From Chloroflexota bacterium (GTDB taxonomy: Bacteria > Chloroflexota > UBA11872 > VXOZ01): 64,000 bases of DNA. The notes beneath the pieces are model-generated. The model was not told the origin of the DNA. It did not search any database and saw nothing but the letters and a program-made list of their open reading frames with translations. Shown piece after piece: positions 1-64,000 of this stretch; positions within the stretch are counted from its first letter, which is position 1; the number at the start of each line of letters is the position of its first letter. The stretch lies in the NCBI GenBank assembly GCA_028874195.1, contig JAPPLM010000054.1, positions 1-64,000 on the forward strand. Direction: 5' to 3'. A program made the translations under genes and the position numbers.

Positions 1-122
1 CCCAACCAGTCGTGTGCCATGCATAATTAATGAGACAGCCTCCACGGGAGAGGGAACTATTCGACTCTAGCCCTGCACTTCCAATCCCTTGTCGGAGTGA
101 CGAAACGCTGCAATTTGCGGCG

Positions 123-914
123 CTAGGCCATGCAGCTCTTTAGATAGGCCGCCGTGGCGGGCAGGGACTCCTCCGGATCGCCGGTGATGCCGCACTCCAG
201 CGCCATGAAGCCGTCGAAGCCAATCTCCTGCAGCGCGGCAAAACCGGAATTGAACTCAGTATGGCCGGTGCCGGGTTGGGTACGGTTGCTATCGGCGAGG
301 TGCACGTGCTTTACATATTTTGCCGCGCCGCGGATGCTGGCCGCGATGTCTGCTTCCTCGATGCTCATGTGGAAGAAGTCGGCCATGATATTGACGTTCG
401 GGTGGTCTGCCGCGGCGCAAATGGCGGCGCCGTCTGCCAGCGTATTGGCAAGATGCGTCTCATAGCGATTGAGCGGCTCAACCAGGATGTTCGTGCCCTC
501 GCGCGCGGCGCTCTCGCCGGCCTCTCGCAACAATTCGACATAGAGATTGCGCTCCAGGTCCGCGCCGGACTGATAGGGTGAAAGGTCGGGGAAAATCGGC
601 GTGCGCCCCCGCACGGGAACGGCTATGACGCCCACCAGACCCAATTCACCGGCCAGCGCCAGCAAGCCTCGGAAGCGCTCCATGCGCGCGGCGCGGTCGT
701 CTTTGGTGACGCCCAGCAGGTCGTGCTCCGTGCCGGTGCAGATGGTGCTCGCTTGGACGCTGCTATTGCTCAGCGCCTGCTTGACCTCCGGCAGCCGCTC
801 CGCCAAGCGGCCGTGCATCAACTCCACGCCTTCAAAGCCGAACCGCTCCAGATTGTCGATCTGTTCCTGGAACGTCTCTCCCGGCACCTTGTTTTCTTGA
901 CAGGCGATCTTCAT
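123..914 (-). CDS. Sugar phosphate isomerase/epimerase (TIM barrel, hydroxypyruvate isomerase-like)
   Basis: The 263-residue protein matches the AP-endonuclease-2-like TIM-barrel family that includes hydroxypyruvate isomerases, IolE and ketose 3-epimerases. The expected divalent-metal and substrate residues are visible: E146 in VEPLNRYE, D179 and H182 in MADFFH, H205 in HVHLAD, and E240 in MALEC. It is probably a cytosolic enzyme interconverting a ketose or an oxo-acid, but the substrate cannot be read from sequence. The ATG is supported by a GAGGAG ribosome site about 11 bases upstream. A zinc dehydrogenase lies upstream on the same strand, which fits a small sugar or polyol catabolic group. 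A 352-bp repeat-bearing gap argues against tight co-transcription. Confidence 0.85.
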   Translation of the reverse strand: MKIACQENKVPGETFQEQIDNLERFGFEGVELMHGRLAERLPEVKQALSNSSVQASTICTGTEHDLLGVTKDDRAARMERFRGLLALAGELGLVGVIAVPVRGRTPIFPDLSPYQSGADLERNLYVELLREAGESAAREGTNILVEPLNRYETHLANTLADGAAICAAADHPNVNIMADFFHMSIEEADIAASIRGAAKYVKHVHLADSNRTQPGTGHTEFNSGFAALQEIGFDGFMALECGITGDPEESLPATAAYLKSCMA

Positions 915-1000
915 AGTGCAAGTGCTCCTCTTTTGTTCTTAGCGGTTGTTTCTCAAGTTTGGCATAGTCTCATGTACTCTGGTTGCAATGTTCACTTCCA

Positions 1001-1027
1001 AGAGCGGGGGACAAGCCCCCGCGCTAC
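1001..1027. repeat. Dispersed repeat R1 (GCGGGGGACAAGCCCCCGC hairpin)
   Basis: A perfect inverted repeat forms a short GC-rich hairpin with loop ACAA, followed by GCTAC. Near-identical copies occur at 40173-40200 and 42791-42815, with decayed copies at 42591-42608 and 46049-46072. Confidence 0.8.
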
Positions 1028-1053
1028 GACTCTCATGGCGGCGCCTCGTGATC

Positions 1054-1084
1054 CGTCATTCCGGCGAAAACCGGAATCCATCTT
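1054..1084. repeat. Dispersed repeat R2 (CGTCATTCC...GGAATCCATCTT)
   Basis: The inverted repeat has core CCGGCGAAAACCGG. It is a variant of a family also found at 19619-19650, 21008-21075, 40225-40257 and 52237-52270. Base changes in the stem are largely matched across the hairpin. Confidence 0.75.
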
Positions 1085-1266
1085 ATCCGTGGTACCGCGC
1101 TCTCCGCCACCTATGAAATCGTCTCGTCTGCATGCGAGCAGAAACGCTACTACTTTCGCTCTCAGCTGCCGTTTACCCTTCGACAGGGACTTCGCGCAGC
1201 CCTCAGGGCGAACGGCAGATGGGCACTTTCTCCGTTCCAACGCTATCCCGGTCTCGCTGCTCCACA

Positions 1267-2346
1267 CTATTCCGGCACAATCATCACCTTCATGCCCTCG
1301 GCGTTATTGTGCGCCGCCTCGATGGCGTCCGGGAACGCACTGATGGGAAACGTGTGGCTGATTAGCGGGTCCACGGTGACCTTTTCCTGCAGCAGTAGGT
1401 CCATTGCCAGCGGGTAGGTGTAAGGGCTGAGATGCGCGCCGTGGATGTTGATCTCCTTGCGGTCGCCGATGATTGTCCAGTCCGCCTTCACGTCGTCAGC
1501 GAACACGCTGAACTCAACGAACGTGCCGAGCTTGCGAATCATGTCGAGACCCTGCGTCACGCCGGAGGGATGGCCGGTAGCCTCGATGTACACGTCACAG
1601 CCGTAGCCGTCGGTGAGATCGAGCACGGTCTCTAATGCGCCGGGGTCGGTAGGATCCAGCACCACGTCAGCGCCGAATTCGGTCGCCAGCGCGCGGCGTC
1701 GCGGATGCAGGTCGATGCCGATGAGCTTGCCCGGCGAGTAAAGCCGCGCCGCTTGCAACATGCAGAGGCCGATGTTGCCCATACCGGCAACCACCACGGT
1801 ATCGCCAACTTCAATTTCGCCCCGTTCCACCGCATGGAGCGCGCAGCCCAGCGGCTCGACGTAGGCGGCTTGTTCGGCGGTCAGTCCCGCCGGCACTTTA
1901 TGGACGATGGCGTTGCGCGGCACACGCACGTGGGTGGCCATGCCGCCGTCGCAGATGCCGCCTTTGAAACCAAAAATATAGTTGACCTGGCACATCCAGT
2001 AGTTGCCGCGCGTGCAGTGGCGGCACTGCCAGCAGGGCACAATCTGCTCGACGACTACCAAATCGCCTTCCTGGAAGCCGTTCTGTTCAGCCACGGCCGG
2101 ATCGACCGCCTCCACGTAGCCGCTGAACTCATGGCCGGGCACGACCGGTGTTATCACATACGGCTTGCGAGTCTCGCTGCCCCAGAAGTGTCCGGCGCCG
2201 TCGAAACACTTGATGTCGCTGGCACATATGCCGCAGGCGGCGGTGCGCAGGACCATGGACGCATCCGTCATAACCGGCATCGGAGCATCTTCCACGCGGT
2301 AATCCCCAGGCCCGTGACAGATCACCGCTTCCATGGTTTTGGACAT
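1267..2346 (-). CDS. Zinc-dependent alcohol/polyol dehydrogenase (MDR superfamily)
   Basis: The 359-residue medium-chain dehydrogenase has both zinc sites. The catalytic site includes C41 in CGICASD and the GHE motif at 71-73. The structural lobe has four cysteines at 105, 108, 111 and 119. The GMGNIG Rossmann motif lies in the middle, followed by an acidic residue in IGIDLHPRRR that suggests NAD(H). Overall it resembles threonine, sorbitol or erythritol dehydrogenases, so it probably oxidises a secondary alcohol of a polyol or sugar acid. The sugar isomerase downstream on the same strand supports a carbohydrate role. The exact substrate is unknown. Confidence 0.87.
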   Translation of the reverse strand: MSKTMEAVICHGPGDYRVEDAPMPVMTDASMVLRTAACGICASDIKCFDGAGHFWGSETRKPYVITPVVPGHEFSGYVEAVDPAVAEQNGFQEGDLVVVEQIVPCWQCRHCTRGNYWMCQVNYIFGFKGGICDGGMATHVRVPRNAIVHKVPAGLTAEQAAYVEPLGCALHAVERGEIEVGDTVVVAGMGNIGLCMLQAARLYSPGKLIGIDLHPRRRALATEFGADVVLDPTDPGALETVLDLTDGYGCDVYIEATGHPSGVTQGLDMIRKLGTFVEFSVFADDVKADWTIIGDRKEINIHGAHLSPYTYPLAMDLLLQEKVTVDPLISHTFPISAFPDAIEAAHNNAEGMKVMIVPE

Positions 2347-2595
2347 GACATCGCTTTCGCAGGGTTTGGTTTTTGGCCGCTAGAAGCTTGCTGGTAAGCA
2401 ACGCGGTTCGATACAGCAATGGCGCTTTCAGTATGGTGAGAGCCGCGACACCGTGTCAAGGCACATGGCAAGGTGGCGCAAGAGTCACGCACCAAGAAAA
2501 CAACGTGCGGAGCTAGCGCTTGGTCTTGGCGGTCCCAACCGCTTGCAGTCGCCGCAAAACAGGTGGCGGTTGCATCCAATGCGCATCAATCTATT

Positions 2596-3417
2596 CTACT
2601 CGTCTACGGCGCGGATACTTGTGTATTGGCAGCCCTGGGGAAAGTGGCGCACGGGTATGCCGGGGAAACGGGCCTTTAGGTACTCCGCCAGCGACTGCAT
2701 GCCCCACTCCTCGGCGGTGGCGTGGTTGACAACAAGCAACGGTAGGTCACGGTCAAGCGCCCAACTGCCGTCTCGCCAGAAGCTCATGCCGTCGTCGGTC
2801 ACCAGCAGCGCGTCGGGATACCTGCCGCCTTCGTCCCGCAATCGCGCCATGTCCGGCACGCGGCAGGCGGCGCCGGTGCCGATTGCCAGGCGCTCGACCA
2901 CGTGCGCGAAGTCGCCGACCACCTGCACCTGGTCCTGTCCGATGGCGCTCAGCCGCGCGGCGAAGTCTTGCGCCAGGGCGTGCACCGTTTGGCGTGGAAC
3001 CGCAAAGAGGCCATACCAGCGGCGCTCATCCTTGGCCAGAAGCGGGCCTTCCAAGCCCAGTCCGCGCGCCCAGCTATCGCGAATGCCGTGCGCCGGCATC
3101 ACGTCCCACACGTCGTGACAGCGATAGACGACCATGCCGGCCTCCGCCAGCCAAGCGCGCTTAGCTGCCGTTTGGTCGTCGGACAGAGTCTCAGGCCCAT
3201 CGTCGCGGTGCACATAGAACGTGGGTTCGTGGGTTACGAAGAGGTTGCACCCCGCCGCGTGGGCGGCTTTGAGCGTCGGCCATTGGCTCTGCCATGCCAC
3301 CGCAATGCCGCGCACGTCCATCCTGGGATCACCGGACTTGAACGTATCGACGGTCTGGCTCCAGTCCACCCACGTGCCGACCTCACGCATGTGCTGATCG
3401 ATTTCAAGCGCGCGCAT
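2596..3417 (-). CDS. Nif3-like dinuclear metal centre protein
   Basis: This 273-residue protein fits the NIF3/YbgI family, ring-forming proteins with a two-metal site and some annotation as GTP cyclohydrolase I type 2. Likely metal ligands are H63 in VTHEP, H101/D102 in HDVWD, and H232 with E236 in VNHATAEEWGM. The final H...E pair is the family's C-terminal signature. Family function is poorly defined, so I infer only a metal-dependent hydrolase-like role. It stands alone, with repeat-bearing gaps on both sides. Confidence 0.8.
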   Translation of the reverse strand: MRALEIDQHMREVGTWVDWSQTVDTFKSGDPRMDVRGIAVAWQSQWPTLKAAHAAGCNLFVTHEPTFYVHRDDGPETLSDDQTAAKRAWLAEAGMVVYRCHDVWDVMPAHGIRDSWARGLGLEGPLLAKDERRWYGLFAVPRQTVHALAQDFAARLSAIGQDQVQVVGDFAHVVERLAIGTGAACRVPDMARLRDEGGRYPDALLVTDDGMSFWRDGSWALDRDLPLLVVNHATAEEWGMQSLAEYLKARFPGIPVRHFPQGCQYTSIRAVDE

Positions 3418-3550
3418 GGTGACTGCCTATTTTTAGCTTGACAACAGTCCATTTATGGAGATAAGAACGCTTTCAGTATGTTTAGAGTCTTGCTGTAGAG
3501 TCAAGGAGGGGATGGAAGTGGAGCGTGGGTGGGACTCAGCGCATCCGTCC

Positions 3551-3577
3551 TCCGGTAGCGCAGGTTTGCAACCTGCG
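3551..3577. repeat. Dispersed repeat R4 (GCGCAGGTTTGCAACCTGCG)
   Basis: The inverted repeat CGCAGGTTTGCAACCTGCG is preceded by CCGGTAG. The same 26 bases recur exactly at 42688-42713. Confidence 0.75.
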
Positions 3578-3618
3578 CTTGTGTTGCCGTAGGTTGCAAG
3601 TTCCCTTTCTCGTGCCAT

Positions 3619-3657
3619 CTTCCGTTCGTACTGAGCGTGTCGAAGTATGAACGGAAG
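3619..3657. repeat. Dispersed repeat R5 hairpin (CCGTTC...GAACGG)
   Basis: The arms CTTCCGTTCGTAC and GTATGAACGGAAG pair at 12 of 13 positions around a loop containing GAGCGTGTCGAA. It belongs to a loose family with GTTC/GAAC arms and a CTTCGACA-type core, seen also at 20854, 41411 and 44223. Confidence 0.7.
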
Positions 3658-3780
3658 AGGGGTACCTGAGACTTATCGTGAATTGAACGCACCACTGCCT
3701 ACGCGAAGCGGTGAGGCAGGGATCTGCCGACTATCGGTATAATGAATACACCGCCCGGGCCTTCCGTAAGCGAGCATGCA

Positions 3781-5646
3781 ATGAACCCGGATTCCACAAA
3801 CGCTACGTTCCGTTTCTCGCCGCGCCCCAATAGCGCGCGCGCCATCCCCTGGCGTGCGTGGTCGGCAGAAGCATTTGCCGAAGCGCAAGACCGCAACCGG
3901 CCCGTTCTCCTCTGCATCACGACGGCCTGGAGCCAGTGGTCGCACCTCATGGACGAGCGCGCCTATTCCGACGATTCAGTGCAATACCTCATCAATACTG
4001 ACTTTGTGCCGGTGCGGGTGGATGCCGCCGCGCGCCCCGACATCGACCGCCGCTACAACCGCGGCGGCTGGCCCACCACGGCCTTTCTCACGCCGGAAGG
4101 CGAACTCATGGCAGGCGCGACATATATTCCCGTGCAGGATATGCGCGACTTCCTCGTGGAACTGGCCCAAGAGTACCGCCAGAACCGCGATGCCATTCGC
4201 GAGAAACTCGGCGCGTTGGAAGAGAAGCGGCGCGAGGCGGAAGCCGCGGAAAAGTCCACGGACGGCGTGCTCACCCCCGCAATACCGGCCGAGTCCATGG
4301 CCTTCATTACGGGCGCGTTCGACCGCGTAAACGGCGGCCTGGGCGACGCGCCCAAGTTTACCCACACGGAGGCCCTGCGCTTTGCATTGGAGTGGTGCCA
4401 GCACACGCTTGATTACGATCTGGCCGCCCTGGTCAAACACTCCCTCGACATCATGGCCCTGAGCAACCTCTTCGACCGCGCGGAAGGGGTGTTCTTCCGC
4501 TTTGCCAACGATGCGCAATGGGAGAACCCCGAGCGCGAATGTACCCTGGAGGAGAACGCGGCGCTGGTTTCACTGTACATGGAAGCCGCCCACGTCTTTC
4601 GTGAAGAATCCTTTATGCAGACGGGTGCGTGCGTGCTGCAGTTCATGCATCAGAAGCTGCGCGATGCGACCTCGGGCGCTTTCTATGGAGGATTCTTCGC
4701 CCCGCAGGAGTACTATCTACTGCCCGCGGAAGAACGGGCTGGTTTCGGCGAATCATGTATTGATCCCGTCATCCACGCCAAGGAGAATGCGCTCGCGGCC
4801 CAGGCACTGCTGGACGCCTATCGCACGACGGGAAGCGCCGAGTATTGCGATCAGGCAGTGGCGATACTGGGCCACCTTTGGGAGCGGATGTGGGATGCCG
4901 AACGCGGCATCGCCCGCAATTGGGATGGTGACTGCGACCCTGTCGAAGCCTGCGACCCTGTCGAAGTCGGCGACCAAGTCGGAGTCGCCTATGACTGGGG
5001 CTGGCTGCCGGACCAAACCGCCGCCGCCCGTGCCTTTGTGCAGGCGTACGAAACTACCGGCGCACGAGAGTATCTCGACCGCGCGCAGGCCGTAGCCGAC
5101 CACATTCTACGAGTCCATCACGATCCGGCCACCGGTGGTTTTTGGGATAGCGTGCCCGCCTTCACTGCCGTGCCGCTGGGGCTGCTTGGGCAGCGCCAGG
5201 AAGTGCTGGCAGACACGGCGGCCGCGGCTGAACTCCTGATTCGGCTGTGGCGACTCACCAACAATGAGCGCTACCGCACCATTGCCCAGAATGCCCTCGC
5301 GAACTATGCCGTGTCGTTCCGTCACTTCGCGCACTTTGGGGCGCTCTACGGACAGGCGGTGGACCGCTTGCTGCGTCCGCCGACGCGCATCGTGGTGGTC
5401 GGGCCTCACGATTCAGCGGCGGCTCAGGCGCTCTTTCAGCAAGCGCTGCGCATCCACACGCCGGCGCAAGTCACCCAGTGGCTCGACCCGGAGCGGGATG
5501 CGGACCTGCTGGAGACACACGGCATTACGCTGGAAGACACCACACCCGTAGCAAGAGTCTTTAGCGGTACCGATGCGGTGGCGCAGGCCGCGAAACCGGC
5601 GGAGCTTGCGGCAATCTTCGAGCAGGTAGAGTCAACGGGTGAATAG
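3781..5646 (+). CDS. DUF255/YyaL-like thioredoxin-fold protein lacking the active-site cysteines
   Basis: The protein has about 621 residues from this start. An N-terminal thioredoxin-like domain (about 20-135, including GGWPTTAFLTPEG) is followed by a long alpha/alpha-toroid region typical of YyaL/SPATA20-type proteins. Family members usually carry CHWCH; here the aligned stretch reads SQWSH (residues 51-55), so both redox cysteines are gone. An earlier ATG at 3742 overlaps a TATAAT box at 3738-3743, so I prefer 3781. The tandem CDPVEA-CDPVEV near 4933-4966 comes from a 16-bp direct repeat. The cellular role of the family is not established, and a non-redox role is inferred here. Confidence 0.8.
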   Translation: MNPDSTNATFRFSPRPNSARAIPWRAWSAEAFAEAQDRNRPVLLCITTAWSQWSHLMDERAYSDDSVQYLINTDFVPVRVDAAARPDIDRRYNRGGWPTTAFLTPEGELMAGATYIPVQDMRDFLVELAQEYRQNRDAIREKLGALEEKRREAEAAEKSTDGVLTPAIPAESMAFITGAFDRVNGGLGDAPKFTHTEALRFALEWCQHTLDYDLAALVKHSLDIMALSNLFDRAEGVFFRFANDAQWENPERECTLEENAALVSLYMEAAHVFREESFMQTGACVLQFMHQKLRDATSGAFYGGFFAPQEYYLLPAEERAGFGESCIDPVIHAKENALAAQALLDAYRTTGSAEYCDQAVAILGHLWERMWDAERGIARNWDGDCDPVEACDPVEVGDQVGVAYDWGWLPDQTAAARAFVQAYETTGAREYLDRAQAVADHILRVHHDPATGGFWDSVPAFTAVPLGLLGQRQEVLADTAAAAELLIRLWRLTNNERYRTIAQNALANYAVSFRHFAHFGALYGQAVDRLLRPPTRIVVVGPHDSAAAQALFQQALRIHTPAQVTQWLDPERDADLLETHGITLEDTTPVARVFSGTDAVAQAAKPAELAAIFEQVESTGE

Positions 5647-5730
5647 GTGCGATTGGCCTGTTGGCAGCAGCGCTGCGCCAGGCATGAACCGGGCGGTCGG
5701 GAGAGCCTCGTTTGCGCATGTGGGGCACGG

Positions 5731-6183
5731 TCACGCGGTGTCTGTCGTTTGCGCTTCCGCTTGTACTTCGATCTGCCGGACCGCCGTGCTTCCCTCTTTC
5801 CTGAGGACCATCGTCGCGGTTTCGATGTCAGCGCCTTGCACCACCACCAGCGCTTGCACGGTGGTATCTTCCACCTCTATCGGAAGCTCTCGCGGGCGGG
5901 TCAAACGAACGTTGAGAAACGCGCCGGCCGCGCCGCCAATGACCATGATCGGCAGCAGAAACTCGCTTGGTACAACGAAAACGGTAACAAGAGCGAGCGC
6001 GGCGCCGATAACGCCGCCCTGCGCGATGCGCAGGACAAGGCGAAAGAGGGCGGCCCGCGATCCCTGATGCTCGACCTTCAGCATCTCCACGTCGAAGCCA
6101 AGCGCCGCAAGCTCTTCTACCGCCTGCAGCGCGGCATTGCGGGTATGAAATGTTCCAACGAGCTGGCTTGCCATTGTTCTCAC
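5731..6183 (-). CDS. Small membrane protein with ferredoxin-like flanks
   Basis: The 150-residue protein has an N-terminal hydrophilic segment (FHTRNAALQAVEELAALGFD) of the kind seen in general-stress and membrane-anchored domains. Two adjacent hydrophobic helices follow at about 55-95 (GVIGAALALVTVFVV and LLPIMVIGGAAGAF). The C-terminal acidic tail looks like a second small alpha/beta unit (VQALVVVQGADIETATMVL). This N-half, hairpin, C-half layout suggests a membrane protein with soluble ends. The function is unknown. An alternative start three codons in (MASQLVGTF) is equally possible. It converges on the DUF255 gene. Confidence 0.6.
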   Translation of the reverse strand: MRTMASQLVGTFHTRNAALQAVEELAALGFDVEMLKVEHQGSRAALFRLVLRIAQGGVIGAALALVTVFVVPSEFLLPIMVIGGAAGAFLNVRLTRPRELPIEVEDTTVQALVVVQGADIETATMVLRKEGSTAVRQIEVQAEAQTTDTA

Positions 6184-6386
6184 CGATCAACTGCGGAACT
6201 AGAGGAGAGTTTTCCAACTAAGCCCTGCCGCCTTACTGCATCCATCGCGGCTTGTGCCGAGTAGGCCGAGTCACGAAAAAGCAACAGACAAATAGGGCAA
6301 TTGCGTTACTTGGTATTCTAAAGTCCTTCCAAGAATGTAACCCCATATGATAATGGCGATTCCAAAGACTGGCTCTCCATCAGTGC

Positions 6387-6827
6387 CTAGCGATTTCTTC
6401 GCGCTCGCAGGGGCTTGCCTTGCTGGATAGTATCCGCTTGCAGTGGCTTGAGGACCGGTCGCTTTCCCGATAGGTAAACCATGAAGTGCAGCGGTTGGTT
6501 ACTTGCTTCAAGTTTCTCAATGAGCTCTTCCAATTTGACTGTCAACATTAGATGCACTTGCTTGATTGTGACGATGTTTTTTCTGCCACCTAGTCCCCGA
6601 ACCCAAACGACCGAGACACCTGCTTGACCAATCTGACCGATATGTCGTTTTCTCGCGTCATCGTCTATTGTGATCCAAACGAATTGGTTTTGAGCCAGCC
6701 AAGTAATGAGATCGGGGTCTTTTTCACCGCGCTTGCCGTGTTCGGCTGGATGCGAAATCGGATAACCCACCAGCGCCAGTGCGCGCGCTACCTGTGGCGG
6801 TAGGTTTTCATCAAGAAAGAACCGCAT
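6387..6827 (-). CDS. DUF5615 PIN-like toxin
   Basis: The 146-residue protein starts MRFFLDENLPP, the hallmark of DUF5615/Mut7-C-like PIN-fold proteins. The acidic residues D5, E6 and, further on, WITIDDDAR fit a nuclease-like active site. A longer frame reaches 6911, but the conserved start is the ATG at 6825-6827. That ATG overlaps the end of the upstream gene by 17 bases, implying coupled translation. Such genes normally pair with a DUF433 antitoxin, which is exactly what lies upstream. The proposed role is the ribonuclease toxin of a type II toxin-antitoxin module. The C-terminal extension of about 40 residues is basic. Confidence 0.8.
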   Translation of the reverse strand: MRFFLDENLPPQVARALALVGYPISHPAEHGKRGEKDPDLITWLAQNQFVWITIDDDARKRHIGQIGQAGVSVVWVRGLGGRKNIVTIKQVHLMLTVKLEELIEKLEASNQPLHFMVYLSGKRPVLKPLQADTIQQGKPLRARRNR

Positions 6828-7569
6828 TGGCTTGAGACGCCCCTGACAGCCAGCGCTCCCACTCAATTGCGTCTGAAACCTGTTCCTTTCGCAACTGAAA
6901 TGCTTCAGCAAGGGTCTCGATACTGTCGCCAGCCTGCTTTAGCGACCAGAGCGAGCGGGTCTCGACTCGCGTACCTTCTATGCAAGGCGCTCCAAACTGA
7001 ATCTCTGGATCCAAAACCACTGCCGGAGAAGGCTGCCACTGCACAGGCTTGCCGCCAGACGCAAAGAGCAGGCCGTGATTTGCCGGGGTTAAAAATTCAG
7101 ATATCAAGTCCTCAAAGGCGAGTTGACCGAATTGCGACGCTGCTATGAGTTCATTGGAGAATCGCACGAATACGTCTGAACGCGCGGTCCACATTTCCTC
7201 GGTGATGAAGGGTTGTGGGATTCCCCGCAGGCGGCGTACATAGTCTTCGGCTCCCAGAATGGCCCTGTACTCTATCCCACGGGATCGAAATAAGGCAACC
7301 ATGCGCAGGCGCACGAGGTCGGCAAATGTAATCACTCGGTCTCTACTGGATACTCGATATGGTTCCTGCCAGCCTAAGCCTCGACGAATCCATTGAGCTA
7401 CGTGGTGCGTAGTGGCCTCAATATACCTATCGTGCCGCCGCTTCCACAGACTCAGATTCTTTCCGGAAGGCGGAGTCGTTGCGCGCAGGAGCACCGCAGT
7501 TTCCCGCAAGGTATATGCGCCTGCAAAGGGAATTGGTTCTGGACGATCTAGCTTAGTGACTTGTGCCAT
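6811..7569 (-). CDS. DUF433 antitoxin with long N-terminal DNA-binding-like region
   Basis: The C-terminal third (about 175-245) carries the DUF433 signature DPEIQFGAPCIEGTRVET. It is followed by a helix-turn-helix-like segment (GDSIETLAEAF, QLRKEQVSDAI). The N-terminal part starts with a region like AYTLRETAVLLRAT that resembles a MerR-type or HTH reader, with basic residues after it. Simple DUF433 antitoxins are roughly 70-110 residues, whereas this one is 252, so it is a fusion or a longer regulator class. It overlaps the DUF5615 toxin by 17 bases. Expected role: neutralises the toxin and autoregulates the operon. Confidence 0.75.
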   Translation of the reverse strand: MAQVTKLDRPEPIPFAGAYTLRETAVLLRATTPPSGKNLSLWKRRHDRYIEATTHHVAQWIRRGLGWQEPYRVSSRDRVITFADLVRLRMVALFRSRGIEYRAILGAEDYVRRLRGIPQPFITEEMWTARSDVFVRFSNELIAASQFGQLAFEDLISEFLTPANHGLLFASGGKPVQWQPSPAVVLDPEIQFGAPCIEGTRVETRSLWSLKQAGDSIETLAEAFQLRKEQVSDAIEWERWLSGASQANAVLS

Positions 7570-7682
7570 CGTCCCTTTTTACTTTCTCGAATGAATAGGC
7601 TCTTTGACTGACTGTTGGATAGTCACTCAATACCGCTTGCGCAGAGAACAAAAACCTTGAGGTGTTCAGCTATCTGACGGCG

Positions 7683-8048
7683 TTATTCCGCGCGGCGGGA
7701 GAGCAAGATACCCGCGTAGACCAGCCCCAAGAGCGGCACCACCGAAAAGACCAGCGGCAGCAACCAATCGCCGCGGATGCTCCCTGCCAGGATCAGGAGC
7801 GCCAGCGTGACATCGGCAATCACGTTGATCACGATTATTGCCGATCCTATCATCAGCACCCTGCGGGCCGGTGTGTGCAGGGCAACCATATAGAGAAGCG
7901 CGGCAGCCGTGACCGGATGAACGGCCATCAGAACGAGGCGTTCCCCCATGCTTCCGCCATCGGCAAAGCCTCCAACCAGGGCGGTAAACCCGGCGAATAG
8001 CGCGTGGATTGCCCCCAATGCGAGCAATACGACTCTGAAGTTCTTCAC
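7683..8048 (-). CDS. Four-helix small integral membrane protein
   Basis: The 121-residue protein is almost entirely hydrophobic. Four probable membrane spans lie at about 5-27, 37-57, 63-90 and 95-116, with a short basic C-terminus (LLSRRAE). There are no catalytic motifs, and I cannot assign a family. It sits alone between the toxin-antitoxin pair and the EF-G gene. Existence is supported by uninterrupted hydrophobic periodicity, and the opposite-strand reading is not protein-like. Confidence 0.55.
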   Translation of the reverse strand: MKNFRVVLLALGAIHALFAGFTALVGGFADGGSMGERLVLMAVHPVTAAALLYMVALHTPARRVLMIGSAIIVINVIADVTLALLILAGSIRGDWLLPLVFSVVPLLGLVYAGILLSRRAE

Positions 8049-8300
8049 GCTTTCTCTCGCTCACTTACTACGGGAGACGCCAATGGGAGGTGCAATCATG
8101 CTCTTTGACTACGCTGCGTAAGGTGATGCGGCACTGTAGTCAGGGATCGGATACCCAGGATAACGCCACTACAACAAGGGTCTGTGCACCTTCGCGGGCA
8201 ACTCAAATCGAGTTGGCTGGAGCCTCAAGCTCTCACGTTTCAGAGGGAAATCTGTCGCATTCGCCTGCTTTAGCGCGCTGATATGTGTGCCCAAGCAGCT

Positions 8301-8330
8301 TTGATGCGTCCCTACGCTCTGGTATATAAT
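8301..8330 (+). promoter_or_regulatory. Sigma70-type promoter for the EF-G-like gene
   Basis: TTGATG (8301-8306) and TATAAT (8325-8330) are separated by 18 bases. Initiation near 8337 would give a leader of about 50 nt before the ATG at 8389. It would exclude the upstream in-frame ATG at 8329. Confidence 0.7.
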
Positions 8331-8388
8331 GCCAGTCTTAAGTGCACTATACCTCTTTACCTCTTTCTCCAACAAGGGTACAAACCGT

Positions 8389-10470
8389 ATGAAGGCGTAT
8401 GCGACGGACAAGATTCGTAATGTCGGGCTCTATTCCCACGTGGGCGCGGGCAAGACCTCGCTCGCGGAAGCGATGCTCTTCGCGACCGGTGCCATCAATC
8501 GACTTGGCTCCGTGGACAACGGCAGCACGGTTTCGGACTACGATCCGGACGAGGTAAAGCGCCAAATCTCTATCAATCTTTCGCTCGTGCCGGTGGAGTG
8601 GGATGACGCTAAGATCAACCTGCTCGATGCGCCGGGCTACGCCGACTTCTCCGGTGAGGTCGCCAGCGCTCTCCACGTTTCGGACGGCGCCGTGCTCGTC
8701 GTGGACGTGGCCAGCGGCGTGCAGGTAGGCACTGAAGAGGCTTGGGAACGGATCGCCGCCCACGAGCTCCCGCGCCTGATCTTCGTCAACCGCATGGATC
8801 GCGAGAACGCCGACTACTTCAGCACCGTGGAGAGCCTGCGCGAGTACTTTGGCAACAGCGTCACGCCGCTCCACGTTCCCATTGGGTCCCAGGACGACTT
8901 CAAGGGTGTGGTGGATGTCCTCGCCAACACGGCGCACCTTTATGCCAACAACGAAGTGTCCGAGGCGGATGTGCCTAACGATCTCGAAGACACGGTGGAA
9001 GAGTACCGCATGACCCTCATCGAGAACGTGGTGGAGCTCGACGACGATCTGACGGAAAAGTACCTGGAAGGCGAGGACATCACCGCCGAAGAGCTGCGAG
9101 CCGCCCTCCATGAAGGCGTGCGCACCGGGCAAGTGACACCGGTGCTGTGCGGCTCGGCGACGCAAAACGTGGGTGTGCATGCGCTGATGGACGCGATTCT
9201 GCGCTATCTGCCGTCGCCGGCGGAGATCGATGCTGCCACGGCTTCGCTGGAGGGCGAGGAGCAGGAGCTTGTCGCCGCTGCCGAGGGCCCGCTGGCGGCG
9301 TTCGTATACAAGACCTTGGCCGACCCCTACGTCGGTAAACTGTCGTTCATTCGCGTCTACTCAGGCACCCTAAGCTCGGATTCTCGCGTGTGGAACGTAA
9401 ACACGGGAAGTGAAGAGCGAATCGGGCAATTGCTCTTCGTGCGGGGTCGCGAACAAGAAAACACAGACCACATCGCCGCGGGCGATTTGGGCGCGGTGGC
9501 CAAGCTGGCGGAGACCCTCACCAGCCACACGCTGAGCGAGCGCAAGCAGCCGCTGGTGTTGCCTGCCGTCACGTTCCCAAGCTGGCTTTTTACCGCAGCT
9601 ATCGAGCCGACCTCGAAAGAGGACCTGGAAAAACTCAGCAGCGCGCTGGCGCGGGTGACGGAGGAAGACCCCAGCCTGCACGTCGAACGGCAGCAGATTA
9701 CGGGCCAGACCCTCTTTTCAGGCATTGGCGAGACGCACATCAACGTCGCCCTGGAGCGCATGAAGCGCAAGTTCGGCGCCGACGTGAAAACGGTGCCGGT
9801 CAAAGTGCCCTACAAAGAGACGATTATGGGCACCGCGGCGGCAGAAGGCCGCTTTGTGCGGCAGACCGGCGGCCACGGCCAATACGCCGTCTGCAATATC
9901 GAGATCGAGCCCACGAGTAGAGGCGAAGGCTTCGAGTTTGTGGACAAGATCTTCGGCGGCGCGATCTCGGCCCCGTTCCGCGAGGCCGTGCACAAGGGTA
10001 TCCGTGAAGCCATGAAGGAGGGTACCCTCGCCAGCGGCGAAGTGGTTGACCTGCGTGTGACGCTCGTGGACGGCAAAGAGCACACGGTCGACTCTTCCGA
10101 CCTTGCCTTTCAAATTGCCGGATCGATGGCGCTCAAAGAGGCGACCGATAGAGCCAAGCCGGTCCTTTTGGAGCCGGTCCTGCAGATGAAAGTGCGCGTG
10201 CCGGAAGACCGCATGGGCGATGTGATCGGCGACCTCACGAGCCGTCGCGCCAGGGTGCACAACATGGACATGGTGTCCCCCGGCACGATGGAGGTCGAAG
10301 CCGAAGTGCCGCAGGCCGAGGTGCTCCGCTACGCCACCGACCTGCGCTCGCTCACCCAAGGCCGCGCCACGTTTACCTCTGAATTCATAGGGTACGAGCA
10401 AGTGCCCGCCAGTACCCAAGAGCAAGTGGTGGAAGCGCACAAGCGCGAGAAGGAAGAGGCCTCGGCGTAG
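8389..10470 (+). CDS. EF-G-like translational GTPase (EF-G2 type)
   Basis: The 693-residue protein has the full EF-G layout: G domain, domain II (about 300-370), and domains III-V ending in the EF-G C-terminal fold. The GTPase motifs diverge from housekeeping EF-G. The P-loop reads SHVGAGKT rather than GHVDAGKT. The switch II motif reads DAPGYADF, with Tyr at the catalytic His position of DTPGHVDF. NRMD replaces NKMD. These features match the EF-G2 subfamily, some members of which bind GTP but lack ribosome-stimulated hydrolysis. It has its own promoter, and the ATG is preceded by AAGGG with 10-base spacing. Probably a paralogue rather than the essential translocase. Confidence 0.88.
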   Translation: MKAYATDKIRNVGLYSHVGAGKTSLAEAMLFATGAINRLGSVDNGSTVSDYDPDEVKRQISINLSLVPVEWDDAKINLLDAPGYADFSGEVASALHVSDGAVLVVDVASGVQVGTEEAWERIAAHELPRLIFVNRMDRENADYFSTVESLREYFGNSVTPLHVPIGSQDDFKGVVDVLANTAHLYANNEVSEADVPNDLEDTVEEYRMTLIENVVELDDDLTEKYLEGEDITAEELRAALHEGVRTGQVTPVLCGSATQNVGVHALMDAILRYLPSPAEIDAATASLEGEEQELVAAAEGPLAAFVYKTLADPYVGKLSFIRVYSGTLSSDSRVWNVNTGSEERIGQLLFVRGREQENTDHIAAGDLGAVAKLAETLTSHTLSERKQPLVLPAVTFPSWLFTAAIEPTSKEDLEKLSSALARVTEEDPSLHVERQQITGQTLFSGIGETHINVALERMKRKFGADVKTVPVKVPYKETIMGTAAAEGRFVRQTGGHGQYAVCNIEIEPTSRGEGFEFVDKIFGGAISAPFREAVHKGIREAMKEGTLASGEVVDLRVTLVDGKEHTVDSSDLAFQIAGSMALKEATDRAKPVLLEPVLQMKVRVPEDRMGDVIGDLTSRRARVHNMDMVSPGTMEVEAEVPQAEVLRYATDLRSLTQGRATFTSEFIGYEQVPASTQEQVVEAHKREKEEASA

Positions 10471-10730
10471 AACCGCCGACTTCAGGTCCCCGCAGTGCCC
10501 ATAATGCCTTGAGGCTCCCGGTATCTTGGGACTTCCCGCACCACGTGCCGGCTGGGTGTGCTTAGTGCTTGCCGGATTGGCAACACATCATGCCCTCTAC
10601 CTGGAATGCTTTTGCCGTTTTCAGAAGAATAGGCAAAGAGACCTTCCTCAACGCTCCGTTTCATCTCCGCATGCTTGTCGGAATTACGCTAAGATTTACC
10701 AAAGCACTTTCACTCTTGCGGAGGCAGGAC

Positions 10731-11051
10731 ATGAAACCACTCAATGTCGCGCCAGTTCTGGCGGAAGATTCGCTCTTTCGCATCGTTGCCGGCACGGGTA
10801 AGAGCCAGGTCGGCATATTGGTGCTAGGGCCCGGCGAAAGGACCGGCGGCCTCCACGCCAGCGACCACCCGCAGGCCGACCAAGTGGTCTACGTGGTTTC
10901 GGGTCACGGCGAGGCCACGGTACGCGACCGGACCGACCCGCTCGCGCCCGGCGACGTGCTCATCATCGACGCCGGCGACCCCCACGAACTCCGCTGCACC
11001 GGCGACGAACCTTTGCGCACGCTGAACGTGTACGCCCCGCCCACCTACTGA
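10731..11051 (+). CDS. Small cupin-domain protein
   Basis: The 106-residue single cupin has motif 1 spread over HASDHPQADQVVYVVSG (metal ligands H/H/Q-E-type) and motif 2 over PGDVLIIDAGDPHEL. A strong GGAGG at 10720-10724 lies about 6 bases before the ATG at 10731. A longer in-frame extension upstream lacks a ribosome site and homology-like features. Single-domain cupins bind a metal and act as isomerases, dioxygenases or ligand sensors, and nothing here distinguishes these. It stands alone between EF-G2 and an oxidoreductase. Confidence 0.8.
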   Translation: MKPLNVAPVLAEDSLFRIVAGTGKSQVGILVLGPGERTGGLHASDHPQADQVVYVVSGHGEATVRDRTDPLAPGDVLIIDAGDPHELRCTGDEPLRTLNVYAPPTY

Positions 11052-11302
11052 GAAGCGCAATACCGACGCTCTTTCTCTGGCAAGCACCGGTATTGCTCAC
11101 TACCACAAGTGGGAAGGCAGATTACTTCGTGTTGACATATAAAGGAAGGACTGGAGACGTGTTAATTGGAAACGACGTAGAGCCGTAAACCCGCGTTCAC
11201 TATACTGGCTCCAAGTCGCTTAAACTGGCTGGTATTGGTCTTGAGTCTTCTTGTGCGCGCAATTGTCAGAAATTAAGTTGAAGTAAGAGAGATAAACTGC
11301 AA

Positions 11303-12337
11303 ATGGCGGCATCGTATCGCGTCGGCATCGTCGGTCTGGGGCGTGTCGCGAGCAGCATACAGCAGGAAGTCGCCGGCTACGCGGGACGCCTGCTGCTGCC
11401 GTATTCGCACACGCATGCCTATGCGGCGGTGCCGCAGGCGCGCGTTTGCGCGGTCGCTGACATCGATTCCCAGAAGACTGCGGCGTATGTCGAGCAATGG
11501 GAGCCGGAATTCGGCGAGATCGCGGCATACGGTTCGTACGAGGAAATGCTGCAAAGTGAAGACCTCGACATCGTGAGCGTCTGCACCCACGCGCCGCTCC
11601 ATGCGCCGGTGACGCAGGCAGCGGCCCAAGCAGGCGTCAAGGCAGTCTTTTGTGAGAAAGCCATGGCCACGAGTCTCGCGGAAGCCGACGCCATGATCGC
11701 CGCGTGCGAAGAACACCGTGTCAAACTTGTCATCAATCACACGCGGCGCTGGGACCCTTACTACGAGACTGCGCTTGCGCTGATTGCAGACGGCCGCATC
11801 GGTAACGTCCGCACAATTTCGGCCCACTTTGCCGGCGTGCTGCTGCATACGGGCATTCACTGGCTCGACGTAATGCTCATGTTCAGCCAGAGTCCGGCCG
11901 CTTGGGTGACGGGCACTCTTGCCCCCGGCGCCGACGTGGCCTCAGATGCCGGCGGCACCGCGTATGTCGGCTTCCACAATGGGGCGATGGGCTTTATCGA
12001 CGGTCAGAGCGGCCCGGTCTTCGAGATTGACGTCATCGGCACCGCCGGTCGTCTGCGCCTCAGCAGCAGCGAAGCGGAATTCTTCACGTTCGATTCCGCC
12101 ACCCGCACGATGGTCAAGCGGCCGTTTCCGCTGGTTGCGTATCCCCGCAGCGGCATGCAAGGGGCCGTAGAAGAGATCGTCCAATGCATTGAAAATGACC
12201 GTCCCAGCCGCTCCGACGGTCATGTTGGCCGCGCCGCCCTCGAACTTGCGCTTGCGGTGTACGCTTCGCACGCTTCCAACGGCGCTAAGGTGCATTTGCC
12301 GTTGTCCGATCGTGACCGCGCGGTGCTCTCCCGCTGA
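11303..12337 (+). CDS. Gfo/Idh/MocA family oxidoreductase
   Basis: The 344-residue protein has an N-terminal Rossmann motif (GIVGLGRVASSI) and the family EKAMATSLAEAD segment in place of the canonical EKP. A substrate-site region with HTRRWDPYYETA and LLHTGIHWLDVML follows (HW...D catalytic zone). The C-terminal domain binds sugar or cyclitol substrates. It is probably an NAD(P)-dependent dehydrogenase of a sugar, inositol or related compound. It lies just upstream of an aminotransferase on the same strand (185-bp gap), which could use a keto product, but this is inference. Confidence 0.85.
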   Translation: MAASYRVGIVGLGRVASSIQQEVAGYAGRLLLPYSHTHAYAAVPQARVCAVADIDSQKTAAYVEQWEPEFGEIAAYGSYEEMLQSEDLDIVSVCTHAPLHAPVTQAAAQAGVKAVFCEKAMATSLAEADAMIAACEEHRVKLVINHTRRWDPYYETALALIADGRIGNVRTISAHFAGVLLHTGIHWLDVMLMFSQSPAAWVTGTLAPGADVASDAGGTAYVGFHNGAMGFIDGQSGPVFEIDVIGTAGRLRLSSSEAEFFTFDSATRTMVKRPFPLVAYPRSGMQGAVEEIVQCIENDRPSRSDGHVGRAALELALAVYASHASNGAKVHLPLSDRDRAVLSR

Positions 12338-12522
12338 CGCACGGGGATTGGTCTGGCCCTGTCACTCCAAACGCGAATGCCCGTTGTCCCACTCGCACTT
12401 CTGCGGGTGCGGAGCGTTAATTTCCGCTATCATGGTCTTAGTGTTCACAGCAATCAACGAACCAGAGTCGCGCCTGTGTAAGGGCAAAGCGAAACACAGG
12501 TACATTCGAAGAGGACCGTGTA

Positions 12523-13860
12523 ATGGTACGAACCGAGCAAAGCGCAGCACTATTTGCCGAGGCCGAGGCGTACGCGCCGGGCGGCGTGCATACGTCCATC
12601 CGAAACATAGAACCCCGGCTGGTCTTCAACCGCGCCGAGGGCGCCCGCATCTGGGACGTGGACGGCAACGAATACCTTGATTACCACGCCGCCTTTGGGC
12701 CCTTCATCTTGGGCCACGTGCATCCCCTGGTGGTGCAGCGCGTCGAAGATGCCTTATGGGAAACCGACCTCTACGGCGTGGGCGCCACGCCGCAGGAAAT
12801 CGCGCTGGCCAAGAAGGTCGTCGAACACGTGCCGTCGATTGAGCAAGTGCTGTTTACCAACGCCGGATCGGAAGCGACGTTTCACGCGCTGCGCGTCGCC
12901 CGCGCACATACCGGCCGTGAGAAGATCATAAAATTCCAAGGCTGCTACCACGGCTGGCACGACGCCGTGCTGCGCAACGTCATCAGCGCGCCGGACATGA
13001 TCGGCGGGCGCGACCTGCTCTCCGCGGGCATGATGGAGGAAACCGCTGACGCCACGCTCATCTGCACTTTTAATGACGCCGACGAGGTGGAAGACACGAT
13101 TAGTGCCCACGAGGGCGAGGTTGCCGCGATCATCGTGGAGCCAATTCCGCACAATATCGGCTGCGTACGCCCGTTGCCGGGATTCCTGGAAGCATTACGG
13201 GAACTCAGCGACGCCCACGGCATCGTGCTGATCTTTGATGAAGTGATTACGGGCTTTCGCCATGGCTTGGGCGGCTATCAGAAGGTAGCAGGCGTCACGC
13301 CGGACGTGACCACTCTAGGTAAGGCCATCGCTAACGGCTTTCCGCTAGCGGCCGTTGGCGGCAAGCGAGAAATCATGTCGCGCTTCAACACCGCTCCCGG
13401 CGGCGACACGTTCTTTGCCGGCACGTACAACGGGCACGCGGTCGGCACCGCCGCGGCCCTTGCCACAATCGAGATCATGGAAACACAGGACGTTCACAAG
13501 GAAGTCTTCCGCCTGGGCGACCGGATACGCGCGGGCTTGACTGAAGTCATGGAAGACGCCGGCATTCCCGCCAACGTTGAGGGGTTCGGCTCCGTGTTTG
13601 TCACGTATTTCATGGATGGTCCCGCGCGCAACTTCACCGACCTCTTGCAGAACGATGCCGACTACTTTGTACGCTACCGCCAGGAGTGCGTCAAGCGCGG
13701 CGTCTTCAAGCTGCCGATGAACATCAAACGCAACCACATCAGCTTTGCGCATACGGATGCCGACGTTGACCGGACCCTGCAAGTGGCGGAGGACGCCATT
13801 CACACGCTCTTGCGTCAGGGCGTGCGGCCAGAGGCAAGCAAAGTACTGGCAGCCACGTAG
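12523..13860 (+). CDS. Class III aminotransferase, glutamate-1-semialdehyde aminomutase-like
   Basis: This 445-residue PLP enzyme of the HemL-like branch has TNAGSEATFHALRVAR (phosphate binding), GCYHGWHD, IFDEVITGFR (Asp for the pyridine nitrogen), and the Schiff-base lysine K267 in TLGKAIANGF. True HemL usually has a T(M/T)xGKxIGGG(L/M)P context, so this is more likely a HemL-like aminotransferase or mutase of unknown substrate. The start is supported by GAGGA upstream of ATG 12523. It follows an oxidoreductase on the same strand. Confidence 0.85.
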   Translation: MVRTEQSAALFAEAEAYAPGGVHTSIRNIEPRLVFNRAEGARIWDVDGNEYLDYHAAFGPFILGHVHPLVVQRVEDALWETDLYGVGATPQEIALAKKVVEHVPSIEQVLFTNAGSEATFHALRVARAHTGREKIIKFQGCYHGWHDAVLRNVISAPDMIGGRDLLSAGMMEETADATLICTFNDADEVEDTISAHEGEVAAIIVEPIPHNIGCVRPLPGFLEALRELSDAHGIVLIFDEVITGFRHGLGGYQKVAGVTPDVTTLGKAIANGFPLAAVGGKREIMSRFNTAPGGDTFFAGTYNGHAVGTAAALATIEIMETQDVHKEVFRLGDRIRAGLTEVMEDAGIPANVEGFGSVFVTYFMDGPARNFTDLLQNDADYFVRYRQECVKRGVFKLPMNIKRNHISFAHTDADVDRTLQVAEDAIHTLLRQGVRPEASKVLAAT

Positions 13861-13894
13861 GCGCCCACTTTCGCGCCGGCTGCGTGTATAGTCC

Positions 13895-14070
13895 CACTTA
13901 ATCGCGGTGTGGAAGTTGCGACACCAGAGTTTCGGGCAGACCCCCTGGGGAAGCAAAACCAGTACGCATACCGCTTGCGTATCCTTGTAAAAGGGCGACC
14001 GACGCCAGCCTGCGCATCCGGTTTGTGCCAAAGAAGCCACGACGCAATGACATCCGACAGGAGAATCGCC
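13895..14070 (+). promoter_or_regulatory. Structured leader of fhs, possible ZTP-type riboswitch
   Basis: The 5' region of the formate-THF ligase gene contains a GGTGT/ACACC hairpin (from about 13905). A CCCCCTGGGGAAGC stretch follows, then a TACGCA/TGCGTA linker hairpin, then GACCGACGCCAGCCTGCGCA. The order (5' domain with GGGGA-GC, variable linker hairpin, 3' GCC-rich segment) resembles ZTP (pfl) riboswitches, which often precede fhs. The invariant CCGCCUGGGC core is not matched exactly. A covariance-model search with RF01750 would decide. Confidence 0.3.
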
Positions 14071-15735
14071 GTGCCGAATACATCCGAAGTCTACACGCCA
14101 AAGCCAATTACCGAGATTGCGAGCAAACTCGACCTAGAGTCCCATGAATTCAGCAGCTACGGGCCGCTCATGGGCAAGATACGCACGCAGGTATTGGACC
14201 GGCTTGCAGACAAACCGGATGGCAAGTTGATCCTCGTGACCGCAATCTCACCCACCTCGGCCGGGGAGGGAAAGACTACGGTTACTGTCGGGTTGGCGCA
14301 GACTCTCTTCAATATGGGGAAGAACGCCCTCTCATGTACGCGCGAGCCATCACTCGGTCCGGTCTTTGGCATCAAAGGCGGCGCAACCGGCGGCGGGAAA
14401 GCGACATTGGAGCCTTCGCTAGAAATCAATCTCCATTTCACCGGTGACTTTCACGCCATCACCTCCGCGCACAATCTGCTTGCCGCCATGCTGGACAACC
14501 ACCTGCATCAAGGCAATGCGCTCGGCATCGATCCCCGGCGTGTGACCTGGCGGCGGACCATAGACATGAACGACCGCGCCTTGCGCAACATTGTCCTCGG
14601 CTTGGGCGGCCGATCGGAGGGTGTGCCGCGAGAGAGCGGCTTCGACATCACGCCCGCGTCCGAGATCATGGCGATCCTTTGCCTCTCCAGCGACCTCGCC
14701 GACTTGAAGGAGCGGTTGGGCCGCATCGTCGTTGGTGAGACGTTTGACCGCAAACCGGTCACGGCCGCCGACCTGAATGCTCACACCGCTATGACGATCC
14801 TGCTCCGCGAGGCAATTCACCCGAATCTCGTCCAGAATATGGCCGGCGGTCCGGCCATCGTTCACGGTGGGCCGTTCGGCAACATTGCCCACGGCTGCAA
14901 CTCTATCATTGCCACGCGCGTGGGCCTGAAACTCGCCGACTACGTGGTTACGGAGGCCGGTTTCGGTACGGATCTCGGCGCGGAGAAATTCTTCAACATC
15001 AAGTGCCGGCGCGCAGGGCTGAGTCCCGACGCCGTCGTACTCGTTGCCACGGTACGGGCGCTAAAGCTCCATGGCGGCGTGCGCCCCGCCGACTTGGAGA
15101 CTGAGAATGCGGCGGCCTTGGAGGCCGGCCTGGTTAATTTGCAGAAACACATCGAAAACATAAAAGCATTCGGCCTCGACGTCGTTGTTGCCCTCAACCG
15201 CTTTCCCTCGGACACCGCCAACGACATGCGCACCGTGGCTGCGTTTTGCGCGGCTGAGGGGGTGCCGGTTGCGGAAACCGATGTCTTTGCCGGCGGCATA
15301 GCGGGTGGTAAGGCCTTGGCGGAAGCGGTGCTGGGTCTGCTTGAGACGGAGAGGGAGAACAGATTCGCGCTGCTCTATCCTGACAACATGCCTTTGAAGG
15401 ACAAAATTGCCACGGTCGCCCGCGAGATCTACGGGGCAACGAAGGTCAACTATGCGCCAGCGGCCAACCGCACGTTGCGGCAGCTCCAGCGCAGCGAGCA
15501 CAAGACTCTGCCCATCTGCATGGCGAAGACCCAGTCATCGTTCTCCGACAACCCGCGCCTTCTGGGCCGACCTGAGGGCTTTACTATCACCGTGCGTGAG
15601 GTAAAGCTCGCCGCTGGCGCCGGTTTCGTGATCCCTCTGACGGGCGACATCATGACGTTGCCCGGCCTACCGGCCGTGCCTGCAGCGGACGGCATGACCA
15701 TAGACACTGCGGGAAACGTCGGTGGGCTCACCTAA
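14071..15735 (+). CDS. fhs: Formate--tetrahydrofolate ligase
   Basis: The enzyme makes 10-formyl-THF from formate, THF and ATP, supplying one-carbon units for purines and related pathways. The 554-residue protein matches the usual family length. It shows the N-terminal PITEIA motif, the P-loop SPTSAGEGKTT, EPSLGPVFGIKGGATGGG and FNIKCR. The chosen start is GTG 14071, preceded by AGGAG with 7-base spacing. An upstream in-frame ATG at 14047 has no such site. The leader is structured and could be a riboswitch. The C-terminus ends with the family's LPGLPAVPAAD segment. Confidence 0.95.
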   Translation: MPNTSEVYTPKPITEIASKLDLESHEFSSYGPLMGKIRTQVLDRLADKPDGKLILVTAISPTSAGEGKTTVTVGLAQTLFNMGKNALSCTREPSLGPVFGIKGGATGGGKATLEPSLEINLHFTGDFHAITSAHNLLAAMLDNHLHQGNALGIDPRRVTWRRTIDMNDRALRNIVLGLGGRSEGVPRESGFDITPASEIMAILCLSSDLADLKERLGRIVVGETFDRKPVTAADLNAHTAMTILLREAIHPNLVQNMAGGPAIVHGGPFGNIAHGCNSIIATRVGLKLADYVVTEAGFGTDLGAEKFFNIKCRRAGLSPDAVVLVATVRALKLHGGVRPADLETENAAALEAGLVNLQKHIENIKAFGLDVVVALNRFPSDTANDMRTVAAFCAAEGVPVAETDVFAGGIAGGKALAEAVLGLLETERENRFALLYPDNMPLKDKIATVAREIYGATKVNYAPAANRTLRQLQRSEHKTLPICMAKTQSSFSDNPRLLGRPEGFTITVREVKLAAGAGFVIPLTGDIMTLPGLPAVPAADGMTIDTAGNVGGLT

Positions 15736-15860
15736 CCGCGGTGGCGCGCTGCTTTACACAACCGCACCGGCTGCCGCCGGTGTGCTGTCGCACCTGCGTG
15801 GCGCGTCTGCTTGAATCTCTCCCTGCCAACAGCCGAGCGACTCGTGCAGGCAGTCTCGTC

Positions 15861-18239
15861 CTAGGGACTGCCGGGGGAGCGTCTCGGGCCGCGGCGCATG
15901 AGTCTTGGCAGGACAAGCGCCAGCACGAGCAGCCAACCAACCAGACTGACGACAACGCCGATCTGGAACCAGCGGGACTGGTAGGTAAAGACGATGATAT
16001 GCTCGCCTGAGGGAACCACCACACCGCGCAACGCTACATCCACGCGGTATATCTCTCGCGGGCTGCCGTCTACGGTCGCCGTCCAGCCGGGGAAGAACGA
16101 GTCGGACAGCACAAGCAGACCCGGCTGCTCCGTGGTAGTTTGAATCTCAACGCGCAATGCAGAATCCGACACAATCGTGGCGGTGACGGGTTCTCCCGTG
16201 ACACCGACGAGCTCCGGAATCGGTCGGTCCACGAGCGCCTGTCGCGCCACGTCAATTGTCCGTAGCCGTATGGGATCAGCGTCCACCACGATCTCGTAAA
16301 CCACGAAAGCCCTCGGCAAGAGCTCGTTGTTCTCGAACAGCAAGGGACCGTCCGCGCGGGCCTGACCGACTAATTCCCACCCAGGTCCCGGATCACGCTG
16401 CTGGTGGTCCGCGACAAGGTAGCGGACATTGAGCAATCCCCAGAGAGTCGCGTCTAGCTGTCCGCTCTCCACAAGCGACAGACTGGAGTGCGGTTCTAGC
16501 GCTGAATCGCCAAGCAAGGCGGCGCGCAGGTTCGCGTAGTCCTGGCTGGGAAGAGTGCCTCCGTAGTATCCGTCGGCATTTGCCATTCCCAACGGCAGAT
16601 TGAGATTCGGACGCAATTCTTCGCTATACTTGCCAAATCCGATGGCGAGATCCGCCCAAGCAGCCGGCATGGTCTCCAAAAGCGCTGCCCTGCGCGCCTC
16701 TTCGTCCTCCAGCGGGAAGCGTTCGGCCGCGATGCTGATGTAGCGCGCGTTCGTCCAGTGTTGAGAGAGCTGCCGTGTGGTGACCGATTGCGTGTATATC
16801 TCCGGCGGCATCACTTGATTGAACTCCAACGGACGCGAGGCAAAGAAGAGTTCCGTGAGCACAATGCCGCCGACCAAGACGTATGCCAGCATGTTGGCCA
16901 AGCCATGGTGCAGCACGAGGAGAACGGTAACGTAGATGACGACGGCGGTCGTTGCCCAAAACACAACCACGTTGGCGTCAGGCAACGACTGAGAGGAACC
17001 GATCAGATACAAGCGGCCAATATAGGCAACCAGCACAAATGACGCTATCACCGTACCCAAGAGGATGGTCAGAGAGAGTTGGCGCCGTTCCTCCGGCCGC
17101 AGATCATCGCGGAGACGATCCATGCCAAGGGCCGCGAGTGTCGAGAGGCAAAAGCTCACAAGGAAGAGCCAGCGCGCCGGATCCGAGAGTGACGAAAGGC
17201 CGGGAAACGCTGCGTGGAGCAAACCGAAAAGCGGGGTGAAGGTGCCTAACGCCAGAATAAAGGCCAACAAGGCCGCGATCAGGAAGAAGAGCGCCCAGCG
17301 CTGCCGCGTAATCTGCAAAACGCCGAAAAACGCCAGGATTGCGCCGGCAACACCAATGTACCCGGTCGCTGCTATGCCCGGCTCGGCCCGGTAACGGGGT
17401 AGCAGCGAAAACAACACGTCATTCCAATTGACCGCGAGCGCTGCCGATTCCTCCAGCGTGAGGCCGGCGCGCTGATAGGAGTACGCCGCTGCCTCCAGCG
17501 TTGGCAGCAGTTGGACCGCGCTCAGAATGCCGCCGATGAGGAGAAAGACCGCGGGCACGAGCAACGGCCACCAGCGCGATGTCTGCCCGTTTGGAGACGC
17601 AATGGCCGCGTACACGCAGAAGAACCCCACGACTATGATCGCGTAGTAGAATTCCTGGGTGTTTCCCGCGGTGAAGCAAAAGGCAGTGGCAATACCGCCG
17701 AGCATAAGCCAGGTAGGCGACGGCGGCGTGCTGGCGCGCTTAGCGCAGAGGAGGAGCCAGGGCAGCCAAACCGCCGTGTGCAGTTGGTTCATCTGACCGA
17801 CGTCCGGCAGCAAGAACCCACCCAAACCGAAACACAAGGCGCCGACCCAAGCGGCAAAGACGGTGGTTCCCAGTCCATACCGCAAGAATAGGTACATCCC
17901 GGCCAGCGCCCACCAGACGTGCAGCACAACACTCCACGTTAGCGCCGCGGGAAAGGAGAAGAGCGTAAAGAGGAAGTCCGGAGGATAGAGAACGCCGGCT
18001 TGGACGTTCGCGAGCAAGGGAGCGCCAAGATAGATGAGAGGATTCCATAGCGGAAGCTCCCCTTGGGTGATCAATTCCCGGATGTACGCCTTGAAGGGGT
18101 AGAAGAACACGACGAGGTCGTTGCCGCCGATTACGCCCTGTCCGAAGACCGACTTCCAGAAGAAGACGAGCACGAGGAGCAGAAAGCTCCCCAACGCAAT
18201 GAGGTCTATGAGGATCGGTTGTCGTTGTTCTACAGACAT
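15861..18239 (-). CDS. YfhO family membrane protein (GT-C type)
   Basis: The 792-residue protein begins with a hydrophobic helix, then GGNDLVVFFYPFKAY, the YfhO-type acidic loop motif of GT-C glycosyltransferase folds. About a dozen transmembrane helices cover residues 15-490. A C-terminal extracytoplasmic domain (about 500-755) follows, including LLVLSDSFFPGWTATVDG, and the protein closes with a last helix and a basic tail. Bacillus YfhO is tied to glycosylation of lipoteichoic acid. In this lineage it may decorate another cell-surface glycan, using an undecaprenyl-linked donor. It overlaps nothing and runs towards the fhs gene. Confidence 0.85.
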   Translation of the reverse strand: MSVEQRQPILIDLIALGSFLLLVLVFFWKSVFGQGVIGGNDLVVFFYPFKAYIRELITQGELPLWNPLIYLGAPLLANVQAGVLYPPDFLFTLFSFPAALTWSVVLHVWWALAGMYLFLRYGLGTTVFAAWVGALCFGLGGFLLPDVGQMNQLHTAVWLPWLLLCAKRASTPPSPTWLMLGGIATAFCFTAGNTQEFYYAIIVVGFFCVYAAIASPNGQTSRWWPLLVPAVFLLIGGILSAVQLLPTLEAAAYSYQRAGLTLEESAALAVNWNDVLFSLLPRYRAEPGIAATGYIGVAGAILAFFGVLQITRQRWALFFLIAALLAFILALGTFTPLFGLLHAAFPGLSSLSDPARWLFLVSFCLSTLAALGMDRLRDDLRPEERRQLSLTILLGTVIASFVLVAYIGRLYLIGSSQSLPDANVVVFWATTAVVIYVTVLLVLHHGLANMLAYVLVGGIVLTELFFASRPLEFNQVMPPEIYTQSVTTRQLSQHWTNARYISIAAERFPLEDEEARRAALLETMPAAWADLAIGFGKYSEELRPNLNLPLGMANADGYYGGTLPSQDYANLRAALLGDSALEPHSSLSLVESGQLDATLWGLLNVRYLVADHQQRDPGPGWELVGQARADGPLLFENNELLPRAFVVYEIVVDADPIRLRTIDVARQALVDRPIPELVGVTGEPVTATIVSDSALRVEIQTTTEQPGLLVLSDSFFPGWTATVDGSPREIYRVDVALRGVVVPSGEHIIVFTYQSRWFQIGVVVSLVGWLLVLALVLPRLMRRGPRRSPGSP

Positions 18240-18347
18240 GGGCGCTGCTACCGGTTGCGCGCGGCTAGGCGACGAACTCGATACGAGCCGCGCGGTTTAC
18301 GCACTGTGCGCACTGCCACCATCCCTATTTCAACGCAGGCCATGCGG

Positions 18348-19514
18348 TCACCAAGCTGCTTGATAGACGGCCAGGACTTCCTCCGGGCCAAAATCACGCG
18401 CGTTATTTTCCAAGAGGCGGCGAATAGTGAAGGCCTCTTCCGCCAGAGCGGGGAGCGAAGCTCCTTGTACGCCAAAGTCGACGAGCCGTGTCGGCGTTTT
18501 CAGTGTACGCAGCAGTTCTTGAACCGTAGCGAGCACGTCGCCGCATTTTGCCTGGGCGCTGCGCGTGTCGCTCTCGTCGCAGAGCGCAGCGTAGGACTCG
18601 GGGCAAGTAGCCATGTTTTGCTCTAGGACGTGCGGCAACAGGATTGCGTTGGCAATGCCGTGGGGCACGCCAATGCGGCCGCCCAGCGGGTAGGCAAGGG
18701 CATGCACGGCGCCAGCGCCAGCGTTGGCAACGGCGATTCCGGCATACAGGGCTGCCCGGGACATATGACTCCGTGCCTCCAGGCCTTTCCCATCCGCGAC
18801 TACGCGGGGGAGCCACTGCACGATGAGACGAAACGCTGCGCGTGAATAGAGCCGGCTCATTGGGCTCGCTCGCCGTGCCGCGAACGATTCTATCGCATGG
18901 GTGAGCGCGTCCAAACCGCTTGCTAACGTGATGCTCTCCGGTAAGCTGTGCGTAAACATAGGATCGACGACGGCTACCACCGGATGGGCGTACGTTCCCG
19001 CGAGGCGGCGCTTGCGCTCTTGAAACGCGACGATTGCCCCCGCGGTCGCCTCCGCGCCCGAACCTGCCGTGGTGGGCAGGAGAAAGAGCGGCAAGCCCGG
19101 CTCGAGGCTAGTGTCCTCACGATCGAGGAAACTCGCCAAAGGTTCTGTACAGGAGGCGAAGCCGCCCACTATCTTCGCGCTGTCGAGCACACTCCCGCCG
19201 CCCACACCCACCACTACCGCCGCACGCTGCTTTGCGGCAAACGAGCGGCAACGCTCTACGTCGTCCAGATGGGGTTCCGGTGGAATGTCCTGGAAGCAGA
19301 CAACCTCGCTCCCAGCGGCAGTCAAGGCGCTTGCGACTGTCGTAGCCACACCGGCAGCGACGAGACCGGGATCGGTAATCAACAAAACGCGCTCAGTCGA
19401 GCGCGCGCGCACCAGTGCAGGGAGTTTTCGATAGACTCCTGGTCCAAAGTGGATTTCCTGCGGAATCCGAAAGGAGAATACCTGAGACACACGAGAATCC
19501 CCTTGGCTGCGCAC
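18348..19514 (-). CDS. Iron-containing alcohol dehydrogenase
   Basis: The 388-residue group III dehydrogenase has the GGGSVLDSAK nucleotide-binding motif and LPTTAGSGAEAT. Metal ligands lie in SGLDALTHAIES (Asp, His) and in HALAYPLGG and VPHGIANAILLPH (His, His). The family reduces aldehydes or oxidises alcohols with NAD(P), using Fe2+ or Zn2+. The overall pattern is close to maleylacetate-reductase and 1,3-propanediol-dehydrogenase-like members, but the substrate is undetermined. The first codon is GTG at 19514, and a second in-frame GTG eight codons later is possible. Confidence 0.85.
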   Translation of the reverse strand: MRSQGDSRVSQVFSFRIPQEIHFGPGVYRKLPALVRARSTERVLLITDPGLVAAGVATTVASALTAAGSEVVCFQDIPPEPHLDDVERCRSFAAKQRAAVVVGVGGGSVLDSAKIVGGFASCTEPLASFLDREDTSLEPGLPLFLLPTTAGSGAEATAGAIVAFQERKRRLAGTYAHPVVAVVDPMFTHSLPESITLASGLDALTHAIESFAARRASPMSRLYSRAAFRLIVQWLPRVVADGKGLEARSHMSRAALYAGIAVANAGAGAVHALAYPLGGRIGVPHGIANAILLPHVLEQNMATCPESYAALCDESDTRSAQAKCGDVLATVQELLRTLKTPTRLVDFGVQGASLPALAEEAFTIRRLLENNARDFGPEEVLAVYQAAW

Positions 19515-19618
19515 CCCAGCCCGGACGGACTGTGCTCAACATTGTAGCACAATGCACGAGAAGCTATTTCAAAGAAACTCCGTCACCCAGGCTCTTGCCG
19601 GAGTCCTGGGGTGATGAA

Positions 19619-19650
19619 AAGATGGATTCCCGCTTTCGCGGGAATGACGG
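19619..19650. repeat. Dispersed repeat R2 (GATTCCCGCTTTCGCGGGAATGACGG)
   Basis: Perfect hairpin ATTCCCGC-TTTC-GCGGGAAT. It is adjacent to another imperfect inverted repeat (CGTCACCCAGG...CCTGGGGTGA, 19581-19614). Confidence 0.8.
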
Positions 19651-19700
19651 AGTCTCTCGTGCTATTTTCATGGTAATGACGAGCGTTTTTGAACGCAGCG

Positions 19701-20732
19701 CTATCCCACGAGCCGCACGATGTCGCGATAGGTAATCAGCACCATAAGCGTAAGCAGTATGATGATTCCCGCGAAGTTGATGGCGGCCTCGCGCTTGGGA
19801 TCGATTGGGCGGCCGCGCACCATCTCCACGACGGTAAACACGAAGCGGGCGCCGTCGAGACCGGGAAAGGGCAGCAGGTTGATAATTGCCAGGTTGATGC
19901 TCAGGAATCCCGTAAACGTGAGCAGTTGAGAGATGCCCGAACGCGCCACTTGTCCGGTCAGCGACGCAATGCCTACCGGGCCCAGAACATCCCCTTCTTC
20001 GGCGCCTTGAATCAGACTGGCAATCCCTATCCCAATGATGGCAAACATCTCGCCCGTGCGTACGATGCCGCGCCACGCCGCTTCCCACGGCCAATAGCGC
20101 TTGATGGTGTGCTCCGGCAGTAGCACGATGCCGACAGCCAGGCGCTCGATCTGCGGGTCGTACTCGGGTATCACGTCAAATGTCTGCTGCTTGCCTTCCC
20201 GTTCGATGGACAGATGAAGCGGCGCGCCGGCCTGCGCATTGCCAATCTGCTCGCGTACGTGCGCCAGTGCAGTGACGGCAACATCGTTGATGGTGAGTAT
20301 GTGGTCGCCGGCCTGCAGGCCGACCGCCGCCGCCGGACTCTCCGGCACTACTTCCTGCACGAAGATGCGGTCGGTATACTCAGGTACGCCAAGCATGAAG
20401 GCCATGGTGAAGAGTACCGGCGCGATGAGGATGTTCATGGCTACACCGGCCAAGATCACCACCGCGCGCTCCGCCGGCCGCTTGCTCATGAAGCTGCCGG
20501 GCTCCGCGCCGCCGAACTCGCCGAACATGCGGACAAAGCCGCCCAACGGCAGCAGATTGAGCGAGTAGAGGGTATCGCCAACGCGCCGTGAGATGAGCCG
20601 CGGCGGCCAACCGATGCCGAACTCCACCACGTGGATACCAACGCGCCGCGCCGCTACGAAATGGCCGATCTCATGGGCAAGAATCAGCAGCGAAAGGACG
20701 AATAGAAACGCAAGAATCGTGATTAGCATCAC
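19701..20732 (-). CDS. rseP: RIP metalloprotease RseP (site-2 protease)
   Basis: This 343-residue intramembrane zinc protease cleaves membrane-anchored substrates such as anti-sigma factors. The active-site HEIGHF motif lies near residues 20-25 in the first helix, and the third ligand region is FPGLDGARF. Between them is a PDZ domain (about 120-200, ending VGLQAGDHILTINDV). Several transmembrane helices fit the usual four-span topology. It follows dxr on the same strand, the conserved dxr-rseP order of many bacteria, although here 287 bp of repeat-bearing DNA separates them. The usual uppS and cdsA genes are absent upstream. Confidence 0.93.
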   Translation of the reverse strand: MMLITILAFLFVLSLLILAHEIGHFVAARRVGIHVVEFGIGWPPRLISRRVGDTLYSLNLLPLGGFVRMFGEFGGAEPGSFMSKRPAERAVVILAGVAMNILIAPVLFTMAFMLGVPEYTDRIFVQEVVPESPAAAVGLQAGDHILTINDVAVTALAHVREQIGNAQAGAPLHLSIEREGKQQTFDVIPEYDPQIERLAVGIVLLPEHTIKRYWPWEAAWRGIVRTGEMFAIIGIGIASLIQGAEEGDVLGPVGIASLTGQVARSGISQLLTFTGFLSINLAIINLLPFPGLDGARFVFTVVEMVRGRPIDPKREAAINFAGIIILLTLMVLITYRDIVRLVG

Positions 20733-20853
20733 ACGATCCGTTTCGGAACAAGCACTACTCTGCTTTGATCTTGTCTCATGAAGCCCATCGTTTCCATGGG
20801 AATCTCATGTTCTTAACGTGGGATTCGTCATTACCATGAAAATAGCCAATCTA

Positions 20854-20927
20854 CCGTTCGCCCCCGTATCGTTCGATACGCTGTATCGAGTACGGGGCAG
20901 GCTCTGAGCATCGTCGAAGGGTGAACG
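20854..20927. repeat. Dispersed repeat R5 (CCGTTC...GTACGGGGCAGGCTCTGAGC...GTGAACG)
   Basis: A compound inverted repeat with outer CCGTTC/GAACG arms and an inner CCCCGTATC/GTACGGGG pair. The inner part recurs at 44223-44326 and, inverted and shortened, at about 37889-37913. Confidence 0.7.
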
Positions 20928-21007
20928 CCGGAGGAAATTGGTAGCACAGCTTACGGAGAGATCGAAGTCCATTTTCATTCCCTTGTGCGGCTTGGGCAAA
21001 GCCATGG

Positions 21008-21075
21008 TGATACCCGCTTTCACGGGAATCCATCCCCTTCTCCTCTCTGGACTCCGGCTTCCGCCGGAGTGACGG
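21008..21075. repeat. Two R2-type hairpins overlapping the dxr 3' end
   Basis: ACCCGCTTTCACGGG (21012-21026) and ACTCCGGCTTCCGCCGGAGTGACGG (21051-21075) are two variants of the R2 hairpin. The dxr reading frame runs through both and ends at 21020. Confidence 0.8.
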
Positions 21076-22219
21076 ATAAGCCTAACGCATTCTCCATCAG
21101 TCGCTGCCTTGTCTCCGCAGCCACAGTCAGCACGTGGTCCAGGGACTCCACCGGCGCGCTTTCATGGGCATCTAACGCTCGTGCAATCAGGCGGGGTATG
21201 TCAAGAAAGCCAAGCGCACCCTTCAGGAAAAGCTCCACGGCGACCTCGTCGGCGGCGCAGAGCACCGTCGGCGCGGTGCCGCCCGTTTCCGCTGCTTGGC
21301 GGGCCAGCGCCAGGCAGGGAAAGCGCGCAGCATCAGGCTCGGAGAACTCCAGCACCGGCGCTCTTGCAAAGTCGAGACCGCCCCAGTGCGTCGGCAGCCG
21401 TTCCGGATAGCTCAGCGCGTGCTGGATGGGCAAGCGCATGTCGGGATGGCTCAATTGCGCCTTTACTGCGCCGTCCACGAACTCCACCAGCGCGTGCACA
21501 ATGCTCTGCGGATGAATCACAACGTCGATCTTGGCAAGCGGCAGGCCAAACAGCCATTGCGCCTCGATGATCTCCAGGCCCTTGTTGAGCAGCGTAGCCG
21601 AGTCTACGGTGATCTTGGCGCCCATGGACCACGTGGGATGTTGCAGGGCCTGCGCCGGCGTGACTGCCGCCAGTTCCCGCTCTGATGCCGTGCGGAAAGG
21701 GCCGCCGGACGCCGCCAGGATGAGACGCCGGATCGCGGCAGTATTCTCGCCGCGCAAGCACTGCCAGACGGCGCTGTGTTCGCTGTCGGTCGGCAAGACG
21801 GCGGCTCCGCTCGCGGCGGCTGCTTGCATGACCAGGCCCCCGGCCATGACGAGGGTCTCTTTGTTCGCCAGCGCCACGTCCTGTCCGCGCTCCAGCGCGG
21901 CCATAGTTGCCCGCGCGCCGACCATGCCCGGCGTGCCCACGACGGTTACGTCAGCCTCTACCTCCCAAATGAGTTGCGTGAGGCCGTCGTCTCCCGAGAA
22001 AACCTGCGTGCCTGCTCCCATGTGGCGCGCCACGCTGCCGTCCACGCAGTACGCCGCCTCCGGCTGGAACTCGGCAATCTGCGCCGCCAGCGCGCGTACG
22101 GCGCTCCCGGAGGCCAAACCTACGACATGGAACGTTTCCGGGTTCGCCCGAATTACATCGAGAGTCTGTTTGCCGATGGACCCGGTAGAGCCCAGCACCA
22201 CAACACGCTTCTTCACCAA
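21020..22219 (-). CDS. dxr: 1-deoxy-D-xylulose 5-phosphate reductoisomerase
   Basis: Second step of the MEP isoprenoid pathway: DXP plus NADPH gives 2-C-methyl-D-erythritol 4-phosphate. The NADPH motif GSTGSIGKQTLD is at the N-terminus. Metal and substrate motifs follow, including LPTDSEHSAVWQ, ASGGPFR, HPTWSMGAKITVDSATL and NKGLEIIEA. The 399-residue length is near normal. The last 18 residues (after the family's LMENALGL-type end) read SVTPAEAGVQRGEGDGFP and are translated from an intergenic hairpin repeat, so the C-terminal tail is probably an acquired extension. The start codon is GTG. It precedes rseP on the same strand. Confidence 0.95.
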   Translation of the reverse strand: MVKKRVVVLGSTGSIGKQTLDVIRANPETFHVVGLASGSAVRALAAQIAEFQPEAAYCVDGSVARHMGAGTQVFSGDDGLTQLIWEVEADVTVVGTPGMVGARATMAALERGQDVALANKETLVMAGGLVMQAAAASGAAVLPTDSEHSAVWQCLRGENTAAIRRLILAASGGPFRTASERELAAVTPAQALQHPTWSMGAKITVDSATLLNKGLEIIEAQWLFGLPLAKIDVVIHPQSIVHALVEFVDGAVKAQLSHPDMRLPIQHALSYPERLPTHWGGLDFARAPVLEFSEPDAARFPCLALARQAAETGGTAPTVLCAADEVAVELFLKGALGFLDIPRLIARALDAHESAPVESLDHVLTVAAETRQRLMENALGLSVTPAEAGVQRGEGDGFP

Positions 22220-22298
22220 CTGCCATTCCTAACGCACACTGCGCGACGACCAGTCTTTTCCATTATACGGCAGCCCGCCCCGCTGAACGCCCGTTCGC

Positions 22299-22322
22299 AA
22301 ATGTCAGGTAATGCGTTGACAG
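22299..22322. repeat. Solo copy of an IS-like terminus (AAATGTC..GTAATGCGTTGACAG)
   Basis: These 24 bases match the inner-to-outer end of the element at 29133-29398 almost exactly. It is followed by a 9-bp inverted repeat, CAGATTTGG (22320) and CCAAATCTG (22353). It is probably a leftover end of a deleted element. Confidence 0.5.
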
Positions 22323-22419
22323 ATTTGGGGGCAAGAGCAAGAGTGTCATGTACCAAATCTGGAGGTGCCCGCTGTGCGGCAATCGCAGTGACCGCACCCT
22401 TGAAAAATCAGAAGAAGCT

Positions 22420-22994
22420 CTAAGGGAATAACCCGCGCAAAATGACCCAGATGTTGCTGTAGACTGCGCCCACCCAGAAGATACCGTTGAGCGTGGTGCC
22501 GATAACGACGAGGACATAGGCGCGTATTCCCCTAATCCGCAGGAGCCAGATCAGCGGCAAACCTGCCATGGCTGGACCGGAGAACGTATAGACCGCCAGA
22601 ATCCCCAGGTCACGCCGCAATGCCGACGCGCGAACAGTCGCCGGACCCGCTCCAAGCGCCTCGTCTTGGCGCGTATCCAATCGGAGAGATCGAGCTCGAG
22701 CAGAAGCAGGTAAAGCAGCGCGCCGTTCAAGACGATCATCACCAGGATGGTGGCGGTGGTGGCGACGAAGGTGTTGTAACGCAGAATGAGAAAGTTGGAA
22801 AAGATCGTGACGATGATGTCGATGGACGGCCAGAGCGCAAGCGTGACCACTCGCCGCAGATACTTCCTCACGGTGAGAGGATCGACCTTGCGCGGCGAGA
22901 CGCGGTTGACGATGGTCGTCACGCGGGATTCCAGTTGCCGGTCTTCCGGCTGCTGATCCGGTGTTGCAGGGTTCATAGGAATTGACTTGTCCAT
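22420..22994 (-). pseudogene. Small membrane protein split by a frameshift
   Basis: Two minus-strand frames join into one plausible membrane protein of about 190 residues. The first frame (22994 down to 22551) carries three hydrophobic segments, then runs into a Cys/Trp-rich nonsense tail after RRLERVRRLFA. The second frame (to 22420) continues with LGILAVYTFSGPAMAG, LIWLLRIRGIRAYVLVVIG and a final helix. A single-base indel near 22610-22640 would restore one protein with about five spans. It could be a real pseudogene or a sequencing or assembly error. The family is not recognised. Confidence 0.5.
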
Positions 22995-23416
22995 TGGAAA
23001 ATGGCTTGTCTCGGCGTATGGTGCAGTTGGCCGGCGCCCGAACTAATCGCGCCCGGCGGGAAGTTTGCGGGAAGTCATGGTAGGAAGCGCTGGTTTTTCA
23101 GGTACCGTATGGCTCCTACTCTATATAAACTACCCTTAAGACCATTGTAATCTTACCGTGTGTTTATTTACTAGTATGTGACAAGTATAATTCCAAAGCT
23201 TAGCTATGACTTTTAACTGTCAAGACGACCGTAGTAAAGCTCAGTGAGAATCTCGGTCGTTGATCCTCGAAGACGACGCGCAGAATGGACTATAGTGCTC
23301 TCCCTGTGTCAAGCACGAGGCCGCCGCGCTTGAAATAACGCCACTTGTATGTGGTGCTCATATAGAGATAGTGAAGCCTGTCGACTAACTGTTGGGCAAA
23401 TGGGCCCTAGGCTGCG
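22995..23416. other. AT-richer intergenic gap without genes
   Basis: This 422-bp stretch has lower GC than its neighbours (for example 23115-23220, with TATATAAAC and TTATTTACTAG). I see no coding frame, tRNA or repeat copy. It could hold promoters or an uncharacterised RNA. Confidence 0.4.
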
Positions 23417-24712
23417 TCAGCGGCCAATGACCGTATCCATACCCACGAGGGGGACGTTGGTGACGAGCGAGGCCTCGAGGCTGAGCGCGCGCAGATCCTC
23501 TGCTTCTAGGTCGTGAACATTGGCCTTGCCGCACGCCCGCGCCAGCAGTTGGATTTCCTGGGTCAACGCGGCGATGAAGTTTGCCATGCGGCGTGCCGCG
23601 TCGGTGAATCCCGGCAAGTCGGCAATTGCCGTGGGGCCGGATTCCCCGCTGTCTTCACCTGCCGCGCATAGGCCTGCGCTATCAGTCGCGCCGTCACCTT
23701 GGGCATTCACGTGCTGCGTCCACGGCTCCAGGGAGTTTAACGCCGCTGTGCCGATGGATACGGCGTTCACGCCCAGGGCCAGCGCCTTGGCGACGTCGGC
23801 GCCGCTGCGAATGCCGCCACAAAGAATCAGGTTAACTTCGTCCTCCAGTCCCAATTCTTCCAAGGCGCGCCGCGCCTGGCACACGGCCGCGATGCCCGGG
23901 ACGCCGGTATTTTGGTTCAATATCGCGGGACCGGTGGAAGCGCCGGCTTCCATACCTTCTACCGTTATGATGTCCGCGCCAGCCTTGGCCGCCAGTTGCA
24001 CGTCGTCATAGACGTGGGCGGCGCTGATCTTTACGATGATGGGTATCCGCCAGTCGGTTGCTTCGCGCAGTTCCTCAACCTTTTTCGGGAGATCGTCTGA
24101 GCCCACCCAATCGGGATGCCGTGTCGGCGCGTGGGAAAGACGCGAATAGGCCGTTTCTGGCAGCGTACCTGCCAACTGCGCTTCTTCTCGACTGTTGCGA
24201 GACGGCATGCCAATACTTGGACTAAGCCCCCGCACGCTCACGAGCTCGATTACGTCGGACTGGAGCATGTGACGCGGATCGAAATCGATGCGGCTTGGCA
24301 GCACTTCATAGGAGAGCATGGTCGCATGCTCCCGCTCGGCCGCCAACATCCCACCGTAACCGGTGGTGTAGAGTGTGCCGGCCCGGGCGGAACCAGAGGC
24401 CAGCGCCGCCCGCACGGCAGGCGACAGTAGCTTGGCGCCCATGCCAGCGATCGTTACCGGGGTGCTGAGCACGAGCGGCTGCGCGGCGAACCGCGTCCCT
24501 AGGGTCGTGGCGGTCGTGCACTGCTCGTAGAAGGCTTCCAGCGGCACGCGGCTGAGCGAGCACGGGATTAGCGTAAGGTCATCGAAGGTTGGAAAACTCC
24601 GGGACCGGCCGGAACGCCCAGCGCCCACGTGCCCGGCGGGAGCATTGATCTTCGCTTCGGCTATTGCCTCAGCGGGTTGGAGCGTGCCCTGCGGGCTTTC
24701 AGGCGCATCCAT
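23417..24712 (-). CDS. Glutamate-synthase-like FMN domain protein (GlxD/MgsC type)
   Basis: The 431-residue protein matches the FMN-binding (alpha/beta barrel) domain of GOGAT. It has LSRVPLEAF, IAGMGAKLLS, YEVLPSRI, HPDWVGSDDLPKKVEELRE, PIIVKISAAHVYDDVQLA, ADIITVEGMEAGAS and CGGIRSGADVAKALALG. The segment where large GltB subunits bind their 3Fe-4S cluster has only one Cys here. I recall a similar loss of the cysteine triad in stand-alone GlxD/MgsC proteins. It is the last gene of a three-gene set in the order amidotransferase, GXGXG, FMN, the order of glxBCD/mgsABC (N-methylglutamate synthase). The reaction is uncertain: glutamate or N-alkylglutamate formation. Confidence 0.8.
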   Translation of the reverse strand: MDAPESPQGTLQPAEAIAEAKINAPAGHVGAGRSGRSRSFPTFDDLTLIPCSLSRVPLEAFYEQCTTATTLGTRFAAQPLVLSTPVTIAGMGAKLLSPAVRAALASGSARAGTLYTTGYGGMLAAEREHATMLSYEVLPSRIDFDPRHMLQSDVIELVSVRGLSPSIGMPSRNSREEAQLAGTLPETAYSRLSHAPTRHPDWVGSDDLPKKVEELREATDWRIPIIVKISAAHVYDDVQLAAKAGADIITVEGMEAGASTGPAILNQNTGVPGIAAVCQARRALEELGLEDEVNLILCGGIRSGADVAKALALGVNAVSIGTAALNSLEPWTQHVNAQGDGATDSAGLCAAGEDSGESGPTAIADLPGFTDAARRMANFIAALTQEIQLLARACGKANVHDLEAEDLRALSLEASLVTNVPLVGMDTVIGR

Positions 24713-24720
24713 ATTCCGTC

Positions 24721-25386
24721 CTAGCCTCCTGTGCGTGGTTCGTCAGCCGCGCCGCGAACGCAAAACTTGCGAAAGGGTCGCGCATGTGAAAGACCCGCGG
24801 TGGCGACGATTCCCTCAATGCGAGCACATTCATCCGATGCCAACTCCGACTCCGCCACACCTTCTCCTAGCTGCTTGACCGCGCCGGCCACATAAATGCG
24901 GCCGCCGTTCATACCGTGCCCCAACCGCTCACTGGCGTTGCCGCATACGATGAGTGCGCCGTCGTGCATCATGAACCCGCTCATGAATCCGACGTTGCCC
25001 CCTATCACCACCATACCACCAACCATGCCGATTCCGGTGCGCGCGGCCGCATTGCCGTGCACACAGACAAGTCCGCCATGAATCGCCGCGCCGGTGGCAT
25101 TGCCCGCGTTGCCGCGTACGACAACGCTGCCGCTCTGAAGGCCTTCACCGGTGCTCCAGCCGGCGCTGCCGTGGATCTCAACCGTCGGCCCATCGCCCAT
25201 GGCGCCGCAATAGTAGCCGACGCTCCCGGCAAAGATAAGGTGCACGGGCTCGAACAACGCCACGCCGAGACTGTGCCGGCCCCGGGGATCGTAGACGTGG
25301 ATGTCTTGTTCGCCCTGCTCGATTGCGTGGCGAATGAGCTGGTTTACTTCCCTTGTGGAACGATCGACAGCCTCGATGAAGAACAT
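24721..25386 (-). CDS. Glutamate-synthase-like GXGXG domain protein (GlxC/MgsB type)
   Basis: This protein of about 221 residues is dominated by a right-handed beta-helix of GXGXG repeats (GNAGNATGAAIHGG, GNAAARTGIGMVGG, GNVGFMSGFMMHDG, GNASERLGHGMNGG). That is the third domain of glutamate synthase alpha subunits, encoded separately. It is structural and couples the amidotransferase and FMN domains. Either ATG 25386 or GTG 25395 could be the start. The gap to the upstream amidotransferase is 0-9 bases and to the downstream FMN gene 8 bases, so the three form one operon and presumably one complex. Confidence 0.82.
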   Translation of the reverse strand: MFFIEAVDRSTREVNQLIRHAIEQGEQDIHVYDPRGRHSLGVALFEPVHLIFAGSVGYYCGAMGDGPTVEIHGSAGWSTGEGLQSGSVVVRGNAGNATGAAIHGGLVCVHGNAAARTGIGMVGGMVVIGGNVGFMSGFMMHDGALIVCGNASERLGHGMNGGRIYVAGAVKQLGEGVAESELASDECARIEGIVATAGLSHARPFRKFCVRGAADEPRTGG

Positions 25387-25395
25387 AGTGACCAC

Positions 25396-26352
25396 TTAGG
25401 GTAAGGCGGTTCGTTCTGGAGCTTCCAAAGGCGCTGGCGTCCGCGTGGGCCAGACGTGCACTTCCTTGGCATCCGGTTCCCACGTGACAAGCTCTTGTTC
25501 CATTCCTTCGCAGATCGCGGCGGCCTCAGAACTCACCGCTACGAATTCGTTCGTTTCTGCGATGACAAGCGGGCGTGCGCCCATCATGTCCTTGGCCGCG
25601 CCAAGTTCCTTGTCGGTTGCCGCTACATAGGCATATGTGCCGTCTAGGAGATGAAGCGACGTGCGCATTGCTTCTTCCAGCGAGGCTCCCTGTTCAATTT
25701 CCATGGCTAGACACGTGCCGACTACTTCCGCGTCATTGGTGGTAAAAAAGCGCTGACCCTGGGCTTCGTACCTACGGCGCAGCTTGTGGTAGTTGGTTAT
25801 CTGTCCGGTATGCGCCACCGCCATATCGGGCCGTGGCCGCGCCCAAAACGGCTGTGAATGGCTCACGTCTACGCGACTCTCCGTGGCAAGCCGGGCCTGG
25901 CCGATCATATGGGTTCCCCGGATCCCGGAGAGATTGTATTCCGCTTCGAGGTGCTCAATAGAACCGACGTCCTTAACGATACTGAGTCGCCGGCCAACGC
26001 TGAAACACTCAACATCACCGCCCTCGCTCATACCCTCAACAATGTCAACTATCCCATGAATGTCTTCGACTCTATCGAGGACGATCTGCAAGGCATGACC
26101 TACCATGCGCGACTTGACGACATTTGCTTTGCGGCCTACCCGCCGCACGACGCGCCCACTCAACGTGCGCACGTCTTCGCCTTCCATTTTCACCGCCACC
26201 AGCACCTGTCCGTACGTCTCCGGCACGAAGAATGCCGCCCCGGTCGAATCCGGTGCATACGGCGAGAGCGAACGCAGCATCTTGAGGGCAATGTCGCCGA
26301 TAGGCGCATACCCATCGCCAACTCGATCAAGGTAGCCGACTACGCCATACAT
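25396..26352 (-). CDS. Class II glutamine amidotransferase-like protein with Tyr at the Cys2 position (GlxB/MgsA type)
   Basis: The 318-residue protein has the class II (Ntn) amidotransferase fold signature, with RLATESRVDVSHSQPFWA, VAHTGQITNYHKLRR, FFTTNDAEVVG and LDGTYAYVAATD. The catalytic residue exposed after Met removal is normally Cys (MCGI...). Here the protein starts MYGVVG, read directly from ATG-TAT-GGC at 26352 down to 26344. With no N-terminal nucleophile, glutaminase activity is unlikely. It heads a three-gene operon with GXGXG and FMN proteins, so the complex may use free ammonia or an amine, as N-methylglutamate synthase does. Confidence 0.78.
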   Translation of the reverse strand: MYGVVGYLDRVGDGYAPIGDIALKMLRSLSPYAPDSTGAAFFVPETYGQVLVAVKMEGEDVRTLSGRVVRRVGRKANVVKSRMVGHALQIVLDRVEDIHGIVDIVEGMSEGGDVECFSVGRRLSIVKDVGSIEHLEAEYNLSGIRGTHMIGQARLATESRVDVSHSQPFWARPRPDMAVAHTGQITNYHKLRRRYEAQGQRFFTTNDAEVVGTCLAMEIEQGASLEEAMRTSLHLLDGTYAYVAATDKELGAAKDMMGARPLVIAETNEFVAVSSEAAAICEGMEQELVTWEPDAKEVHVWPTRTPAPLEAPERTALP

Positions 26353-26493
26353 GACTGCAACCTTTCTCCTTCTATCATACGCCTTTAGGCCAAGTCGTAC
26401 GCCTTCGCCGCTTCAGGCACGCCGAGAACCGGCCCGCAGCATCGGACAAGATTCACAGACGATGGCCGCTAGCGCAAATCCAGCGTTGCATGC

Positions 26494-26523
26494 TTGACCC
26501 TCTTTTTGCGCCGCTCCTATAAT
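26494..26523 (+). promoter_or_regulatory. Promoter for tRNA-Thr
   Basis: TTGACC (26494-26499) and TATAAT (26518-26523) are separated by 18 bases. They lie about 80 bases upstream of the tRNA. Confidence 0.7.
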
Positions 26524-26602
26524 TTAAGGGTGCCCTTAAGGGCAGATTTCAGCCGCGTGCGCGGTCTTCTAAAGACTCTTGTGGCACTGCATGGCTGAAC
26601 CC

Positions 26603-26674
26603 GCCGACGTAGCTCAATGGCAGAGCAGCGGTTTTGTAAACCGCAGGTTATGGGTTCGAATCCCTTCGTCGGCT
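26603..26674 (+). tRNA. tRNA-Thr (UGU anticodon)
   Basis: A 72-nt cloverleaf with acceptor GCCGACG/CGTCGGC, D arm GCTC/GAGC, anticodon stem GCGGT/ACCGC with loop TTTGTAA (anticodon TGT at 26635-26637), and T loop TTCGAAT. The T stem ATGGG/CCCTT contains one T-T mismatch. CCA is not encoded. Confidence 0.93.
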
Positions 26675-26840
26675 CCGATTCCAGTTGCTTGCGACAATTC
26701 CAACAGCGGGTGGTCAGTGCGCTGACGCACCCGCTTTGTTACTATTGACTTGCTACGAAAAGCAGCGAGCGCTGCCCCCAACCACGGTGCGCTCGCCTGC
26801 CGCACCACAGTCACACTACCCTGCATCAGGGAGGCGAGAC

Positions 26841-29084
26841 GTGGCACGCGCCAACGCAAAGTGGGTCTCGATCGACGTCCGGCCGGAGTCCGGCGCTGAA
26901 CGCGACCGGTGCGAGGTGGCCTTTCACGGCAGAGACGGCAGGACTGACCGAGGCTTGGCGCTCACCCTGCCGGCGGGCAGGGTCGGCACCTGGGAGCTCA
27001 CGGTCACCGTGCGTGAGACGGTGCAGCCCGGCGGCGGCTTCCTCTTCCAGCGCCACGGCTTTCTCCTCGGACACCGCGTCCAAGACTACAATCCGCCAGG
27101 GCGGGACTACGTCACGCTGGAATCGAACACGGCGGCGGGGCTGCGGCTGATTGTGAATTCGCTCAATCAGTCCCACAGACCGAGTTTTGCCCAGGTGATC
27201 GTGACAGACGGCGCGCTCGCGCCGGGCGACCGCTTCACCTTGCGGATTGGCGGCCGGCGGCAGGGCGGCGCTGGCAGTGAGGTCTACGATGCGACGACCT
27301 TGGGCCGTTTCGTAATTGCCGTAGATCGCACCGGCAGCGGTACCTACCGCACGCTGGCGTGCAGCCCGGCGACTGTGCGCATCACTGCGGAACCCCACGC
27401 AGACCTGCTGCGTGTGCTCGGCCCTTCCGTGGTCGCGCCGGACGAACCGTTTGCCCTCCACCTTATTGCCTTCGACCGGCATCGCAACGTGTGCGACCGG
27501 TACCGGGGAACGGTTACGCTCTCCTGCCCCAATGGATCAAGCGACGTGCTCCCGCCAACGGTCTCATTCACCGCGCGGGAACAAGGAGTTCTCGTCATCG
27601 ATGACGTACGCCTTACGTCACCCGGGCTTTACCGCTTCACCGCCACGGACGAGGAGACCGGCCTACAGGCGCTGAGCAACCCCACCCTCTGTGAGGCTGC
27701 CCCTAAGAGGCGCCTCTACTGGGGCGAGTTGCATTGCCATAGCTGGGGGGATACGACGCTCTCGCTGATGAGCGAACCGAACTTCAAAGTGCACCCCGCC
27801 CGGCGGCATGAGCAGGCCCGGCAGGTGGGACGGTTGGATTTTTGCTCCCCGGGTCCAATGTCCGCGCCCAATGACGAAGACCGTCCCGAGGTCTGGCAGG
27901 CGCACCAAGACGCGTTCCGCGCCAACGACGAGCCGGGCACGTACGTGCCATTCTTAGCCTACGAAGCGCATCCCGGCAGGGGCGGCGACCGCAATGTCGT
28001 GTTCTACGCCCAAGAGGAAACCCATTTGCCGATGAAAGCGTCCATGGACGACGTTATGGCGACGTATGGCGGGCGCGCTGACGCACTCCTGGAAGCCCAC
28101 ATCGGCGGCGGTCCGCCCAACTGGACGGCCTACCCCACTGAGGAAGCGCCGCTGCTGGAGGTCACCAGCGGGCACGGGGCTTTCGAGTGGGTGCTGCAAC
28201 GGGCGCTGCGCCACGGCTACCATCCCGCAGTAATCGGCTCCAGCGACGTCCACCTGCCGACTCTCGGCGCACCCATGTCGGCCCACTGCTTCCGGGGACG
28301 CTTCAACCACGAACTCAATATCCGCGACACGGCCTTCGGCAGCGGCCAGGTGGCCGGGGTCTACGCGCCAGCCTGCGAGCGGGAGGCAATCTGGCAGGCG
28401 ATCCAGGACCGGCGCACGTTTGCTACGACCGGCGCGCGCATCATACTTGACGTGAGCGCGAATAGAGAACCGGCCGGCAGCCTTGTCACGTCGTCCGGAG
28501 ACGTAGATTTGCGCATTGTCGCGCACGGCTGTGCGCCAATCGAGCGGATGGACCTGATCCGCGGCGACCGCTGCTTGCTTTCCTGGTTTCCCGGTGAGCT
28601 TGACTCGTCTATCGGCTACACCGACACCCGACCCCTGCGCACAGGCGCCTACTACGTGCGCCTGCGTCAGGCCGACGGCGAGTATGCCTGGAGCACGCCG
28701 GTCTGGGTGACCTGTAACGAGGGTAGTGACACGCCTGATCCCACCCTGCCGCTCTGGAACGCCCACGAGCCGATTAACCTGACAACCCTACGCCCCAATG
28801 CGGCAGAACAATACGAGGCCGCTCTGCTGGAATACCTGGAAATCGAGGAAGACCCGGCACTCTTTCGCGACTTAACGCCGGTAAAACTCCTGGAGGAAGC
28901 TCCCGGACGCTCAGCGCTGTTCTACGCCTTCTACGCTGCCGACGGCTGGCCGGTGAGCATCCGCTGGTACTACGAGTTCGACCTGCCGCGCATCCACGTG
29001 GACTGGGGCTGGCGCGACTTCGGCGCGCGCCCTACGCCTACCAACATCACCGAACCGGCGGAAGAGAAACCGCCTTTAGCCTAA
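26841..29084 (+). CDS. DUF3604 (PHP-like) metal-dependent hydrolase
   Basis: The protein is about 747 residues from GTG 26841. That start is preceded by AGGGAGG with 6-base spacing; the open frame extends further upstream without a ribosome site. The N-terminal half (1-290) holds beta-rich domains. From about 292 comes the DUF3604 core: LYWGELHCHSWGD (histidine metal ligands near 298-300), RLDFCSPGPMS, LLEAHIGGGPPNW, and IGSSDVHLPTLG (Asp-His). Family members are predicted phosphatase- or esterase-like enzymes of unknown substrate, common in marine and host-associated bacteria. No signal peptide is evident at this start. It stands between tRNA-Thr and an alpha/beta hydrolase. Confidence 0.85.
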   Translation: MARANAKWVSIDVRPESGAERDRCEVAFHGRDGRTDRGLALTLPAGRVGTWELTVTVRETVQPGGGFLFQRHGFLLGHRVQDYNPPGRDYVTLESNTAAGLRLIVNSLNQSHRPSFAQVIVTDGALAPGDRFTLRIGGRRQGGAGSEVYDATTLGRFVIAVDRTGSGTYRTLACSPATVRITAEPHADLLRVLGPSVVAPDEPFALHLIAFDRHRNVCDRYRGTVTLSCPNGSSDVLPPTVSFTAREQGVLVIDDVRLTSPGLYRFTATDEETGLQALSNPTLCEAAPKRRLYWGELHCHSWGDTTLSLMSEPNFKVHPARRHEQARQVGRLDFCSPGPMSAPNDEDRPEVWQAHQDAFRANDEPGTYVPFLAYEAHPGRGGDRNVVFYAQEETHLPMKASMDDVMATYGGRADALLEAHIGGGPPNWTAYPTEEAPLLEVTSGHGAFEWVLQRALRHGYHPAVIGSSDVHLPTLGAPMSAHCFRGRFNHELNIRDTAFGSGQVAGVYAPACEREAIWQAIQDRRTFATTGARIILDVSANREPAGSLVTSSGDVDLRIVAHGCAPIERMDLIRGDRCLLSWFPGELDSSIGYTDTRPLRTGAYYVRLRQADGEYAWSTPVWVTCNEGSDTPDPTLPLWNAHEPINLTTLRPNAAEQYEAALLEYLEIEEDPALFRDLTPVKLLEEAPGRSALFYAFYAADGWPVSIRWYYEFDLPRIHVDWGWRDFGARPTPTNITEPAEEKPPLA

Positions 29085-29132
29085 GAATTCGACGGCCGCG
29101 CAGAGATTCTCCCAAAGTACTGTTGTCACCAG

Positions 29133-29398
29133 TGTAAGTGTTGACTAATTCGTTGACAGAATCTCCTGTCCACTAGACAGCGTTGACAGTTTATGTCATT
29201 CCGAGCGCAGCGTCGAACAGGGTTCGCGGAATCTAGTGTGCTAGGGCTACAGATTGTGTAGATCATGGCACTAGATTCCGCGCTCTTAGCGACACTCCGC
29301 TGCGCTCCGTTCGGAATGACATGTGTGCGGGGCGTGCAGGGTGATTAGTCTACACACTCCTCCCGTCAAGACTGTCAACGCATTACCAGACATTTACA
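29133..29398. mobile_element. MITE-like element with 27-bp imperfect terminal inverted repeats
   Basis: The left end TGTAAGTGTTGACTAATT (continuing CGTTGACAG) and the right end, reverse-complemented, TGTAAATGTCTGGTAATG (continuing CGTTGACAG) match at 21 of 27 positions. The 266-bp unit has no transposase. Inside sits a larger inverted pair of TGTCATTCCGA...TCGGAATGACA repeats (R3). Solo ends of the same type occur at 22299, 34823 and 52382. No target duplication is clear. Confidence 0.55.
29194..29236. repeat. Dispersed repeat R3 (TGTCATTCCGAGCGCAGCG...GGAATCTAG)
   Basis: One of at least five copies, the others being at 42869, 52069, 52315 and 56217. A reverse-oriented partner at 29295-29321 allows a long hairpin here. 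Confidence 0.8.
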
Positions 29399-29561
29399 GG
29401 GGAGGGAGTGACAGTACCGGTTATCACTATCGGGTGAAGAGCAAATCTGCAATCGAATCAGCCAATCCTTCCCTTTCCCGCATAAGCGGGACTCTATACT
29501 TAAACAAAGAACATGCACCTGAGTCCACCATCCTTTCCGCCACAAGGAGGTATCAACCACC

Positions 29562-30596
29562 ATGCGCCCGCTCGCCTTTGAATACGACCTCTCCCAGCAC
29601 ATTGATGAAGCGGAGCCGTCAATGCTCTTCTCCGGTACTACCACCGAGGAGCTCCGCGACTGGCAGGAGCGCTTTCGCGCCAAGGTGCTCAGCCTCCTGG
29701 GCATCTTGCCGGAACGCGCCGCCCTTGTGGTCAAGTATGAAGAAGAGGTGGACTGCGGGACCTACACCCGCCACAAGCTTCGTTACCAGACCGAGGCAGC
29801 GGTCTGGGCGCCGGCGTATCTCCTGGTGCCCAAAGGCGTGTCCACCGCTCAGCCGGCAGCCGCTATACTCTGTTTGCACGGCCACGGGCGGTTTGGCAAA
29901 GACAGTATCGCCGGCATCAAGGACACGCCGGAGCGGACGGATGAAGTGGAACGCCTGCAGTACGACTTCGGCCACCGCTTTGCTGAGCAAGGGTACGTGG
30001 TGCTCGCGCCTGACCTGCGCGGCTTTGGCGAGCGCCAGCCGCACTACCCCGACCCCAAGCCCGACTACTGCCCCCGCAACTACATGGCCGCTACCCTGCT
30101 GGGCCGCACCGTAGTCGGCTACCAACTCTGCGATTTGCACGCGGCCCTGGATGTCCTACAGTCGCTGCCGTACGTGGACTCTGAGAAGCTGGCCGCGGCG
30201 GGTCTCTCCTACGGGGGGCGTATGACCATGATGATTAGCGCCATGGATCAGCGCATCAAGGCCTGCGTGCCTTCCGGTTGTCTGAACATGTACCAGGAGC
30301 GCTACCAGAACCTGCATCAGTGCGGCTCCCAACTCATCCCCAGCCTGTTGCTCTATGGCGACACACCGGAGATCTTTTCGCTCATCGCGCCGCGGCCGAT
30401 GGTGATCGAGTGGGGATTACAAGATAAGCTCATTCCCCACGAGTGGGCCGAGCGCGGCCTCGCCCGCATCCGCAACGCCTACGCCGCCTCCGCCAATCCG
30501 GACAACCTCACCGTCCACCAGTTCGACAAAGGCCATGTCTTCGAAGGCACCGTGGGTGCGGAGATGCTGAACCGGTGGCGGCAGAGCGTACAATGA
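29562..30596 (+). CDS. Alpha/beta hydrolase (dienelactone hydrolase/acetyl xylan esterase-like)
   Basis: The 344-residue cytosolic hydrolase has an alpha/beta fold. The oxyanion region is LCLHGHGRFGKDS. The nucleophile elbow GLSYGG carries the catalytic Ser. The conserved PRPMVIEWGLQDKLIP provides the Asp. The C-terminal FDKGHVFEG supplies His. A longer N-terminal lid helix region (1-90) resembles abhydrolase families acting on acylated sugars or aromatic esters. A textbook AAGGAGG lies 11 bases before the ATG. It is followed 65 bases later by a secreted protein gene on the same strand. Confidence 0.85.
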   Translation: MRPLAFEYDLSQHIDEAEPSMLFSGTTTEELRDWQERFRAKVLSLLGILPERAALVVKYEEEVDCGTYTRHKLRYQTEAAVWAPAYLLVPKGVSTAQPAAAILCLHGHGRFGKDSIAGIKDTPERTDEVERLQYDFGHRFAEQGYVVLAPDLRGFGERQPHYPDPKPDYCPRNYMAATLLGRTVVGYQLCDLHAALDVLQSLPYVDSEKLAAAGLSYGGRMTMMISAMDQRIKACVPSGCLNMYQERYQNLHQCGSQLIPSLLLYGDTPEIFSLIAPRPMVIEWGLQDKLIPHEWAERGLARIRNAYAASANPDNLTVHQFDKGHVFEGTVGAEMLNRWRQSVQ

Positions 30597-30661
30597 GAAG
30601 TGTGACCCTTCCGCAAAAGCCCGCGCGCGGCCCCTGACCGCAAACTAGGTGCGAACACCTC

Positions 30662-32068
30662 GTGAAGCGACTTGTTGCAATTCTCGTGCTGGGCCTCGGC
30701 CTGGCACTTCTTTTCGCTACCTCCGTCGGTGCAAGCGTGGACTGCCAGTTTGTCCTGGGCTTCAAAACGCTGCGGGACCTCGTTGGTCACGAAACCGTGG
30801 GCGAATGCCTTGAGAACGAACATCACGACGCCAATGGCGATAGCGTGCAGCATACTACCGGCGGTCTCTTGGTCTGGCGCAAGCAGGATAACCGGACTGC
30901 CTTCACGGACGGCTATCGCACCTGGATCAACGGCCCAAACGGACTGCAGCAACGGCTGAATTCTGAGCGCTTTGCCTGGGAGCACGACTACGCACCGGGT
31001 GGCGGCATCGCAACACCGACGCCTACTCCCATCCCAACGCCTTCTCCAACGCCTACCCAAAGGATAGATCCCCGCCTTGGCCGGGCATTGCAGGCGCTTC
31101 AGACAACATCTCTCGGTCGGACACTCCGCGCCTGGTTCACTGAAGCGGCGCCCAGCTTGACCTTTGGCACAGCGCCGAAAGGCTGGACGTCCCGCTACCA
31201 TGAACCGCCGCGCAACGAGATCGTCATCGATGCGGCTCTGCGCAACGAGAGCGCCGATGTGCTCGCGGCCCTCATCGCCTGGGAAACGGTGCTGGCGGTC
31301 AATAGCAAGCGCCGCGGCCCGCAAAGCGAGCGTTGGCGCTCCGGGACGGACTGTCTGAACGAGGTGGTTGACGCCGAAGGAACTCTCGCCCGCTGGTGGA
31401 TTTCCCGGTTTGGCCGACAGGGCTTGCGCGATGCGAATACGGCAACGGAGCGTATGCTCAATTACCTTGCGCAGAGCTACCGCGACCAAACCCTGGAAAC
31501 GACAGTGCTTTCGTCGGCGGGGTACCGTGAGTGGTGTGCGCAATACGGCACGCTGCCGCCTATACCCGAGCCGGAACAATTCGTCGACCCTCTGCTTGAA
31601 GCAGACCTCCAGCTTATGCGTACCACGGAGTTCGGTGAGGACCTCTATGCAGCCTACCGACGGTCTAATGTCAACTACATTGGCTTTGACGACTTAAGCC
31701 GCATTGACGTGCCGCACGTCTTGGGCGTCTACAGTGTAAATCGCGGTCGTATCTTGCTCGACGATTCTCTCCGCGAAGCCAGTCAATATGTGCGCGTGGC
31801 CGTGCTGGTGCATGAGTTGTTCCACGCTCGGCCTGGTCAAGACTTTACGGACTTTTCCACGGAGCAGTGCTTCGAAGAAGAAACGCTCGCGTTCAGCGCG
31901 CAAGCGAGGTGGTGGCGCGAGAAATTTGGCGTGCGCGGCAAGCGCAATCCGACAGAAGGCGAACGACGGGAAAATAGCATCCTGAGGCTATGGCTCGCTG
32001 GACGGATCGATGACTGGGTGCGACAGAGCGAAGGCTACCAGGAAGCATGTGCACGGCATGGTGATTAG
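30662..32068 (+). CDS. Secreted protein with Pro/Thr linker and HExxH metalloprotease-like domain
   Basis: The 468-residue protein starts at GTG with a signal peptide (hydrophobic about 4-20, likely cleavage near VGA-SV). A conserved domain of about 90 residues with two Cys (CQFVLGFKTLRDLVG, CLEN, LLVWRKQDNRTAFTDGYRTW) follows. I recall it as recurrent in Chloroflexota secreted proteins. A TPTPTPIPTPSPTPT linker (about 118-135) leads to a C-terminal region with HELFHA at 384-389 and a downstream EEETLAF glutamate, typical of zincin peptidases. The role is probably extracellular or envelope-bound; substrate unknown. Proteolysis is inferred from the motif alone. Confidence 0.75.
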   Translation: MKRLVAILVLGLGLALLFATSVGASVDCQFVLGFKTLRDLVGHETVGECLENEHHDANGDSVQHTTGGLLVWRKQDNRTAFTDGYRTWINGPNGLQQRLNSERFAWEHDYAPGGGIATPTPTPIPTPSPTPTQRIDPRLGRALQALQTTSLGRTLRAWFTEAAPSLTFGTAPKGWTSRYHEPPRNEIVIDAALRNESADVLAALIAWETVLAVNSKRRGPQSERWRSGTDCLNEVVDAEGTLARWWISRFGRQGLRDANTATERMLNYLAQSYRDQTLETTVLSSAGYREWCAQYGTLPPIPEPEQFVDPLLEADLQLMRTTEFGEDLYAAYRRSNVNYIGFDDLSRIDVPHVLGVYSVNRGRILLDDSLREASQYVRVAVLVHELFHARPGQDFTDFSTEQCFEEETLAFSAQARWWREKFGVRGKRNPTEGERRENSILRLWLAGRIDDWVRQSEGYQEACARHGD

Positions 32069-32507
32069 ACACGCGCGCCCGGGAGTCATCAAGAGACATC
32101 CGGCCGCGCGCTGAGCGCGAAAGGCCGTAATGAGTGGCGTTGCAGGGGCGCCTTTCGACCTGGCGACCGGTCAGTTATCAGCAACTGTTGGCCTTGCGCA
32201 TATCATACCGGGTGAAGGGTACAGGATGGGCAAGAGCTCGCCGCCGGCGTTCTTTGTTGCGCCAAAGTGCGGCAAAAGCTTGTGGCAAGCTCAGCCCTAC
32301 GCTACCATCGAATATGGCGAGTCCCGCGCCGGACTCTCTGACTGGGTACCTGCGCTACCCGGCGGTGGCGAGAGCAAAGGGGATGCGTGTCCTCGGGAAT
32401 AGTTGTGGCCCTGCTTAGGGTCGCCGAGCTGTTGGGACGTTTCTCACGGTTGAGAAGCCGGAGCGCGCAGGGGTGTGGCTTCTCTCCAATTGAGAAAGAG
32501 TCTCTTC
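32069..32507. other. Intergenic gap, no clear gene
   Basis: This 439-bp stretch lies between the secreted HExxH protein and the BtrH-like protein. Short plus-strand frames of about 90 residues exist (32130-32402, 32134-32418), but two compete in different frames. Neither has a good ribosome site or a recognisable motif. I see no hairpin repeat family copy here. Confidence 0.4.
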
Positions 32508-33821
32508 ATGACACAGCGAAAGCACTTCAAACAACTCGTCCGAACCCGCATGGCGCAGACCGGCGAAAGCTACACGACCGCTCGCCGTCACGTACTCGCA
32601 ACCCGCACAGAAAGCGATAGTACCTTGTCTGATTCTCCCCACTTTCCCGGTGCTCATCCCGAGACCACCGCCCTGCGCGCGGCGCTGGCCCACGCAGGCG
32701 TGACGAATCCAGCGACCGGCGATTTCTTCACGGAACCCATGGTCTTCGGGATCGCGGGCGGCGTTGGGGCCGGCGTGTTCCACTTCTACTACGCCGCCGA
32801 GGACTTCGCCAGCTTCTACGTTGCCGGTCGGCATCGCTGGCACGAGAGCGACGCGTACGTGCACGACGCATGTCTGCGCTTTGGCGTCACGCCGACCGTC
32901 CTCGAATCCGGCGGCAAGAAGAAGGCCGCTACGCAATTGGCCGAGGCGGTCGAGGCAACCGGCTGCGCCATCGCCTGGGTGGAAATGGCGCTCCTGGCGT
33001 ATCGGGGCATACCGAGCTTCTACGCGGGCGGCGGCTACCACGTCATAACGGTCTACAGCCTGACGGCTGACGAGGCCCTGATTGGCGATCTCACCGATGA
33101 ACCGATTGCAATCCCGCTCAGCGATTTGGCGGAAGCCCGCGCGCGCATCAAGAAGCAGAAGAACCGCGTGCTGACCGTTGGCGGACCGCAGCAGGACTTC
33201 GACTTGCGCGAGGCTGTGCTGGCGGGCGTGAAGACCTGTCACGACGGCTTACAGAACCAGCGCATGAAAAACTTTACTCTGGAGGCTTTCAAGACCTGGG
33301 CCGACCGCATCCACGGCAGCAGCGGCAAGGAAAGCTGGGAGCAGGTCTTTCCCCCCGGCCATCGCCTGTTGCAAGGGCTGCGCTCGGTGTACGACTTTGT
33401 CGAGCACTACCACACCGGCGGCGGCTTGATGCGACCGCTTTACGCCGCGTTCTTTACAGAAGCAGCCGCAGCCTTGAACGACGAGGCTTTCACGCCGCTG
33501 GCGGAGATGTACGCCGATCTCGGCCGGCTCTGGAGCGAACTCGCCGACGCGACGCTGCCGGACAGCGTGGCGCCGTTCCGTGAAGCCAAGGAACTGCTCG
33601 TCCGACGGGAGGAAGTCTTCCTCAGCCAAGGCGCCGCCGCGACCGAGGAAGTCAAAGGCATCTGGACACAACTCACTGCCCTAGAGCAGGCCATGAGCAA
33701 GGAGTTCCCGCTCACGGACGCGGAGAGCGCCAGCCTCAGAGCGGATCTCAAGGAACGCATCCTGGACATCTATACCAAGGAATGCGCCGCCCACGAGGCG
33801 TTAGGCTCCTTTGTGCGTTAG
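32508..33821 (+). CDS. BtrH-like papain-fold/DUF4872 protein with N-terminal ARRH tag
   Basis: About 437 residues from ATG 32508 (an in-frame ATG at 32475 lacks a ribosome site). The first 30 residues, KHFKQLVRTRMAQTGESY followed by TARRH, form a short basic motif I recognise from the N-termini of otherwise unrelated proteins. Residues about 55-240 resemble the BtrH N-terminal domain (GGVGAGVFHFYY, FYAGGGYHVITVYS), a cysteine-peptidase-like fold involved in acyl transfer in butirosin synthesis. The rest is helical, like DUF4872. Role unknown; perhaps acyl transfer or amide chemistry. No biosynthetic neighbours support a natural-product cluster. Confidence 0.65.
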   Translation: MTQRKHFKQLVRTRMAQTGESYTTARRHVLATRTESDSTLSDSPHFPGAHPETTALRAALAHAGVTNPATGDFFTEPMVFGIAGGVGAGVFHFYYAAEDFASFYVAGRHRWHESDAYVHDACLRFGVTPTVLESGGKKKAATQLAEAVEATGCAIAWVEMALLAYRGIPSFYAGGGYHVITVYSLTADEALIGDLTDEPIAIPLSDLAEARARIKKQKNRVLTVGGPQQDFDLREAVLAGVKTCHDGLQNQRMKNFTLEAFKTWADRIHGSSGKESWEQVFPPGHRLLQGLRSVYDFVEHYHTGGGLMRPLYAAFFTEAAAALNDEAFTPLAEMYADLGRLWSELADATLPDSVAPFREAKELLVRREEVFLSQGAAATEEVKGIWTQLTALEQAMSKEFPLTDAESASLRADLKERILDIYTKECAAHEALGSFVR

Positions 33822-34053
33822 ACAAAGAATTGTCAAATACCTTGCGTCTGCCGCTGCGTCCCACATACCGTCCACTTCTCTAGAAACTCACCTTGGCAGC
33901 ATGTGACGACTGCGTGTGCCAGCCTCCGGATAATCATTCACTATTCACAGCCGTTCGCGGTTAGCTTGCCGAACCGTGGACGACTGTGAATCTCACTGGG
34001 ATTTTGCGGCAATCGCCCAGACAAGAAACCCGCCCAGCCGAATTGCGCACATT

Positions 34054-34647
34054 CTAGTCCTCGCCTTGCTGCTGGAGCGCCCGGCGCACTTCTGCAATGA
34101 GCTTGGGGTCGGCTTTGAGGCGGATGGCGTTCTGCAGGTCGGACTGCGCTCTGGCAGTGTTGCCGGTGTAGCCGTGGCAAAGCGCGCGGAAGGCGAAGGC
34201 GCGGGCGTGGCGGTCGTCGAGCTGGATGGCGCGGCTGAACTCCGTGATTGCGCCTTCGAAGTCGCCGAGATCGTAATACGTTAGGCCGCGCTTAAAGTGT
34301 AGGGTCGCCGTATTTGTTGCCGTCGTGGCGGTGGTCACCCTGGCGGAGGGATCCACATCGTCCCGCTTCAACGTGTAGTACGCGAGAGGGTGACTCGAGT
34401 AGGCGTTGGGTAGGAGAAGCGGTGGAATCTCTCCGCTCGCGTAGCCCTTCTGACGCTCGTAGTAGTTCTTGTAGATGAACGCGTTGTGGCGGTCGTAGTG
34501 CCCGGCCAGTTCCGCCCACGGCGTTGTGGCCACCCAGGAATAGTCCAGGGCAGGTTGCTGCGCCTCAGGCGCAGACACGCCCCGAATGTCACAACCCGCA
34601 AGCACGAGCGCGCATAGTAGGGCTAAACCAAGAAACGACCGCTTCAC
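34054..34647 (-). CDS. TPR-repeat lipoprotein
   Basis: The 197-residue protein has a lipoprotein signal peptide: basic start, hydrophobic core, and lipobox LAGC with Cys19 as the predicted lipidation site. The mature part has an unassigned segment (about 30-110, rich in Tyr and Asn), then two or three tetratricopeptide repeats (HFKRGLTYYDLGDFEGAITE, FAFRALCHGYTGNTARAQ). TPR lipoproteins act as periplasmic or surface adaptors for protein complexes. It is isolated, next to an IS remnant. The function beyond protein interaction is unknown. Confidence 0.75.
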   Translation of the reverse strand: MKRSFLGLALLCALVLAGCDIRGVSAPEAQQPALDYSWVATTPWAELAGHYDRHNAFIYKNYYERQKGYASGEIPPLLLPNAYSSHPLAYYTLKRDDVDPSARVTTATTATNTATLHFKRGLTYYDLGDFEGAITEFSRAIQLDDRHARAFAFRALCHGYTGNTARAQSDLQNAIRLKADPKLIAEVRRALQQQGED

Positions 34648-34822
34648 TAGCTCTCCTCGTTGTCCTTCTCACGGCCTATTCCACTGCTACTTCGCCACGA
34701 AAATTGCGGGGCAGTTTACCCCTATCACCGCGTCCTTAGTTACCTGCGCTTTTGCTGGCGGGTTGTGCTTGGGCGCGAATCTCGCCGCCGCGCAAGAGAA
34801 AACTCTGCCTCTCTATTGAGAG

Positions 34823-34857
34823 TGTATGTGTTGAGTAGTTCGTTGACAGAATCTCCT
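34823..34857. repeat. Solo IS-like end (TGTATGTGTTGAGTAGTTC then GTTGACAGAATCTCCT)
   Basis: Matches the left end of the element at 29133 over about 35 bases and the inverse copy at 52382-52416. It lies immediately beside the IS5-type remnant. Confidence 0.55.
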
Positions 34858-34866
34858 TTTCACCAG

Positions 34867-35418
34867 GCTGTGTGGACATTTCACCGTAACCGGATTAGAG
34901 CGCTGACGAGATGAAGGAAAGCAAGGTGTCTGCTCGCCAGCTTGTCGAAGCGGGAGAAGACCCAACGGTACTGCTCGATCTTGCCGATGAAGCACTCCAC
35001 CAGGCGCCGTTCTGGGTAAAGATGCGCATCATACGCGTGTGGCTGTCTGCGCCGCGCGCGGCGGTATCACGGGAAGCGCCCCACTTGGGCGCGGACGATG
35101 GCGCTGTCCAGGGTGAGGCGCTCCAGGTCGGGGCCTCTGCTAATGTGCTGATGCATCCGTTCCCAGATACCCCGTTCCGTCCAGCGGGCAAAGCGCCGAT
35201 ATACGCTGTTCCACTTGCCATATGCGGCAGGCAGCAGCCGCCATTGCGCACCCGTCCGCGTCACCCAGAGCAGCGCCGTAATGAACCGCCGGCTCTGCGC
35301 TTCATCGCCTACGTACACGTCCGGCCGGCTGCATAGAAACGCGTAGATGCGCGACCACTGTCTGGAAGATAGCGTGACTGTTGACATATATAGAGTATAC
35401 TGCAAATGTCCACAGAAC
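34867..35418 (-). mobile_element. Decayed IS5-family-like element
   Basis: The 552-bp unit is bounded by 15-bp inverted repeats: GCTGTGTGGACATTT at the left and AAATGTCCACAGAAC at the right (13 of 15 matching). It is flanked by CCAG and CTAG, compatible with a 4-bp target duplication that has mutated once. It contains a transposase remnant on the minus strand. A second, transposase-free unit with the same ends lies at 52052-52286. Confidence 0.7.
34881..35387 (-). pseudogene. IS5-type transposase remnant, internally deleted
   Basis: From ATG 35387 the frame has the DUF4096-like N-terminus (LSSRQWSRIYAFL, ALLWVTRTGAQWRLLPAAYG, WNSVYRRFARW) and the first catalytic region LTLDSAIVRAQ. A TGA stop follows at 35067-35069. 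The same frame then resumes with the family's C-terminus (YDAHLYPERRLVECFIGKIEQ, FSRFDKLASRHLAFLHLVSAL) to a stop at 34881. About 100 residues between, including the second catalytic Asp, are missing. The transposase cannot be active. Confidence 0.8.
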
Positions 35419-35631
35419 CTAGTTGTCGGCACAGGTCACGGGACTAAACATAACGGACGCGGGCAAAGTCGCAAGAGTATATCCTACTTGTCGAATAAGA
35501 TAAGGTCCCCTGCCATACCGCCGTGTAGCATCGGCAGCGGCATCCTGAAAGTCATCGTAGGTTCCGGACAGTTCCTCCCCGTAGATGATTACCCACTTGT
35601 GTAGGTGCTCACGTTCCAAGCAATCGCGCAT
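35419..35631 (-). CDS. Small conserved-looking hypothetical protein (DUF5678-like)
   Basis: The 70-residue protein has HKWVIIYGEELSGTYDDFQDA then AAADATRRYGRGPYLIRQVG. The pattern recalls DUF5678-type small proteins, which read W-V-x-I-x-G-E-x-L-x-G-x-Y-x-x-F. The open frame extends upstream with LSEGERNGVLDKEIAAYESM but reaches a TAG before any start codon. The native start may therefore be lost, or the gene may begin at the ATG 35631. Its TAG stop lies exactly within the CTAG target site of the adjacent IS5-type remnant. Function unknown. Confidence 0.5.
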   Translation of the reverse strand: MRDCLEREHLHKWVIIYGEELSGTYDDFQDAAADATRRYGRGPYLIRQVGYTLATLPASVMFSPVTCADN

Positions 35632-36060
35632 GCTCTCATAGGCGGCGATTTCCTTGTCAAGAACCCCATTTCGCTCTCCTTCGCTTAGCTACTCACAGTA
35701 ATAGTGTGCAGCAAGGGAGTAACTCTTAGACAGTTCCGCTCTCGGTCTATTTATGCGGTGGCTCTGTCTTGGATGGTCGAGTAATGTCGCCCGTCAGCTA
35801 TATTACAAACGCCATGCTGCCAAAGCCATGCAATCTACCCCTGCTGCCTGCTGTTTCGCGATCGGGCGGATATCGAGTTAAGGATACGGGCATGTGACCT
35901 TTGGCTGTGTGATGTTTCGCCGGTGCGAACCCCCATCACTGCTTGCACTCATTCATCTAGTCACTAGCCCCGCGACGTGTGGCTCGCTACAATGATGGTG
36001 AATTTTCCGCGCAATTTATCTGATCCAAATAACAGCAAAGCGGAGAATCAACGGTGTAAC
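35632..36060. other. Intergenic gap without recognised features
   Basis: This 429-bp region lies between a small minus-strand protein and the NAD-synthetase amidase gene. I find no tRNA, repeat copy or convincing frame. An in-frame extension of the downstream gene begins at 35977 but lacks family-like residues. Confidence 0.4.
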
Positions 36061-36945
36061 ATGCTTCCCGAACGCACGAATATGCCGCTACAGTCTTTCC
36101 GCATTGGCTTGGCACAGATCAATCCGCACCTCGGTGATGTCCCGCGCAACATCCAGAAGCATCTGGACGTGATTGCCGAGGCGGAGACACAAGGCGTGGA
36201 CCTGCTTGTGTTTCCGGAGCTTTCCCTTCATGGCTACTTCTTGGAAGATCTGGTTGCGGAGACGGCATGCCGCTTGGATGATCCACGGCTGGCGCCGCTC
36301 ATTGCGGCTAGCGAAGGCATGAGCATCCTCTTCGGCATGGTGGAGGAGTCCGCCGACCGGCGCTTTTACAATAGCGGCGTGTATCTGGAAGCCGGGAAGG
36401 TGCACCACGTCCACCGCAAGGTGTACTTGGTAACCTATGGCATGTTCGACGAAGGGCGTTACCTGGCGGCCGGCGAGCACTTGCGCGCCTATGACACGCG
36501 CTTCGGCCGCCTTGGCACCCTGATCTGCGAGGACTTCTGGCATCCTTCAGCGGTGAGCATCGTCCATGCCGACGGCGCCGACCTGATCCTCGGCATTTCG
36601 AGCGGACCGGGACGCGGTGTGTCCGGCGAATCGCAAGACTTGCGCAGCGCGCAGACGTGGCACAACCTCAACAATCTCTACGCCCGCATGTGCACGAACT
36701 ACGTGGTGTATTGCAATCGCGTCGGGTATGAGGACGGCGTCAACTTTTGGGGCGGGTCAGAGGTGGTTGGCCCGGACGGCGCCGTGGTCGCGCGCGCGCC
36801 ATACTTCGAGGAGACGCTGGTCACGGCCGAGATTTCGGCTGACGCGTTGCGCCGCCAGCGGTCGCTCTTGCCCCTGCTGCGCGACGAACGGCTGGACCTC
36901 ACGTATCGCGAATTGCGCCGCATCTACCGCGAGCGGTACACATGA
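36061..36945 (+). CDS. Carbon-nitrogen hydrolase, glutaminase-type partner of NAD synthetase
   Basis: The nitrilase-superfamily protein (294 residues from ATG 36061; ATG 36082 is an alternative) has a visible Glu-Lys-Cys triad: E in [10 protein letters not shown] in [10 protein letters not shown], and C in [11 protein letters not shown]. It overlaps nadE by four bases (ATGA), so the two are translationally coupled. In fused NadE enzymes this domain hydrolyses glutamine and channels ammonia to the synthetase. Here the two halves are separate genes, giving a two-subunit glutamine-dependent NAD synthetase by inference. Confidence 0.85.
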
Positions 36946-37802
36946 AAGCTGACACGAACACCGACCTCATCGCGAGAGCGCGCACCGCGCTCGACCTCAA
37001 CCTGCCCCTCACCGTGGAGATTCTGTACAGCTTCATCCGCAATGAAGTGCACAAGTTCGGCTTTACGCGCGCGGTCTTGAACCTTTCCGGCGGCATCGAT
37101 TCCGCCCTCTCCGCCTACCTGGCGGCCGGTGCGCTAGGAGCGGAGAACGTGCTGGCGCTGCTACTGCCCTATCGTGAATCCAACCCTGACAGTCAGGCCG
37201 ATGCCGAGACTGTAGTGGGATCTTTGGGGATTCCTTCCAAGCTAATGGATATCACGCCGCTGGTGGATCCTTACTTCGCCGAGTTTGCCGATATGGACGT
37301 GAAGCGGCGCGGCAACGTGATAGCGCGGGCGCGCATGATCGTGCTCTACGATCAATCGGTCGCTTTTGACAGCCTGCCGCTGGGCACGAGCAATAAGACC
37401 GAATTGCTCCTGGGCTATAGCACCCTCCATGGCGATATGGCGAGCGCGGTGAATCCGATCGGCGATCTCTACAAGACCCAGGTACGGCAATTGTCCCGCC
37501 ATTTGGGCATCCCGGAGGCAATCATAGAAAAACCGCCGAGCGCCGATCTCTGGCCGGGACAATCGGATGAGGGCGAACTGGGGTTCGCGTATGAAGATGT
37601 CGATCATCTGCTGTACCTGCTGGTAGACGAACGCTACCGACCTGAAGAGTTAATTGCAGCCGGTTTCGAGCGGCAGTTCGTAGAAGACGTGACGCGCGTG
37701 GTGCAAGCCATGCAGTATAAGCGGCGTCCGCCCATCATCGCCAAGCTCTCGCAGCGCACCATCGAGCGCGACTTCCGCTATCCCCGCGACTGGGGGCGCT
37801 AG
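36942..37802 (+). CDS. nadE: NAD+ synthase
   Basis: The 286-residue ATP-pyrophosphatase adenylates NaAD and amidates it to NAD+. The [15 protein letters not shown] loop is near residues 48-62. Other family motifs are [37 protein letters not shown] and [20 protein letters not shown]. The single-domain length matches ammonia-type NadE. The preceding gene, overlapping by four bases, encodes an amidase likely to feed it ammonia. The C-terminus ends in a KRRPP-x-I segment and RDW, typical of the family. Confidence 0.93.
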
Positions 37803-37977
37803 CGGAGTTGGTTTTCTGGTGAGGAAAGCAATTTGCGAAACTTCAAGCAGAGGCGATGAATCCCCTCTCCGTTGAGGGAGAGGGCTAGAGCCTGCCCCGT
37901 ACGCGATACGGGGATGAGGGTGTTCTTTGTCCATTTAGCCCCATCTTGACCGCAAGGCGATATTGAGAAAGGCGTAA

Positions 37978-38667
37978 ATGGCAGCGATGCGCGGACTGCT
38001 CTACGTGGTGGCCACACCCATCGGCAACCTGGAAGACATCACCCTGCGGGCCGTGCGCGTTCTCCGCGAGGTGGACGTCATCGCCGCCGAGGACACACGC
38101 CACACCCGCAAGCTGCTCGCGCACTTGGATATTCACACACCGCTCACCAGCTTCCATGCCCATAGCGGTACCGCACGGATGGAGCGAATCCTCCGTACGC
38201 TGGAGGAGGGCAAGAGTGTCGCCTTAGTCACCGACGCCGGCACGCCCGGCATCGCCGATCCGGGACAACCCCTCATCGCCGCTGCGGTGGAAAAGGGAAT
38301 TCCGGTTGTTCCGATGCCTGGGCCAACTGCGGTCGCTACTGCCGTGTCTGTCGCCGGGTTTCCGGGGAGCATGTTTTGTTTCTTGGGATTCTTGCCGGGC
38401 CGACCGTCACGTCGTAAGCGGCTACTTGAATCGGTGGCAGAGTTGCCGTTCGCGCTGGTGATTTACGCCTCTCCCTACCGGTTGCTGGAAGACCTTGAAA
38501 CCTGCCGCGCGTGCCTGGGTAACCGTGATATCGTGGTAGCGCGCGAGCTGACAAAAGTCCACGAAGAAGTGCTGCGCGGTACAACGGCGGAGATGCTAGA
38601 GCATTTTGAAAAAGTGCAGCCTCGCGGCGAGTTCACGTTAGTGGTGCGCGGTATGGGCGTGCGCTGA
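37978..38667 (+). CDS. rsmI: 16S rRNA 2'-O-ribose methyltransferase RsmI, short form
   Basis: RsmI methylates the 2'-OH of C1402 in 16S rRNA using SAM. The tetrapyrrole-methylase fold motifs are clear: LYVVATPIGNLEDITLRA, AAEDTRHTRKLL, VTDAGTPGIADPG, PTAVATAVSVAGF and FLGFLPGRPSRRKRLL. At 229 residues it stops at TLVVRG, so the roughly 50-residue C-terminal domain of the E. coli protein is absent. A second ATG three codons in is possible. The gap upstream contains a CCCTCTCC/GAGAGGG-type repeat. Confidence 0.9.
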   Translation: MAAMRGLLYVVATPIGNLEDITLRAVRVLREVDVIAAEDTRHTRKLLAHLDIHTPLTSFHAHSGTARMERILRTLEEGKSVALVTDAGTPGIADPGQPLIAAAVEKGIPVVPMPGPTAVATAVSVAGFPGSMFCFLGFLPGRPSRRKRLLESVAELPFALVIYASPYRLLEDLETCRACLGNRDIVVARELTKVHEEVLRGTTAEMLEHFEKVQPRGEFTLVVRGMGVR

Positions 38668-38775
38668 GCGGCGTATAATTCAGAGTGGCGCACTTCGAGG
38701 GAGTCGGTTGCTCTGGCATTCCGCCGAGAAACGTCACCTGAGGACAGCGGCAACACGCGCGTTGAAAGTGACCCC

Positions 38776-38803
38776 GTAGGGGCACGACATGTCGTGCCCC
38801 TAC
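38776..38803. repeat. Perfect 28-bp palindrome
   Basis: GTAGGGGCACGACA is followed directly by its exact reverse complement TGTCGTGCCCCTAC. It lies between rsmI and the DegT aminotransferase gene and would form a 14-bp stem with no spacer. Confidence 0.9.
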
Positions 38804-38887
38804 GCCCGACGCGCCAGCGCCTTCCGTCAGCACAGGAGACAAGGCGCGGCCAAAGAGATTCTAAATGGAGTATGGGGGCATGAGCAT

Positions 38888-40129
38888 ATGACAATGAAAC
38901 TCGCCCGCGACGGCGGCACGCCCGTGCGCACGGCACCGTTTCCTACCTGGCCGGTCTGGGACGGCGTGGATGAGAAAGCAATCCTGGAAGCGCTGCGTTC
39001 CGGCGTGTGGGGACGCAATACCGGCTCACAAGTCGTTGCCTTCGAGGAGGAATTCGCGGCGTTTCAGGGCACGACGTATTGCATTGCCGTGGTCAACGGC
39101 ACCTGCGCGCTGGAGCTCGGCCTGCGGGTGCTCGACGTGGAATTCGGCGACGAGGTGATCTGTCCGTCGTATACGTTCGTTGCCACGCCCGCTGCCCCTC
39201 TGTTCTTAGGAGCCATTCCGGTCTTTGCCGATATTGACCCGGACACGTTCGAACTCGATCCTATTTCGGTTGAGGCCGCCATCACTCCCCGCACGAAAGC
39301 CATCATCCCGGTGCACATTGCCGGTCAGCCGCCCGACATGGACGGCATCCTGGCGGTGGCAAAGCAGCACAATCTGCGCGTATTGGAAGATGCGGCCCAA
39401 GCCCACGGCGCGTCCTGGCGCGGCCAGGGAGTGGGCGGCGTCGGCGATCTCGGCAGCTTCAGCTTCCAATCGAGCAAGAACCTCAATTGCGGTGAAGGCG
39501 GCGCCATTTGCACGAACGACCAGGAGTTGGCCGAACTGACGTGGTCGGTGATGAACGTGGGGCGTCTGCGCGAAGGGGCCTGGTATCAGCACGAACGCCT
39601 GGGTTGGAACTACCGTCTGAGCGAGTTCCACGGCGCTCTGCTACGCGCCCAACTCACCCGCGTGCCTGAGCAGATGGAGCTACGGGAGGCCAACGCCCAC
39701 TATCTGGATACGCACCTAACGCAATTACCCGGCATCACGCCCCAACACCGCCCCGCTGAGGTTACCGGTCACGCCCACCACCTCTACATGTTGCGCTACG
39801 ACAAGGCGGCCTTTGGCGGCAACGACCGCGCCGCGTTCATTAAGGCGCTGAGCGCCGAGGGCATTCCCTGCTCGCCCGGTTACGACTGGCCGTGCCACGA
39901 ACAGAATGCCGTCAAGAATTCGGTGAAGGAAATCCTGCAAAAGCTCGACCGCACCGAGGATCCGCTCGACCGACCTCTGCCAGTTACCGACCGCATCGCC
40001 CACGAGGAAGGGGTCTGGCTGCCACAGAGCGTACTGCTCGCGGACGAGAAGGACATGCAGCAAATAGTGGAAGCCGTGGCGAAAGTGCAACGGGCGTTTA
40101 GTATGGAGAGGGAGGCGGAGAGGGTGTGA
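38888..40129 (+). CDS. DegT/DnrJ/EryC1/StrS aminotransferase
   Basis: The 413-residue protein from ATG 38888 (a longer frame exists upstream) is a fold-type I PLP aminotransferase. Typical motifs are VVNGTCALELGLRVL, VICPSYTFVATPAAPLFLGA, PVHIAGQPPDMD, EDAAQAHGAS (Asp for PLP) and FSFQSSKNLNCGEGG with the Schiff-base Lys at about 197. Family members aminate keto-sugars or cyclitols. No nucleotide-sugar genes are adjacent, so the substrate is unknown. The C-terminal half shows the usual YDWPCHEQNAVK-type loop. Confidence 0.87.
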   Translation: MTMKLARDGGTPVRTAPFPTWPVWDGVDEKAILEALRSGVWGRNTGSQVVAFEEEFAAFQGTTYCIAVVNGTCALELGLRVLDVEFGDEVICPSYTFVATPAAPLFLGAIPVFADIDPDTFELDPISVEAAITPRTKAIIPVHIAGQPPDMDGILAVAKQHNLRVLEDAAQAHGASWRGQGVGGVGDLGSFSFQSSKNLNCGEGGAICTNDQELAELTWSVMNVGRLREGAWYQHERLGWNYRLSEFHGALLRAQLTRVPEQMELREANAHYLDTHLTQLPGITPQHRPAEVTGHAHHLYMLRYDKAAFGGNDRAAFIKALSAEGIPCSPGYDWPCHEQNAVKNSVKEILQKLDRTEDPLDRPLPVTDRIAHEEGVWLPQSVLLADEKDMQQIVEAVAKVQRAFSMEREAERV

Positions 40130-40172
40130 GCCTGTAGGTTCGCGTGCGGGCGTCGGCTTGAACGTAGTCCTT

Positions 40173-40200
40173 GTAGCGCGGGGGCTTGTCCCCCGCTCTT
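40173..40200. repeat. Dispersed repeat R1, inverted copy
   Basis: GTAGCGCGGGGGCTTGTCCC then CCGCTCTT, the reverse complement of the copy at 1001-1027. Confidence 0.8.
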
Positions 40201-40224
40201 ATTCTTGGTTGTGCGCCGAACCAT

Positions 40225-40257
40225 GAAGATGGATTCCCGCTTTCGCGGGAAAGACGG
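40225..40257. repeat. Dispersed repeat R2
   Basis: The hairpin ATTCCCGC-TTTC-GCGGGAA matches the 19619 copy except for one base in the right flank (AAGACGG for ATGACGG). Confidence 0.8.
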
Positions 40258-40316
40258 CTCGGATGTTGCTTCTCTTCGTGAAAATGGTGGACGCGAACGA
40301 GGAGCTTTTGCGCGCT

Positions 40317-41360
40317 CTAGCCCGCGCTCAGAACAAACTCCGTGCCATCCTTGACCGCCGCGGTCCAGGTCAGCGTGCCGTCCTTCATTTGGGCTGAAAT
40401 ACTGCCGCCGTTTACCGTCGCATTGCGCCAGGGGGTTTGGGCGCGGAAGGTCAGTTCGCGGGCGGTCACGTCGTCACGGAGGCCGTTCAGGTTGACGGTG
40501 CAGGTGGCACGGTCGGAGCCGTTCGCCGTGACCGTGAGCGCGGCGGCCCGGCGCAGGAGCGTGTACTCCACCACCTCTTCCGGCACCGTCGCCCAGAGCT
40601 CGTTGCCCCAGAGCTCGCGCACCTCACGCAAGCGCGCGTCCAGAATGGCCGGCGTCATGCAGCGGTTCCAGAGGCTGGGGCTGTTGGCTGCGGGCAGGCG
40701 GTCCACCACGATGTGCGAAATGTCCACCAGCCAGTTACCGCGCGTATTTTCTTGCGTGAGCTCATTCAAGAAGGCGTCGCGCGAGTGGCGGTAGATTGAG
40801 ACCGTCGGCTCATCAAGCCAGCGCTCCATGTCGCGCCCAATGGTGTGGCGCATGATGTCCCATACGTCGTAGTCGGCGGTATTCCAGGGATTGCCGATGC
40901 TAAGCATGCCTTGGTAGCCGGCATCTTTCGCCACCGGCAGGATCTTGTCGGCGATGCGCAAGTTGCCCCAATATGCAAAGAGCCGCACAGGCGCGCCAAT
41001 CGCTTTCTCCAGTTCCCATTTGCTCAGGCGCACTTCCAAGTCGAGGTCAATGCCGTCCTGGTCGGTGGGCACGTGGGTGTGGGAGTGGCTGCTGATGGTC
41101 CAACCCTTGTTGATGAGAAAGCGCAGTTGTTCCGGGTTCATATAAAAGACCTCGCGCATCGAGGTGCCGCGCACCAGGCGTTGCTGGCCCAGGTGCCCGC
41201 TCACGGTGCAGACGTGCCCCGGAATGCCGTGCTCCTCGTGAATGGGAAATGAATTGCAAATGGCATCGATGGTGCCTTCGTCGTAAGTCATGGAGTAGAC
41301 AAACTGGGCGTCGTATTTCCAGGGCGTGATTTCGACATGGATGTCAGGCGCGTCGTTCAC
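40317..41360 (-). CDS. Polysaccharide deacetylase-like (NodB homology) protein
   Basis: The 347-residue protein has MTYDEGTIDAI (variant of the TFDDG metal and base motif, with Glu in the second acidic position) and ISSHSHTHVPTD (His-x-x-x-His zinc motif). Together they define the carbohydrate esterase 4 fold. The C-terminal part (about 230-345) is a beta-rich extension (ATCTVNLNGLRDDVTARELTF). There is no signal peptide, so it may act in the cytoplasm, unlike most CE4 enzymes. Probable substrate: an N- or O-acetylated sugar or a related amide. Confidence 0.78.
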   Translation of the reverse strand: MNDAPDIHVEITPWKYDAQFVYSMTYDEGTIDAICNSFPIHEEHGIPGHVCTVSGHLGQQRLVRGTSMREVFYMNPEQLRFLINKGWTISSHSHTHVPTDQDGIDLDLEVRLSKWELEKAIGAPVRLFAYWGNLRIADKILPVAKDAGYQGMLSIGNPWNTADYDVWDIMRHTIGRDMERWLDEPTVSIYRHSRDAFLNELTQENTRGNWLVDISHIVVDRLPAANSPSLWNRCMTPAILDARLREVRELWGNELWATVPEEVVEYTLLRRAAALTVTANGSDRATCTVNLNGLRDDVTARELTFRAQTPWRNATVNGGSISAQMKDGTLTWTAAVKDGTEFVLSAG

Positions 41361-41410
41361 GGGAAACTCCTTTGCGTACGGTTACTGTGTCAACTGTGTG
41401 CGAGCGGAAT

Positions 41411-41443
41411 CCGTTCACGCTTCGACAAGCTCAGCGTGAACGG
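41411..41443. repeat. Dispersed repeat R5 hairpin
   Basis: A perfect 11-bp stem (CCGTTCACGCT / AGCGTGAACGG) with loop TCGACAAGCTC. It shares the GTTC/GAAC arms and CTTCGACA core with 3619-3657 and 44223-44326. Confidence 0.8.
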
Positions 41444-41511
41444 AACATGGCATGGCTCAACTACATGCCGCAGGTTCAATAGCCTGCAAAAAGGCTAGGC
41501 CTCTAAGCTAT

Positions 41512-42492
41512 TCAGTCCTTAGCCCCACACGCCCGCAGCACCGTCTCCTGCGTGATGTAGTCGTGCTCTTTCGAGTAGGGAAACTCCATCTCACCTCGGA
41601 TGCAGGCCGCTAGTTCAACAAGGTCGTGCTCGTAGCGCGGGATATTCTCAAAGGGAACGTCCTGCCAGCCGGCCTGGTAACCGCCACGCGGCTCATTCAG
41701 GAAAAGGCGGCCTGCCGGTGGTTCCAAGGGCGTCAGGACGATGCTGCCCTCGCTGCCGCACACGGCGAAGTGGCGCCGGTCTTTTGAGCCCTGCTCCAGC
41801 AACGAACTTTCGATGATGCCGACCGCTTTCTCGTACTCCATAACAGCAACCGTATTGTCCTGCATCTTGACGTCGAAGTCCCCGTCCTCGCGCAGGATTG
41901 ATGTCACTTTCTCCGGCCGGCCCATGATGAGCGTAATCATATCGAGTAAGTGGCAGCCCAATTCAAGCATGATGCCGCCCGGATAGTGTGAGAGCCGCTC
42001 GCGGGTGGCGGAATCGCTGGCAGAGTTGATGCCGCCGCGCACGTAATGGACATCGCCCAACCAACCCTCGCTCACCGCCTGCCGCACCAAGTTGAAGCCG
42101 GGGTTGTAGCGGAACATGTAGCCCATCTGGATGATGAGGCCCTGCTGCTCAGACTTGTCAAGCAATGCCCGCCACCTGGGGAGGTCCATGCCCGCCGGTT
42201 TATCGAGATGGATGTGCTTACCGGCGGCGATGGCCTTCTCGCCCAGAGGCAGCAATTGGGGCACCTCGCTCTCGACGGCGATCATCTGGATAGTGGGATC
42301 GTCGAGGACTTCCGCCTCTTCCAGCCACGCGAGGCCCTGCCAACTCTCCTCCTGCTGGCGCTGCTGACGCCAGCTATCGTCCGGCTCACAGACACCCACC
42401 AAGTCCCATTCGGGAAAGTTGCGCATTACGTTGAGCTTACCGAGCGCATGCGAATGCCCGGTGCCGAGCACAGCACAGCGAATTGGAGTCAC
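41512..42492 (-). CDS. Gfo/Idh/MocA family oxidoreductase
   Basis: The 326-residue NAD(P)-dependent oxidoreductase has Rossmann motif AVLGTGHSHALGK near the N-terminus. HIHLDKPAGMDL is the EKP-like substrate motif, here with Asp. MLELGCHLLDMITLIMG is the catalytic H-x-x-D zone. The GHSHA signature marks a subgroup distinct from the other two Gfo/Idh/MocA genes here. The deacetylase-like gene lies downstream on the same strand at 151 bp, so both may act on the same modified sugar; this is inference. Substrate unknown. Confidence 0.82.
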   Translation of the reverse strand: MTPIRCAVLGTGHSHALGKLNVMRNFPEWDLVGVCEPDDSWRQQRQQEESWQGLAWLEEAEVLDDPTIQMIAVESEVPQLLPLGEKAIAAGKHIHLDKPAGMDLPRWRALLDKSEQQGLIIQMGYMFRYNPGFNLVRQAVSEGWLGDVHYVRGGINSASDSATRERLSHYPGGIMLELGCHLLDMITLIMGRPEKVTSILREDGDFDVKMQDNTVAVMEYEKAVGIIESSLLEQGSKDRRHFAVCGSEGSIVLTPLEPPAGRLFLNEPRGGYQAGWQDVPFENIPRYEHDLVELAACIRGEMEFPYSKEHDYITQETVLRACGAKD

Positions 42493-42590
42493 AGTCTCAT
42501 CACCTCACCCTCGTTACAGCCTACTCATTAGCTTGCCTGTCAGTATACTTGGCGGGTGAATAGGGTACAAAGAAGCTCTATGTCCCTGAC

Positions 42591-42608
42591 AGCGGGGGAC
42601 AAGCCCTA
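42591..42608. repeat. Decayed R1 copy
   Basis: AGCGGGGGACAAGCCCTA keeps the left arm and loop but has lost part of the right arm. Confidence 0.6.
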
Positions 42609-42687
42609 ATGCTGTCGCATTAACCACTGTGGGAGGAACATGGCGCCCTTCGACAAGCTCAGGACAGGCTCACGGCACCTCTCGTCC

Positions 42688-42713
42688 CCGGTAGCGCAGG
42701 TTTGCAACCTGCG
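42688..42713. repeat. Dispersed repeat R4
   Basis: Identical to 3552-3577 over 26 bases (CCGGTAGCGCAGG then TTTGCAACCTGCG). Confidence 0.8.
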
Positions 42714-42790
42714 TCTGCTGGACGGTCAATCCTTGTGTGCTTTCTCTCTCATGCGGCGACGTTGGAGATGTGCCCTGTGCTGCTTACTCC

Positions 42791-42815
42791 GGCGGGGGAC
42801 AAGCCCCCGCGCTAC
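42791..42815. repeat. Dispersed repeat R1
   Basis: GGCGGGGGACAAGCCCCCGC followed by GCTAC. Same orientation as the 1001 copy. Confidence 0.8.
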
Positions 42816-42868
42816 GGTCAAGACAGGATTTCGACTGCCACGTGGCAGAGGGCAATACACGTACGCTT

Positions 42869-42910
42869 TAGATTCCGCGAACCTTGTTCGACGCTGCGCT
42901 CGGAATGACA
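42869..42910. repeat. Dispersed repeat R3, inverted copy
   Basis: TAGATTCCGCGAACCTTG then TTCGACGCTGCGCTCGGAATGACA in two blocks. The reverse complement of the 29194 copy, with small differences in the spacer. Confidence 0.8.
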
Positions 42911-43036
42911 GGGATTTTGAAAGCTGTTTAGTGATACGCTAGCTGCGGCGATGAGATATGGGTAGGTGCACGGCGCGGCCTGCCTCTGTATGGTATAGAT
43001 GAAACCCAAAGCTGCGAAATGGAGAAAGGGAGATAA

Positions 43037-43978
43037 ATGAAACTCGTTACCTATGCGAACGACAGCGGACCGCGAGCGGGACTGCTGGACGGCGATCACA
43101 TATATGACCTGCAGGAGGCGGCTGACGCCTTCACGGCCCAGGCCGGCGCCGCGGGCGCCAAGCTGCCCAGTGACGTGAAGTCATTGCTCGATCTGGGCGA
43201 GGTCGGCTTGGGACAAGCGCGCCGCGTCTTGGCGTTCGCGCAGGAGCAGGGCGGTGACGCGCCGTTTGCTCACAGCGCTGCTGACGCGACCCTTTTGCCG
43301 CCCATTCCGCGTCCGGACAAGATCATCTGTTTGGCAGGCAACTTTGCCGACCATATCCGCGAAGGCGGCGACGAACCGCCGGAAAAATCCCAGCAGACGC
43401 CCCGCTACTTCTGGAAGCCCAACTCCGTGCTTGTGGGCCAGGACCAACCGGTACGGTTGTGGGAAATGTCCAAGAACGTAGACTGGGAGCTGGAGCTGGC
43501 CGCCGTAATCGGCAAGACCGGCCGCGACATATCCGCCGCCGACGCGCCCGATCACATCGCCGGGTATACGATCTTCAACGACATCTCGTCGCGGGACATG
43601 AACCTGCCGTGGGAGCGTGAAGAGCGCGAGATGGACGACTTCTTCGACTGGCTCAACGGCAAGTGGTTCGACACCCACGGCCCCATGGGACCGTACATCT
43701 TGACGGCGGACGAAATTCCCGACCCTCACAACCTCGCCATGTCGCTGAGCGTGAACGGCAGCGAGCGGCAGCGAGGCAATACCGGCCAGATGATCTTCAA
43801 CTGCTTCGAGTTGATCGAGTACCTCACGCGCATTATCACGCTGGAGCCCGGGGATGTAATTTCCACCGGCACGCCGGCCGGCGTGGGTTCCGCGGCGGGC
43901 GTAGAACTCAAAGACGGCGACGTGATCGAGGCGAGCATCGAGCGGCTTGGGACGCTGCGCAACCCGGTGAGCGGCTAA
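43037..43978 (+). CDS. Fumarylacetoacetate hydrolase family protein
   Basis: The 313-residue FAH-fold protein has KIICLAGNFADHIREGGDE, the metal ligands in VDWELELAAVIGKTGRDI (E-x-E), and YTIFNDISSRDMN. C-terminal motifs are FDTHGPMGPYI, QMIFNCFELIEYLTRIITLE and ISTGTPAGVGS. Family reactions include hydrolysis of beta-diketones, 2-oxo-hydrate chemistry and decarboxylation of aromatic or sugar breakdown products with Mg2+ or Mn2+. AAGGGAG lies just upstream of the ATG. A tiny remnant of a second FAH 3' end lies 110 bp downstream. Confidence 0.88.
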   Translation: MKLVTYANDSGPRAGLLDGDHIYDLQEAADAFTAQAGAAGAKLPSDVKSLLDLGEVGLGQARRVLAFAQEQGGDAPFAHSAADATLLPPIPRPDKIICLAGNFADHIREGGDEPPEKSQQTPRYFWKPNSVLVGQDQPVRLWEMSKNVDWELELAAVIGKTGRDISAADAPDHIAGYTIFNDISSRDMNLPWEREEREMDDFFDWLNGKWFDTHGPMGPYILTADEIPDPHNLAMSLSVNGSERQRGNTGQMIFNCFELIEYLTRIITLEPGDVISTGTPAGVGSAAGVELKDGDVIEASIERLGTLRNPVSG

Positions 43979-44089
43979 CTGGACGTGGCGGTTTCCCCTC
44001 ACCCTAGCCCTCTCCCCGAGGAGAGGGAACTGGAGGAGCGATAACTCCCGTACTGCATCAACCGGCTGGGGAACTTGCTGGTGTCCCAC

Positions 44090-44125
44090 CGCTTCGGCAC
44101 CTTGCGCAATCCGGTAAGCGGATAA
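44090..44125 (+). pseudogene. 3'-end remnant of a second FAH-family gene
   Basis: Encodes RFGTLRNPVSG plus stop, against RLGTLRNPVSG plus stop at the end of the intact gene (43943-43978). The two DNA segments differ at 10 of 36 positions, and apart from the Leu-to-Phe codon these differences are synonymous. This suggests a diverged paralogue once existed here rather than a recent duplication of the end. Confidence 0.55.
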
Positions 44126-44222
44126 TTGGAGGCACGAATCCGCTGACAAGACCGCTTGTAGCGCGTATGTTCGCACACGCCAAACCTAGAGAACGTCCTT
44201 CCTCGTTGGAGAGCGATCCGAT

Positions 44223-44326
44223 CCGTTCGTCCCCGTATCAAGTACGGGGCAGGCTCTGAGCTTGCCTGTCCTGAGCACTTCGACAGGCTCAGTACAGGCT
44301 TGTCGCAGGGTCGAAAGGCGAACGGG
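44223..44326. repeat. Dispersed repeat R5, long compound copy
   Basis: Outer CCGTTCG and CGAACGG arms enclose CCCCGTATC/GTACGGGG and a CCTGTCCTGAGCACTTCGACAGG hairpin. Shares long blocks with 20854-20927. Confidence 0.7.
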
Positions 44327-44514
44327 TCGTCTCTTGCGCGGCTTCAATCAGGCACAGGTTCTTGGAATTCGCGCGAGGCTCAATACTATCTCGTACACAG
44401 CCCAAAGCCTCTTTTCCGCCGCGCAGCCTTTCTCGTCCCATCACCGCCACGGCACTTCGGGTGGTAGAATGAATTTAAGTAAACCCGGAAGCTGAAAGCG
44501 AGCGTGAGAGCGCG

Positions 44515-45693
44515 ATGCGTGTATGGAGCCGGTGGCAACTAATCTTGGCAGGGGTACTTCTGACCGTGGCGCTCAGCGCCTGTGCGCCAAGTCTCCCCTT
44601 CTTTTCGTCGGGCGACGCAGCCGGTCTCGAGGAACTCCTGGCGCAAGGCCAGGAAGCCCTGCAGAAGGGCGACCTGGAAGCGGCTATGGAAATCTACAAC
44701 GAGGGCGTGGATAGATACCCGGATGACTCCCACGTGTACCACCAACGCGCCCTCGTGCACGCGCAAATGGGCGATATCGCCAGCGCGCTGCGGGACATGG
44801 ACCGTTCCATCGAGCGCGATCCCGAAGATGCCAGCCATATCTTTTTCCGGGCCAACATATTTCTCAACATCGGCAACCTGCAAGGCGCGCTGGAAGACCT
44901 CACGCGGCTCATAGAGCTCGATCCGGCTTTTGTGGAAGCCTATCTGGCGCGGGCCTCGATCTACTATGCCCAGAACCGCATGGATGAGGCCCTGGCGGAC
45001 GTGGGCACAGCCATCCAGCTGCGTCCCAATGAACCGGAGCTCTACTTCCGCCGCGCCAGTCTCCGCTTGACCCGCAGTGACTACCAAGGCGCCATCGATG
45101 ATTTGACGAGAGCAGTCGAGATCAATGCTCAATATGCCGAGGCCTACTACGTGCGCGGCTTGATACAGCAGGTGGAAGGCGATTTGGAGGCTGCGCTTGC
45201 CGACCTGAGCAAGGCCGTCGAGATCGCGCCGGAGCAGCCGCAGCCCTATGTCGCGCGGGCGGGCATCTTCCAACAGATGGAACGGTACGAAGAGGCGTTG
45301 GTAGACTTGCAGCAGGCCGCGAACATCACGCCGCAGAGTCCCGAGCCATATGCGGCGCGCGCTGAGGTATACCGCGCGATGGGCCAACTCCCGCAGGCCC
45401 TCGACGACGCGAACCGCGCCATCGACCTGGGGCAAGGCGACCCGCGCTATCTCGTGACGCGCGCGGCGGTCCTTGCCGCACAGGAAAACTACACGCAGGC
45501 GCTGCGCGACCTGGACAATGCCCTGGACACGGATCCCGGCTTGGCGCAGGCGCTGCTGCAACGCGGCGAAATCTATGAAAAGCAAGGCGAGAAGCAGAAG
45601 GCGATAGACGACTTCAACCGGGTGCTCGCCGTACCCGCTTCGGATGAAATGCGCCAGAAAGCCGAAGAGGCGCTGCAGCGACTACGCGGCTAA
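44515..45693 (+). CDS. Tetratricopeptide-repeat lipoprotein
   Basis: The 392-residue protein has a lipoprotein signal peptide (lipobox LSAC, Cys23). About ten consecutive TPR units of 34 residues follow from about residue 45 to the end, each with the W/L-G-Y/F-A-P spacing (for example AYLARASIYYAQNRMDEALA and LYFRRASLRLTRSDYQGAID). The superhelix would project from the outer face of the membrane and bind protein partners. Specific partners are unknown. A DUF1640-like gene begins 43 bases downstream and may share its transcript. Confidence 0.85.
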   Translation: MRVWSRWQLILAGVLLTVALSACAPSLPFFSSGDAAGLEELLAQGQEALQKGDLEAAMEIYNEGVDRYPDDSHVYHQRALVHAQMGDIASALRDMDRSIERDPEDASHIFFRANIFLNIGNLQGALEDLTRLIELDPAFVEAYLARASIYYAQNRMDEALADVGTAIQLRPNEPELYFRRASLRLTRSDYQGAIDDLTRAVEINAQYAEAYYVRGLIQQVEGDLEAALADLSKAVEIAPEQPQPYVARAGIFQQMERYEEALVDLQQAANITPQSPEPYAARAEVYRAMGQLPQALDDANRAIDLGQGDPRYLVTRAAVLAAQENYTQALRDLDNALDTDPGLAQALLQRGEIYEKQGEKQKAIDDFNRVLAVPASDEMRQKAEEALQRLRG

Positions 45694-45735
45694 GTCATTG
45701 TATAGGCAAGCGAAAGAGGTAAGCCGCCGATAGCT

Positions 45736-46023
45736 GTGTTTGATACGCACAAGGCGTTTGCGGCGCTTGTGGAGGCGGGCTTCACGGAGCGCCAAGCCAA
45801 AGCTCTGATTGATGTAGGCGGCGAAGGCTACGGCACGCTGGCGACGAAAGCCGACATAGCCGATATGGCGACGAATTCCGCCCTGGTGTCTGGGCTGGAA
45901 GCGCTGGAGTTGCGTATGACGGCGACGCTGGAACGCCGCATGAATAACTTGATTCTCCAGCTTGCCATACTGCAGGTAGCGGTAGGCGGGCTGATCGTGG
46001 CGGCATTGAAGCTGCTGCCGTAG
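45736..46023 (+). CDS. DUF1640/CCDC90-like coiled-coil membrane protein
   Basis: The 95-residue protein starts at GTG with MFDTHKAFAALVEAGFTERQ then AKALIDV, the DUF1640 N-terminal pattern. A helical segment around 45-68 (LVSGLEALELRMTATLERR) fits a short coiled coil. A single C-terminal transmembrane helix follows (LAILQVAVGGLIVAALKLL). Proteins of this shape oligomerise at membranes; the function is unknown. It lies just after a TPR lipoprotein on the same strand. Confidence 0.7.
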   Translation: MFDTHKAFAALVEAGFTERQAKALIDVGGEGYGTLATKADIADMATNSALVSGLEALELRMTATLERRMNNLILQLAILQVAVGGLIVAALKLLP

Positions 46024-46048
46024 GTGCTCCGCAGTGAAGATCTTCCCT

Positions 46049-46072
46049 GTAACGTGGGGGCTTGTCTCTCGC
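46049..46072. repeat. Decayed R1 copy, inverted
   Basis: GTAACGTGGGGGCTTGTCTC then TCGC. The right arm of the hairpin is mutated. Confidence 0.5.
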
Positions 46073-46287
46073 TTCATTGCGCGAAGTCTGCACAGTAGCA
46101 GCCACGTTGATACCATCAGAGACCGAACTTGCGGCGGCGAACTGGGCCTGCCCGATCTCTGCGTGGCGCTATTAAACCGTTTGCGCTGAGGGCTGCACGA
46201 AGCGCATGTCGATTGTCGGTCAGCTCCCGCATTCCGCCTTTCGACAAGCCTGTACTGAGCCTGCCGAAGTGCTCAGGCCAGGCAAGA

Positions 46288-47778
46288 TCAGGACGAACGG
46301 CGGTCCTGTGTCAGGCTCGCGGCGAGCGGGGTGTCCCGCTGTTGAGCCGAGGATCCCAGTGCGGAGAGCAGACCGAAGAGTATCCCCAGCAGGATGCCGA
46401 TGCTGTGCACGAAGAGGCTGTCCACGAGGCTGTGCGCGGAGAAGGCGGCCAGACTGCCCATCAGTCCCAGCGCGAGCAGGCGTCCCCAGATGTCCGGTGC
46501 GCGCCGCCACGCGCGAATGGACAAATACCAGGCGAGACCCAAGAAGAGCAGAAAAGCCGTGAGCGTGAGCACCCCGCCTTCCGCCGCCAGATTCAGGTAG
46601 TAATTGTGGGCGTGGCCGACGCCCGTGGGCCACCCGGGCAGGGCATACACTTCATACGCTTTGGGGTAGTTGCCAATGCCGACGCCAAGGTAGGGGTTTT
46701 CGGCAAACATCTGCCAGCCGGCGTACCATTGCGAGACCCTTTCCAAGATGGCCCAGTTATCAGCGTTGGGACCGGCGCGCAACTCCTGCGCCAAGCGCGA
46801 GCCGTACACGAACAAGTCGGTTACGCGGGAAAGTATGGCCTCCGGGATCACGCCCAAGATGAGGACGATCAGGGTTGCCGTGAAGCCGCAGTATGCCAAC
46901 ACAATGGCGCCCGGCCGGTTACGCTGGCTCTCCAGAAGCCAGACCACGCTTAGCGCGGCCAGTGTGCCGAGCCAGGCGCCGCGCGAGAGGCTGACCACAA
47001 TGCCGAGAGCCAGCGCGATACTTACGCCCCATCCCAACAGCCGGATATGGTGACGAGGCGCCGAGAGGGCAATGGCGAGCGCGATAGGGAGAATGAGCGC
47101 CAGATAGCCGCCATAGGGGTTCGGTTGTCCGAAAGTCCCGTGCGCCCGCATGAGAATGCCTCCGGCGAGAAAGTGCGGCGGACCGATCCGGAACGCGACC
47201 TGCAGCAGACCGATCCCGACCTCCGCCAGCGCCGCCAGCAGGAGCACTCCCACCAGCGCCGCCAGCACGCGGCGGCTCCGCACCGTGGTAGCGGTGACGA
47301 GGTAGATGACGAAGAGCTCTGCCCATTTGCTGATTTCTTTGATGCTCAGCAGCAGACTCTCTGCTGCGAGCGCGGAGAGTCCCATTGGAATCATCACAAT
47401 GACGATGGGTATCGTCAGAGACGGTAGGGAGGGCGCGGACCACCGCCCTGCGAGCATGCCTGCGAGCCAGGACAGACCGATTAGTGCCACTAAAGGTTCG
47501 TTGACCGTTATGTCTACGTTTTCCGGTAGGCTGATCGTACGCACGCTGCCAAAAGGAACGGTAAAGAGGAGTATGCCAACGCCTACAGCCGGATGGGCAA
47601 AGACGGCCAGGGTTCCAGCAACCGCGCCAAATGTCAGGAGCGCCCACAGGGGAGGCAAGAACCATGCGACGAGGAGGACGATGAGCATGCCAAGGACGCC
47701 AAGCGTCTGCCATCTTTGCAGCGAAAGGCGTTGGCGAGCATGGAATTGGTTGGAGAGCGCAGCGCCGTGTTCTATCAT
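46288..47778 (-). CDS. O-antigen ligase/Wzy-type polymerase-like membrane protein
   Basis: About 496 residues from ATG 47778; a longer open frame to 48204 has no family character upstream. It has 10-12 hydrophobic spans. A large extracytoplasmic loop before the last helices carries the Wzy_C-like motifs GVGIGNYPKAYEVYALPG and HAHNYYLNLAAEGG. A basic SLSRGAWLG motif sits mid-protein. Family members polymerise or ligate lipid-linked glycans at the outer face of the cytoplasmic membrane. No other glycan genes are adjacent, so the glycan is unknown. It is divergent from birA. Confidence 0.83.
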   Translation of the reverse strand: MIEHGAALSNQFHARQRLSLQRWQTLGVLGMLIVLLVAWFLPPLWALLTFGAVAGTLAVFAHPAVGVGILLFTVPFGSVRTISLPENVDITVNEPLVALIGLSWLAGMLAGRWSAPSLPSLTIPIVIVMIPMGLSALAAESLLLSIKEISKWAELFVIYLVTATTVRSRRVLAALVGVLLLAALAEVGIGLLQVAFRIGPPHFLAGGILMRAHGTFGQPNPYGGYLALILPIALAIALSAPRHHIRLLGWGVSIALALGIVVSLSRGAWLGTLAALSVVWLLESQRNRPGAIVLAYCGFTATLIVLILGVIPEAILSRVTDLFVYGSRLAQELRAGPNADNWAILERVSQWYAGWQMFAENPYLGVGIGNYPKAYEVYALPGWPTGVGHAHNYYLNLAAEGGVLTLTAFLLFLGLAWYLSIRAWRRAPDIWGRLLALGLMGSLAAFSAHSLVDSLFVHSIGILLGILFGLLSALGSSAQQRDTPLAASLTQDRRSS

Positions 47779-47849
47779 GGGTTTCACTATAGCATGGGGT
47801 GGCGCGGCGCTAATTTTCCCCTCACCCCGGCCCTTTCCCCTATGTAGCC

Positions 47850-47890
47850 CGGGTTGATGGGTAACACTTGTTCGGGTTGATAGGTTACAC
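47850..47890. repeat. Possible IS21-family terminus (two direct repeats)
   Basis: CGGGTTGATGGGTAACAC (47850) and CGGGTTGATAGGTTACAC (47873) match at 16 of 18 bases with a 23-base period. Multiple terminal repeats of this kind occur at IS21-type ends. No istA or istB genes are present. Confidence 0.5.
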
Positions 47891-48030
47891 ATTTCGCTGA
47901 GTGACAAATACGGGCGCTTCGCGTTGGACCCAGAAGAAGACTCTTGAGGCAACACGATGCGCTCAGATCCAACGCGTAAGCTTGTGACAGGGCAACAAAC
48001 CGTCGTAGTTCTAAAGCGAGCGAACCTTCG

Positions 48031-48822
48031 ATGAAACGGGAGCGTGAGCCGCTGCGCTGGCGGGAAGTGGCCCAGGCGGTGCGGCGGCAACACATAGGCC
48101 GCAGCGTGGTCTATCGCGCGGAAGTCGACTCGACGATGGAGGTCTGCCATGCGTTGGCGCGCGCGGGCGCTGAGCACGGGGTGGTTGTGGTGGCCGACGC
48201 CCAAAGCGCCGGGCGGGGCCGGCAGGGCCGCGCCTGGCAGGCGCCGCCCTTTACTTGCCTGCTCTTCTCAGTTCTCTTGCGGCCCACGTTGGCGCGCGAC
48301 CAGTGGCCGCATGTCCTGTGGCCGCTGGCGCTGGCGCTGCAAGCAGCCACACAGCACGTCACCGGCCTCCGAGCAGCGATCAAGTGGCCGAACGATCTTG
48401 TGCTGGGCGGCAAGAAACTCGGGGGTCTCCTTGCCGAGACGGCGGCAAACGGGATGGTAGTCGGCGCGGGACTCAATGTAAACTTCCCCGCAGCCGCCCT
48501 TGCGCTCGACCAGCCGCTCACCACAATGCAAGACGCTTTGGGACAGCCAATCTCGCGCGAAGCGCTCCTAATCGAAAGCCTCCGCTCATTTGAGCAGTGG
48601 TATGATCGGTGGCTTGCAGCGCCGGACGAGGTGTGGCAAGCCTGGCGCGCGGGGTCGTGCTTGCTTGGAAAGCCGGTAGACGTCGCCGTCGGCGGGAAAG
48701 TCTACCGCGGCGTCGCGGAGGAACTCGACCGGGACGGCCATCTTTGTCTACGCACAACCGACGGGCATCTGCACCGCTTCGCGGCCGGAGACACGAGTGT
48801 TCGCCACAGCCGCCTGGAGTGA
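48031..48822 (+). CDS. birA: Biotin--[acetyl-CoA-carboxylase] ligase, monofunctional form
   Basis: The 263-residue protein attaches biotin to the carboxylase carrier lysine via biotinyl-AMP. The biotin-loop motif GRGRQGRAW and KWPNDLVLGGKKLGGLL are present, with the DSTME start motif near residue 33. There is no N-terminal helix-turn-helix, so it should not act as the biotin repressor. The C-terminal SH3-like segment (GKPVDVAVGGKVYRGVAEEL) is intact. It converges on jag, leaving a 49-base gap. Confidence 0.9.
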   Translation: MKREREPLRWREVAQAVRRQHIGRSVVYRAEVDSTMEVCHALARAGAEHGVVVVADAQSAGRGRQGRAWQAPPFTCLLFSVLLRPTLARDQWPHVLWPLALALQAATQHVTGLRAAIKWPNDLVLGGKKLGGLLAETAANGMVVGAGLNVNFPAAALALDQPLTTMQDALGQPISREALLIESLRSFEQWYDRWLAAPDEVWQAWRAGSCLLGKPVDVAVGGKVYRGVAEELDRDGHLCLRTTDGHLHRFAAGDTSVRHSRLE

Positions 48823-48871
48823 CGGAGTTACGCAAAGGTCTCGTTATGGTTACGGAGTGAGAGCTGAGTGC

Positions 48872-49594
48872 CTACTCCTGCGCCTGGTCTTCTGACGATT
48901 GCAGTTCGATTACGACGCGCCGCTCGTCGCCGGTGCCGGTGGAGTGGGTGGCAACGTCGTCGTCCTCGGCGAGGGTGAGGTGGATGATGCGCCGTTCGTG
49001 GGGCGGCATGGCTTCCAGGGTGATCGCCTTGCCGTTTTCGCGGACGAGGTCTGCCAGGCGGCGGGCCATACCGGTGAGCAATTCCTCGCGGCGCTGGCGA
49101 TAGCCGCCAATGTCAACGACCACGAGGTCGTGCTCGCCAAGCTGCTTCGTCAGCATGAGGTTATAGAGGAACTGAATCGAACGCAGCGTGGTCCCGCGTT
49201 TGCCGACGAACGCGTCGGTACCCTCGCCGGATACGTTGAGCCGGAGCGGCTCCGTGCCGGTCACTTCAACGGTGACCGCGCTGCCAAGGTGGTGAAAGAA
49301 TTCGCGGAGCAACTCCGTCGCATCGTCGAGTTGTTCCTGGGCCAGTGGCAGATCCGGGGCTTCCGGCGCGGCAGATTCTGCAGGTGCTTCAACCTCTTCG
49401 ACTTCCTCGGAAGCGCCTTCGGGTTTTAATTCCACGAGAACACGGGTCTCATCTCCGCCAATGCCAAATAGACCGCCGGTGCCCGCACTGATCACTCGGA
49501 CTGTCACTGCGTCGCGCGAGGCACCGAGTTCCTCGAGGGCGTTCTGTATCGCATCTTTAACGGTTTTGCCGGTTGCTTCAACGCTTTCCGCCAC
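48872..49594 (-). CDS. jag: RNA-binding protein Jag/KhpB
   Basis: The 240-residue protein has the three expected parts. A Jag-N domain (about 1-55, with GTGGLFGIG) comes first. A KH domain follows, with its GKRG loop in FVGKRGTTLRSIQFL (about 130-145). A C-terminal R3H domain has MPPHERRIIHLTL (about 200). It binds RNA and in Gram-positives controls cell elongation and division with KhpA. The start is GTG, overlapping the 3' end of yidC by 17 bases, so the genes are coupled. An acidic linker separates Jag-N and KH. Confidence 0.9.
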   Translation of the reverse strand: MAESVEATGKTVKDAIQNALEELGASRDAVTVRVISAGTGGLFGIGGDETRVLVELKPEGASEEVEEVEAPAESAAPEAPDLPLAQEQLDDATELLREFFHHLGSAVTVEVTGTEPLRLNVSGEGTDAFVGKRGTTLRSIQFLYNLMLTKQLGEHDLVVVDIGGYRQRREELLTGMARRLADLVRENGKAITLEAMPPHERRIIHLTLAEDDDVATHSTGTGDERRVVIELQSSEDQAQE

Positions 49595-50654
49595 CTTTTT
49601 TCTTCTCCCTCTTGCGCGACCTCGATTTGCCAGTGTTTGACGCTTGATTTGACGCGCCGTTTCCCTGGTCGTCGGCGTTATCCAGGCCGAGTTCCTGTAG
49701 AGTCGTCTCGGTCAGCTCGGGTATGGCCGTTCGCTTCATTCCCCCAAATGATAACCCACCCAAGAGTCCGCTGGGGCGCTCCTGCGCCTCTTCCGCTGAT
49801 GTTTTGGCGGGCGCTTGCGGTGGCTCTTCTCTCTTGTTCGGGGTCTTGGCTGGCGCGGCGGGCGGCGCTTGGGTTTTCTCTACGCTCTCGCTCTTGTCGT
49901 TCGCTGGCACAGCCGCCGGCGCCTTTATCGGGGCCTCCAGGCTCTTGTCCCGCATGATTACCCATTGCTGCCCGATGCTGAAGATATTCGATACCACCCA
50001 GTATAAGGCAAGTCCCGCGGGAAATTGCATGGCGAAGAACACGATCATGATGGGCATGAATTGCATGACGTTCTGGATCATCTGCTGCTGCGGGTCCTGG
50101 GTCATGCGATTCATCATCATGCGTTGCACGACCCACTGCGTTGCGCCGGCGGTGAGCGCCAAGGCCCCGGGCAACTTGAACGGCAGGTCCACGCCCGGCG
50201 GCAGCCAGACGTCGGGCACGGCCAAGTCGGCAATCCACAGAAACGCCATCTCCAAGCCGGCTTTCGCGGCCTCGTCGTTTGTCACGCCGATGATGGCCCA
50301 ATAGAGCGCAAAGAGGACCGGCAGTTGCGCTAATTGCGGCAGGCACCCCATGAGCGGATTGACGCCGTGCTGCTTATAGAGCTCCATCTGCGCCTGCGCC
50401 ATGGCTTGCCGGTCGCCCTTATGTTGGCGCTGCAACTCCTTCAGGCGCGGTGAGAGCAATTGCATCCGGCGCGAAGAGCGGAGGCTCGTGACGCTAAGCG
50501 GAAATAGAATGAGGCGAACGATTATCGTAAAGATTATGATGGCAATGCCGAAACTCGGCACGTTCATGCGCTCGGTCAGATCGTAGAGTCCGAGCAAGCC
50601 GCTCTGCAAACCGCCGACGAGGATGTCGTTCCAGAGCGTGCTGAAGAATTCCAC
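49578..50654 (-). CDS. yidC: Membrane protein insertase YidC
   Basis: The 358-residue insertase of the short Gram-positive-like type lacks the large periplasmic domain of E. coli YidC. The conserved LFPLSVTSLRSSRRM (the Arg of the hydrophilic groove) and LSPRLKELQRQHKGDRQ coiled region C1 are visible. So are NPLMGCLPQLAQLPVLFALYWAI and the later helices (QNVMQFMPIMIVFFAMQFPAGLALYW). The C-terminal tail from about 265 is long, Pro/Lys/Glu-rich, and ends in a strongly basic stretch (KSRSRKREKKKGGGKR), which could bind ribosomes. Start GTG. Confidence 0.93.
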   Translation of the reverse strand: MEFFSTLWNDILVGGLQSGLLGLYDLTERMNVPSFGIAIIIFTIIVRLILFPLSVTSLRSSRRMQLLSPRLKELQRQHKGDRQAMAQAQMELYKQHGVNPLMGCLPQLAQLPVLFALYWAIIGVTNDEAAKAGLEMAFLWIADLAVPDVWLPPGVDLPFKLPGALALTAGATQWVVQRMMMNRMTQDPQQQMIQNVMQFMPIMIVFFAMQFPAGLALYWVVSNIFSIGQQWVIMRDKSLEAPIKAPAAVPANDKSESVEKTQAPPAAPAKTPNKREEPPQAPAKTSAEEAQERPSGLLGGLSFGGMKRTAIPELTETTLQELGLDNADDQGNGASNQASNTGKSRSRKREKKKGGGKR

Positions 50655-50788
50655 TAGAACCGCTTTTCTTCCTTAAATCTGCCGCGTTTCTTGGTTTTGT
50701 CTTTACCGCGGGACGCCGCTCTCTGTTCTCGGATGTTTCACCACAGCCAAGAGCGCAGTGTTGCCGCCCTGCCGCGTCCAATCTCCGT

Positions 50789-51040
50789 TTACGTCCGCCG
50801 TGGACGGCTGCCCGTCGCTGCGTCCTCACAAGCAATCTCACGCACCGGATCGACGCCGCCGGGATGGAACGGGTGGCAGCGCGCGATGCGCTTCATGCCG
50901 AGCCAGCCGCCTCGGAGCAGTCCATACTGCGCAATGGCGTCGTAGCAATACTCCGAGCACGTTGGCGCATAGCGGCAACTCGGCGGCAGCAAAGGCGAAA
51001 TCGCCAGCCGGTACGCTTGAATGAGCCGGAGGGCTACCAT
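50789..51040 (-). CDS. yidD: Membrane protein insertion efficiency factor YidD
   Basis: The 83-residue protein starts [20 protein letters not shown] and carries the YidD signature [15 protein letters not shown], then [18 protein letters not shown] with HPGGVDPV. The frame is open to 51103, overlapping rnpA, but the family start is at 51040. YidD helps insertion of inner-membrane proteins and lies, as usual, between rnpA and yidC. No strong ribosome site is seen, so coupling to rnpA translation is likely. Confidence 0.9.
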
Positions 51041-51068
51041 GCTGCTAAAGGACACGTATCGTCTTCTC

Positions 51069-51386
51069 TCAAATGTCTGCCCCTTGCGAGGCTGAGCTAG
51101 CACGCCCTACGGGTTGCTGCGGTTCGTATTCTTTGGGCAACAGGCGGGCACGCCTCAGCACCGTCTGCACGTGGCGGTGCAACTGCCAAAAGGAGGCCCT
51201 GACCGCACCCCGCCGGGCAATGAACACCAGGTCCATACCCGGTTGTACGTGAGGATAGTGCAGCCGCACAGACTCACGCAGCCGCCGACGGACACGATTG
51301 CGGGTTACGGCATTGCCAAGCCGTTTCGATGTAATGAAACCACACCGGCTGAACGTGAGGTGGTTTGGCTTGACGATGAGCCTCAC
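51069..51386 (-). CDS. rnpA: Ribonuclease P protein component, start unresolved
   Basis: The basic core [20 protein letters not shown] (the RNR motif) identifies RnpA, the protein cofactor of RNase P that matures tRNA 5' ends. The coordinates given use the first in-frame GTG (51386), which has no ribosome site. The same frame continues upstream with IKKQRDFAAVLAHGKAKSG, the family's N-terminal RDF motif. It reaches a stop at 51507-51509 without an ATG, GTG or TTG. An ATG at 51510 lies one frame away. Either a frameshift (real or sequencing) or an unusual start codon is present. The C-terminus overlaps the yidD frame. Confidence 0.88.
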
Positions 51387-51624
51387 GGTGTACGTCGACT
51401 GCGTCGGGGTCGTTGACTGCGTCCCAGTCCCCGACTTCGCTTTGCCGTGTGCCAGGACGGCGGCGAAATCACGTTGTTTCTTGATCTTCTCCGTTGGTTT
51501 CGATCCTCATGCGGAGCCGGCACAGTGACCATGCACTTCAGCGGCTCTCGCTCACGTACTCCCATGCAGGGGCGCGCCGGGAACACGCGCTCTGAACGGA
51601 AAGGATTAAGAAGGCCGAGCAGGC

Positions 51625-51762
51625 TCAGACGGTCAGCCGCGTGCGATGCTTGTCGCGTCGGTGCTTTATGATCCGCCGCCCCGCTCGCGTGGCCATGCGC
51701 GCACGAAAACCGTGCCTGCGCAACCGGCGCCGCACTTTCGGTTGATAGGTTCTCTTCGGCAT
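51625..51762 (-). CDS. rpmH: 50S ribosomal protein L34
   Basis: The 45-residue, very basic protein is read directly from the minus strand: [20 protein letters not shown], then [20 protein letters not shown] and TRLTV. L34 is recognisable by KRTYQP and the HGFRARM core. The ATG at 51760-51762 is preceded by AAGAAGGAT 8 bases upstream and by a clear promoter. It is the first gene of the conserved rpmH-rnpA-yidD-yidC-jag cluster. Confidence 0.96.
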
Positions 51763-51795
51763 CCAGTACTATCCTTCTTACCTTTATCTGATTTT

Positions 51796-51825
51796 ACTAT
51801 AGCATTCCGCTGAATCTACGGTCAA
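51796..51825 (-). promoter_or_regulatory. Promoter of the rpmH operon
   Basis: On the minus strand TTGACC (51825-51820) and TATAGT (51801-51796) are separated by 18 bases. They lie about 35-60 bases before the rpmH start codon. Confidence 0.7.
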
Positions 51826-51998
51826 AGCGTTTCGGGCGGTCTTTCTCCCTCAGAGTCGACCCGTAGGACACCCCGATCCGGCTGCGCATCGTTGCGTACT
51901 CGACCAATACGGACAGGCGACTCGGTTCGACACGGGCTGCTTAAGCCGAGTTGCTCGTGGATTCAATGGGGAACACACTACCTGCGGGGCCGACGTCA

Positions 51999-52036
51999 TG
52001 TCATTCCGAATGGAGCGCAGCGAAATGAGGAATCTA
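51999..52036. repeat. R3-related repeat variant
   Basis: TGTCATTCCGAATGGAGCGC then AGCGAAATGAGGAATCTAG. The R3 ends are kept with a different middle. Confidence 0.6.
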
Positions 52037-52068
52037 GAGTAATAAGCCTAGGTTCTGTGGACATTCAA

Positions 52069-52110
52069 TGTCATTTCGAGCGCAAGCGTCGAACAATGTT
52101 CGCGGAATCT
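52069..52110. repeat. Dispersed repeat R3
   Basis: TGTCATTTCGAGCGCAAGCG then TCGAACAATGTTCGCGGAATCT. Lies inside the 52052-52286 element. Confidence 0.75.
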
Positions 52111-52236
52111 CAAGCGTTTGTGCGGGATTCACTGTTGCTTTGCTCGTCGGAGTGACAGGAAAAGCCTTTGACAAAGACAATACTTGCGCGTAAGATCACT
52201 TGCTACCCCTCGCAGAAGGACAATCTGGCGCAGCGT

Positions 52237-52270
52237 GAAGATGGATTCCCGCTTGCGCGGGAATGACGGC
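52237..52270. repeat. Dispersed repeat R2
   Basis: GATTCCCGCTTGCGCGGGAATGACGG-type hairpin with loop TTGC-side variation; otherwise as at 19619. Confidence 0.8.
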
Positions 52271-52314
52271 AAAATGCCCACACAGCCTAGTCGACCATTA
52301 CCAAAAAGGACTCT

Positions 52315-52355
52315 GGATTCCGCGAACCCGGTTCGACGCTGCGCTCGGAATGACA
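52315..52355. repeat. Dispersed repeat R3, inverted copy
   Basis: GGATTCCGCGAACCCGG then TTCGACGCTGCGCTCGGAATGACA in two blocks. Same orientation as 42869. Confidence 0.75.
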
Positions 52356-52381
52356 TGGGCTGTCACCACTATCTGCAGGAC

Positions 52382-52416
52382 AGGAGATTCTGTCAACGAA
52401 TTACTCAACACTTACA
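52382..52416. repeat. Solo IS-like end, inverted
   Basis: AGGAGATTCTGTCAACGAAT then TACTCAACACTTACA, the reverse complement of the ends at 29133 and 34823. Confidence 0.6.
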
Positions 52417-52490
52417 GGAATGACGACACCTCAAGCGCGGCAAAGACGCCTCCGGCTGCGGTGGAAAATCGCAGCAAGAAATGCGAACAC

Positions 52491-52826
52491 CTACTCGCTT
52501 GTGCGGATTACCAGGTACGTTATCGGCGACTCGCCATTGTTGCGCAGGCCGTGGCGTGTGCCTTCGGGCGCGAAGAGCGCGGCCATCGCCTCCATGGGGT
52601 GCTCTTCCTCGCCAAGCGTCGCCATGCCGCTGCCTGTGATGAGAAACATGATCTCTTCGCCTCCGTGCACGTGGGGTTCGTGGGCCGCCTCACCCGGATT
52701 GATCGAGGAGAGATGGAGTTGCAGCACTTCGGCGCCGGATTGCTCGCCCACGAACGGCAAAGAATACCCGCGTTCATGCACGCGCTTGCGCGCTTCGTCC
52801 CATGCAATAACTACCGGTTGTTTCAT
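52491..52826 (-). CDS. Cupin-domain protein
   Basis: The 111-residue single cupin starts at ATG 52826, with AAAGGA about 9 bases upstream. Motif 1 is HEPHVHGGEEIMFLITG (His, His, Glu ligands) and motif 2 is FAPEGTRHGLRN (His ligand). The compact size and PHVHGGEE pattern fit metal-binding cupins acting in catabolism or ligand sensing. The oxidoreductase gene upstream on the same strand (83-bp gap) may be co-transcribed. Substrate unknown. Confidence 0.82.
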   Translation of the reverse strand: MKQPVVIAWDEARKRVHERGYSLPFVGEQSGAEVLQLHLSSINPGEAAHEPHVHGGEEIMFLITGSGMATLGEEEHPMEAMAALFAPEGTRHGLRNNGESPITYLVIRTSE

Positions 52827-52909
52827 TGTGCAATCCTTTCGCGTTCTTAGGTTCACGTACCGGCAAAGGTATTATTTGTCGCTTGTCATCCAAGAGACTG
52901 GATTCCGGC

Positions 52910-54100
52910 TCAGTTGCGATAGAAGAACGTGTCCACAAGCCGGTCTACGTCCGTGGGCCCGCAACCATATTTTTCCATGAAACTCTCATGAATGCGCTCT
53001 TCATGTTGGGTAGGCTGCTGCAGAGGCAGGGAGATAGTCGTGCGGTCCTTCTCCCCGGATTCTAGCATCGCGATGTCCATCTCCTGATCGAGCCGCGCGG
53101 CCGGCGCGCCGTAGGCCGGCTCGGCATTCTCGCGCACTGCCGTAGCAATGCTGAGCAATTCGTCGGCCACTTGCACTTGATCCTCGGTCAAAAGATAACG
53201 GCTAAAGGGGTTTTCCCAGGTTACGATCCGATCGGTAAGGGGCACTTCAAGACGCTCGAGAATCTCTATCCCGTTTCTCTCGCTCGTCACCCGCTGTGGC
53301 AGAACCGGCGTGCTCTGGGCGCCGGACTGCAGGGCGTCAGCGGCAACAGCGTGGACTTCATCGCCCACAATTGCGCCGTGCGTACCGTCAATCTGCGAGA
53401 AGCGAAACGCGCCGCGACCCAGCGACCGCGCATGGATGACATTGGAATAGGCGGACAGCGCTGCCACGCCGTTAGCGAACTCGATGATGCCGATCGAGAG
53501 CCGTTCGTCTGCATGGTGCCGCAGCCTGAAGTCGACAATGGGAACGACCGGGCTGGTATGCGATATGCCCATGATGCCCGTGGGGTCGGCGCCCGCCCAG
53601 AGGCGCAGAATGCTCATGCCGTGGAAACCGCCCTCTTCGAAGATGCGATAGATGCGGCTGACCGCGCCGATAACACCAGAGTCGATGACAGCTTGCCGCA
53701 GGCGCATGAGCGGTTGACGGTGGTAGTTCTCCGCCACTTCAAGCTTCACGCGGTTCTGTTGCGCAGTCTCGATCATGAGATCGGCCAACGGCAAGGTAAC
53801 GGCGATAGGCGTCTCGACAATCTGGTGGACGCCGTGTGACGAGAAGAAACAGCTCAGGGCGTGATGCGCGTCGCCGGGCACAACGATGTCGGCAATATCG
53901 AGCGTTTCGTTCTTGATGAGGTCGCGCGCGGACGTGTACGCCTTACAACCATAGCGTGCCGCCACCTCCTGCGCCCGTTCCTCCTTGGCGTCGCACACCG
54001 CCACAAAGTTGAATACATCGTCCAGGGCGCCAATGACCGGAGCGTGAGCGCCTCCGCCCCGCCGTCCCGCGCCGATCAATGCGATATTGAGAAGTCCCAT
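52910..54100 (-). CDS. Gfo/Idh/MocA family oxidoreductase
   Basis: The protein is 396 residues from ATG 54100, preceded by GGGAAGG; the frame is open to 54196 without family residues. The Rossmann motif is ALIGAGRRGGGAHAPVI. In the sequence PIAVTLPLADLMIE the usual EKP is replaced by ETPIA. AENYHRQPLMRLRQA follows in the substrate domain. The protein is longer than typical (330-380), with a C-terminal acidic extension. Likely an NAD(P)-dependent sugar or cyclitol dehydrogenase. A cupin gene follows downstream on the same strand. Confidence 0.8.
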   Translation of the reverse strand: MGLLNIALIGAGRRGGGAHAPVIGALDDVFNFVAVCDAKEERAQEVAARYGCKAYTSARDLIKNETLDIADIVVPGDAHHALSCFFSSHGVHQIVETPIAVTLPLADLMIETAQQNRVKLEVAENYHRQPLMRLRQAVIDSGVIGAVSRIYRIFEEGGFHGMSILRLWAGADPTGIMGISHTSPVVPIVDFRLRHHADERLSIGIIEFANGVAALSAYSNVIHARSLGRGAFRFSQIDGTHGAIVGDEVHAVAADALQSGAQSTPVLPQRVTSERNGIEILERLEVPLTDRIVTWENPFSRYLLTEDQVQVADELLSIATAVRENAEPAYGAPAARLDQEMDIAMLESGEKDRTTISLPLQQPTQHEERIHESFMEKYGCGPTDVDRLVDTFFYRN

Positions 54101-54252
54101 GGTTGCAACCTTCCCTTCTTCACTATCTAAAGGTCTCACAGGATACTGTCCGGCATCGTTGCCACGCCACTTACAGCCGTATGTGCCCGCAGCCACGCTA
54201 CCGCCATTCTATGGTACGCTGGCACGTGCTGAAAAGGACTTAGGAGCGATTC

Positions 54253-55290
54253 ATGCCTGAACCATTGCAGATTGAGGTGACGCGCGGGGCTCTTGTTGAG
54301 AGCACGCATCGCGCTCACGCCGCGGTCGTAGACTCAGGGGGCAGCGTCCTATACGCCGCCGGCGATCCGGATCGGCTCACGTTTCTGCGCTCGTCTGCGA
54401 AACCGCTCCAAGCGCTCGCAATGGTCGAGAGCGGCGCTGCGGAGCGCTTCGGACTTACCGATCGCGAGATCGCGGTCATGTGCGCGTCGCATGCGGGGGA
54501 GCCGTTTCACGTTGCTGCCGTCCAGAGCATCCTGCGGAAGATCGGCCTGGACGAGGGAGCACTCGCTTGCGGTACGCACGCACCGGGTCACGGCCCGAGT
54601 GCGGCGGCGCTTGTTCGTGCCGGTGAAAGCCCACGCAAGATTCACGATAACTGTTCCGGCAAACACGCCAGCATGCTTACCCTTTGCCGGCACAAGGGCT
54701 GGCAGATTGAGGAATACACTGCACCGGTTCATCCGGTGCAGGTGCGCCTGCGCCAGGTGTTGGCGGAAATGGCCGGCGTAGCGCCGGAGGACGTTTACGT
54801 GGCGGTTGACGGCTGCAACGCGCCGGTCTTTGCCATACCGCTCCGGCACATTGCGCGCGCATTCGCCACGTTGGCAAAGCCTGCTGCCGTGCAGCCAATA
54901 CGGGAAGCCGCAATCCAGCGCATTTCGCGCGCCATGCGCGCTCACCCTGAAATGGTCGACGGCACCGGTGGCTTCACTACGAATCTCATGCGCGTGGCGG
55001 GTGAGAATATCGTATCCAAGAGCGGAGCGGAGGGACTCTTCTGCGCGGGTGCGCTCTCCCAGGGCTGGGGCATCGCAATCAAGATGGAGGACGGCAGCGC
55101 GCGGGGGCATCCAATCCTCGTGCCGGAACTGCTGGCCGCGCTCCGCGTGATTAGTGCCGATCAGAGCGAACGGCTCCGGGAGTTGCATGCTCCGGGGGTC
55201 CTCAATACGGCGGGGGTCACGGTTGGAGAAGTGCGGCCGCGCTTTAGCCCAACGGCTGAAATACTGTCCAAAGTAGCAAAGCGGCAGTAA
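54253..55290 (+). CDS. L-asparaginase, ReAV-like (class 3) type
   Basis: The 345-residue protein of the asparaginase II family (PF06089-like) is distinct from AnsA/AnsB. The serine-lysine pair of the rhizobial ReAV enzyme is seen in RSSAKPLQ (Ser-x-x-Lys). The zinc-type ligands are in DNCSGKHASML (Cys, Lys) and VDGCNAPVFA (Cys). ASHAGEPFH, HPVQ and DGTGGFTTNLMR are further conserved blocks. It hydrolyses asparagine to aspartate and ammonia in the cytoplasm. Its 3' end overlaps the convergent membrane-protein gene by 47 bases. Confidence 0.88.
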   Translation: MPEPLQIEVTRGALVESTHRAHAAVVDSGGSVLYAAGDPDRLTFLRSSAKPLQALAMVESGAAERFGLTDREIAVMCASHAGEPFHVAAVQSILRKIGLDEGALACGTHAPGHGPSAAALVRAGESPRKIHDNCSGKHASMLTLCRHKGWQIEEYTAPVHPVQVRLRQVLAEMAGVAPEDVYVAVDGCNAPVFAIPLRHIARAFATLAKPAAVQPIREAAIQRISRAMRAHPEMVDGTGGFTTNLMRVAGENIVSKSGAEGLFCAGALSQGWGIAIKMEDGSARGHPILVPELLAALRVISADQSERLRELHAPGVLNTAGVTVGEVRPRFSPTAEILSKVAKRQ

Positions 55291-55999
55291 TCACCCCGGC
55301 TGCGCCGTACTCGACTACCACCGGCAGCCCGAACCTCTTCGCATGATGCGCGCGTGCAAATCCAAGCACTACATGGACGTGCAGCAGGAGGGCGAGCGCC
55401 TCCTGGAACGTCGACAGGGGCCAATAGTTGAGCGCCCACGCGATCTCGCCGACGACTAAGGCAGTCACCAAGCTGTAGGTTTGGATTGCAGCGCGGGGCA
55501 AGCCCTCGCGGAACAGTATGGATATACTCGCAGCGTGCGCGGCGGTGGCGGCAAGAACTGCATGCAAGACGATATTCAAAGCCCACGTATCGAGTGTGGC
55601 CAGGAGCATATACAGCGCGATATAGACGATTGCTTGGTTGGGCCAGGTGCGTGAACGCGGGGAACTGCTGAAGCGGTTTTGGTGATAGTCCATAATCGTC
55701 AAGAGAAACAGAATGCCAAACAAGGCGCTCCCAACGAGCGTGGCGCGCTCATCGGGAATGGTTTGCCAGAAGAGAGCGCTGGCCAGCGTGAGCAAGAGCG
55801 GCGCTACCATCCACGCGGAATCTTCACGCCGGGCGCCGACGATTTGCCGCGAAGCCGCTATCACGACACCGAGCAGAACAACTACGACGACGGCCAAAAG
55901 CGGCATGGTTGCGCGTGACGTAAGCAGCACGCCGACCGTGGCAATCGCGCTCAGCACAATGAGCCGGTCGAACTGTAGTCGCTGATACCAGGTTTGCAC
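55244..55999 (-). CDS. Hypothetical integral membrane protein
   Basis: The 251-residue protein has about seven hydrophobic helices (14-30, 33-49, 64-80, 86-101, 121-140, 145-165, 190-215, plus a final span near 225-248). No charged catalytic motifs stand out except an H-rich stretch (HVHVVLGFARAHH) that could bind metal or haem. Its 3' end overlaps the asparaginase gene on the other strand. The family is not recognised, and the function is unknown. Confidence 0.55.
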   Translation of the reverse strand: MQTWYQRLQFDRLIVLSAIATVGVLLTSRATMPLLAVVVVVLLGVVIAASRQIVGARREDSAWMVAPLLLTLASALFWQTIPDERATLVGSALFGILFLLTIMDYHQNRFSSSPRSRTWPNQAIVYIALYMLLATLDTWALNIVLHAVLAATAAHAASISILFREGLPRAAIQTYSLVTALVVGEIAWALNYWPLSTFQEALALLLHVHVVLGFARAHHAKRFGLPVVVEYGAAGVITAALLLWTVFQPLG

Positions 56000-56216
56000 G
56001 ATAGGTGCCTACTACCAAGACCAAGACGTTTGCGTGCCTCTCATGAGGGTACGCAAGCAGGCGGGAACGGTGAAGTTCTCCCTTCACCCCGGTCTCAGGG
56101 AAAGGGGGACTTTTCGCCCGGCTTGGTCGGGTGATGCAAAGGTTTCCTCAGGCAGGATAGCACGTTTTGGGGAGTAGTCGATTCAGGCTTGATCTCCTCA
56201 TTGGATCAAGTTTCAT

Positions 56217-56257
56217 GTCATTCCGAGCGCAGCGTCGAACGATGTTCGCGGAATCTA
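56217..56257. repeat. Dispersed repeat R3
   Basis: TGTCATTCCGAGCGCAGCGT then CGAACGATGTTCGCGGAATCT. Nearly identical to 29194. Confidence 0.8.
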
Positions 56258-56418
56258 AAAAGCTCCCGATTCTAGATTCTTCGTCGCGGAGTTTATCCTG
56301 AGCTTGCCGAAGGGCTCCTCAGAATGACAGATGGAAGTCAGCTCAGACCTAGGACGATCACGTGTCTTGCCCTTGGCCACCCCAAGTCTAAAGCTACTAA
56401 TTCCGCACGTTTTCGCTT

Positions 56419-56447
56419 TTGACACGCTGCCCTCCCAAGACTATACT
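56419..56447 (+). promoter_or_regulatory. Promoter for tRNA-Cys
   Basis: TTGACA (56419-56424) and TATACT (56442-56447) are separated by 17 bases. They lie about 45 bases upstream of the tRNA. Confidence 0.75.
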
Positions 56448-56491
56448 TTAGGTATCTCGGTTGGAGGAGAATGCCTCCTCGATCCAGACGC

Positions 56492-56563
56492 GGCGACGTA
56501 GCCAAGTGGTAAGGCGAGGGTCTGCAAAACCCTTATTCAGCGGTTCGATTCCGCTCGTCGCCT
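56492..56563 (+). tRNA. tRNA-Cys (GCA anticodon)
   Basis: A 72-nt cloverleaf with acceptor GGCGACG/CGTCGCC, anticodon stem AGGGT/ACCCT with loop CTGCAAA (GCA at 56524-56526), T stem and loop GCGG-TTCGATT-CCGC, and discriminator T. CCA is not encoded. Confidence 0.94.
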
Positions 56564-56813
56564 CCGGAGGCCCTGCCGTTGTACGAACCGTGCAAAGTGT
56601 GTCTCTAAAAGCGCCTGCAGAGGCGTTTTCTCACTTAAGTACGGAGATATGTGCATACCCAGTCGGCGCAGCCAAGAAGACCCCCTTCTCTCCCTGGGGA
56701 GAGGACCGGGGTGAGGGGGAACGCTGCCGGTCCGGCCCATTCCTAGCCATTTAGGCTGAGTGACGCAAAGGTCACTTAAGGTGACAGGCAGCGCTGCACA
56801 TGTGCTCGCACGT

Positions 56814-57602
56814 CTATACGAGGAAGGAGCGGAACACGTGGCGGAGCGCAAGCTGCTGTTGACGAATGCGAGCGGTCAGGGGTTGCCGGCCCGGCGTCTC
56901 AAACCCCACCACACGCCGGATGACGCTATGCCGCAGGAGCGTCGGCTCCAAAGCGCCCGAGCGGCTGGCGCGCACGGACCCAGGGTTGGATACGACCAGG
57001 CCGTTGCGATTGTAATTGCCGTCCACGTGGTCGCTCCCACACACGGCATAGCCCTGAGACTCGATAGCATCCAGCAGCGCAACGTCGTCAGCGACGATCC
57101 GCGCAAAGAGCGCGCGCTCCCGTACGCCGCTTTCGTACATGTAGAAGCACGGTGAGGTCACGTCTTCATGCAGCGAGACGAGCAGTTCCGCTCGGTGCTG
57201 CAGGAGGAAATCCAGGACGATTGTGTTCTCGGGTTGGGCGGTGGGCCGCTCGAAGTGGCGGTTGAGATCTACGACGCCGTTGCCGCGAATGCCGCGCGCA
57301 AAGCCTAAGGGATTGATGAGCGGCAGAAAGAGCAAGCGCATGTCCTCGAGGAACGCGTGGTTTGCCTCGTCTTCCCAGAACTCCAGCAAGGCGAGAGGGC
57401 CTGCGATCTCGTCGCCATGGGTGCCCGCGAGAATCATGGCGCTGCGAGGCCCATCCCCTACCGCTACCGCGAGAATGGGAAAGCGGAGGCCGAAGCGCTC
57501 CACTTCGCCGATCTCGCTCAGTCTAAATTGGGGGAAGCGGTCGGCAAGCGACCGGTAGCGACGCAAAAGTTCCCAAACGCGGTCGGGATCGCGGCGAGGC
57601 AT
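56814..57602 (-). CDS. M14/AstE-AspA-like zinc hydrolase
   Basis: The 262-residue protein resembles the succinylglutamate desuccinylase/aspartoacylase branch of M14 carboxypeptidases. Zinc ligands lie in ILAGTHGDEIAGPLA (H-x-x-E) and, further on, LLVSLHEDV (His). The Arg-containing NRHF supports substrate binding. Members remove an acyl or amino-acid group at a free carboxylate. It starts 3 bases after the recR stop, so it is the last gene of ybaB-recR-M14, an unusual partner for recombination genes. Substrate unknown. Confidence 0.78.
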   Translation of the reverse strand: MPRRDPDRVWELLRRYRSLADRFPQFRLSEIGEVERFGLRFPILAVAVGDGPRSAMILAGTHGDEIAGPLALLEFWEDEANHAFLEDMRLLFLPLINPLGFARGIRGNGVVDLNRHFERPTAQPENTIVLDFLLQHRAELLVSLHEDVTSPCFYMYESGVRERALFARIVADDVALLDAIESQGYAVCGSDHVDGNYNRNGLVVSNPGSVRASRSGALEPTLLRHSVIRRVVGFETPGRQPLTARIRQQQLALRHVFRSFLV

Positions 57603-57605
57603 GGT

Positions 57606-58214
57606 CTAGGCGCTGTCCTGGCGGCCTTGCAGGGCGCTCGCGATGGTGCTCTCGTCGGCGTATTCGAGGTCCGCGCCGGTGGGCAGGCCGCGCGCCAGCC
57701 GGGTGATGCGTGAAGCATGCGCCGCAGCCACTTGCGCCACGTAGCTTGCCGTCGTATCGCCCTCGTGGTCGGCGTCCATCGCGAGGATCAACTCCGCAAC
57801 CGGATGCGCCTGTAGCCGTTCCACCAATTCGGCGATCTTCACGTCTTCCACGTTGCGGCCTTCGAGCGGCGATAGCGAGCCGTGCAGGACATGATAGAGA
57901 CCCGCGTAGAGCCCGGTGCGCTCGATGGCCAGCAGATCGAGCGGCTCCTCCACCACGCAGATGCGGTTCTGGTCGCGATCCGGGTCCTGGCAGATAGGGC
58001 AAGGGTCGTTTTCGCTCAGATTGAAGCAGCGCGAGCACCACACCGTCTGGTCGCGCAGGTTCACCAGGGCAGCCGACAGGTTGCGGGCAAGGTCCGGCGA
58101 GGAGCGCAGAAGATAGAAAGCAAGACGCTGCGCCGTACGTGGGCCAATGCCGGGCAGGCGAGATAGCTCCTCGATGAGCCGCGCTACCGGTGCGGGCAGG
58201 CTCATCCGTGCCAT
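57606..58214 (-). CDS. recR: Recombination mediator RecR
   Basis: The 202-residue protein has an N-terminal helix-hairpin-helix (LSRLPGIGPRTAQRLAFYLL) and a C4 zinc finger (CSRCFNLSENDPCPIC). Its Toprim domain has VVEEPLDLLAIE and AMDADHEGDTTASYVAQ, and GADLEYADESTIASAL is at the C-terminus. With RecO and RecF it loads RecA on gapped DNA. It follows ybaB with a 37-base gap, the usual arrangement, and precedes the M14 gene by 3 bases. Confidence 0.95.
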   Translation of the reverse strand: MARMSLPAPVARLIEELSRLPGIGPRTAQRLAFYLLRSSPDLARNLSAALVNLRDQTVWCSRCFNLSENDPCPICQDPDRDQNRICVVEEPLDLLAIERTGLYAGLYHVLHGSLSPLEGRNVEDVKIAELVERLQAHPVAELILAMDADHEGDTTASYVAQVAAAHASRITRLARGLPTGADLEYADESTIASALQGRQDSA

Positions 58215-58251
58215 CGCTATGCGGTCTCCTTGCGTGAGAAAACTGGTGGGA

Positions 58252-58578
58252 CTAGGTCAGGCCGGGAATGTTCATGCCGCCCGTGACTGCCGAAAGGCGG
58301 CGGCCCGCAAGCTCCTGCGACTTTGCCACCGCATCGTTGACGGCGGCGACCAGCAGGTCCTGCAGCATGGCCACGCCCTCTTCGTCAACCTCACCCTCCG
58401 GGGTGACGGCGGCCTCCAGGACGTCGGGGAGGATCTCGATGGCATGCACTTTCTGATGGCCGGTCATCACCACCTTCACCGCTCCACCGCCAGCGGTGCT
58501 CTCCACCGTTTCTCGTTCCAGTTCTTCCTGAATCTTCGTCATCTTTTGCTGCATCTGCCGCAGCATCTTCATCGACAT
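58252..58578 (-). CDS. YbaB/EbfC nucleoid-associated protein
   Basis: The 108-residue dimeric DNA-binding protein has an N-terminal helix (MLRQMQQKMTKIQEELERET) and a central conserved core (GGGAVKVVMTGHQKVHAIEI). The C-terminal helix is LLVAAVNDAVAKSQEL. It is first in the ybaB-recR operon. Family members bind DNA with little sequence specificity, and some regulate specific genes. The start at 58578 gives MSMKML, and the second Met is an alternative. Confidence 0.92.
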   Translation of the reverse strand: MSMKMLRQMQQKMTKIQEELERETVESTAGGGAVKVVMTGHQKVHAIEILPDVLEAAVTPEGEVDEEGVAMLQDLLVAAVNDAVAKSQELAGRRLSAVTGGMNIPGLT

Positions 58579-58659
58579 GCGCCGTTCTCCTCAAGTAGTG
58601 GCTGTGTGTTCACAGCATACCAGATGGGCAAAAGGACGAATAGCAGCCGGCTCAGTTCT

Positions 58660-58688
58660 TTACTTTTCATTCTGACAATGCCTATAAT
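58660..58688 (+). promoter_or_regulatory. Candidate promoter and hairpin leader of the S1 gene
   Basis: TATAAT (58683-58688) has a weak TTACTT-like -35 17 bases upstream. Its leader has two small hairpins: AAAGC/GCTTT (from about 58706) and GCTTTG/CAAAGC (58725-58741). Such leaders can mediate autoregulation by S1. Confidence 0.5.
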
Positions 58689-58770
58689 GGTGCCAGACCA
58701 CAGTGAAAGCGTGGGCTTTGATACGCTTTGCCTGACAAAGCAAATCGTGGAATAGATGTAGAGGTAACCA

Positions 58771-59979
58771 GTGTCAGAAACACCAACGACAGCAGACCCG
58801 ATGACGATGGAGTCCCTGTTGAGCGAGATCGAGAGTTCCATTCGCACCGTGCGGCGCGGCGACGTGGTTGAGGGTGTAGTGGTGCAGGCTGCCGCCGATG
58901 AGATCATGGTGGATATCGGTCTCAAGGCGGAAGGGATTGTCTCCGGCAGGGAACTCGCGCGCATGGACGAAGCGCTCGACATGAGCGTTGGTGAAAAAGT
59001 GCTGGTGTACGTCGTAAACCCAGAAACTGCCGAGGGGCACGCGCTCCTTTCGATCCGACGCGCCATGGCGGAACGCGCCTGGCGGGAAATCGAAGAGCGC
59101 TACCACAGCGGTGAAATCCTGGAAACCTCCGTCATCGACGCCAACAAGGGCGGCGTCATCGTTGACATTGGGCTGCGCGGTTTCGTGCCTAGCTCCCAGC
59201 TTGTCTCCTTGGAGCGGCCGCCGAACCGCGACGCGAGCGAAGAAGACCTCTTGGCCCGCCTCTCCGAACTCATCGGACGGGAACTCAAGCTGAAGATCAT
59301 CGAGGTGGACCGCCGCCGCAATCGCCTGATCCTCTCCGAGCGTCTAGCGGAACGCGAGATGCGGGCGCAGCAACGCGAGCAGTTGCTCAAAGAGCTCGAA
59401 GTAGGCCAGACGCGCGAGGGCGTGGTGAGCAACCTGTGCAGCTTTGGCGCGTTTGTAGACTTGGGCGGCGCCGACGGCTTGGTACATATTTCCGAGATTT
59501 CCTGGAGCCGGGTGGAGGACCCAGGCGAGGTACTCCATGTCGGCGAAAAGGTACAGGTCAGCGTTCTTAGCTTGGATCACGAGAGCAAGAAGATCGGCCT
59601 CTCGATCAAGCGCACCGAAAAAGACCCCTGGGAAGGCATCGAGGCGCGCTATCCGGTGGGTATAGAGGTGCCCGGCATTATAATAAAGATTGCCCCCTTT
59701 GGGGCCTTCGTGCGTGTGGAGGACGGCATAGAGGGACTGGCGCACAACTCGGAAATGTCTCTCGAGGGCCGCGACCTCTTGCAGGAAGGGCAGGAACTTA
59801 CCTTCCGGGTGCTCAGCGCCGATCCGCAGCGTCACCGTATGCGCCTGTCACCCATAGATCTGGAAGAAAAACTGGGGCACCTGATGGCGCAGCCGGAAGG
59901 TGAGGAAGCGGACGGCGAACCGGAGCAAACCGTGACTGGGCCTGAAACCGAGGCCGAGACAGAGACTGAAAGCGCATAG
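58771..59979 (+). CDS. rpsA: 30S ribosomal protein S1 (four S1 domains)
   Basis: The 402-residue protein has four S1/OB RNA-binding domains at about 28-95, 112-190, 205-275 and 290-360, as in short S1 proteins of non-proteobacteria. Domain 3 has the standard GAFVDLGGADGLVHISEISW and domain 4 GAFVRVEDGIEGLAHNSEMS. The acidic C-terminal tail (EEADGEPEQT and repeats of ET/EA) is typical. The start is GTG. It has its own promoter and lies upstream of the Clp-N/ClpC pair. Confidence 0.92.
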   Translation: MSETPTTADPMTMESLLSEIESSIRTVRRGDVVEGVVVQAAADEIMVDIGLKAEGIVSGRELARMDEALDMSVGEKVLVYVVNPETAEGHALLSIRRAMAERAWREIEERYHSGEILETSVIDANKGGVIVDIGLRGFVPSSQLVSLERPPNRDASEEDLLARLSELIGRELKLKIIEVDRRRNRLILSERLAEREMRAQQREQLLKELEVGQTREGVVSNLCSFGAFVDLGGADGLVHISEISWSRVEDPGEVLHVGEKVQVSVLSLDHESKKIGLSIKRTEKDPWEGIEARYPVGIEVPGIIIKIAPFGAFVRVEDGIEGLAHNSEMSLEGRDLLQEGQELTFRVLSADPQRHRMRLSPIDLEEKLGHLMAQPEGEEADGEPEQTVTGPETEAETETESA

Positions 59980-60020
59980 ACTGAGATAGAGACTTTGAGA
60001 TGCGGCAGGATGCCGTTCTC

Positions 60021-60048
60021 TTGTGAGTGCATTGAGCGTACATAGAAT
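60021..60048 (+). promoter_or_regulatory. Candidate promoter for the Clp-N/clpC operon
   Basis: TTGTGA (60021-60026) and TAGAAT (60043-60048) are separated by 16 bases. They lie about 33 bases before the first GTG. Confidence 0.45.
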
Positions 60049-60080
60049 AACCTGCGGCAATTGAGTCAGGGAGATGTTCC

Positions 60081-60764
60081 GTGAGTCCCCTGTTCGATAA
60101 GTATACGGATCAAGCAAAGCGGGTGCTCATGTTTGCGCAGGAAGAATCGCGCCGCTTCAACCATGACTATATCGGCACCGAGCATTTGCTCCTCGGCTTG
60201 GTGCGCGAAAACAAAGGGCCGGCCGCGAGGGTGCTCAACGGTATGGGCGTGGACCTCGCCAAAGTGCGCAGCGCCGTAGAGTTCATCGTTGGGCACGGCG
60301 AGCGCGCGGAAGTTGGGGACATCAGCCTGACTGCGCATGCAAGGAAAGTTATCGAGCTAGCGGCTGAAGAGTCGCACCGGTTGGGGCAGGACTACATTGG
60401 CACCGAACATATCCTGTTGGGTATTGTAACCGAAGGCGAAGGGATGGCGACAGGCATCTTGGAGAGCTTGGGCGCGCACCCTCCGGCAGTACGCAGCGTG
60501 ATAGAGGTTGCCGCAAAACCGGGAAAGCGCATTGACGACGAAGCCAGATTAGGCTTTACCCCGGGCGCCAACAAAGCACTGGGGCTTGCGGCTGAAGAGG
60601 CGCGCCAGTTGGGGCACAGCGAAATTGGCACCGGACACCTGCTCTTGGGACTCGCGCGTGAAGGCAATGGGCTGGCAGCGGGTGAATTGCAGGGTCTCGG
60701 CGTGGACGTGCAAAGAGTGCGGCAACAGGTTAGACAAGCGGTGAGCCAAGGAGAAGCGTCGTGA
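60081..60764 (+). CDS. Stand-alone Clp-N repeat protein, coupled to clpC
   Basis: The 227-residue protein consists only of Clp N-terminal repeats: KYTDQAKRVLMFAQEESRRF with [14 protein letters not shown], then KVIELAAEESHRLG with YIGTEHILLGIV, then a third, more divergent one (KALGLAAEEARQLG, IGTGHLLLGLA). Three repeats amount to one and a half N-domains. There is no AAA module. The first 50 or so bases are nearly identical to the clpC start, indicating duplication. Its stop overlaps the clpC GTG (GTGA), so it is made with ClpC. A likely adaptor or substrate-binding modulator of ClpC; this is inference. Confidence 0.85.
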   Translation: MSPLFDKYTDQAKRVLMFAQEESRRFNHDYIGTEHLLLGLVRENKGPAARVLNGMGVDLAKVRSAVEFIVGHGERAEVGDISLTAHARKVIELAAEESHRLGQDYIGTEHILLGIVTEGEGMATGILESLGAHPPAVRSVIEVAAKPGKRIDDEARLGFTPGANKALGLAAEEARQLGHSEIGTGHLLLGLAREGNGLAAGELQGLGVDVQRVRQQVRQAVSQGEAS

Positions 60765-63226
60765 GTCCCCTGTTCGATAAATACACGGACCGAGCGAAGC
60801 GGGTGCTCATGCTTGCGCAGGAAGAGGCGCGCCGCTTCAACCACAACTACATCGGCACCGAGCACTTGCTCCTTGGTTTGGTGCGCGAAGGCGAGGGCAT
60901 CGCCGCGAAGGTGCTCTACGACATGGGCGTAGACCTCACGAAAGTGCGCAGCGCCGTGGAGTTCATCATCGGCCGGGGCGAGCGCGTAAACGTCGGCGAC
61001 ATCAGCCTCACGCCACGCGCCAAGAAAGTCATCGAGCTTGCCAACGAAGAGGCGCGACGCTTGGGGCACAACTACATCGGCACCGAGCACCTGCTTCTCG
61101 GCCTGGTGCGCGAAGGTGAAGGCATCGCCGCAGGGGTCTTGGAAAGCCTGGGCGTGAGCCTGGAGAAGGTGCGGCAGAAGGTCATCCAATCGGTGAGCCA
61201 GCAGCCCTCGCGCGTGCCGCAAGAGGGCAGCGGCCGCCAGTCTTCCTCGCGCACGCCGTTGATCGACCAGATGGGCATCGATCTCACGGCGGCGGCCCGC
61301 GCGGAAAAGCTCGATCCGGTGATCGGACGCCAACAAGAGATCGAACGTGTGGTGCAAATACTTTCGCGCCGCACGAAGAACAATCCGGCCCTCATCGGCG
61401 AACCCGGCGTCGGCAAGACGGCGATTGTGGAAGGGCTGGCGCAACGGGTCGTGACGGGAGACGTGCCGGAGACGCTCCTTGGCAAGCGGCTGCTTACCCT
61501 CGACATCGGCGCGCTGGTCGCCGGTACGAAGTATCGCGGTGAATTCGAGGAGCGTCTCAAGAAGATCCTCGAAGAGATCCGCGGTTCCGGCGACTGCATG
61601 CTCTTCATCGACGAACTCCATACGCTCGTTGGCGCAGGCGCGGCGGAAGGCGCGGTGGATGCCGCCAATATCCTCAAGCCGGCTCTGGCGCGGGGCGAAC
61701 TGCAATGCATCGGCGCTACGACGCTGGACGAGTACCGCAAGTACATCGAGCGTGACGCGGCCCTAGAGCGCCGCTTCCAGCCCGTGCACGTGCGCGAGCT
61801 CGACATTGAGGAGACAATCGCGGTGCTCCAAGGCGTCAAGGAACGCTATGAGGAACACCACAAAGTGCATATCATCGACGAAGCCGTCAAGGTGGCGGCG
61901 GAGATGTCCGGCCGCTACGTGACCGACCGCTTCCTGCCGGACAAGGCCATCGACTTGATCGATGAGGCGGCTTCCCGCGTACGCATCCAACAGGCCAACA
62001 CCTCCAATGCGCTGCGCAACGCCGTGAAAGACCTGGACGGCATCGTGCGCGAAAAAGAGGACGCCATCGAGAGCCGCCAGTACGACGAGGCGGTGGGCCT
62101 CGGCGAAAAAGAGGCTGAACTGCGCAAGAAGATCGAAGACCTCGAATCGGACTGGCCGAACAAGGAAGAAAAGTGGCCCGAGGTTACGAAAGAAGACGTG
62201 GCGACGGTGGTCTCCATGTGGACGGGCATCCCGGTGACGCGCATTGCCCAGGAGGAATCGGAACGACTGCTCCACATGGAAGAGAACCTGCACGAGAAGG
62301 TGGTGAGCCAGGAAGAAGCCATCAGCAACGTCTCCAAGGCCGTGCGGCGGGCGCGTGCCGGTCTCAAAGACCCCAAGCGGCCCATCGGTTCGTTCATCTT
62401 TGTGGGCCCCACCGGCTCCGGCAAGACCTACCTCGCCCGGGCGCTGGCGGAGTTCATGTTTGGCAGCAGCGACGCCATGGTCCGGCTCGACATGTCGGAA
62501 TACATGGAGAAGCACACGATCTCGCGCCTGGTCGGCGCGCCGCCGGGCTACGTGGGCTATGAAGAAGGCGGCCAACTCACCGAGGCGGTGCGGCGGCGCA
62601 GCTACTCCGTGGTGCTCTTGGACGAGATTGAGAAGGCGCACCCCGACGTCTTCAACGTGCTGCTCCAGATCATGGAGGACGGTCGGCTCACCGACGGCAA
62701 GGGCCGCACGGTGGACTTCCGCAATACGATCCTCATCATGACCTCGAACGTGGGCGCGCACCTCATCAAGCGCGACGCCGCCGTCGGCTTCCGGCTGGAG
62801 GCGACCGACCTGCGCACCGAGGGGCAACTCTACAAAGAGATGCGGGAACGCGTGATGGCGGAAATCAAGAAGACGTTCCGGCCTGAGTTCCTCAATCGCG
62901 TGGACAGCGTGGTGGTCTTCCGGCACTTGTCGAAAGAGGACATCATCAACATCGTTGACATTCAACTCGACGAAGTGCGGGCGCGCCTCACCGAGCAGGA
63001 GATTACGCTGGAAGTTACCGACGATGCGAAAGAACTGCTCGTGGAGCAAGGCTATGACCCCGATAACGGCGCCCGACCCCTGCGACGGGTAATCCAAAAC
63101 CTGATCGAGAATGAACTCGCGGAAGGCCTGCTGGCGGAGAAATTCCACGCCGGCGATACCATAACGGTAGAGCGCGACGGTGAGGAATTGCGGTTGGAAG
63201 TGCGGGTGCTGGTGGAGCAGACCTAG
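60761..63226 (+). CDS. clpC: ATP-dependent Clp protease ATPase subunit ClpC
   Basis: The 821-residue class I HSP100 unfoldase feeds substrates to ClpP. An N-domain with two repeats (1-145) comes first. AAA1 follows, with Walker A GEPGVGKT (about 213) and Walker [10 protein letters not shown]. The middle coiled domain of ClpC length lies at about 410-475. AAA2 has GPTGSGKT (about 549) and [14 protein letters not shown] in the AAA2 loop is a ClpP-docking type tripeptide. The C-terminal D2 small domain ends [20 protein letters not shown]. The GTG start overlaps the preceding Clp-N gene by four bases. No clpP is in the window. Confidence 0.96.
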
Positions 63227-63242
63227 TTCGGTCAGGGAACTA
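63224..63242 (+). terminator. Small hairpin at the clpC stop
   Basis: TAGTTC-GGTCAGG-GAACTA forms a perfect 6-bp stem that includes the stop codon. No U-rich tract follows, so it may be a weak or factor-dependent terminator. Confidence 0.3.
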
Positions 63243-63403
63243 TATGCTTAGCTAGCCAGCAGCACGTAGATATTGGGTCTATGTAAGTCATCTGGTTTGC
63301 AATACAGTTTGCATTCAGGCAAGCGGGTGATTTGCCTATTGGACCTAATAGAGACACCGCAGCCGAGTATGCTTTAGGAGTTGCCCATCGTGGCAGCAGC
63401 CCA

Positions 63404-64000
63404 ATGACTGCTAACGACGTTCGCGGCATCGTTCTTTCTTGGATACACGCCAACATTCCGGAGGTCAGCCTTGGCCTCCCCGAATTTGACGACCGGCTTG
63501 ACCAGTGGCGCATTGCTCTTCTTGCACCACATAACGGCAGAGACCCTGTTGGTGAGGTTCGCGTAGCAAATGGTCAAGTTGTGTTCTCAACGGATTTGGA
63601 TCTGGCCAAAGAGCGCTGCCGTCAACACTTGCCAGCCGAACTTGAAGCTCGGACAAAGCACCCGATCACCTTTCGTCCCATCCCATCCCGGATAGTGCTT
63701 GGGGATGCATCCGAAGCACTTGCGGACTACCCCCCAGGGACAGTGCAGTTGGTTTTCACCTCCCCGCCATACTTCAATGCCAAGCCGGAATATCACGAGA
63801 GCGCGGGCTATGGCGACTATCTTGACCTGCTTCGTGACATATTCTCCAAGTGCCACGACATGCTGTCAGAAGGACGGTTCTTAGTCGTAAACACAAGCCC
63901 TATACTTATTCGCCGGGCACATAGGAGCACCTCGAGTCGACGCTTGCCAATAACCTTTGACCTCCATGCCGTACTTGATGAATTAGGGTTTGAGTTCATT
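63404..64000 (+). CDS. N4-cytosine-type DNA methyltransferase, 5' part (cut by the window edge)
   Basis: At least 199 residues are readable, continuing past the window. The catalytic motif TSPPYFNAKPEY and the SAM-binding-like IVLGDASEALADYPPGTVQLV stretch place it among beta-class methyltransferases (TSPPY is typical of N4-cytosine enzymes). An N-terminal 90-residue region of unknown function precedes them. The frame is open upstream to a TAA at 63284 without an ATG, so the ATG at 63404 or a non-ATG start upstream is used. A partner restriction gene may lie beyond the window. Confidence 0.8.
   Translation, partial: MTANDVRGIVLSWIHANIPEVSLGLPEFDDRLDQWRIALLAPHNGRDPVGEVRVANGQVVFSTDLDLAKERCRQHLPAELEARTKHPITFRPIPSRIVLGDASEALADYPPGTVQLVFTSPPYFNAKPEYHESAGYGDYLDLLRDIFSKCHDMLSEGRFLVVNTSPILIRRAHRSTSSRRLPITFDLHAVLDELGFEFI

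Follow-up and report, generated by a model that had tools for sequence, protein, structure and literature searches.

Glutamate synthases are a textbook case of coupled active sites, with their ammonia tunnel and Fe-S wire. On the minus strand of the window, by which is meant the whole 64,000-nucleotide stretch of Chloroflexota DNA analysed here, there is a glutamate synthase-like operon at 23417–26352 in which the amidotransferase gene starts ATG-TAT-GGC, placing Tyr where the N-terminal nucleophile Cys is expected. The question raised by this locus is what such a complex, referred to here as the Tyr operon, might be kept for. The observation itself is correct, and it is stronger than the first-pass annotation had stated, in that an Arg and an Asn have been lost too. 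The reaction centres are lost yet the genes have been carefully preserved, and the second, disarmed copy in this small group of reef-type Chloroflexota therefore probably does a different job.

Operon layout and the second codon

The proposal that three adjacent genes encode an amidotransferase, a GXGXG protein, and an FMN protein in glxBCD/mgsABC order is borne out by the open reading frames and by Pfam; the genes are separated by 0–8 bases.

25396..26352, minus strand: pseudo-amidotransferase subunit (GlxB/MgsA-like, 318 aa, P0001), Pfam GATase_7 6e-18, also GATase_6
24721..25395, minus strand: GXGXG subunit (GlxC/MgsB-like, 224 aa, P0002), Pfam GXGXG 4e-17
23417..24712, minus strand: FMN-domain subunit (GlxD/MgsC-like, 431 aa, P0003), Pfam Glu_synthase 8e-45
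26361..26371, minus strand: Shine-Dalgarno-like AAGGAGAAAGG 5' of the amidotransferase ATG, from the sequence
26347..26349, minus strand: TAT codon, Tyr2 replacing the nucleophile Cys, which 81/81 canonical homologues have; Tyr wherever the genus can be read (5/5)

Purine-rich stretches containing AGG are found in the sister species at the position matching the Shine-Dalgarno-like site. Upstream of the operon, on the other strand, are a tRNA-Thr and a CehA/McbA-like (DUF3604) metallohydrolase gene (26685–29084), which is divergent from the operon across the tRNA-Thr and keeps this position in the four sister genomes in which the stretch can be read. Among the neighbours of the Tyr operon, no gene points to a substrate. 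Elsewhere in the window, at 60081–63226, are tandem ORFs of 227 and 821 aa with near-identical ClpC-like starts and a shared stretch including (Q/R)AKRVLM, where the 227-aa ORF appears to repeat, in short form, the N-terminal region of the 821-aa ClpC-like ORF.

The second codon of the amidotransferase gene is TAY in all five of the species in which it can be read, the starts being ATG-TAT in the window, GTG-TAC in one species, and GTG-TAT in three. An alternative start upstream, giving Cys2, was considered and is ruled out by the stop-bounded frames: in L007, L008, and L009 there is one in-frame codon between the upstream stop and the GTG, and in L112 there are just six codons in this interval, none of them a start, so that any other N-terminus is excluded in those species. 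The first-pass annotation had asked whether Tyr2 is common to a clade within the GlxB/MgsA alignment; it is genus-wide, and Cys2 is present at every canonical start read, which rules out Tyr2 as a trait of the GlxB/MgsA family. That the Tyr codon is an artefact of sequencing, assembly, or start-codon choice is refuted, since it recurs in five separate genomes, one of them on a 200-kb contig and several with stop-bounded starts, and no support for an artefact at codon 2 was found. A bulky second residue such as Tyr normally blocks removal of the initiator Met, and therefore no free N-terminal nucleophile would form.

Residues lost and kept in the subunits

The five Tyr amidotransferases were aligned with 81 canonical homologues, comprising paralogues from the same genus and named loci, drawn from Chloroflexota, Binatota, Acidobacteriota, Poribacteria, Pseudomonadota, and others. 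There are 69 columns at least 97% conserved in the canonical proteins; at 11 of them the conserved residue is absent from every one of the five Tyr proteins, and these 11 include Cys2 and the columns of the following residues.

26254..26259, minus strand: residues 32–33, Arg-Gly of RGPDS (GlmS R26-G27 column) replaced by Tyr/His-Ala; R and G in 81/81 canonical, 0/5 here
25807..25809, minus strand: residue 182, oxyanion-hole Asn (GlmS N98 column) replaced by Thr, or by Ala in one species; N in 81/81 canonical, T in four and A in one here

The HNG motif thus reads HTG or HAG in the Tyr clade. By our own arithmetic, the chance that the Cys, the Arg, and the Asn would all fall among 11 columns lost at random from 69 is approximately 0.003. 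The glutamine-recognition columns (GlmS R73, T76, D123, and G99) are all kept, which is suggestive at most, because 58 of the 69 conserved columns stay anyway. The AF2 model of the subunit (pLDDT 87.8) has the class II (Ntn) amidotransferase fold, with glutamate synthase 1ofd as its closest match (TM 0.70) and further matches to GlmS and PurF, although the catalytic Cys at the mature N-terminus that characterizes this class is replaced here by Tyr2. In AsnH/AsnB proteins, Cys2, the HNG Asn, and adjacent residues are essential for glutaminase activity (PMC3885529), and studies of Arg30 and Asn74 of E. coli AsnB are among the work that this paper cites. The joint loss of Cys, Arg, and Asn, with Tyr2 present throughout the genus, supports the earlier claim, made from Tyr2, that the complex should not use glutamine; no hydrolysis of this substrate is expected of it. 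The GXGXG subunit, aligned with its canonical homologues, has lost 10 of 46 conserved columns.

For the FMN subunit, six Tyr-operon proteins were aligned with 79 canonical homologues.

24221..24232, minus strand: residues 161–164, Q and K of QGxKxG replaced by Arg and Ser; Q and K in 79/79 canonical, R and S fixed in 6/6 here
23801..23818, minus strand: residues 299–304, GGIRSG, presumed FMN phosphate-binding motif, retained; G299, G300, R302, and G304 in the canonical proteins and in 6/6 here
23609..23728, minus strand: residues 329–368, variable low-complexity loop at the site of the Fe-S motif C-x2-C-x4-C-P; three Cys in 79/79 canonical, 0/6 here

The protein in the window does have a single Cys in the former Fe-S loop, as had been noticed at first reading, and this Cys varies among the sister species. 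The accompanying statement that GlxD/MgsC proteins are similarly short of these cysteines was wrong; all 79 canonical proteins keep the three, so their absence is ruled out as a trait of the family. There is a Met for one Fe-S cysteine (CFHMHTGRCP) in an otherwise canonical glxBCD/mgsABC locus of another Chloroflexota genome (L155, G236:C188), where Cys2, HNG, and QGxKxG are intact.

The QGxKxG site, which is QGxKxG also in A. brasilense GltS, reads RGxSxS in all six Tyr-operon proteins. Its Q and K probably correspond to ligands of 2-oxoglutarate; lists of GltS 2-oxoglutarate ligands were sought in the open-access literature, and nothing usable was found. GGIRSG, a motif that binds the FMN phosphate in FMN barrels, is kept alongside the conserved Lys K228 and the IGT strand (I320, G321) in 6/6. 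The six proteins of the Tyr clade agree at 172 of 252 barrel columns and at only four of 40 columns of the former Fe-S loop. At 31 barrel positions the Tyr clade has lost a residue that never varies in the canonical proteins; at 21 of these all six species share one new residue, as against none of 12 in the loop, so that the barrel pocket looks rebuilt and the loop discarded, rather than both being subject to general decay. The best fold matches of the AF2 model of this subunit are GltS, followed by FMN hydroxyacid oxidases. Because the model has a pLDDT of 66.6, falling below 50 in the rebuilt loop at 162–198, the oxidase matches show a shared barrel only, and reading of the pocket from the model was abandoned. 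In glutamate synthase, electrons reach the FMN by way of the 3Fe-4S cluster as the final step, and 2-oxoglutarate binds in front of the flavin (PMC8097209).

The intact paralogue, distribution, and selection

An intact canonical copy is present elsewhere in the same genome (G000:C31), with MCG, RGPDS, GHTR, HNG, the Fe-S motif, and QGxKxG. Its 3' neighbours are SoxD-, SoxA-, and SoxG-type genes, a DAO/SoxB-type gene, and a type III glutamine synthetase (TIGR03105, 603 bits), which is the layout expected of the N-methylglutamate (NMG) pathway mgsABC-mgd-gmaS (PMC6237917), and the same cluster accompanies the intact paralogue in four sister genomes. The suggestion that gmaS and N-methylglutamate dehydrogenase genes be looked for in this genome is therefore answered positively, but the genes adjoin the intact mgsABC, and no gmaS or sox-type match was found around the Tyr operon. 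Between mgsC and the SoxD gene there is an AAA/RecF-like ATPase gene in genomes G000 and G202 (L120:7163-8461, L130:7139-8434), which was not found at this position in G033, G077, and G117.

The genome also has a full-length-type GltB (1542-aa frame) and, as a second glutamine synthetase besides the type III (gmaS-like) enzyme, one that is type II-like (G000:C67:29538-29975, L148), and ammonia assimilation would therefore be independent of the Tyr operon. A third, type I GlnA-like glutamine synthetase was sought in the genus and not found.

The genus is represented by six genomes, which also make up the whole family as sampled. The Tyr operon is present in all six, at a syntenic place, with the FMN gene in 6/6 and a readable amidotransferase gene in 5/6, the contig of the sixth stopping within the operon. 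Both the intact and the Tyr copies occur together in all five well-assembled genomes, and pieces of both are present in the incomplete sixth. Searching 400 Chloroflexota genomes with the Tyr FMN profile gave 855–899 bits in the six genus genomes and no more than 461 bits elsewhere; no disarmed form was found in other genera among these 400, and those of the best outside matches that were read are canonical, as are the loci of G365 and G394, at first apparent non-matches. A scan of named genomes gave canonical loci only, among the matches listed, and a search of the literature for disarmed GOGAT or GlxBCD found nothing usable.

In the concatenated tree the Tyr clade is on a very long branch, of approximately 1.9–2.1 changes per site. 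A sister relation to the intact copy of the genus, and with it a recent duplication of that copy, is rejected by the AU test (p = 0.0035 without Pseudomonadota, 5e-5 with Pseudomonadota), subject to the caution that long-branch attraction is possible. Pairwise dN/dS of the three Tyr-operon genes is 0.06–0.18, equal to or lower than the 0.09–0.34 obtained in the same way for flanking genes, these values being rough because dS is near saturation. The FMN subunit has a ratio of about 0.1, as against about 0.02 for its intact paralogue, an approximately four- to sixfold faster rate of change. On these ratios the Tyr operon is under purifying selection, being constrained rather than decaying.

Possible functions and known systems

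Taken as a whole, the evidence gives roughly an even chance that the Tyr operon is a neofunctionalised paralogue of MgsABC/GlxBCD, a putative Fe-S-independent flavoprotein confined, as far as searched, to one genus of Chloroflexota. The three proteins would form an FMN-containing complex, with the pseudo-amidotransferase and GXGXG subunits as a scaffold or as a ligand-binding cap. Deprived of the cluster that usually supplies the FMN with electrons, the flavin would have to trade them with a small substrate or acceptor directly, in the manner of the hydroxyacid oxidases, and the substrate would differ from 2-oxoglutarate with ammonia taken from glutamine. As to the reaction, our leading guess is an Fe-S-independent FMN oxidoreductase. 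More tentatively, and with a little less confidence than the paralogue reading itself, this may be an undescribed three-subunit FMN enzyme catalysing a new Fe-S-independent redox reaction, in which the inactive amidotransferase would have a structural or sensing role.

The main rival is that the disarmed subunits are a regulatory pseudoenzyme, joining or titrating the intact MgsABC and sensing glutamine, glutamate, or an amine. The coexistence of the two copies across the genus and the kept recognition columns would be in keeping with this, but retention of those four residues is plausible by chance, the Tyr operon is unlinked to the NMG cluster, and keeping all three subunits with an FMN pocket remodelled with fixed residues would be needless for titrating a partner, which makes regulation unlikely. 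The route proposed in the first-pass annotation, in which free ammonia or methylamine would replace glutamine in making glutamate or N-methylglutamate, is less likely still. Loss of glutaminase would leave just such an ammonia- or amine-dependent synthase, and mgsABC without GMAS made some N-methylglutamate in Pseudomonas putida (PMC6237917). This synthesis is nevertheless unsupported here, for two reasons: glutamate synthase reduces its FMN through an Fe-S cluster (PMC8097209) whose ligands the Tyr operon has lost, and none of the six species retains QGxKxG, which GltS and every canonical MgsC share. Since the intact copy elsewhere in the genome already fills the NMG pathway, a job other than NMG synthesis is favoured. 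That the operon is functionless and decaying would fit the loss of several catalytic features and the faster evolution of the FMN subunit, but every readable ORF is intact, gene order around it is conserved, more than two-thirds of the barrel columns are invariant, and the neighbouring genes have dN/dS values at least as high; this has very little probability.

The nucleophile, the oxyanion hole, the cluster, and QGxKxG have been removed jointly from a three-protein complex that is still preserved, with an intact copy in the same cell, making the Tyr operon a natural dissection of the parts that the scaffold needs. The case also cautions that annotation of glxBCD/mgsABC by itself proves neither methylamine use nor ammonia assimilation in Chloroflexota genomes.

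The canonical MgsABC/GlxBCD complexes (GlxB-type amidotransferase, GltB3-like GXGXG, and GltB2-like FMN subunits) share with the Tyr operon three separate subunits in identical gene order, at 38–48% identity for the FMN subunit (47% to the intact paralogue of its own genome) and 43% for the amidotransferase against that same genome's intact copy. All of those read keep the Cys2, Arg, HNG, and QGxKxG, and all 79 in the FMN-subunit alignment keep the Fe-S cysteines; none of these features is kept in the Tyr operon, which is also without gmaS/mgd neighbours. The glutamate synthase alpha subunit (GltB, e.g. 1ofd and 1ea0) has the same three domains, and the amidotransferase resembles it in fold, but GltB has Cys1, the 3Fe-4S cluster, and a 2-oxoglutarate site, none of which is recognisable here. 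With FMN alpha-hydroxyacid oxidases and lactate monooxygenase, the second-best fold matches of the low-confidence model, the predicted likeness is of an FMN TIM barrel without Fe-S, at approximately 15–20% identity, and is of the barrel fold alone. The closest precedent for keeping a dead class II amidotransferase is beta-lactam synthetase (its structure paper is among the references of PMC3885529), a member of the asparagine synthetase family with a disabled amidotransferase domain, which has been kept after loss of glutaminase activity in a repurposed enzyme; the partner there is a different, synthetase domain, whereas in the Tyr operon the FMN/Fe-S partner has been stripped too.
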